From positions 1-33,887 of the forward strand of contig DXJL01000160.1 in the NCBI GenBank assembly GCA_019057635.1: a DNA stretch of 33,887 nucleotides, read 5' to 3'. Below, one piece after another: positions 1 through 33,887 of this stretch. The position numbers and the translations under genes were made by a program. How positions within the stretch are numbered: position 1 is the first letter of the stretch; each line of letters starts with the position of its first letter. This stretch comes from Candidatus Heimdallarchaeota archaeon. GTDB taxonomy: Archaea > Asgardarchaeota > Heimdallarchaeia > Hodarchaeales > Hodarchaeaceae. The notes beneath the pieces were generated by a model. It saw only the letters and a list, made by a program, of their open reading frames with translations, did no database searches and was not told the origin of the DNA.

Positions 1-2
1 AC

Positions 3-341
3 TGTCCTTTGGCTATTTATACCCCATTAGCTATCGAAACTGACCACTTTGAGAAGGATCCCAGTGATTTTCTCCCTTATCTTTTGCGTCGACGTGTCCT
101 TCAAGACAGACTCAAAGCGGCCAATCTGTGGAAAGATGAGTTTACAAAATCTACATGGTTAGATTTCTCAAGGAAAGCTCAGAAAATTATCATGGATAGC
201 TTGAATGAGCTAATAATTACTGATGCCAACTTGGATAAGAAATTAATGAAGTTGAAATCTCACAATGTGAAATTATTGGTTGGTTATCCAGCAATTTCCT
301 CGATAAGGAACCATCAGATTGAAAGGTTCAAAATTAGCTGA
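3..341 (+). CDS. C-terminal part of an uncharacterised protein running off the left edge
   Basis: Frame is open to the window edge; stop at 339-341; no family recognised. Confidence 0.5.
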   Translation, partial: CPLAIYTPLAIETDHFEKDPSDFLPYLLRRRVLQDRLKAANLWKDEFTKSTWLDFSRKAQKIIMDSLNELIITDANLDKKLMKLKSHNVKLLVGYPAISSIRNHQIERFKIS

Positions 342-367
342 AAAAAAGAAAAAATGTAAAGAGGGGA

Positions 368-1477
368 TTAAATTAACCATTTTCCCTCTTTATAGATCAT
401 TTCTCCGTCAAGGAGAATTTTGGATTCTGGAGATTTCATATCCTTAAGTATATCCCAATGAATAGATGATTCATTCTTTGAGCCTGTTTCTGGATAGCCT
501 GCCCCTAATGCAAGATGAACAGTTCCACCCATTTTTTCATCAAAGAGCATATTCTTTGTAAATCGCTGGATACCATAATTGGTTCCAACAGCAAGCTCTC
601 CTAAAATATTAGCATTGGGAATTGTGGTGACAATCTTCTTTAGTAAATCCTTCCCTTTATCTGCATCGAAGTCGACAACTTTTCCATCTTTGAAGGTTAA
701 ACGAATATCTTCAATTTCCTGTCCAGAAAAAATACCTGGATAGGTAAATCGAATAGTGCCATTAACTGCATCTTCAATAGGGGCTGTGAAGACCTCACCA
801 TCAGGTAAATTTTCTTGACCACTACAATTTTCCCATGGACGTTGAGCTATTCCTAAGGTAAGGTCGGTATCCTCACCGATTATCCGCAAAGAAGAACCGT
901 TGTTTAATATATCGACAATGTGCTGTTGTTTTTTCTCGAAGTCCTGCCAAAACTTCACGGGATCGGGTTGATGAAGATTAAGTGCTTTATACGCAAATTC
1001 AAGATATTCTAATGGTCCCATATTCGCTTCTTGAGCGAAAGCATTACACGGAAATGGTGAAATATTCCACCTGAGCTCCTTTGTACTTGCTCGTTCAAGG
1101 AAAATTTTATTCATCTCTTTCCCTGCTTCAGCGACCATAACTTTCTTCTCAGGAGGGACACTTGTTAAATCCCTGGTATTAAAGGAAGCATAGATATTGA
1201 TGTATTTCTTTAGTGTCTTCACGATATCTAATTTAATAGGATTGATATATTTTAGTTGATTATCAGACGCAAACTTGAAAAATAATTCATCTTGACCATC
1301 AAAACTAAGATCTACTAAGATAACATGTCCTCCCGCTCGTAAAGTTTCGCGGTAAACAGTCTTTACCAAGGGTTCAGCGATCGTAGGTGCTTTTATAATA
1401 ACAGTGTCTTCAGGTTCAATTTTTACTGCATATTGAACAATTAATTTCGCAAGTTTTTCATTATAGTCAGAAAACAT
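368..1477 (-). CDS. Aminopeptidase, M29 (AmpS/PepS-like) family
   Basis: Full-length ORF; N-terminus MFSDYNEKLAKLIVQYAVKIEPEDTVIIKAP and C-terminal HLALGAGYPETGSKNESSIHWDILKDM resemble M29. Start set at the internal ATG. Confidence 0.88.
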   Translation of the reverse strand: MFSDYNEKLAKLIVQYAVKIEPEDTVIIKAPTIAEPLVKTVYRETLRAGGHVILVDLSFDGQDELFFKFASDNQLKYINPIKLDIVKTLKKYINIYASFNTRDLTSVPPEKKVMVAEAGKEMNKIFLERASTKELRWNISPFPCNAFAQEANMGPLEYLEFAYKALNLHQPDPVKFWQDFEKKQQHIVDILNNGSSLRIIGEDTDLTLGIAQRPWENCSGQENLPDGEVFTAPIEDAVNGTIRFTYPGIFSGQEIEDIRLTFKDGKVVDFDADKGKDLLKKIVTTIPNANILGELAVGTNYGIQRFTKNMLFDEKMGGTVHLALGAGYPETGSKNESSIHWDILKDMKSPESKILLDGEMIYKEGKWLI

Positions 1478-1659
1478 GAGTAAAACCTCCACTCAACGAA
1501 TATAACAAATTAGTTTTGAATATTCCCAATCTGACAGAACGAATTATCAAGTGAAAGTTTTTTGACAGATATCATATTTCAGTATGGTTTGAGATGAATT
1601 TGCCGTTCTGAAAGACTTACCCAAATAGGACAGCTAGGAATAAGTTGGAAAAATTATTC

Positions 1660-1800
1660 TTAACTATCTTTGGAGCTGTTCTTCCTGATTCAGCGACGCG
1701 AGCCAGCATTCATGCAGGTCTTACCGCCTCTCCACAGGCGTTTAAGGTCTCCGCGGAACTCTCGGCGACAGGAAAGACCCATGACTTTCCTGATTGATTA
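1660..1800 (-). pseudogene. 3'-terminal relic of an IS200/IS605-type tnpB, possibly containing omega/reRNA sequence
   Basis: Minus strand reads ...GKSWVFPVAESSAETLNACGEAVRPA* (1790-1710), then ASLNQEEQLQ in another frame. This resembles the TnpB tail pattern 'NACGE.VRP...SLKQE'. Locally GC-rich with several short hairpins; no intact tnpB ORF. Confidence 0.6.
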
Positions 1801-2105
1801 GCAGCTTTTCTTCTTATAAACCTACTACGCCCTGGAATCTAAAACAAATTTGCTTGTTTCCCGTTATTCTGATATCAAGATGTTACCTAGCGCATCATTT
1901 TAGGTATAATCCCATGAGATCGGTTGAACACTCTGTTAATCATTTATCTTAATCTCTACTCCCTTCTCCTAAGATATCCTGTCGTCTATTTCTCTTCTTT
2001 CCGTAATGTCATCTTGTCCTATGTGTCTAGAAATGGCCATATCTGTCAATCTATCCGACAACAGTATTGACCCCTATGTTGATAAAACATCACCAATATA
2101 GGTGA

Positions 2106-2996
2106 ATGACAATGGAAATCAATTCAGAATTTGTTTATACTTCGTTAAATGAGAGTTTGAAGGAGATAACTTGGCAGAATATCATGTTATACGCCACAGC
2201 GATATCTGATCATAATCCCTATTATCTAGATGACGAAAGAAATGAGGGAATTGTTGCTCATCCTATGTTTCCAGTGACATTGACCCTACCGATCGTAGAA
2301 AACTTGGGTGACTATATTAGTGAAGATTCAAAACAGGAATTTCCGTATGAAGTATTAATGACCGTTGTGCATTACTCAGAGCATCTACAAATTCATAGAC
2401 TTATCCGTCCAAACGATTTTTTGAGAATAACGGGTAGGATTGAAGCAATAATCCCTCATAGAGCTGGTACACACGTAATCTTAGGTTTTAGGGGATTTAA
2501 TAGACAAAATCAACCAGTTTTTACCGAATATATTGGCGGAATGTTACGAGGTGTGGAATGCATAGGAGGGGAGAAGGGAAGTGAAAATATTCCTGTTATT
2601 CCAGTTTTAGATTCTACTGACTCTGTTTTATGGGAATCAGACCTTTTTGTTAACCCATTGCAGGCCCATATCTATTATGGCTGTGTCGGGCCAACATTAC
2701 CATTTCATATCTCAAAAGAGATTGCCCATCAATTGGGGTTACCTAATATAATTTTACAAGGAGTTTGTACATTAGCTCTTACAGTGAGCAAAATAATTGG
2801 TGAGGAATTGGATGGTGATCCATCCCAAGTAACAGAAATAGCCTGTAAATTTACATCTATGGTTATCCCCGATTCTAGAATAAAAATTGTAGTAAACCAT
2901 CAAATAAAGAATAACGAGGGTTGTGAATATTTTTTTGAGGTGTACAACCAGAAAAATAGAAAGGCGATTCGCGAAGGATACATTAAAGCCAAGTAG
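2106..2996 (+). CDS. MaoC-like double-hotdog (enoyl-CoA hydratase-like) protein
   Basis: 296 aa; ITWQNIMLYATAISDHNPYYLDDE... and RPNDFLRITGRIEAI... are typical of MaoC/FAS1A-type hotdog proteins. Confidence 0.7.
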   Translation: MTMEINSEFVYTSLNESLKEITWQNIMLYATAISDHNPYYLDDERNEGIVAHPMFPVTLTLPIVENLGDYISEDSKQEFPYEVLMTVVHYSEHLQIHRLIRPNDFLRITGRIEAIIPHRAGTHVILGFRGFNRQNQPVFTEYIGGMLRGVECIGGEKGSENIPVIPVLDSTDSVLWESDLFVNPLQAHIYYGCVGPTLPFHISKEIAHQLGLPNIILQGVCTLALTVSKIIGEELDGDPSQVTEIACKFTSMVIPDSRIKIVVNHQIKNNEGCEYFFEVYNQKNRKAIREGYIKAK

Positions 2997-3000
2997 AAGA

Positions 3001-3390
3001 TTAACAATCACAATTAGAGTCTGATTTTTTGATCAGGATATACTGGTCATCCCCCTCAGGACAGCATTGTTGCACAAAGCCAATCATTTTACGCATCCGT
3101 CCAGTGACTTTTAACACCATAGATTTTCCATCCTCAGTTAAAGAGTACGTTCGAATGCGTTTATCACGATCATCTTTTTGAGTATCAGTGGTTTCTTGAA
3201 TGAACTCTGCTTTCTCTAATGATTGGATGATTTTGTAAGTAGCACCTGCGGATGGTGACCATTCTTCCCCTAAATCTTTTCTTACGCGCTTAACAATTTC
3301 TACTCCAGATAAATTTTGATTATGGAGAACTAGAAGAAATAAGGCTTCAGTAGGGGTTATTTCGAGATTTTTACCAAGAATGATTGACAA
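3001..3390 (-). CDS. PadR/MarR-like winged-helix regulator with Cys-rich C-terminus, divergent from arsM
   Basis: ALFLLVLHNQNLSGVEIVKRVRKDLGEEWSPSAGATYKIIQSLEKAEFIQ is PadR-like wHTH; tail has CCPEGDD...SNCDC. Confidence 0.78.
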   Translation of the reverse strand: MSIILGKNLEITPTEALFLLVLHNQNLSGVEIVKRVRKDLGEEWSPSAGATYKIIQSLEKAEFIQETTDTQKDDRDKRIRTYSLTEDGKSMVLKVTGRMRKMIGFVQQCCPEGDDQYILIKKSDSNCDC

Positions 3391-3427
3391 TGTAAATAAC
3401 TTCCAAGTGATTGCCCCCTCGAAAATG

Positions 3428-3435
3428 TTTATAAG
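3428..3435. promoter_or_regulatory. Putative TATA element in the divergent PadR/arsM intergenic region
   Basis: TTTATAAG; near-symmetric, so could serve either direction. Confidence 0.5.
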
Positions 3436-3442
3436 TGTAATC

Positions 3443-3475
3443 CATTAGGAATATTCCCAAGGAATATTTCTAATG
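3443..3475. promoter_or_regulatory. 33-bp near-perfect palindrome, candidate operator
   Basis: CATTAGGAATATTCCCAAGGAATATTTCTAATG; differs from its reverse complement at one symmetric pair plus the centre; spans the predicted arsM start. Confidence 0.7.
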
Positions 3476-4480
3476 AATATTCATGTTTCAAAGAATAAAA
3501 GGAAACGAAGCAAGTTGACAGAACAAAAAGATGTAATACAAGAAAAATCAGCAGAACGGAGTTATCAATGTTGTGGATCAGAGTCAAAAAGGCAAGATAC
3601 CACTTCGACTGAATTTGATACGACAAAAGAGACCCAAATACGTAAAGATATACGAGAACAATATGGAAAGATTGCCTCAGGAGATTATGCGTCGTCTAAA
3701 GAACAGGAACTAGATAATACAAGTTGTTGTGGTGATCAAGAAAGTTATACTGATTATTCTAAAGAAGAACTGGAAAATATACCAGAAGGTGCAAATCTTG
3801 GATTAGGTTCGGGGAATCCTATTAGATTAGCTGACATTCAATTAGGAGAAACAGTCGTTGATCTTGGTTCAGGAGCGGGTATTGACTGTTTTCTAGCGGC
3901 AAAAATGACTGGAGAGACTGGTAAGGTAATTGGTATTGACATGACTTCCCAGATGATAGATAAAGCAAGAACTAATGCTGAAAGAGATGGATATCATAAT
4001 GTTGAATTTCGACTTGGTGAAATCGAACATATGCCGATTTCTGATAATTCTGTAGATCTTATTGTATCAAATTGTGTCATAAATTTATCTGTAGATAAAT
4101 CACAGGTATTTACTGAAGCATTTCGTATCTTAAAACCTGGTGGAAGAGTGGTTGTATCAGATATTATGCTTCAACACGAATTTCCTGATGCTGTCAAACG
4201 AGCCTTAGCTGATAGTCCAGGCTGTGTATCACGAGCATGGGTGACTGAGGAATACCTTGGAGCTATAAAAAACGCGGGTTTCGAAAATGTAGAGCTACTG
4301 GAATCACAACATATTAAACCTCAAAAAAGAGTAACAGAAGAACTTGACTCGGGAAATAAGAAACATATAGTTATGGTTTCTGGGAAAAAGATCGAAGTTG
4401 AGCTATCACCTGAAGAGGATGAGCGATTACAAAATACCGTGATGAAGGCACATGTACGCGCCTACAAACCACCTGCCTAA
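3473..4480 (+). CDS. arsM: Arsenite methyltransferase (ArsM)
   Basis: VVDLGSGAGIDCFLAAKMTGETGKVIGIDMT SAM fold; conserved-type cysteines in SNCVINLS and DSPGCVSRAW; SCCGD upstream. Confidence 0.88.
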   Translation: MNIHVSKNKRKRSKLTEQKDVIQEKSAERSYQCCGSESKRQDTTSTEFDTTKETQIRKDIREQYGKIASGDYASSKEQELDNTSCCGDQESYTDYSKEELENIPEGANLGLGSGNPIRLADIQLGETVVDLGSGAGIDCFLAAKMTGETGKVIGIDMTSQMIDKARTNAERDGYHNVEFRLGEIEHMPISDNSVDLIVSNCVINLSVDKSQVFTEAFRILKPGGRVVVSDIMLQHEFPDAVKRALADSPGCVSRAWVTEEYLGAIKNAGFENVELLESQHIKPQKRVTEELDSGNKKHIVMVSGKKIEVELSPEEDERLQNTVMKAHVRAYKPPA

Positions 4481-4491
4481 CCTTTTTCTTA

Positions 4492-4513
4492 CTTGGGTTT
4501 AGAGAGACCCAAG
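4492..4513 (+). terminator. Hairpin 12 bp after the arsM stop
   Basis: CTTGGGT-TTAGAGAG-ACCCAAG, perfect 7-bp stem. Confidence 0.45.
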
Positions 4514-4596
4514 ATCCCCTCAATTTTATTAAATTAATTAATTCTTCGTCTGAAAAACCGTAAAAATTCCCGATATAATGGCGAGATTGACTATTT

Positions 4597-5097
4597 TTAC
4601 ATGCCTAAGCTAATCAATGAATCCATAGTATTATCCCACGAAGTATTCACAGCTTCTGAATCAGGAGGATTCTCATTTGCATATCGAAGATAACCTACCT
4701 GTGCTAAATGGTGAATAGTGTGAAAAGATGTGTGCCAAATAACCCACGCTAATGTAGCTCCTTCTTTGGGATCTTTTGGAACAAGATCTGTATCCATTGA
4801 TTGTTTTACTAATTTTTTCAAGAATGATTGTAATGAAAGGTAAAGATCCAATAATTCAGTAGAATCTAGTGAAGGAAGTTGATCAAGAGTTTTAGGAGTT
4901 TTATGACCGATGAAATCCAACCAGTAAAGTTCTCCCTCAAGAATATGTCGAAAGATTTCTAGAATAGACTTTCCTTTCGTCTCCTTAGGAGTCCAATTAA
5001 GATCTTCTGAGGATAACCCCTCTGTTAATCGTTGTCCATAATCTCTCAATGTATCGATTATTGTAAGTAAGTTTTTTTGTCTTTCTTGTTGTTCCAT
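4597..5097 (-). CDS. DinB/YfiT-like four-helix (metal-binding superfamily) protein
   Basis: ILEIFRHILEGELYWLDFIG ... WVIWHTSFHTIHHLAQVGYLR; start set at internal MEQQERQ. Confidence 0.78.
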   Translation of the reverse strand: MEQQERQKNLLTIIDTLRDYGQRLTEGLSSEDLNWTPKETKGKSILEIFRHILEGELYWLDFIGHKTPKTLDQLPSLDSTELLDLYLSLQSFLKKLVKQSMDTDLVPKDPKEGATLAWVIWHTSFHTIHHLAQVGYLRYANENPPDSEAVNTSWDNTMDSLISLGM

Positions 5098-5311
5098 ATT
5101 AAATCTCTCTTTTTCAAAATTCATTTCAGATTGTATATTGTATACTAAAGCTATTAAGTAAAGGATTCTTAATCTGAAAGATATGATATTCGAATTTCTA
5201 TACTTATTTAACAAACGATTTTCATAACACTCATTCTTCTGAATATCGTCAAAAAGCACTTAATAGCGAACGGACTTAGTAAGTTATTTATACAACTAAA
5301 CAGAGGAATAG

Positions 5312-6241
5312 ATGTTGGTACTAGTAGCAGGAATCCAAATTGCTCCTGTGTTCTTAAACAGCAAGAAAACTTGGGCAAAATTATCAGAATACGTTAGAGA
5401 AGCTCATGATAAAGGAGCTAAATTAGTAACATGGGGGGAATCATTAATTCCAGGTTATCCGTTTTGGCTGGGTGCATCTGGCGCTGCAAAATGGGATAAT
5501 ACTGATCAGAAAAAAGCGTTTAGTACGTACTGGCAGGAAGCAATTGATTTATCTAATAGTATCATTCTTTCAGAAATGAAAAAATTAGCCCAAGAGTTGG
5601 AAATCATGATGATGGGTGGAATTACGGAAAAAATGAGTGGTTCTACGTACGCCACTCTAATTACGATTAATGAAAAGGGGGATTTGATCAATCGGCATCG
5701 GAAGTTGAAACCTACATACGCGGAAAGGCTGGTTTGGGCGGATGGGGACGGAGAGGGTCTGAAAACCGTCCCCTTTAGTGGTTATAATATAGGGGGTTTG
5801 AATTGCTGGGAAAATTGGATTCCTTATGCGCGTGCAGCACTCCATAAACAGAATGAAATGTTTCATGTAGCTGTATGGCCAGGTAATAATCATGTTACAC
5901 AAGATATTACCAAATTCATTGCAAAGGAGGGTCGATATTGGGTACTTTCTGTGTCAGGCATCATAAGAACTGAAGATTTCGCTGATCTTTCAGAAAACGA
6001 ATTTCCTATCAAAAAACTCTTAGATATAGAAAATAAGAAGGGGAAATTTTGGCAAAATGGAGGATCTTGCATTGCTGACCCAAAAGGAAATTTCGTCCAA
6101 AAACCACTGATTGAGAAAGAAGAGATCATTTATGCTGATATCGACTTCATGACAGTCATTGAAGAGCGGCAAAATTTTGATTATTCTGGTCATTACAGTC
6201 GTTTCGATATTTTCAATGAGCCCTTACGAAAACAATGCTAA
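5312..6241 (+). CDS. Nitrilase-superfamily carbon-nitrogen hydrolase, branch-1-like
   Basis: Glu-Lys-Cys triad contexts WGESLIPGYPFW, HRKLKPTYAER, GGLNCWENWIP. Confidence 0.85.
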   Translation: MLVLVAGIQIAPVFLNSKKTWAKLSEYVREAHDKGAKLVTWGESLIPGYPFWLGASGAAKWDNTDQKKAFSTYWQEAIDLSNSIILSEMKKLAQELEIMMMGGITEKMSGSTYATLITINEKGDLINRHRKLKPTYAERLVWADGDGEGLKTVPFSGYNIGGLNCWENWIPYARAALHKQNEMFHVAVWPGNNHVTQDITKFIAKEGRYWVLSVSGIIRTEDFADLSENEFPIKKLLDIENKKGKFWQNGGSCIADPKGNFVQKPLIEKEEIIYADIDFMTVIEERQNFDYSGHYSRFDIFNEPLRKQC

Positions 6242-6397
6242 TGGGTAATGTCTGGAGAAGATAATTTCTTGAATGGACGAAATTATTTTGCTTTTTCATC
6301 TCATACAATTAATTGAGGACTATTTAAAAAATAAATGATTCTATTATTCCTAATCATAAGTTCCTATTAACTTCCTATTTGAAATGGTGTTGTAGAA

Positions 6398-8359
6398 ATG
6401 AAAAAAACGATTGTATTACCCATTATACTTTTACTGGGAGTATTCGGATTATTTTTTACTATTCCAATATCTCCTGCAACAGCTGCCCCAATAACTCATT
6501 ATTATGACGATTTTGAAGGTGGATTGTCAAATCTGTGGACTGTTTCAGGGGACTGGCATATAGAAGATAATACTACATCGAATTATCCAATTACTGACCC
6601 CTCCGTCACTATCCCAAGTGGTTCGCATTATATGTGGTTTGGAGATAATACAACTGGGACTTATAACAATGTAACGGGGTTTTTAACCTGGGGGCCATTA
6701 GACCTAAGTGCAATTACGGGTAAAGTTGAAGTTAGCTATTATGGCTGGTTGTATCATTGGAATGAGTATCTAGATGTTCAATACTCACCAAATGGTGTTG
6801 ATTGGTATTCTCCAGTTTCAGGTTGGTTTGTAGCTCACACTGTCCAATTTTCACAGCTTTCGTTTGAGATTCCCTACTATGCAAAAACAACTACTTTTTA
6901 TTTTCGCTTTAGATTTATTCAAAATACCCTATACAGTGAAAGCGAATTTGGGTGGAGAATCGATGATGTGGCAATCACAGAGACACCTGACTACTTCATT
7001 GACTTTCCAAAATTGGGAGCGCCTCGCGCGCTGGTTGGGGAAATAGTACAGCTTAGACATTCCGTACAACTTCACTTTTCTACTAGTCAAGTCACAGACA
7101 TACGTGTCACTATGACATCTCCTTCAGGAGCTCAAGAAATCATTCACGAGAGTACGGTGACACTTACAAGTGAAGAAACGTGGTTTTTGAATCAGAATTA
7201 CACTTTTACCGAGGAAGGCGATTATAACGTGACAGTGGAAGTGGTCGATGAGATGGGGAGTCATTTTTATGCCTCAGATATTTGGAAAGTTGGTCCCTAT
7301 GTGTTGCTGTATCTACTTGAGAGTGGTTATTTCGCAAATATTGGTGAAACTGGAGAAATGGGATTTATGATAGCTAGTTATTATGATGTAGATACCAATT
7401 TTAACATCACAATTACCGTTGTAACACCTTCAGGAGCGAATGTTACAATATATGAAGAAGCATCTAAAGTTGTTGCTTATGAGATATTTCACTTCGATGC
7501 GACATATACGTTTTTAGAAAACGGCTATCACATGATTTACATTATGGCTACAGATGAATTAGGAAGAGAATTCACTGAATATGGAGGAAGTTGGGACGTA
7601 GGCCCCTATTTTGCGACGTGGACTGAAAATATTGAACCATATGAAGAGAAATATGTAGGGGAAATATTGAACCTCAATGTCATTATTGAGGCTCGGACCT
7701 TTACCAATAACGAAATAAATCTACAAATCAAGATGATTGATCCAGACTACGTTGAAGAAATGTTATTGGAAGAGTTGAATGTTCCATTAAATCCTTCAGA
7801 GATCTGGAATCAAACATTGACATTTACTTGTGCAAAAGCAGGATTATATCAGCTTGATGTTCGGATAGAGAATTCCTCAAATACAGCAGAAGTGTGGTGG
7901 GGTGATCGTCTAGATTGGTTTGCAATTGAGGAACTAAAGATCTGGATTGATCAAGTAGACAGTTATTCCTTAATTGGAACAGAAGAAATGATGACCTTCA
8001 ACTTGATTAACCATTTTGGTTATACTTTGGTATTAGATATCGATATTAGTATTGAGACGCCAAGTAATGAAAAAACTGTCATACATGAGGACACGATAAC
8101 TCTTCAAATGGGTGAAGCATGGAGTACCACACTAAGCTATACATTTACGGAATTAGGACGGTACGATATACAATTTCAGGTAATTTACGGTACAGCAAAG
8201 GCATGGTTGGTAGAAAGTTGGTGGCGAATTCGAGATGAAGATTCGACCACAGATACCACACCATCGATCTCCTCTCCTGGGTACGAAACGATTGTCAGTT
8301 TTCTCACAATACTGGTGGCTACAATTAGTGTACGTTCATATAAAAGAAGAATGAAATGA
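6398..8359 (+). CDS. Secreted surface protein with repeated beta domains and C-terminal anchor helix
   Basis: N-terminal signal peptide; repeated 'TVTPSGANVTIYEE...Y.FLENGYH' blocks; C-terminal SPGYETIVSFLTILVATISVRSYKRRMK. Confidence 0.75.
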   Translation: MKKTIVLPIILLLGVFGLFFTIPISPATAAPITHYYDDFEGGLSNLWTVSGDWHIEDNTTSNYPITDPSVTIPSGSHYMWFGDNTTGTYNNVTGFLTWGPLDLSAITGKVEVSYYGWLYHWNEYLDVQYSPNGVDWYSPVSGWFVAHTVQFSQLSFEIPYYAKTTTFYFRFRFIQNTLYSESEFGWRIDDVAITETPDYFIDFPKLGAPRALVGEIVQLRHSVQLHFSTSQVTDIRVTMTSPSGAQEIIHESTVTLTSEETWFLNQNYTFTEEGDYNVTVEVVDEMGSHFYASDIWKVGPYVLLYLLESGYFANIGETGEMGFMIASYYDVDTNFNITITVVTPSGANVTIYEEASKVVAYEIFHFDATYTFLENGYHMIYIMATDELGREFTEYGGSWDVGPYFATWTENIEPYEEKYVGEILNLNVIIEARTFTNNEINLQIKMIDPDYVEEMLLEELNVPLNPSEIWNQTLTFTCAKAGLYQLDVRIENSSNTAEVWWGDRLDWFAIEELKIWIDQVDSYSLIGTEEMMTFNLINHFGYTLVLDIDISIETPSNEKTVIHEDTITLQMGEAWSTTLSYTFTELGRYDIQFQVIYGTAKAWLVESWWRIRDEDSTTDTTPSISSPGYETIVSFLTILVATISVRSYKRRMK

Positions 8360-8463
8360 GAGAACCTCTCAAACTTTCACTTCTTTGTTTTTTCAAAATT
8401 TGTAGCATCACAGGATGTTACTTTTTGTATATCATTACTAACAAAATAAGCAATTAACATGTG

Positions 8464-8481
8464 TATTATTGTGCAATAATA
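8464..8481. repeat. Perfect inverted repeat
   Basis: TATTATTG-TG-CAATAATA. Confidence 0.6.
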
Positions 8482-8522
8482 CTGTACATAAAGTTTAGCC
8501 AAAGATATGCAGTCTATTTAGA

Positions 8523-8599
8523 ATATATCCTTACATACTAGATTTTATTTAGTAAATAGATCATTTTGTGTACACTCATTTTATATATCCTTACGTACT
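8523..8599. repeat. Direct-repeat pair with 60-bp periodicity
   Basis: ATATATCCTTACATACT at 8523-8539 and ATATATCCTTACGTACT at 8583-8599 (16/17 identical). Confidence 0.6.
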
Positions 8600-8700
8600 G
8601 TAATTACCTGACCTATAAAGGTCAACAAACAAGCTAGACATTTCTATAAGGAGTGTCTGCAGAATAATAAGAAAAAGAGATTAAGGATGGTTTAAAATAA

Positions 8701-8859
8701 ATGAGTAGCCTATCAAAATCTAAAGAAAGTATAATGAAAATTTGTGCTGACTTTTATCCAAATTGCCACTATTGCACCTGCTTTCACATGTGTTTTCCCG
8801 ATAAAGCAAAAGACGATGTGTTTTCTGAAATGGCCAAAAAAAGTGAAATTGTCACTTAG
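8701..8859 (+). CDS. Small Cys-rich protein (52 aa), candidate metal-binding; absent from the ORF track
   Basis: ATG...TAG encodes MSSLSKSKESIMKICADFYPNCHYCTCFHMCFPDKAKDDVFSEMAKKSEIVT; five Cys in a 17-residue span; GGATGG upstream. Confidence 0.5.
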   Translation: MSSLSKSKESIMKICADFYPNCHYCTCFHMCFPDKAKDDVFSEMAKKSEIVT

Positions 8860-9012
8860 CTAAACATTGGCCAAACTTTTCAGGATTAGTAACAAAGATT
8901 TTCTGATAAAGCCATTATTAGATAATATTCCCTCAATCAATAATCAAACGAAAAACCTCATAGAGAACTTCAAAGCTAAAATTTTTTAACTTGAAATCAG
9001 TCTTAGATATAG

Positions 9013-10089
9013 ATGTCCATGAATAACCTAATGAAGAGAGAATCTACCTTAAAATTATTACTACTGCTTTGTGCTGGGGAAGGAGTGGATATTAATGTCA
9101 GTGAATTAGCAAACAAACTCAATAAACATAGAAACACCATTAAAGATAGAATAGATCATCTTATAGAGCATAAAATCATTGAAAAACCAGTATATCCATT
9201 ACTGTGGTTATTTACTGAGTATCCTCTTTTAGTTATCTCAAAGGACAAATTATATCGGGATGAGAATACTAGGACTTTCATTGAAAATGATCCACATATC
9301 TTCGCAGGCTATTTCTTCCAGGAAGGAGTATATAATACGTTAACTATTCAATTCCATGAAGATCTTTACTCTTATCAAATCTGGTGTGATAAGGTTTTAG
9401 AAAACGGAAAAATCATTAGGGAAGAAGATCGTCATCATCCTGATATGCTACTTTTCAGTACAAAGCGTATTTTAAAGTATGACACCTCTGCTCCCTTCAG
9501 AATAATTGAACGGGGTTTTAAGAAAGGGGATATAAAAAAAATAGGTGATTATGAGCTAGATTCTTTATCGATAAATATCCTAAAAATGATTTTAAATGGA
9601 AAGGCGATAAGAACCAATGAGAATTCATTAGCTCGAACCTTAAAGGTGAATAGGAACACCATTATCAGGCAGATACATAGCCTACTGAAAAAAGGAATAA
9701 TTGCGAAACCCACCTCTAGATTTCCTCCGACATTTGTTCCACCTGACTATATGCTAATATTTTCTTTAATTGAAATTAAAAGACGTTGTGAAGAGGTTGC
9801 AGGATTCCTTAGAAGAGACCCTCGTGTTCCTCTCCTAATCAAAGCAAATGTTGGTAGGTATAATTATTTTGTAGCAAGCACATTTAAAACCGTAGAAGAT
9901 CATATAAAGTGGCAAGAAAAGTATACTCAAAATTTCCAAGCGTGTATAGAGGCAATTAAGAACACTTATCTTTCCCCTGCAATGACGTTTTCAATCAATC
10001 AGAATAACATATCCCTTGAACTCATAAAAAAGAAAATACACTTACTACAAGAAGAAGAAAGTACATTTAACCACAGTATAGATTTGTAA
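9013..10089 (+). CDS. Transcriptional regulator with two winged-helix domains
   Basis: VSELANKLNKHRNTIKDRIDHLIEHKIIEKP and ENSLARTLKVNRNTIIRQIHSLLKKGIIAKP are two HTH/wing units. Confidence 0.75.
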   Translation: MSMNNLMKRESTLKLLLLLCAGEGVDINVSELANKLNKHRNTIKDRIDHLIEHKIIEKPVYPLLWLFTEYPLLVISKDKLYRDENTRTFIENDPHIFAGYFFQEGVYNTLTIQFHEDLYSYQIWCDKVLENGKIIREEDRHHPDMLLFSTKRILKYDTSAPFRIIERGFKKGDIKKIGDYELDSLSINILKMILNGKAIRTNENSLARTLKVNRNTIIRQIHSLLKKGIIAKPTSRFPPTFVPPDYMLIFSLIEIKRRCEEVAGFLRRDPRVPLLIKANVGRYNYFVASTFKTVEDHIKWQEKYTQNFQACIEAIKNTYLSPAMTFSINQNNISLELIKKKIHLLQEEESTFNHSIDL

Positions 10090-10174
10090 ATCATTTTTTG
10101 TTTAATTACGGTTTTTCTCTAACTGTTGCTTTAGACAATTCAGACAAGCATGGAAGACATACCAACCAGACGAT

Positions 10175-10222
10175 AATAATTTAATCATGGTTCCTCCTGT
10201 CTTTCCTAGTGATTAAATTATT
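10175..10222. repeat. 13-bp perfect inverted repeat with 22-nt loop
   Basis: AATAATTTAATCA ... TGATTAAATTATT. Confidence 0.65.
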
Positions 10223-10341
10223 TTATTCTCCTTTTGAAAGAATTAAAAATGATTTTGACAAATTTAAAACCCATGTAAGAAATTACATTTGGCTAAAATA
10301 TGGCTAAATTGTCAATTAACAATAGTAAAAATGACAGTTTC

Positions 10342-10366
10342 GCCAATATTTATAAGCATAATTGGC
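10342..10366 (+). promoter_or_regulatory. Promoter of the tusA/dsrE cluster: TATA box inside an inverted repeat
   Basis: GCCAAT-ATTTATAAGCATA-ATTGGC; TTTATAAG at 10349-10356. Confidence 0.55.
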
Positions 10367-10551
10367 AAGTTTCGTCTTGAATAGTTTCAACGCACCTAAC
10401 CACTCTTAACTATCCGTAAGTAGGTATGAGAGATCATGCCTTCCTCTTTACGGAATTCCTCCTCAGAGTTTCAGAGATTTTGGGACTATTCTCTAATAAT
10501 GATAGTATTAGTGAAGAAACAATTTTTTTAACTTTTAAGGATGAAAATAAA

Positions 10552-10788
10552 ATGAGTGAAGTACACAAAACCTTAGATGCACGCAACTTGAGTTGTCCAA
10601 TGCCCGTTCTGAAAGCAAAAAAAGCTTTGAAAGAATTAGATATCGGTCTAGTGCTAGAAATTCTGGCAACTGACCCTGGTAGTATGGCTGATTTTCCTGC
10701 CTGGACTCGTTCCACAGGTCAAGAACTCCTTTCTTCGGAGGAACTTGGTCCAAAAGATTATCGTTTTTTAGTTAAAAGAATGAAATAG
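10552..10788 (+). CDS. TusA-family sulfur carrier protein
   Basis: TLDARNLSCPMPVLKAKKALKEL (Cys-Pro-x-Pro) ... ATDPGSMADFPAWTRSTGQEL; start set at ATG 10552 within ORF 10426-10788. Confidence 0.92.
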   Translation: MSEVHKTLDARNLSCPMPVLKAKKALKELDIGLVLEILATDPGSMADFPAWTRSTGQELLSSEELGPKDYRFLVKRMK

Positions 10789-10807
10789 AGTAAGAGATGG
10801 ATGAATT

Positions 10808-11284
10808 ATGAGTGAGGATAAACCGAAACGTATGGCAATTATTGCTGCAAATGGAACATTAGACGCTGCTTACCCTCCAGTTATTTTGGCATCAACAGCC
10901 ACTGCAATGGACATGGAAGTCGCAATATTTTTCACCTTCTATGGATTAGATTTGATCCACAAGAAGAGGAGCAAGAAACTCAAAGTGAGCCCAATCGCAA
11001 ACCCAGCTGCTCCAATGCCAGTCCCTAATATTATTGGTATGATCCCTGGAATGACTGCAATGGCAACCTGGATGATGAAACGCTGGATGAAAGGTGCAAA
11101 TGTTGCTAAATTCGTAGAATTAAGAGAAATGTGCCAAGAGAATGGGGTTAGATTTATCGGCTGTCAGATGACCATGGATGTCATGGGTGTCAAAGAATCG
11201 GATCTTATTGACGGTTGTGACCTCGGTGGCGCAGCTACCTTCTTAGAGTTTGCTAAAGATGCTGATATTACATTAATGATGTAA
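10808..11284 (+). CDS. DsrE/F-like (DsrE2-type) protein
   Basis: KRMAIIAANGTLDAAYPPVILASTATAMDMEVAIFFTFYGL ... RFIGCQMTMDVMGV. Confidence 0.88.
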   Translation: MSEDKPKRMAIIAANGTLDAAYPPVILASTATAMDMEVAIFFTFYGLDLIHKKRSKKLKVSPIANPAAPMPVPNIIGMIPGMTAMATWMMKRWMKGANVAKFVELREMCQENGVRFIGCQMTMDVMGVKESDLIDGCDLGGAATFLEFAKDADITLMM

Positions 11285-11322
11285 TATCTTCTAATTATCT
11301 TTTTTATCAGGTGGTTTTTATT

Positions 11323-11733
11323 ATGGGTAAATTTCTAATGGTATGTGATTCCGCAGCAACAGATAAACTTCAGACTTTAGCGATAATTGCTTCAGGTGCA
11401 GTAACAAGTGATCATGAAGTAGTCATTTTCTTTATGCATGACGCTGTTTACGCCTTGAAAAAAGATGCTCCTCCCGAGCCTGAAGTTACTAGTATCTATC
11501 CTGAAGTAGCTGAAAAAGTGAATCAGGCGAGAAAAGATGGCAAATTGATGCACTGGAAAGGGCTTCTTGAAGATTTGAAGGATTTGGGTGAACTCAGAAT
11601 TATCGCTTGCGTCCAAATCACGGAAATATTAGGCTTAGAGAAAGATGATCTCTTGCCTATGGTAGATGAAGTCGCAGGGGTGAATACTCTTGCTGAGCAG
11701 GCAATGCTTGCTGATAGGGTAATTTTTCTTTAA
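11323..11733 (+). CDS. DsrE-family protein
   Basis: GKFLMVCDSAATDKLQTLAIIASGAVTSDHEVVIFFMHDAVYAL ... IIACVQITEILGLEKDDL. Confidence 0.82.
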   Translation: MGKFLMVCDSAATDKLQTLAIIASGAVTSDHEVVIFFMHDAVYALKKDAPPEPEVTSIYPEVAEKVNQARKDGKLMHWKGLLEDLKDLGELRIIACVQITEILGLEKDDLLPMVDEVAGVNTLAEQAMLADRVIFL

Positions 11734-11754
11734 TAATCAAAGGTGAATAAAAAA

Positions 11755-11997
11755 ATGAGTAATGAAGTACAAGCAGATAAAGTCATGGATGCTCGCAACT
11801 CTTTTTGTCCAGGGCCGTTAATGGAGCTGATTAAATCCATTAAGAAAGGAGAAATTGACAAAGTTTACGAAGTCTGGAGTAAAGATGCAGGCTCAATAAA
11901 AGACATCCCAAAATGGGTTGAGAAAGCTAAACATCAAATGGTAGCCGTTATTGAAGAGAATGGTTATACTCGTTTTCAAGTAAGGAAGGCAAGATAA
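11755..11997 (+). CDS. Second TusA-family sulfur carrier (CPGP variant)
   Basis: KVMDARNSFCPGPLMELIKSIKKGEIDKVYEVWSKDAGSIKDIPKW. Confidence 0.88.
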   Translation: MSNEVQADKVMDARNSFCPGPLMELIKSIKKGEIDKVYEVWSKDAGSIKDIPKWVEKAKHQMVAVIEENGYTRFQVRKAR

Positions 11998-12028
11998 TTG
12001 TCTACCTTCATTTTCTTTTGGTGATATT

Positions 12029-13201
12029 ATGAGTATAGACAAATCTAAAGTTGTTATTTTAGGTGGGGGTACTGGTGGAGTTATTGTTGCTAATCTTCTT
12101 GGACGGAAAGCTAAAAAGCAAGCTGACGTTACATTAGTCTCTAAACAGGATAATGTTTTTTATGAAGCCGATCTACCCTACCGTATCTTTGATAGAAAGT
12201 CATTCAAGTCACAATATAAATCAGTTCGTAAGGTTGTGAATAATAACGTTAGCATTCTTAAGGAAGAAGTAGTCGGTCTAGATGTAGATAACAAGTCGGT
12301 TTCTTTCAAGGGTGGTAGTAGTATTCCTTATGATTATTTGGTAATTTCTACTGGAGCACACTATGATTATGATGCCGTTCCGGGGTTTAAAGAGGGTGCC
12401 TATCATTATTACAATGAAGAAGGTATCCATGAACTAAGAAAGGCATTGGATGAATTTGTGGAGCAGGGTAAGGGAGGCAACATTGTAATTGGAATTGCTG
12501 ATTTACCGTTTAAATGTCCTGTCGCTCCTCTTGAAGGAGTTTTTATGACGGAGCATTTCTTAAGACGCAAGAAACTTCGAAAAACAACAAATTTGCACTA
12601 TCTAAGTCCTATTGGTGGCGCGTTTTCTATTGAACAAGCCAATGTTCATATCGAGAAAAAATTTGCAAAGAAAGGTATTAATTTGCATACATTCTTTAAT
12701 ACAGAGACTATTCATACTGATCGCAAAGTTGTGGAATCTCTTGAAGGTGATGAACTGGAGTATGACCTTCTAATCATGGTTCCCCCTCACAGGGGGCAAC
12801 CGTTTCTGCACGGAACCCCAATAGTCGATTCAGAAGGATGGGTTAATGTGAATACAAAAACCCTCCAAAATGAAGATTATCCTAATGTCTTTGCACTTGG
12901 TGATGCAGCTAATCTCCCAGTGTCAAAAGCAGGATCATCCGCACATTATCAAGCAATGGCTGCAGCTCATAACTTAATAGACATCTTAAAAGGAAAGATG
13001 GACATTTCACAGGTGAAGGAAAGATATAATGGACATGCTACTTGTTTAGTCATGACTTCTCTAACTTCCGCAATGTTCTTTGATTTCAATTATAACCGTC
13101 CTCCATTTGGTCTTGGATACATCTCTAATCGGTTATTCTACTATATCAAAAAGTACCAGAGATTTCTATACTTCTATGGCTTCTTATCTGGCCGAATGTA
13201 A
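12029..13201 (+). CDS. FAD/NAD(P)-dependent oxidoreductase, sulfide:quinone reductase-like
   Basis: VVILGGGTGGVIVANLL Rossmann motif; PFKCPVAPLEG cysteine motif; NVFALGDAANLPVSKAGSSAHYQA FAD motif; hydrophobic/aromatic C-terminus. Confidence 0.85.
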   Translation: MSIDKSKVVILGGGTGGVIVANLLGRKAKKQADVTLVSKQDNVFYEADLPYRIFDRKSFKSQYKSVRKVVNNNVSILKEEVVGLDVDNKSVSFKGGSSIPYDYLVISTGAHYDYDAVPGFKEGAYHYYNEEGIHELRKALDEFVEQGKGGNIVIGIADLPFKCPVAPLEGVFMTEHFLRRKKLRKTTNLHYLSPIGGAFSIEQANVHIEKKFAKKGINLHTFFNTETIHTDRKVVESLEGDELEYDLLIMVPPHRGQPFLHGTPIVDSEGWVNVNTKTLQNEDYPNVFALGDAANLPVSKAGSSAHYQAMAAAHNLIDILKGKMDISQVKERYNGHATCLVMTSLTSAMFFDFNYNRPPFGLGYISNRLFYYIKKYQRFLYFYGFLSGRM

Positions 13202-13243
13202 AATAAGTATCATAAGAGCGACATGAAATGAGGTTATTCGTGA

Positions 13244-13810
13244 ATGATAGATGAAAAAGACAAGCTGATTATCGAGTACTTTCGAAAACACCCACGCAGC
13301 TCTTTTAATCAAGCCGCAAAAGATTTGAGTTTGGCCAAAGGAACTGTAAAAGCGAGATTTGATGATCTTGTAGAAAAGAATCTTATTTCTCCTGGTGTTG
13401 GTCTTAACATCGCCCAGTTAAAGTTTTGTCATGCCCTATCATTCATTGAAATAACAAATCCAGATACAGAACAAGCAATTTTGGAGTATTTTCAGGATTG
13501 TCCATTAGTAACGGCAATGTTCTCTGTATCAGGTTTTGAGTACAATCTTGTCATTTGCCTGGTCGCTGATACACGCGAGAAGATCAGTAAATTTATTGAT
13601 ACTTTTCCTCTTAGTCCTCTCCCAGGAGTGAAGAGACGGAATAGTTTTTTCGTAAAAGAAACAGAAGGATTTGCTGACAATCCCTTTTGGTTTTTTGCCC
13701 CCCCTAAATCTGAAAAGAATATATTTGATAACCATACTTGTCAGAATCGTTGTGGGGTGTGTGGGGTCATTTCTCAGATACAGGTCGACGCAACAAATCA
13801 AGAATCATGA
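13244..13810 (+). CDS. Lrp/AsnC-type regulator with Cys-rich C-terminal tail
   Basis: DEKDKLIIEYFRKHPRSSFNQAAKDLSLAKGTVKARFDDLVEKNLISPG wHTH; tail NHTCQNRCGVCG. Confidence 0.8.
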   Translation: MIDEKDKLIIEYFRKHPRSSFNQAAKDLSLAKGTVKARFDDLVEKNLISPGVGLNIAQLKFCHALSFIEITNPDTEQAILEYFQDCPLVTAMFSVSGFEYNLVICLVADTREKISKFIDTFPLSPLPGVKRRNSFFVKETEGFADNPFWFFAPPKSEKNIFDNHTCQNRCGVCGVISQIQVDATNQES

Positions 13811-13839
13811 TCAGGAAAGCTAATCGCGACAATTTTTTT

Positions 13840-14196
13840 TCAGTAAGTAAATACTTGAGCGCCTACTGATTCAGTCAAGAGAGTGGTAGCACCAGCAAGT
13901 TTCACTCCTTCTATATAGTCTTCTTGATGGATCTCCCGAGCTTCTACACAGGGGACACAGGTGAAGACTCGTCCTCCCATTTCCATGAAATTTGTGATCA
14001 GTTCTTCAAGTGGGGTGAATGGGGGGAAGACCCAGCCTTTACAATAATCCTTGCGGACGACATTAACTCCTTCAGCTTGGAGAAACATTACAACTTCAGC
14101 GTCTAGTACGTGAGCAGCATTAGCAACTGCCCAAGCCATACTTGCTCGTTCAAAATTGTCGTGGCCATGTGTGGACACAATAACAAATTTAACCAT
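13840..14196 (-). CDS. DsrE-family protein with CxxC
   Basis: VKFVIVSTHGHDNFERASMAWAVANAAHVLDAEVVMFLQAEGV ... FTCVPCVEAREI; start set at internal ATG preceded by GAGGG. Confidence 0.85.
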   Translation of the reverse strand: MVKFVIVSTHGHDNFERASMAWAVANAAHVLDAEVVMFLQAEGVNVVRKDYCKGWVFPPFTPLEELITNFMEMGGRVFTCVPCVEAREIHQEDYIEGVKLAGATTLLTESVGAQVFTY

Positions 14197-14245
14197 TTTG
14201 TTTCCCTCTTCTTTGTTTTCTAATTTATTTTTACTAAGTGTTTGT

Positions 14246-14259
14246 TTTAGTCGACTAAA
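14246..14259. promoter_or_regulatory. Perfect 14-bp palindrome upstream of dsrE
   Basis: TTTAGTCGACTAAA. Confidence 0.55.
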
Positions 14260-14278
14260 CAATGATTTCCCTTACTTT

Positions 14279-14626
14279 CTAGACTGATGATTGTTCTTCA
14301 GATTCCTGTAAATTACAATAATGTTCTTTAATTCGATGTTGGATTGGTGATTTTGAGATCCGAGATAAACCCGGAACACAATTAATGGCTGCAAGACTTT
14401 CAGCCAATCCTTCATCACCCAGACAACATAATTCGACTAATAAATCATATTCACCAAAAATCTGATACAGCCGTTTTACTCCCGTAATAGGAGTTATTTG
14501 TTTAATGATTTTGTCGATATCTCGACCAGGTTCAGTTTGGATCATAAGAAGAAGATCACGAGAAAAGCCAAGTTTCCAGAGACGACTCAAGGGAACCATC
14601 TTTATTAAAACCCCTTTTTCTTTCAA
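14279..14626 (-). CDS. Lrp/AsnC effector-binding (RAM) domain protein lacking an intact HTH
   Basis: LKEKGVLIKMVPLSRLWKLGFSRDLLLMIQTEPGRDIDKIIKQITPITGVKRLYQIFGEYDLLVEL; TTG start. Confidence 0.78.
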   Translation of the reverse strand: MKEKGVLIKMVPLSRLWKLGFSRDLLLMIQTEPGRDIDKIIKQITPITGVKRLYQIFGEYDLLVELCCLGDEGLAESLAAINCVPGLSRISKSPIQHRIKEHYCNLQESEEQSSV

Positions 14627-14750
14627 TCGCTTAAGCCGCCAAGGCCGCTTAATCTGTTTTTCTCTTTTTCTTCCTTTTTATTTTGGGGTGGGGATACAAA
14701 TAAAAACATCTGATATTGGTTTCAGACAAGACTGATCAGAAGGGATACTC

Positions 14751-15098
14751 ATGCCAGAAACAGAAGAACAAGTTGTTCAAGGGATAAAAAAAGTACTAGG
14801 AAAACTTTCCGAAGAAGAAAATAGAAAGCGCTTTAAGAAATGGAATAAAACTATTGCTTTTTCATTTAAAGAATTTGATAAGACTTGGACAACTACCTTG
14901 ACAAATGGTTTAGCTGGTGATCTTGAAGAAGGTGGGATTGATAAATCAAAGAAGTATGATATACTTTTAATAACTAATTCCAAGACCTGGCTCGGTATAC
15001 TCAATAAAGAAATCAAAGCAATGAGTGCCTTTTCCTCAGGGAACTTGAAAATTAAGGGCAAGATGGTAGATTTATTGAAACTTAAAAAAGTATTATAA
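14751..15098 (+). CDS. SCP2 sterol-carrier-like protein
   Basis: KTIAFSFKEFDKTWTTTLTNG ... SKTWLGILNKEIKAMSAFSSGNLKIKGKMVDLLKLKKVL. Confidence 0.8.
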   Translation: MPETEEQVVQGIKKVLGKLSEEENRKRFKKWNKTIAFSFKEFDKTWTTTLTNGLAGDLEEGGIDKSKKYDILLITNSKTWLGILNKEIKAMSAFSSGNLKIKGKMVDLLKLKKVL

Positions 15099-15122
15099 TT
15101 ATTCAGTAACAACCTGAATAAT
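15098..15122 (+). terminator. Hairpin abutting the SCP2-like stop codon
   Basis: ATTATTCAG-TAACAAC-CTGAATAAT, perfect 9-bp stem. Confidence 0.45.
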
Positions 15123-15280
15123 AGATTTAATCTATCAGAAAAGTCAAATAAGATATGTAATATCTAACATTCGGAGACATTTGTTAGAAGGACTTTTATG
15201 GATTTGATCTATTTTACATGTAACTATTTATTAATTACATAATGCATGTAATAAAATTCATTAATATGAGAGATATACGA

Positions 15281-15460
15281 ATGAAGATTGGAAAACGGAC
15301 CATTTGCGATACTTGCGGACGTGTTGAATCGGAAAATCTAAAGATCTATGACCATCCAACGGAAAAAAATAAGCATTTGTGTGATCCCTGTAAACAAGAT
15401 GTGTATTTTGAAAATATCTCGGTTATCGCTAAACAAAAAAATAATCGACAGATGATGTAA
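15281..15460 (+). CDS. Small zinc-ribbon-like protein
   Basis: ICDTCGRV ... HLCDPCKQD, two CxxC knuckles. Confidence 0.65.
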   Translation: MKIGKRTICDTCGRVESENLKIYDHPTEKNKHLCDPCKQDVYFENISVIAKQKNNRQMM

Positions 15461-15471
15461 TGATCTAAGAT

Positions 15472-16050
15472 TTATGTAGATTCGTTTAGGGGGAACGTAG
15501 CTAGGTCTTTGTAGATAGCCCCCGTGGGAGTGAGTGTACTTTGTTTGAAGATGAATGAGTGAATCGTTTCTTCCTCACCAGAGAAGTCTTTCATAGTGGG
15601 TAAAAAAGTTGCTATCTCCTGTTTAGTCTCTATTGTTAGTTTTTTTACACGTCCTAGTGTTAAATGAGGAGAAAATCGCCTCTTTTCTTTTGGAAGACCA
15701 ATAGCTGATAATTTTTGGTCAACTTCTGAAGCCAACGCAATTAATTCTTGTTGGCCCAAAGAAATCCCCGTCCAGATGACACGAGGGCGATGCTCATTAG
15801 GAAAACAACCAATGCTGGAAAAATTTATTGAAAATGAGGGGAATGGGATGGAATCTAGTTCCTGTGAAATCTTTGAAAGCTGGTGTTCTGGGATCTCCCC
15901 AAGAAATTTCAGTGTCAAATGCAGTTGATTTGTTTTTACTGGTCTTATCCCTTTAATCTCTTGAAGTTTGGCTAAGATGCTATCGATTTTCTGGATGTTT
16001 GTGGGGTTTGAAATTTCTACGCATACAAAACATCGAACCAAGTTAATCAT
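15472..16050 (-). CDS. thpR: RNA 2',3'-cyclic phosphodiesterase (ThpR/LigT-like)
   Basis: Two HxTx motifs: LHLTLKFLGEI and PHLTLGRVKK. Confidence 0.9.
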   Translation of the reverse strand: MINLVRCFVCVEISNPTNIQKIDSILAKLQEIKGIRPVKTNQLHLTLKFLGEIPEHQLSKISQELDSIPFPSFSINFSSIGCFPNEHRPRVIWTGISLGQQELIALASEVDQKLSAIGLPKEKRRFSPHLTLGRVKKLTIETKQEIATFLPTMKDFSGEEETIHSFIFKQSTLTPTGAIYKDLATFPLNEST

Positions 16051-16139
16051 CTCTAGAATGTTGAAGGTGCAAGATAAGTTTTATTTCTCATAATTTAAAG
16101 ATTTTCCGCGTGCCGCATTTCAAACCTTAAAAAGTGTCA

Positions 16140-16161
16140 GTACACCTATATATAGATGTAC
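16140..16161. promoter_or_regulatory. 22-bp near-perfect palindrome centred on a TATA sequence, candidate PadR operator
   Basis: GTACACCTATATATAGATGTAC; only one symmetric mismatch pair. Confidence 0.65.
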
Positions 16162-16350
16162 ATACAAACACGGTTTTATCATGTCTCGATGCTGAAAAAA
16201 GTTCTCAGTAGAATAATTCGAGCAAAACATGTAGTTGGGACTTGAAGACTGTCAAACGATGACGAAAATAGTAGAAATAAGGAATCCAGGGATACACCTA
16301 CCATTATCCAAAACTGGGAACGTGATTTAAGACGTGGGTTACTCAAATTA

Positions 16351-16665
16351 ATGATCTTGCTTCTCATTCGGTTACGAACAGAAGAAGCACATGGTTATGG
16401 GTTAATTAAATTGCTCAGAGAAACTAATATTCCGTTAAAGGCTGGGACTGTTTATCCATTGCTTAAACGGATGGAAAGAGATGGTTTAATTGCCTCAATA
16501 ATTGCAGAAGATTTAGAATCTCCAGGTATGCCCCGTCGTATTTATACTATTACATCTGTTGGTGAATTGATGATCGAATCAATGATTCAAACTTATTTTA
16601 CTTACCATGATTCTATTCAAGGCTGGTATAATGAGATTCAATCCTTTAAGCGTGAAAAGAGGTAA
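16351..16665 (+). CDS. PadR-family regulator (annotated start appears truncated)
   Basis: LLIRLRTEEAHGYGLIKLLRETNIPLKAGTVYPLLKRMERDGLIAS; upstream in-frame codons continue the domain. Confidence 0.85.
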   Translation: MILLLIRLRTEEAHGYGLIKLLRETNIPLKAGTVYPLLKRMERDGLIASIIAEDLESPGMPRRIYTITSVGELMIESMIQTYFTYHDSIQGWYNEIQSFKREKR

Positions 16666-16670
16666 ATAAC

Positions 16671-18836
16671 ATGAAGAAAATTCATAACGATGCCAAGGTG
16701 TTAATCCGCTCGTATATTGATAATGTTGAAGAATACTTGAAATCAACCTGTAAAATGCATCCAAATGAAATAGACTCACTACTAAATGAAATCAATGATT
16801 TTATGTTTATTCGAAGCAATGAGCTTGCCACAGGAGAAACGGTTTCACATTCAGACGTATTAGAAGCGATGGAAGAATGTGGTTCTCCCTCTGAAATATG
16901 TGACCAATATTTAGAATCAGAAAATGACCAGATCAGTCACCTAGATAAAACCAAGGCAAAATATGGATCAAAAAAAGCATCAGTAAAGAAACCACCCCTT
17001 TCCTTTCGTGGTTCTAAATCAAAAGTCTCCGCCGCATCCTCCTCCTCTACTAGTAATTATCGGGAGCAATTACGACAATATAAACTTTTTGCAATCTATA
17101 GGGTTATCTCTGCTTTTACCTTTATAATGCTAATTATAATGGTAGCAACAAGACCATTTGGAGATATTGGTGCAAGTTACTTTGATCTTTATGACGTAGA
17201 ATACTTCATTGACAATTCTCTCTCCCGTGGCGCTTTATGGGTACTTGCTTTTCTATTCTTCGAAGGATGGTTGATCCACAGATGGAAACAAAGGTTGTCA
17301 TTTAAAGGTTTTCTTCGAAGATTAGATGACGATTTTTTAATTATCATCGCAAGACTTGGATTTCTTGTTCTAATTTTTAAAGCCTCTTTATTACCCCTAC
17401 CTTGGAGAATTACCCCATTTTTCCCCTTGTTAATAGTTCTACAAATATTGTTGGAGAGACAATTAAAAACTCATTTTTGGATCAAAACTATTTCTCCATT
17501 CCTGATTAAAATTGCCCATTCAGTTGATACTGGCAATATTTTAGCAGACTTCAAACGAATACCTCATAATTGGCGTGATTCCTTTCAATATTATTCCAGA
17601 TATGAAAAGCTGATACTTTCCATTGGCGGGTCTTTTTTCCTATTTAGCTTGCTTTTCCCATGGGGGTATGGTTGGAATAGTGGATATTTTCGAGAAAATT
17701 TTCTCACAGCAAGATTAATGGGTGTGCTAAACATTCATCTGTTTGTAACGAGTGCAATTTTAATTGCTATGATCGTATTGAGCTTCTCAGACGATGGGGT
17801 TTCTCGCTCCAACCATAAATTGAATACTGTGAGTTTTTGGGTAGGTAGAATACTTGGGATTCGAACATTAATGATGGTTACTGCATATAATTACGATTAT
17901 TTCTCCTCTAGTATGTATATCTTTACTCCCCTCCTTATTCTGATATACGTGTTCTTTGAAACCACTGTTGGATTTCAAAGGCATTTAGCTGTAAAAAGAT
18001 CAATTGTTAGTGGACTTCAATATTTGGGTCAAGATCCTGCTTTGGTTTCATCACGTCACGAAATTCCAGAGACTCCTATCCCGGCCTCTCCATCTAATTC
18101 AGAAATTGTAACTGTTCCTACAATGGAAAGGTCTCAATCCTCCATGGAACCATCCAGAGAGGTGAGTGATTCAAAAACGCATAAAATTTTGAGGGGTTCC
18201 TATCAAACACTTCATACTTTAGCTTCAGCTTTGTATATAATTCTCACACCCGTATTTTCTTTCATAAAAGCCCTTGTTATTGCCCTCGTATTATTATTGG
18301 GCTCCGTGTACGAAGTTCTCCTCTTTCTTTTGATCTTACTTACTGGTACGAGTGTGGATGGTTCTTATGCTATTCCAACTTATTCTTTTGCTTCTGTTAA
18401 TAGTGGTGATTTGTATCAGATTGGAGGATTTACTATTTGGAGTTGGTATTTGTTAGGAGCGCTTACAGCTCAAATTTTCATTTTAGTCGTAATTGAATGG
18501 TTCCAGTTTGTTCGAAAGAAACCCGATGGAATTATAATTATTTTTTTCAGAAATTTCAGTCGACTTCTCATACTTGGCTTATTCTTAGGTTCCTGCTATC
18601 AAGTGATTACAGGTGATCTTTATGCGATGCCTCGTATTGTCATTATGATAGTCCTCGTCATATTTATGGAGCTTACCTCATTGAAAATCTGCCTAGAAAG
18701 AAGAAAATGGAGCAAAAATTTGTTAAATATCCCTGTTGGGTCAGTAACAGAACATGAAAAGACGCTTGATGTCACAAAAACAAGCAATATTATAGAAACA
18801 GGTAAAAAAAGTAGAAAGAGAGACAAAGAAGATTGA
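16671..18836 (+). CDS. Multi-pass membrane protein with N-terminal HAAS-like domain
   Basis: N-terminus IRSYIDNVEEYLKSTCKMHPNEIDSLLNEINDFM...VLEAMEECGSPSEICDQYLE; many TM helices; 5 bp after PadR gene. Confidence 0.75.
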   Translation: MKKIHNDAKVLIRSYIDNVEEYLKSTCKMHPNEIDSLLNEINDFMFIRSNELATGETVSHSDVLEAMEECGSPSEICDQYLESENDQISHLDKTKAKYGSKKASVKKPPLSFRGSKSKVSAASSSSTSNYREQLRQYKLFAIYRVISAFTFIMLIIMVATRPFGDIGASYFDLYDVEYFIDNSLSRGALWVLAFLFFEGWLIHRWKQRLSFKGFLRRLDDDFLIIIARLGFLVLIFKASLLPLPWRITPFFPLLIVLQILLERQLKTHFWIKTISPFLIKIAHSVDTGNILADFKRIPHNWRDSFQYYSRYEKLILSIGGSFFLFSLLFPWGYGWNSGYFRENFLTARLMGVLNIHLFVTSAILIAMIVLSFSDDGVSRSNHKLNTVSFWVGRILGIRTLMMVTAYNYDYFSSSMYIFTPLLILIYVFFETTVGFQRHLAVKRSIVSGLQYLGQDPALVSSRHEIPETPIPASPSNSEIVTVPTMERSQSSMEPSREVSDSKTHKILRGSYQTLHTLASALYIILTPVFSFIKALVIALVLLLGSVYEVLLFLLILLTGTSVDGSYAIPTYSFASVNSGDLYQIGGFTIWSWYLLGALTAQIFILVVIEWFQFVRKKPDGIIIIFFRNFSRLLILGLFLGSCYQVITGDLYAMPRIVIMIVLVIFMELTSLKICLERRKWSKNLLNIPVGSVTEHEKTLDVTKTSNIIETGKKSRKRDKED

Positions 18837-18839
18837 GTC

Positions 18840-19583
18840 TTATTTTCGTCTCTTTTTAATTAGAATTGGAATGACAGTCAAAGTAGCTATGGAGACGAAT
18901 AATTCAAATCCAGGTATTTCATCACCATTTCCATTACTTATTTCTTCAGTTGTGGTTGCATCTGATTCCCAAGCAGAATCATCATTTGGATAATAATCCC
19001 AATAAGAGACTCCTGAAGTTGCGGATGCGGCGAATGATGTGCCGTCACTTGTCCAAGCCCAAATAGCGACTTCCCAGTTTCCTGAGTTTCCCAGATTGTC
19101 CCAATACGTACTATTTGTTACCCATGAGAGATTATTGCCTGCAATAACAGGATCATCATCCCCAGTACCAAATGTCCCGAAATCAGTAGTATCTTTCCAG
19201 ATCCACCAGAAAGCTTCAGCTGAACCACTTTCAAAACCCCCAGCATAAAACCATGCTCCAGCATCAGACCCCTGTTCTCCGTCTGTAACAAATGAAATCC
19301 ATACCCAGTATAGATGTGTCCCATCAAAAACAGGAGCGGCTTGGAAAGTAATTGATAATGTTACTTGATCTCCACTTCCTTCAACAGCCGCAGAAACAAT
19401 GTCAATGTCGTCTTTGTAGTCGCCGTTATCGTAATCATAACTTAACTGACTCCAACTAATTCTTTCTACGTCATTGGTAGAGTCTGTTCCAATAGTGGCA
19501 TTCGGAAAAGCACTAACAACCGTAATGGAAAGAAATAATAGTAGAAAAGATCCTATAGTCATGTGTCGCTTATTTATCTTCAT
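18840..19583 (-). CDS. Secreted Trp-rich surface protein with C-terminal PGF-type anchor
   Basis: Signal peptide MTIGSFLLLFLSITVVSA; C-terminus IPGFELFVSIATLTVIPILIKKRRK. Confidence 0.7.
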   Translation of the reverse strand: MKINKRHMTIGSFLLLFLSITVVSAFPNATIGTDSTNDVERISWSQLSYDYDNGDYKDDIDIVSAAVEGSGDQVTLSITFQAAPVFDGTHLYWVWISFVTDGEQGSDAGAWFYAGGFESGSAEAFWWIWKDTTDFGTFGTGDDDPVIAGNNLSWVTNSTYWDNLGNSGNWEVAIWAWTSDGTSFAASATSGVSYWDYYPNDDSAWESDATTTEEISNGNGDEIPGFELFVSIATLTVIPILIKKRRK

Positions 19584-19754
19584 AATTAATCTAAACCCAA
19601 TATTTAACTTCGATTTGAGAGTTTCTTTTCTTCCTCTCTAATCAGTATTTATGAACCTTACTAAACGAAAAAGCTACAACTGACCTTATTAAGAAATTAT
19701 GTCTGTTTTAGGCATAGAGAAGAAGTGTAGTCGTTTGGAATAAGGGGTTGTTCT

Positions 19755-19994
19755 TCATAATCCTAGTTCTTTTTTAATCAATGTTTTGAGTATTTTTTTC
19801 TCTAATTTTTGCTTGTTTGGGATTGATTTATCTCCCATAACTTTTTTCCCTACTTCTAACAACTGATCTTTTGCTATATCCTTTGCACCAGTTTCAGCGA
19901 TTATTTCTTTTACTGCTGCTTGTAATGCGGTACTCATCGCTTCTTTAACGGCCCCTTTTGCAGCCCCTTTCGCTAAACCACCAATTTTTTTCAT
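19755..19994 (-). CDS. Small Ala/Gly/Lys-rich helical protein, unknown function
   Basis: 79-aa ORF with ATG; MKKIGGLAKGAAKGAVKEAMSTALQAAVKEI. Confidence 0.5.
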   Translation of the reverse strand: MKKIGGLAKGAAKGAVKEAMSTALQAAVKEIIAETGAKDIAKDQLLEVGKKVMGDKSIPNKQKLEKKILKTLIKKELGL

Positions 19995-20214
19995 ATAATC
20001 CTCTCTGAGAATTCTCTATCTTCCAATTCGGAAAATTAAATAAATTCAGGTGACGACTGAATTCTAGCGAATTTAAAAGTTCTCTTTCTGAGAAAATTCA
20101 GGATAGGAGAATTTTCTCTCTGCTTCTGTTTCATGTAGAAGTAAAGAATCTGAACAGAATTGCTTTTAAAGTCGAAATAATCGATAAATTCTTTACTAAG
20201 CCCAATTTCAAAAC

Positions 20215-20745
20215 TTAAATGTATGTTAATCGGCTATCATGGTGATGAAGTTGGACGAATTCGATATTCCTTGGCGAATGTCCTTCAGGTTCGAAGTGAC
20301 CTTCATAAAATTCATGGGGAAATAAGGCATTCAGGCCCCACGCAGCAATTTTATAAACGGGATGTTTTGTATCAAATATTGCTCTTGATATCGTACTCGT
20401 GAAATCTCTTGTTTGTTGTTCATCGATCACCCCAATCGAATGAATATATTCATGAAGGAGTAAATGGAATAAATAAGCTTTGTAGTGGGCTTTTGGGGTC
20501 TCTTCTCGCATTATTTGCAATACATTTCGATTAAGATAAATTTCGTTGGTCCCAACACGATGGTATCCTCCCACAAACCCTTGTGGATGGAATCCAAGAT
20601 CTTCTAATCCTAGTAAAATTCCTGAACGTGATTTTCTAAGCACATTGCTAACAATTCTTCTGATTAAATCGAAAAGTTGAGAATAGTTGTTGGGATCTAT
20701 TGCGTCATATTCATTATAGAACGAGCGAAGTAATGTTTTATCCAC
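20215..20745 (-). CDS. Putative zinc metalloprotease-like protein
   Basis: HLLLHEYIHSIGVIDEQQ contains HExxH. Confidence 0.7.
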   Translation of the reverse strand: MDKTLLRSFYNEYDAIDPNNYSQLFDLIRRIVSNVLRKSRSGILLGLEDLGFHPQGFVGGYHRVGTNEIYLNRNVLQIMREETPKAHYKAYLFHLLLHEYIHSIGVIDEQQTRDFTSTISRAIFDTKHPVYKIAAWGLNALFPHEFYEGHFEPEGHSPRNIEFVQLHHHDSRLTYI

Positions 20746-20917
20746 AATTATTACCTATATAGCTATAAACACTCATCTTTTAATATGACTTGCTTTCGGC
20801 CATCGCAGATTCTTACAAAGGGAATGATTTTGATATTCGTAATCTGTCTATATACTCTTGATTAGATAAAAAGTAGAGAATGAGGGAAAAATTAACAATA
20901 ATTAACTCCATTAATCC

Positions 20918-22480
20918 TCATTCATCATCCGTTGAGTAAATGGTTTCAATTCCTTTTGGTTTAAAATTGGCTGATAGCGATCCAAAGTTACCTATCACTT
21001 GATCTTTCTCTGATCGTTCACGAAGCTCTTTAATTGTATTCAAATGAGTGGATTGCAGGTATGATACTGCTATTAATGATGCACCGACTAGTATTGAAGC
21101 AAGCAAAATCAAAAAGAGGCCTATTGTCCACAGAACTAGTAGAGCTATTCCAAAAAGATCTAATGAAAATCCAGCAACCTGTATTCCCTCTGTGGAGGTA
21201 GCTTGTCCAGCAAAACTTTCTGTGACTTGTACTGCAAGCGCTCCAAGGGATATTATCCCAGAAAATCCAATAATAATGCCTAGTCCATCTCTTAATATCT
21301 TTCCGAGAGGTTTTACCGCAACAATATCCCCCTGTGGACTTGATTTAATACGTTTGAATCCTCCCTCGTTAAAACTCCAGATCACTGGAAAGTAGAAGAG
21401 AAGAATTAGTAGAACAAACGGAGATAAGATTGGACTCCAAACAAGGGCGGTAACTTTGTTTTCAAATGGAGAATTTTGGACAAATAATATAGTTAAAATG
21501 GCTGCTAATGCCGTGGGGAAGAATAAAATATCGTAAGCTCTTTGTTTATATAATTCTCGGAGAGTAGATCGAACACCAGATAGATTGATGATATTTACAA
21601 AGCTCTCTTCAATATAATTCTCACCCTCGAAGTCAAAAAATGGAATAATATTAATTATTTTCCCTGTCTTGCCATTGAGCATTTTTAGAACCATATATGT
21701 CCAAAACCGTCCTCCGATTAACCTAACTATACGGAATAGGATCAATAAAAATGCAGTGAGGATACTTGCACCTCCACCTATTGCGACGGTGATGAGTAGC
21801 AAACTTCCTACGAAGAGAAATTCGTTTACGAAATTTTCACTGAGGGCAATAAGTATTTGTTTTAGCCAGTCGAGAATAGGTCTATTGCGTACGACATAAT
21901 AATTTCCTAAGATTTCCCCAGCACGATCAGCTCCAGTAGCGGTACTATCTGTGCTTCGCTGAAATATGGGAAATTCCTTTTGAGGTTGATAATGCGGAGT
22001 TAACTCGTTAGAATCAATATCAACCCATATCGCTTCACGAAACCCGATATCAACAGCATATTCTGTAAAATTGTTCGTCGATGGGTCATGATAGAAAAAG
22101 TTTAGGATTTCTACTTCTGAAAAGAAAGAAACCCATCCATTTGCTCTAACTTCCTCAAGCCGATAGGGTTTAAAGTCGGGAATGCGGATTCCACCCAAAG
22201 TATATACCAATAACTTACCCTCCTGATCAGAAATTGTTACATTTGGGAACCAATCCCCAGTTTCTTCATTAAAGTAATTCCAACTCTGCCAGTTGCCCAT
22301 ATCGTTACGAATGTCTCTAATCAATTGATTTTCTTGAATATTGTACGGAGTACTAGGAAGAATTGCCGCTGTTGTAATAAACATTGCACCTACAGTAGCT
22401 ATAATTGCTGAAAAAATCCAGATCACACAGAAAAATAGCACTTTTGTCTTAAAACGCATTTTTGATAAACGATAAACCAT
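20918..22480 (-). CDS. Multi-pass membrane protein, unknown function
   Basis: 520-aa ORF; N-terminal TM, about 180-residue extracytoplasmic region, then several TM segments. Confidence 0.75.
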   Translation of the reverse strand: MVYRLSKMRFKTKVLFFCVIWIFSAIIATVGAMFITTAAILPSTPYNIQENQLIRDIRNDMGNWQSWNYFNEETGDWFPNVTISDQEGKLLVYTLGGIRIPDFKPYRLEEVRANGWVSFFSEVEILNFFYHDPSTNNFTEYAVDIGFREAIWVDIDSNELTPHYQPQKEFPIFQRSTDSTATGADRAGEILGNYYVVRNRPILDWLKQILIALSENFVNEFLFVGSLLLITVAIGGGASILTAFLLILFRIVRLIGGRFWTYMVLKMLNGKTGKIINIIPFFDFEGENYIEESFVNIINLSGVRSTLRELYKQRAYDILFFPTALAAILTILFVQNSPFENKVTALVWSPILSPFVLLILLFYFPVIWSFNEGGFKRIKSSPQGDIVAVKPLGKILRDGLGIIIGFSGIISLGALAVQVTESFAGQATSTEGIQVAGFSLDLFGIALLVLWTIGLFLILLASILVGASLIAVSYLQSTHLNTIKELRERSEKDQVIGNFGSLSANFKPKGIETIYSTDDE

Positions 22481-22608
22481 TTTGGGAGACCTCTTTAGAA
22501 AATAATATTTGTACTATGTTCTCTTTCAGCTGTAATTTTTTTAATGTTCTTGAATACGTAGAGCTAGATTATGCTGAATTTCAATTAAACACTACGTATT
22601 TGTCTGAG

Positions 22609-23721
22609 TTAAGAAAGAAATTGAGTTAATACCGTTTGACCGCCTTGTTTCTTTAAACTCGAAACCCTCACGCCAATTAAACGTACTTTCTTTTGTGACT
22701 TTCTAAATTCATCCAATAAGTATCTGGTCTTACCCAGGATAGCGGATTCGTCATTAAGATAATTATTAAAACTAGAACTACGAGTATAGGTAACATAACC
22801 TTCGAAACGGATTTTAATACTAACAGTTTTAGTCAAGAGATGATATTCTTGAAGTCTACTAACCAGTTTAGAGGTGATTTCTTTTACTTTGGTGTTAATA
22901 ACCTTCCAATCATTTTGGTCTGTCCGAAATGTTCTCTCAGAGCTTATTGATTTTCTTTCCCCACGAAAATTTCCCACAGGTCGATAATTCTCACCATGTA
23001 CAACTTTCTGCAAGTGCAAACCATAATCTCCCAAGAGTAAAAAGATTTTCTCTCGAGTAGTGTTTGAAATATCTCCTATTGTCGTTAATCCTTTCCGAAT
23101 AAGCACTTGTTCGGTCTTTTTTCCCACTCCATTAATTTTTCTCACTGGTAAAGCATGAAGCTTGAGGGGAATATCAGCATTCGATACAATGGCAATACCA
23201 TTGGGTTTGTTAAGGTCGCTTCCAATCTTAGCTATGGATTTTGACTCAGCTATTCCAACCGAAATTGGTAAGGAGAGCTCATTCTGAATTCTGGTTTGAA
23301 TATCTTGAGCAACTGCTTTTGGTGTATCACCATACTTCTCCCAAACTTGTGTTAAGTCTAAATATGCTTCATCTAATCCTGCACTTTGAAAAATTGAGCT
23401 ATATTCTTTTAAAATTGCCATTACTTTCTTAGATTCTTTATGATAATTGGTGAACGATATCTCACGTCCCGAGCATATATATATTCCATCTGGACATTGT
23501 CGATACGCAGTTGAGATTGGCATGCCCGAATGGAGTCCGAATTTTCTTGCCTCATACGAACAGGTAGAGACTACACCTCGTCCTTTTCCTGCTTGGGGAT
23601 CTGAGCCAATAATTACAGGATAATTTTCTAGAAAAGGATGAATTTTCAGATGGACACTAGCAAAAAATGCATCTAAATCAACATGGGCAATAACATGCTT
23701 CCACACTCTCGTTACCGTCAA
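22609..23721 (-). CDS. dinB: DNA polymerase IV (Y-family)
   Basis: AHVDLDAFFASV; SAGLDEAYLDLT; PISVGIAESKSIAKIGSDLNKPNG. Confidence 0.95.
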   Translation of the reverse strand: MTVTRVWKHVIAHVDLDAFFASVHLKIHPFLENYPVIIGSDPQAGKGRGVVSTCSYEARKFGLHSGMPISTAYRQCPDGIYICSGREISFTNYHKESKKVMAILKEYSSIFQSAGLDEAYLDLTQVWEKYGDTPKAVAQDIQTRIQNELSLPISVGIAESKSIAKIGSDLNKPNGIAIVSNADIPLKLHALPVRKINGVGKKTEQVLIRKGLTTIGDISNTTREKIFLLLGDYGLHLQKVVHGENYRPVGNFRGERKSISSERTFRTDQNDWKVINTKVKEITSKLVSRLQEYHLLTKTVSIKIRFEGYVTYTRSSSFNNYLNDESAILGKTRYLLDEFRKSQKKVRLIGVRVSSLKKQGGQTVLTQFLS

Positions 23722-23904
23722 ACACAGCGAGTTTCGAAAGATCTTATAAATATGTAAAACGCTCAGATTAAAGTAATTTTCGGTTTAATCTTGGAGATTT
23801 AAGTCAATTTCAGACACAGAAGTTAATTTTTCCCCTTTTTCAGAAGAGATAATGAGAGTTTAATAGAAATCGAATTTGTTACCCCAATTACTGGTTATAT
23901 TGTA

Positions 23905-24621
23905 TTAGACTCCCAAAATAGGTATTTCTTTGATAATAGTGAGCTCTTGTGATTCGATCGGATCATAATTACAAACAACTGCACACAGTTTTACTCCAGT
24001 TTTTTTTGCTATAACTAATGCCTCATAAAAATTGGGATCCATTTCTCTATAGGGAGTGAAATTAATGGCATCATTCCGTTTTGTTATAAACACAATTTCA
24101 GCGCTATAACCAACGGATAGTGCCTCCGTCAATTCCTTCACGTGTCGTGCGCCTCTTGCCGTTGGTGCATCAGGAAACATCGCAGTATGATTCTTAACGA
24201 GTGTTGCACTTTTCACTTCAATAAGGGTCTTTTTAGGTGCCGAGGGATTACTTTGATCTTCCATCAAAAAATCAAATCGTGACTTTTTAAATGTAAACTC
24301 TGATTTTAAGAGTTTAAAATCCCGATACCGTTCAATTTTTGCATAATCCTCTTTGAACAGCTGATTACTCAGTTGTGAGTCTATATTCACCCATATGGAA
24401 CCGGTTTTCACTCCAACGAGAGAAAATTTAGTTTTTCTTCTTGGATTATCACTTCTAGCAAGAAGAACCTCTACGGATGGAACTAAAAGCTCACGTAAAC
24501 GTCCAGGATCCGGAACATGAACATAGTGTTCTGTTTGTGACGGAATTTCGCGTACTCGAGCCAAAAATCTATTTGGTCTTTCAAGAAATTCCCCTAGAAC
24601 ATAATTTCCTAGACAACGCAT
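23905..24621 (-). CDS. sfsA: SfsA family protein
   Basis: FLERPNRFLARV ... HVPDPGRLRELL ... LIEVKSATL ... FPDAPTARGARHVKEL. Confidence 0.93.
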   Translation of the reverse strand: MRCLGNYVLGEFLERPNRFLARVREIPSQTEHYVHVPDPGRLRELLVPSVEVLLARSDNPRRKTKFSLVGVKTGSIWVNIDSQLSNQLFKEDYAKIERYRDFKLLKSEFTFKKSRFDFLMEDQSNPSAPKKTLIEVKSATLVKNHTAMFPDAPTARGARHVKELTEALSVGYSAEIVFITKRNDAINFTPYREMDPNFYEALVIAKKTGVKLCAVVCNYDPIESQELTIIKEIPILGV

Positions 24622-24863
24622 TGTTTAACCCATTCTAGGTATTAGTTTTCTTAATTCCTTCGAACTTTGAGTAATTTACTGGGGTAATTCTTTACTCTAA
24701 ATTTATATTCTATATTAAGTTTGAGTGTTAGTTATAACTTCAATGGGAAATATTATTTAGGTAGTGAACTATAAAAATATTTAATTAACGAATTCAGAAA
24801 TTTTTCATAGAGTAGCAGAGGAATACAGAAGTATAGTACTGGTAGCTTCTCAAGGCTCGTAAA

Positions 24864-25472
24864 GTGAGCAAAATGAACAAGAAAATGAAAACCCTTGATC
24901 CTCAGGTAATCGATAAATTTAAGGCGATCCTGCAAAAATCCGTTTCCCTTGCGGAAGAAGGAGCTTATTCAAAAGCCATTTTGCTCTTAGAAGAGACTCT
25001 GAAAGAAGCAGCGAAATTGTCTGTTGTTCAACCTGAGATTGATGTTCAGAATGCTTTGGGTATTTTACATTGGAAAAACAATTCTTTTGAAAAGTTCCTG
25101 GAAATTACCGCTACTTCACTAGCAAATGCTCGTGTTCATAAGTACAAAAAAGGTACTGCTGAAGCTTTGTTAAATTTAGCTTGGGTCCTCGCAATGGAGA
25201 GAAAAGATTTCATCAAAGCTTTTGATTTTACCGAAGAAGCTTTGGAAGTGACTCAAAATATCGGTTATGTAAAGGGTATTGCTACTAGTTTGTACATCAT
25301 TTCAGCAGCGTATAAGTATAAAAAAATGGAAGACAAAGCCACTTACTATCTCGACAAATCTCTACAAATTTCAATGTCCTTAACTGGAGAATCCGATTTA
25401 TTAATACCCAGTAAAGAAGGCCTTTCAGAAAAGGAGAAAGATCAATTAAAAGATGCTTTAGATCTAATATAA
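24864..25472 (+). CDS. TPR-repeat protein
   Basis: Repeating helical pairs (KAILLLEETLKEAAKL; KGTAEALLNLAWVLA; KGIATSLYIISAAYK). Confidence 0.7.
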   Translation: MSKMNKKMKTLDPQVIDKFKAILQKSVSLAEEGAYSKAILLLEETLKEAAKLSVVQPEIDVQNALGILHWKNNSFEKFLEITATSLANARVHKYKKGTAEALLNLAWVLAMERKDFIKAFDFTEEALEVTQNIGYVKGIATSLYIISAAYKYKKMEDKATYYLDKSLQISMSLTGESDLLIPSKEGLSEKEKDQLKDALDLI

Positions 25473-25616
25473 GCAGAGAAATAGAATTTTTTACCTTTTT
25501 CTATGGAATTTATATCCCATTGTTCCCAATATTATAAGAATTATTATTTTTTTGTACCTAATATATTATAAGTAGGGTGTATCAGTACATCATTCAATTA
25601 TTTTTCACTGAAAATT

Positions 25617-26774
25617 TTGAATTTGGACTATCTTAGGATGATTGGTACACACAGCTTAACGATGAATCAGAAGCGAGTGATCGTTGGTTTATGTTTGTAT
25701 CCGATAGATTCTGATTATGAAATTGCCCGAAAACTATCAGTAAAACGTTCAACATTCTCAACAATTAAAAAAGAACTTATTAGTTCATTAGCGATTCGAC
25801 CAGTGAATATTCCAAATTTCCTATCACTAAAAGCTGAAGTAATCGCATTAGAGTACTTTCATCTGAATCCTGTTATACTAGCGAGGTTGATGAAAAATCA
25901 ACCTTCCAGTCTACAAGAACGCATTCAACACTTTCCAAACATCGTTTCGTCTACTATTGATACTCATGGTGGATTTTCGCTTCTAATTAGTAAATCATTA
26001 ACTGATGTGACATTGGCACATAAAACACTCGCCGGATTTTGTTATGAATCTGGTTTATCCAATCCACATAATTTCCACCTATATACTGCTCCTTCTACGG
26101 AACAGGGGGTGATAAATTTCATGGAATACGGAAAACAACTTGCATCAGTTTGGGGAATTCTGATTGAAGAGAAAGACTCGACTTCTCCTCTATTATGTTC
26201 TAGTGAAGATGTAATTGACCAAATATCTCCCGTAGGGTGGAAAATTTTCAATAATTTAATTAATAACCCAAGTAAATCGATAATTGAGCTAACAGAAATT
26301 GTTGGTAAACCTAGGAATACAATTGCTCGCTGGGTGCAATTTTTTCTAAGAAATAAACTCTATTTTACCCGATACATACCCAAATTAGTGATGCTTGGTA
26401 TGAAAATACAGGTAGTATATTTCATTTCGATAAAAGGGCTTAATGACAAAGATAGGAAACATTTAATTGAAAGTGTGCAATACAATATGAAACCATTCAA
26501 TCTCTTTGTTAGTCACAGAGAAATAGTGATAATTTCTGTATCGAAAGATTATTCTAGTTTCCGTAAAGATGAGAATGCCTTCATAAAAACCATTCGTAAC
26601 ACTACGAATACCCCCTATCAAATAAAAGACAGAATAGTGACCTCGACAGGAAATTTATCACTTGTTAAAGATTTTCATCGCTCATTAAATCCACTTTTGG
26701 AGTATTTAAAAGCTTCAGAGAGGTATAACTTGAAGCCATTCAATAAAAATACCGTAATCAAGAATTCTATTTGA
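25617..26774 (+). CDS. Double winged-helix transcriptional regulator A
   Basis: DYEIARKLSVKRSTFSTIKKELIS and SIIELTEIVGKPRNTIARWVQFFLRN; start uncertain (TTG 25617 or ATG 25638). Confidence 0.75.
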   Translation: MNLDYLRMIGTHSLTMNQKRVIVGLCLYPIDSDYEIARKLSVKRSTFSTIKKELISSLAIRPVNIPNFLSLKAEVIALEYFHLNPVILARLMKNQPSSLQERIQHFPNIVSSTIDTHGGFSLLISKSLTDVTLAHKTLAGFCYESGLSNPHNFHLYTAPSTEQGVINFMEYGKQLASVWGILIEEKDSTSPLLCSSEDVIDQISPVGWKIFNNLINNPSKSIIELTEIVGKPRNTIARWVQFFLRNKLYFTRYIPKLVMLGMKIQVVYFISIKGLNDKDRKHLIESVQYNMKPFNLFVSHREIVIISVSKDYSSFRKDENAFIKTIRNTTNTPYQIKDRIVTSTGNLSLVKDFHRSLNPLLEYLKASERYNLKPFNKNTVIKNSI

Positions 26775-27904
26775 TGGGATGGATAATCTGTATGAAAAAT
26801 GAGTCAGATTTAGAAGGTGGATTAAGTGAACGAGAGCAACTCGTGATGGCCTACCTTGTACAATATCCAGATATTCCAGATTTCGAACTTGCATCAAAAA
26901 TCGGCATCAAACGTTCCACATTCTCAACCATAAAAAAACGGTTAAGGGCCAAAAAGTACTATGCACATGTTTATTTACCTAATGTGGCATATCTCAATAT
27001 AGAATTTATCACCCTCAATATACGAGTCATATCGGAATTATCTTCCTATTATGCTGTATCTGATTCATCTGATGAAAAAAAGTCAGTTGATTTTCTAGAC
27101 ATTCTAAAAAAGTCCAATAGACTTCTGTTTTCAGCCGTTGAGAGTAACCTGGCGTTATCTTTAAGCTGTTATGAAAATTATAATAAATTTGAAGAAATAT
27201 CGGATCAACTCGAAAACAAACTATTGAATTTGGGAATAAATTTCAGTTTCCAACAAGAATTACATTTTCCCATTCGATTATCAGAATTTCCAAGATTTCT
27301 TGATTATTCTAAATCATTATTCAGACATTTTGGTTTAAGCTTCGAAGAAAAACTAGAGAAACCTATTTTTCTACCCCCCCAAGATCCAAAACTGAGAATA
27401 ACACAAGTAGGACAAGAAATCCTCTATTCTTTTCTCGAAGCGCCAGGACGAACTCCAAGGGAAGTATCTCAATTAACTGGAAGACCAAGGACGACTACTA
27501 CAAGGTGGTTGAAAAAATTTGTTGATTCAGGAGTAATAGTACCCCGATTATTTCCCAACACTAAGAAGCTAGGGTTTAATATACTTCTTCTTTGCCGCTA
27601 CTGTATCATTTCATCTCAGGCCTCAACTATTGAGAGGTCACTGAGCCTTATTGATAAAGTGCTAACTCCAATTATTTTGATGAGATTTGGGTTTGATGTC
27701 ATAGTAACGGCAGTTTTTAGCTCTTTTGAGGAAGCTATATTGGCTGAAACTCATTTAATATCCTTAATGAGTGACAATGATATTCTGTTTGATGTAGAGT
27801 ATCGAAACTTCCTTTCACTTCCTCATACAATCACTACACTTGATTACATGGATTCTTTTATGCCAATCCTGACATTTTTAGGTGAAACAGAACAAACAAG
27901 TTGA
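26774..27904 (+). CDS. Double winged-helix transcriptional regulator B (paralog of A)
   Basis: DFELASKIGIKRSTFSTIKKRLRA and TPREVSQLTGRPRTTTTRWLKKFVDSGVI; overlaps the stop of regulator A. Confidence 0.75.
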   Translation: MGWIICMKNESDLEGGLSEREQLVMAYLVQYPDIPDFELASKIGIKRSTFSTIKKRLRAKKYYAHVYLPNVAYLNIEFITLNIRVISELSSYYAVSDSSDEKKSVDFLDILKKSNRLLFSAVESNLALSLSCYENYNKFEEISDQLENKLLNLGINFSFQQELHFPIRLSEFPRFLDYSKSLFRHFGLSFEEKLEKPIFLPPQDPKLRITQVGQEILYSFLEAPGRTPREVSQLTGRPRTTTTRWLKKFVDSGVIVPRLFPNTKKLGFNILLLCRYCIISSQASTIERSLSLIDKVLTPIILMRFGFDVIVTAVFSSFEEAILAETHLISLMSDNDILFDVEYRNFLSLPHTITTLDYMDSFMPILTFLGETEQTS

Positions 27905-28102
27905 AATTACTTTATAGTATATTATTTCGGCAAATCACAAGTTTGACTTGTCAGCTCTTCAATTAAGAACTGCGAATTTATATAGTGAGTTTAATAAATG
28001 AGGTAACGTAATATTAAAATTACTAAACAAATCTCCCTAACTACCATTTTCGTCAAAAAATGGGTATAGATTCATTGTATATTATCAATTTGAGGACTAA
28101 TA

Positions 28103-28516
28103 ATGGCACGCATTCTCTTGGTAGATGATGAAAGAGACCTCCTCATGATTTATTCTAAGCTATTGATGATGGAAGGTCATGATGTCATTGGGAATGCCAG
28201 TAACGGAAAAGAAGCCATTGAGAAATTTTCAGAGCTACCTATTAAACCTGATATCATAATCATGGACTACCGTATGCCAGTTCTTGATGGACTTGTTGCA
28301 ATGAAGGAGATATTGAAAAAAACACCTCAAGCTAAAGTCTTATTCGTCTCGGCTGAAAAGAGAGTTGAGAAAGAGGCACTAGAATCAGGTGCTATTGGTT
28401 TTTTTACGAAACCAACAAGTATTCGGAATCTATTAGCTGAAATAGACCGAATTCAGCAGCTACAAACTGAAAAATTGGAAGCAGTAACTCGTGAAGAGCG
28501 AGCGATTGAAAACTAA
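28103..28516 (+). CDS. Stand-alone response-regulator receiver (CheY-like)
   Basis: ILLVDDERDLLMIY ... IIIMDYRMPVLDG ... VLFVSAEKR ... GFFTKPTS. Confidence 0.92.
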   Translation: MARILLVDDERDLLMIYSKLLMMEGHDVIGNASNGKEAIEKFSELPIKPDIIIMDYRMPVLDGLVAMKEILKKTPQAKVLFVSAEKRVEKEALESGAIGFFTKPTSIRNLLAEIDRIQQLQTEKLEAVTREERAIEN

Positions 28517-28642
28517 TTTATCTGCTTGACAATTTAGTTTTTCGTTGTTTGATGATCTTTCCGTCTAAAGAAGACATCTTATGTTATTAGTAAGAAAAAA
28601 AAGGGAGATGAAGGATTATATGATATATAATTAGTCTAAACC

Positions 28643-28846
28643 TTATTTGGCTGCGGCTAATTTAACATCATTTTCCTTAACGGTCTTACGACCAGAGTGA
28701 CGAGCAATTTCGACTGCGTATTTGGCTAATTCCATACCATAATCGGTTAAAACCTCGTTAAGCCGAGTGATTGCGTCTGCGGATACACGGCGTGCACCAG
28801 CATTACGAATAAGCTTCTCTACGCGAGCACTTGCAAATCCTACCAT
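28643..28846 (-). CDS. Archaeal histone
   Basis: VEKLIRNAGARRVSADAITRLNEVLTDYGMELAKYAVEIARHSGRKTVKENDVKLAAAK histone fold; start set at internal ATG preceded by AGGTG. Confidence 0.95.
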   Translation of the reverse strand: MVGFASARVEKLIRNAGARRVSADAITRLNEVLTDYGMELAKYAVEIARHSGRKTVKENDVKLAAAK

Positions 28847-29238
28847 AATTTTTTCACCTTTTCTCAAAAATACGTCGATTCTTTTTCGACAATTACTTGA
28901 ATTTCCCTATCTTTATAAAGTTATTCCTTTGTTTTGGTATCTAACTTTACCTAGTTTGCGTACCCTTCATGTATAGGATCTTCATGATATGATGTTGTGT
29001 TTAGTAATTCGTTAGTATACTAGATGTTCTTATCTCAATGCATAGAATTCAATAAGAAAAATGAATTTTCAACTCGCCAAATTGACGTTAATTATTAGTG
29101 GACTATGATATTTTCATCTTAACCAGGAAAAGCAGGTAAAAAATTGATATGACCTTGTATTAGCTTATTTTATATAAATAATACCTGAATTAAATGAGTT
29201 ATTATTGAATAAACATGTCTAAACGAGAAACTCAGACG

Positions 29239-30261
29239 CTAATCCATATTTAGACTGCTAAGATGTGATATCCAAGATTTGGTAAATTTCTTCGGAAACT
29301 TCCTATTAAGTTCATTTATTATCTCTTTGAGAGAAATTGCAGGTTCGCTTACTATTCTGCTATGAACATATTGAAGTGTTTCATAGAAAAAGGTCGTTCC
29401 CATCGTCTTATATTGTGCTTCAATTGAAGGAAATTCCCAATCTTCGAGAATTCTTGTTTTGATCAACTCTCTATAGTTCTCATTAACTTCGTATCCTATA
29501 CCCTTTCGTCCAGTAATACGACAAATCTTCAAGGTTGTTCCTGAACCTAAAAAAGGATCGACCACCGTTTCATTCTTAGCAGAATGCATTTTAATGATTC
29601 GATAGGGGATTTCTTCAGGAAATGGCGCAGAATGACCAAATTTATTAACCCCCTTAGAGTCAATTTTAATTACAGGGGAGATATCATCCCAGATTCCTCG
29701 AACAGCGAAATGTCTCCATTCATCTTTTGATAATAAACTTTTTTGCATGGTTTCGGGAGGAACTTTGCGTGTCTTCCCCCCCTTTACAAATACAAAGATT
29801 TGTTCAAAACTAGTGTTTGAGGCAATATTGGTAGGTTTAGGATAACTACCCCAAGATACATTAGAAATATAAGGTGCTTTGTCCCAATAGTGCATTCCAG
29901 ATAAATAGAAATTACTTTCTCGAAAAAAGCGTTCAATATCATACATTAAATTTAATATAACTCTACGTCCAAATCCAGAATTTTTCCTATCTATTGGGAG
30001 CGGTTGGACATTAATAGCTATTTTACCGTTCGGCTGAAGTACTCGTTCACATTCTTTCCAAACCTTATCTAGAGAATTAACATATTCTTTATAGATCTGT
30101 CCGAATCCTATCTGCTCAGAACCGTAATCTCTGACATTCCAATAAGGAGGTGAAGTGACAATTAGAGTCACTGAATCTGACTCGATTTCACGCATATTTT
30201 CTGAGGATTCAAAGAATACTGTTTGATTTTCCACTATTAAGCTGGGGGAAGTGTGTTTCAA
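29239..30261 (-). CDS. DNA methyltransferase (amino-MTase, TSPPYW type)
   Basis: Motif IV TSPPYWNVRDYG near N-terminus, DPFLGSGTT near C-terminus; TTG start overlapping upstream stop. Confidence 0.88.
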   Translation of the reverse strand: MKHTSPSLIVENQTVFFESSENMREIESDSVTLIVTSPPYWNVRDYGSEQIGFGQIYKEYVNSLDKVWKECERVLQPNGKIAINVQPLPIDRKNSGFGRRVILNLMYDIERFFRESNFYLSGMHYWDKAPYISNVSWGSYPKPTNIASNTSFEQIFVFVKGGKTRKVPPETMQKSLLSKDEWRHFAVRGIWDDISPVIKIDSKGVNKFGHSAPFPEEIPYRIIKMHSAKNETVVDPFLGSGTTLKICRITGRKGIGYEVNENYRELIKTRILEDWEFPSIEAQYKTMGTTFFYETLQYVHSRIVSEPAISLKEIINELNRKFPKKFTKSWISHLSSLNMD

Positions 30262-30824
30262 GTTAAATCTTCCTCATTCACGACATTTAATCGGTAAGCA
30301 TCACTGCTAAATTTAGATTGTCTCCAATAAATTGATTGATGTTTTGATAGATCATAAGACCATTCATCACGAATAGTTGAATCAACCGCTATCTCAATGA
30401 TTTCACCAACAAACATGTCGTGATCACCTGTGGTGATTGTATCAACGAGTTTGCATTCCAAATTAATTTTACACTCTTTTATACGGGGTGCGGCAATTTT
30501 TTTGGATGGCTCTAAAGTGAAACCAGCCTTTTCAATTTTTTTTGGATCCTCACGACCAGAAATCTGTCCAACAAAATGGGTTTCTTCAACAAGATTGAAA
30601 TGGGGAATATTTACAACAAAAGACTTGGTTTCTTTTATTATTTCATGAGAATACCTCTTATTTGCAATGAGAACACCAAGTAATGGCGGATCTGCTGAAA
30701 GAGGGGTAGACCAAGCGATAGTAAGAGCATTTGGATTAGAAAGCGTTCCAGATGATACGATAATTGTGAATCGTGGATATAAAAATCGGTATGCAGTCTT
30801 CAGATCGATATTAGATATTTTCAC
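30258..30824 (-). CDS. Flavin reductase-like FMN-binding split-barrel protein
   Basis: YPRFTIIVSSGTLSNPNALTIAWSTPLSADPPLLGVLIANKRYSHEIIKETKSFVVNIP. Confidence 0.87.
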   Translation of the reverse strand: MKISNIDLKTAYRFLYPRFTIIVSSGTLSNPNALTIAWSTPLSADPPLLGVLIANKRYSHEIIKETKSFVVNIPHFNLVEETHFVGQISGREDPKKIEKAGFTLEPSKKIAAPRIKECKINLECKLVDTITTGDHDMFVGEIIEIAVDSTIRDEWSYDLSKHQSIYWRQSKFSSDAYRLNVVNEEDLT

Positions 30825-30862
30825 GCTAGAGTTACCTCAACAAAACCATTTGCTGAGACATT

Positions 30863-31735
30863 TTATTTCTTTCTGAGACTCCGAAGGAGATCGAGATTCT
30901 TTTTATCATCAATTTTTTCATCTTTGGGAGTTTCAAGAATCATAGAAATATTATTAAATCTAGGATGTTGCATTAATTCCCGAAAACAATCAATGCCTAT
31001 ATTTCCCCGACCAATGTGTTCATGATGATCGATTCCTGAATTTAATTGGCCCTTAGAATCATTGAGATGAATTACTCGGACTTTATTTTTCCCTACCAGC
31101 TCGTCAATACTGTCAAATACCTCATGAAGTATTTCAGGAGACGAAATCTCATAACCAGAGGCAAAAGCGTGTGCGGTATCAAAGCACATTCCTACATACT
31201 GCGGTTCGTTCACGGCATTTATGACATTGGCGATATCTTCAATATTTTTCCCCCAATCTCTTCTTTTTGTTGTTGAGTTTTCCAACAGAATCATTGTAGG
31301 CGCTATTCGTGATTCAAGTGCTTGATCTAAAGCTTTAGCTGTACGTTTAACAGCAAAATCTCGTGATTCCTTTATCGGACTTCCAAGGTGTGAAATAACA
31401 TAGGGGGAATGTAAAAGGTGCGATTTTACGATCTCTTCCTGGAGAACTTTGATCGATCTGTTGTACAGGCCGTCTTCGGGGGAAGACAAATTAGGAAGAT
31501 ACGGCATATGGATAGCAGTATCGAAATATTTGGCGTTTTCGGCTTTATCTAGAAAGTTTTTCACTCGGATTTTGTCTAATGAGTATTTACCTGCTTCCCA
31601 GCGTCTAGGCGGACGGGTAAAAATTTGAAGACATTCGCAGGTACTTTCAAGTCCACGATCAACTGCTTTGTCTATTCCATTCGTAATAGATTTATGTGCT
31701 CCTACTCGAGGAAGTATATTTTTCTCTTTAGACAT
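30863..31735 (-). CDS. nfo: Endonuclease IV
   Basis: RVGAHKSITNGIDKAVDRGLE ... MCFDTAHAFASGYEIS ... VIHLNDSKGQLNSGIDHHEHIGRGNIG. Confidence 0.95.
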   Translation of the reverse strand: MSKEKNILPRVGAHKSITNGIDKAVDRGLESTCECLQIFTRPPRRWEAGKYSLDKIRVKNFLDKAENAKYFDTAIHMPYLPNLSSPEDGLYNRSIKVLQEEIVKSHLLHSPYVISHLGSPIKESRDFAVKRTAKALDQALESRIAPTMILLENSTTKRRDWGKNIEDIANVINAVNEPQYVGMCFDTAHAFASGYEISSPEILHEVFDSIDELVGKNKVRVIHLNDSKGQLNSGIDHHEHIGRGNIGIDCFRELMQHPRFNNISMILETPKDEKIDDKKNLDLLRSLRKK

Positions 31736-31820
31736 GACCATTTATCTCTATAAGTCTTCTATTTCCTTTAAAATTCGTACTCCAGAAAAGTTATTAGTGT
31801 TTATTCCCAAAGAATGCGCA

Positions 31821-32741
31821 ATGAAAGAAATCTCACAAATTACGAGCAAATTTCCAATCAGATACGAATATGTTGCCTTGATTATTGCTACAATAGCAGT
31901 ATCAGGAGCTTCAATCTTTATTCGATATAGCATTTCAGCTGCAATCATCATCGCATTTTGGAGATTGTTTTTAGTGGTGCTCTTACTTTCACCCTTACTA
32001 CTCTCCGCAGAAATTAGAAAGCAATTTCGTTCTGTTTCAAGCTTCAGCCATATGAAATACTTTATCTTAGCAGGTTTTTTTCTTTCACTTCATTTTTTCT
32101 CATGGATTCAGAGTTTAGAGTATACTTCTGTAGCAGCATCGGTAATCGTTGTAAACTCGTCTCCGCTCTGGGTAATTTTTCTTTCCTTTGCTCTTTTCCG
32201 TGAGACGATTACTTCTTCCCAAGTGATTGGATTGATTCTATGTTTTATTGGAATTATACTCATTGCGTTTGGTGAGGTTCCTAGTCAATTACTCGGTTCC
32301 TTTCAAGAAGGAGTTTTTTTGGCCTTATTTGGTGCCCTAATGGTTGCTTGTTATTTCATTATCGGAAAACAAATGCGAAGTCGTTTCAATGTTTCTAATA
32401 TTGCTTATACATACTTTGTTAACGCTTATTGCACCATATTCCTATTTCTTTATTCTTTAGGCCTTTCAGAAAATGTTTGGATATTTCCTTCATCTGATAT
32501 GACCTGGTTTCTTGCTTTAGCCATAGGGCCGAGTTTATTGGGTCATGCTCTGTATACATACTCTATGAAAAAACTTTCTGCACAGGTTGTGTCTTTAACG
32601 GTCCTAGGAGAAGCAGCTGGTGCTTCAATTTTAGGGTTTATATTTTTGTCAGAAAGATTACCCTTCACAACATTATTGGGAGGGCTATTCATTGGAATAG
32701 GTATCATTCTGGCCGTACTTACAGAGGATCAATCGGTGTAA
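31821..32741 (+). CDS. EamA/DMT-family transporter
   Basis: Ten hydrophobic segments; SLEYTSVAASVIVVNSSPLWVIFLSFALFRE; start set at internal ATG. Confidence 0.88.
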   Translation: MKEISQITSKFPIRYEYVALIIATIAVSGASIFIRYSISAAIIIAFWRLFLVVLLLSPLLLSAEIRKQFRSVSSFSHMKYFILAGFFLSLHFFSWIQSLEYTSVAASVIVVNSSPLWVIFLSFALFRETITSSQVIGLILCFIGIILIAFGEVPSQLLGSFQEGVFLALFGALMVACYFIIGKQMRSRFNVSNIAYTYFVNAYCTIFLFLYSLGLSENVWIFPSSDMTWFLALAIGPSLLGHALYTYSMKKLSAQVVSLTVLGEAAGASILGFIFLSERLPFTTLLGGLFIGIGIILAVLTEDQSV

Positions 32742-32757
32742 GAGACTCAAATCTTGC

Positions 32758-33887
32758 TTAGTTTTTCCGATTAACCCAGATTGATTCTCCTTTACGAGGT
32801 TTTGGTCTAAATTTCACGAATAAAACCGATGCTACCAATCCACTTACGGCAAAAAAGCCGATGATTGGGACAGGATCCATAACTGTAGGTGTGGTCATTG
32901 TGGTTGTGGTAATAACTGTTCCATTGGCTGGTATGTACAGGTAGTTCAGAGATAAATTAAGTAATTGGGGTAAAATGTCGTCAGGAACCATATCAGGTTG
33001 AAATTGATAGTTTACTAATTTATATTGTCCATTATCAACAATATACCCTTTTGTACTATAGGAAGAAAATTGAGGATCAATATCCATAAGGACGGGAGTA
33101 GCACCTACCAATAAGTTAACCAATTCTCCATCAGAACCTCTGGTTGCCCGAAGTGTATCGGTATTTCCGAGTGTAAATTGAGGTAGTTCTTCTAAGAACA
33201 ATAACCCTTCTAACATGGAAGCAGGGGATCGGTAATTTAATATGGATTCCGCTTGGAAAATATCACGGTATTCATTTTGGAACTCGGCTCCCTGATTACT
33301 AAAATCAAAGATCGTATAAGAAGACATGAAGATAATACCAGGAGATCGTTCATCACCAAGATCTGAGTTAAAATATTTCTTTATCTCTTTGAACTCATTG
33401 TTATTAATGTGAGAGTTACTTATTGGAGAAATTTCGGGATTTCCAACCCAAATAATTGTATTGTATTGAGCTAATTCTTCAGCAGTAACTTCAGCATCAG
33501 TAAAAGAAGAAGTACACATGATTTCGTACTCATTCGCATATCCTAATGTATCTAACGCTTCTAATACACTTATTTCCGCATCACGACCTAAATCATCATC
33601 TACAACAAGAATCGAACCATTCCGATTGTCAATCTCTACAGAAATGAATGAAGAGTACCCAATATATGGAGAACTTGTGTTATCAGCTGCTCGAGCACGA
33701 ATAATATGTGTTCCTTCTCGTTCTTGGGTCGTATCCCATGAATAAACATACATGTTTGGAGAGAGAATATCAGGAGTAGCTAATTCCCACGGACCATTAT
33801 CGATAGAAACCTCTGTTGAAGTTATACTTGTTGAACTAAGATGGTCAACTGAAAAAAGTAGGTCATAATTTCCAGTAATTACTTCAT
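32758..33887 (-). CDS. Secreted/surface protein, 5' end beyond window, with C-terminal anchor helix
   Basis: Frame stays open to the right edge (EVITGNYDLLFSVDHLSSTSITSTEVSIDNGPWELATPDILSPN...); Ig-like segment then ILVVDDDLG domain; C-terminal IIGFFAVSGLVASVLFVKFRPKPRKG. Confidence 0.75.
   Translation of the reverse strand, partial: EVITGNYDLLFSVDHLSSTSITSTEVSIDNGPWELATPDILSPNMYVYSWDTTQEREGTHIIRARAADNTSSPYIGYSSFISVEIDNRNGSILVVDDDLGRDAEISVLEALDTLGYANEYEIMCTSSFTDAEVTAEELAQYNTIIWVGNPEISPISNSHINNNEFKEIKKYFNSDLGDERSPGIIFMSSYTIFDFSNQGAEFQNEYRDIFQAESILNYRSPASMLEGLLFLEELPQFTLGNTDTLRATRGSDGELVNLLVGATPVLMDIDPQFSSYSTKGYIVDNGQYKLVNYQFQPDMVPDDILPQLLNLSLNYLYIPANGTVITTTTMTTPTVMDPVPIIGFFAVSGLVASVLFVKFRPKPRKGESIWVNRKN

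Follow-up and report, generated by a model that had tools for sequence, protein, structure and literature searches.

A conserved TusA-DsrE-SQR operon in Heimdall/Hodarchaeota-group Asgard archaea with a predicted role in sulfide oxidation and persulfide handling

The window analysed here, the whole of a 33,887-nucleotide stretch of DNA, corresponds to contig C137 in a 92% complete Hodarchaeota/Heimdallarchaeia (Asgard) MAG of 3.19 Mb. Five co-directional genes occupy positions 10552 to 13201, identified from the ORF list and Pfam matches as a TusA with a CPMP motif, a DsrE2, a DsrE, a second TusA with a CPGP motif and an SQR-type flavoprotein, with intergenic gaps of 19, 38, 21 and 31 bp, in that order. 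The original prediction of five genes on one strand with short gaps is borne out at every coordinate (all gaps fall between 19 and 38 bp), as are the three motifs it singled out, CPMP, CPGP and PFKCPVAPLEG, and searches with the TusA, DsrE and Pyr_redox_2 Pfam profiles placed all five proteins in the families expected of them. Its picture of a compact five-gene relay needs one amendment: the SQR-type flavoprotein core, the conserved order and the invariant, predicted sulfur-carrying cysteines stand, but a sixth co-directional gene, encoding an Lrp-like regulator (13244-13810, + strand), starts 42 bp after the SQR gene and belongs with the others, the operon running on into it. On the opposite strand, convergent to the operon, lies the gene of a third DsrE-family protein, with a CxxC motif (13840-14262, - strand; Pfam DsrE, 52 bits), which is also found near the operon in genomes G002 and G010. 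It is followed by the gene of an AsnC ligand-domain protein (14279-14626, - strand; PF01037, 27.8 bits) that has lost its N-terminal half, a half kept by the 178-aa homologue in G002 (L143:2943-3476).

Each of the two TusA proteins contains a single cysteine, located within the CPxP motif of a recognizable TusA domain. In TusA1 (10552-10788, + strand; Pfam TusA, 85 bits) this is Cys15 of the CPMP motif, invariant in an alignment of 20 rows; the reading frame would permit a start at 10426, but the ATG at 10552 agrees with homologues. In TusA2 (11755-11997, + strand; 63 bits) it is the equally invariant Cys18 of CPGP. The DsrE2-type protein (10808-11284, + strand) scores 174 bits with Pfam DrsE_2, well over the cut-off, and 193.5 bits with NCBIfam NF047629, just under the curated cut-off of 210. 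Its Cys119 is present in 100 of 100 homologues whereas Cys109 occurs in 45% of relatives, leaving a single invariant cysteine where DsrE2A of the Dahl scheme has two strictly conserved ones. DsrE2 of the A. vinosum type has two transmembrane helices; here the highest 19-residue hydropathy value is 1.47, and this crude test reveals no clear transmembrane segment. The neighbouring DsrE-family protein (11323-11733, + strand; Pfam DsrE, 41 bits) has an invariant Cys96 in its alignment, and its best PDB match is 2QS7, the Sulfolobus DsrE2B (PMC4175335). The gene linkage to SQR and TusA that characterizes DsrE4 is also found here, a likeness in linkage only.

The flavoprotein (12029-13201, + strand; Pfam Pyr_redox_2, 74 bits) contains no cysteines other than Cys163 and Cys339, both of which are kept in all complete relatives and align with the catalytic cysteine positions of human SQOR. 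By sequence, they are the predicted SQR catalytic pair, as expected of the SQR/FCSD sulfide dehydrogenases with their two redox cysteines. Consistent with this family, Pfam, a structural model and Foldseek all identify a Pyr_redox_2 fold with an FAD-binding N-terminus, while the FCSD_central Pfam score is slightly below cut-off. The AlphaFold2 model (pLDDT 88.5) finds human SQOR as its top Foldseek match in the PDB (TM 0.89), followed by the SQRs of A. ferrooxidans and Aquifex (TM 0.83) and by flavocytochrome c (0.76-0.78). A flavocytochrome c subunit was rejected as the first choice, since it ranks under SQR in both fold and sequence. An NCBIfam type III SQR model is matched by all 23 of the 23 relatives scanned, and the best NCBIfam model for the flavoprotein is NF049943, the selenoprotein subtype of type III SQR, with 306 bits against a curated cut-off of 525; a selenoprotein was nevertheless discarded, as the frame is intact with a cysteine, has no internal stop and scores far under the cut-off. 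Taken from sequence and model, the flavoprotein is most likely an enzyme of the sulfide:quinone oxidoreductase type, and through a C-terminal helix (residues 367-385) it might touch the membrane.

To place the operon in a wider context, the flavoprotein and DsrE2 were each sought in the same 97 relatives, and the two resulting tables were matched by hand. Of the 97, 39 have the flavoprotein, and 37 of these 39 belong to the class of the studied genome. In 32 of the 37, a DsrE2 gene lies no more than 6 kb from it on its contig; in the other five (G008, G013, G035, G036 and G049) a contig end close to the flavoprotein gene cuts the locus. The order TusA-DsrE2-DsrE-TusA-SQR-Lrp is kept across the genus wherever contigs reach, the Lrp-like gene following SQR in every same-genus genome with a long enough contig, and further genera and families within the class show the first five genes in the same order. 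The five-gene order is therefore not confined to this contig; such confinement would have told against the original prediction. Rearranged versions also occur, with TusA-SQR-TusA-DsrE2-DsrE in family f5 and DsrE2-TusA-DsrE-TusA-SQR in one bacterial MAG (Pseudomonadota by record; locus L117), and TusA-DsrE2 pairs that are not accompanied by this flavoprotein are common in bacteria. The arrangement goes beyond chance: this is a conserved operon in Heimdall/Hodarchaeota-group Asgard archaea, with its own regulator. Vertical Asgard inheritance of DsrE2 was rejected on an 86-row tree, firm only in its genus clade, in which the Asgard rows require about five label changes, so that bacteria and Asgard archaea have probably exchanged the gene.

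In one Asgard genome, G042, TusA2 and SQR lie in one continuous 478-aa frame (L101:6996-8429, equivalent to L151:119-1552, - strand), an apparent fusion that gives a direct hint that the two proteins are partners. However, the linker, which includes a short tandem duplication, is low-complexity and rich in Lys, Arg and Glu, and an ATG of its own is retained by the SQR part, so the fusion may be an artefact of assembly or frame.

A candidate promoter (10340-10385, + strand) upstream of tusA1 consists of an archaeal TATA-like TTTATAA enclosed by an imperfect palindrome (GCCAAT...ATTGGC), with a conserved TTGAATAG after it. In an alignment of seven genomes of the genus, the TATA-like element and downstream TTGAATAG keep a constant upstream distance of about 200 bp from tusA1, in support of a single main promoter. 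A scan for sigma-70 promoters and terminators returned counts at chance level. The palindrome, a candidate operator, is clear in the studied contig and at locus L066 and degenerate in other genomes. The Lrp-like protein (HTH_24, 35 bits) has a weak AsnC domain and a C-terminal Cys-x3-Cys-x2-Cys tail (of the CQNRCGVCG type) that is conserved in the genus. It is likely to be a sulfur- or redox-responsive regulator; the tail itself might sense persulfide, redox state or metal.

We infer how the operon may work from its gene set, conserved order, catalytic cysteines, SQR fold and promoter-like element, all of them read from sequence, and the direction, quinone acceptor, transfer order, sulfur use, regulation and physiological role proposed here are those that would fit them. 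It is probably a sulfide-oxidising, persulfide-handling operon, in which SQR delivers electrons to quinone and passes sulfane sulfur to the TusA/DsrE carriers. A membrane-associated SQR-type enzyme would oxidise H2S at the Cys163/Cys339 pair beside the FAD, with two electrons going to a membrane quinone, and the sulfane sulfur left on the enzyme would be handed to the adjacent TusA2. From TusA2 the sulfur may move to DsrE and DsrE2, then to TusA1, and from there to cytoplasmic acceptors, either for biosynthesis or for an Hdr-type enzyme to oxidise further. Overall, sulfide would be removed and electrons gained, and the sulfur would stay bound to proteins as persulfide and not be set free as polysulfide.

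The genome encodes a complex I-like nuoCDHIJK cluster, which is compatible with a quinone pool. However, searches of the 92%-complete MAG found neither a terminal oxidase (COX1) nor NarG nor MqnA/MqnD, which counts against oxidation of sulfide by SQR in that both the quinone and the electron sink are hypothetical, and the anaerobic appearance that the missing COX1 and NarG lend the genome favours a relay running in reverse. In such a relay, thiosulfate, polysulfide or cysteine would be the source of sulfane sulfur that TusA and DsrE gather and bring to the flavoprotein, which would be a persulfide or polysulfide reductase that releases H2S, a reading in keeping with its weaker profile matches to CoA-disulfide reductase and with a YeeE-family sulfur transporter encoded beside TusA and DsrE/DsrH. 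Against it, SQR is the best match for both fold and cysteine pair, and by inspection a second nucleotide-binding glycine motif does not appear evident at the Cys163 segment. Quinol-driven sulfur reduction is moreover thermodynamically unfavourable with the usual quinones, and we regard the reverse direction as unlikely.

The transporter just mentioned belongs to a gene set on contig C8 (L182:6382-8899, - strand) that comprises TusA, the YeeE-family protein (Sulf_transp), two DsrE-family proteins and DsrH, with a DtxR-like gene adjoining. In all, the genome contains five TusA genes, six DsrE-domain genes, one rhodanese and 12 CCG-domain matches, so the operon is not the sole sulfur-trafficking machinery in the cell. 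Contig C64 (L184:5372-7051) offers another TusA-flavoprotein neighbourhood, where a pyridine-nucleotide-disulfide oxidoreductase-like gene comes after a solitary TusA (CPQP). The claim that hdr, dsr and rhodanese genes are missing consequently holds for the scanned proteins of the window, the DsrE genes excepted, and fails for the genome as a whole.

That scan of window proteins found no domain of an hdrC1B1A-C2B2 cluster, or of dsrAB with dsrC, as would mark sHdr or Dsr sulfur oxidation. The lack of dissimilatory partner genes in the window and of DsrC in 57 relatives would suit an assimilatory or detoxifying role of little energy importance, with sulfide captured and the persulfide feeding thio-tRNA, cofactor or Fe-S synthesis; in E. 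coli, TusA works in the thiolation of tRNA and in making the molybdenum cofactor (PMC4175335). The patchy distribution in the genus, where SQR and DsrE2 are both present in seven of 12 genomes and both absent from five, suggests such an accessory function. Yet these same five near genomes, having neither gene, indicate that basal thiolation can do without the locus, and two TusA and two DsrE proteins would suggest a dedicated flux; we consider a purely assimilatory or detoxifying operon improbable.

DsrC was found in none of the 57 relatives, and the CCG-domain genes that were examined revealed no sHdr cluster, so that a complete route of sulfur oxidation is not apparent, a further point against the sulfide-oxidation reading. 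The operon might still represent the first half of dissimilatory sulfur oxidation, with its sulfur handed to an Hdr-type complex encoded elsewhere, and tusA/dsrE genes do precede hdr in Sulfolobales (PMC4175335). In two relatives, G005 and G006, the operon and its Lrp gene are immediately followed by HdrC-HdrB genes (L145:4487-5853, - strand; L146:10344-11710, + strand), HdrC-HdrB-HdrA is found near the rearranged locus in L158, and in G002 a co-directional block of TusA, an MvhD-like protein and HdrA (L143:532-2693, - strand) lies near the operon. The HdrBC genes beside the operon in two relatives show that the lineage is not without an hdr link, but they look like ordinary HdrABC subunits, similar to those beside a hydrogenase-like gene of the studied genome, and not like sHdr C1B1A-C2B2, nor was a lipoate-binding partner noticed in passing. 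We regard a handover of this kind as very unlikely.

Sulfide oxidation by SQR with transfer to the carriers might also take a more specialized form, an Asgard-specific channel in which sulfur passes directly from SQR to TusA (fused in one genome) and into a chain of two DsrE and two TusA proteins, polysulfide never being released and the Cys-tailed Lrp regulator sensing persulfide. We put this forward tentatively, as it is doubtful in its full form; if true, it would give the archaeal group closest to eukaryotes a route for handling sulfide. The acceptor of SQR sulfane sulfur in archaea is an unsettled question, for which the SQR-TusA operon and the apparent fusion offer a testable protein candidate. 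More generally, the operon provides a concrete sulfide-handling system for Hodarchaeota/Heimdallarchaeia, the Asgard group nearest to eukaryotes. SQR in Heimdallarchaeota has already been reported (PMC11459464), and no paper naming Asgard, TusA and DsrE together was found in the literature searched, which covered few subscription papers. The parts belong to known families, and their fixed set in Asgard archaea is a new variation.

Of known systems, human mitochondrial SQOR is the best PDB match of the flavoprotein in both sequence and fold and shares its two-cysteine active-site layout. Identity is only 24-25%, however, and the PDB is unevenly sampled, so no special kinship is claimed; the Asgard partner would furthermore be a carrier set and not glutathione. 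The YTD cluster of sulfur disproportionators (PMC12998232) likewise combines TusA with DsrE, but the Asgard operon lacks YedE/YeeE and the conserved hypothetical genes, the YeeE-TusA-DsrE-DsrE-DsrH set being on another contig. Clusters of tusA and dsrE2 are widespread among sulfur oxidisers (PMC8551704), and both the (rhd-)tusA-dsrE2 clusters of sulfur-oxidising bacteria and dsrE3A-dsrE2B-tusA-hdr of Sulfolobales share with the operon a TusA beside DsrE2 and a further DsrE. Unlike these, the Asgard genes are tied to SQR, and the window has neither sHdr nor DsrAB nor rhodanese next to them. In the sulfur island of Metallosphaera cuprina, TusA (Mcup_1722), SQR (Mcup_1723) and DsrE4 (Mcup_1724) have consecutive locus tags (PMC4175335), so that in both cases an archaeal SQR gene adjoins TusA and a DsrE-family gene. 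The Asgard operon differs in its two TusA, DsrE2 and DsrE genes upstream in fixed order and in the Lrp-like gene after SQR, and its flavoprotein scores best with type III, whereas the Sulfolobales SQR of A. ambivalens is type V (PMC8551704). Given the Metallosphaera TusA-SQR-DsrE4 and tusA-dsrE2 precedents, the Asgard operon is a variation on a known theme.
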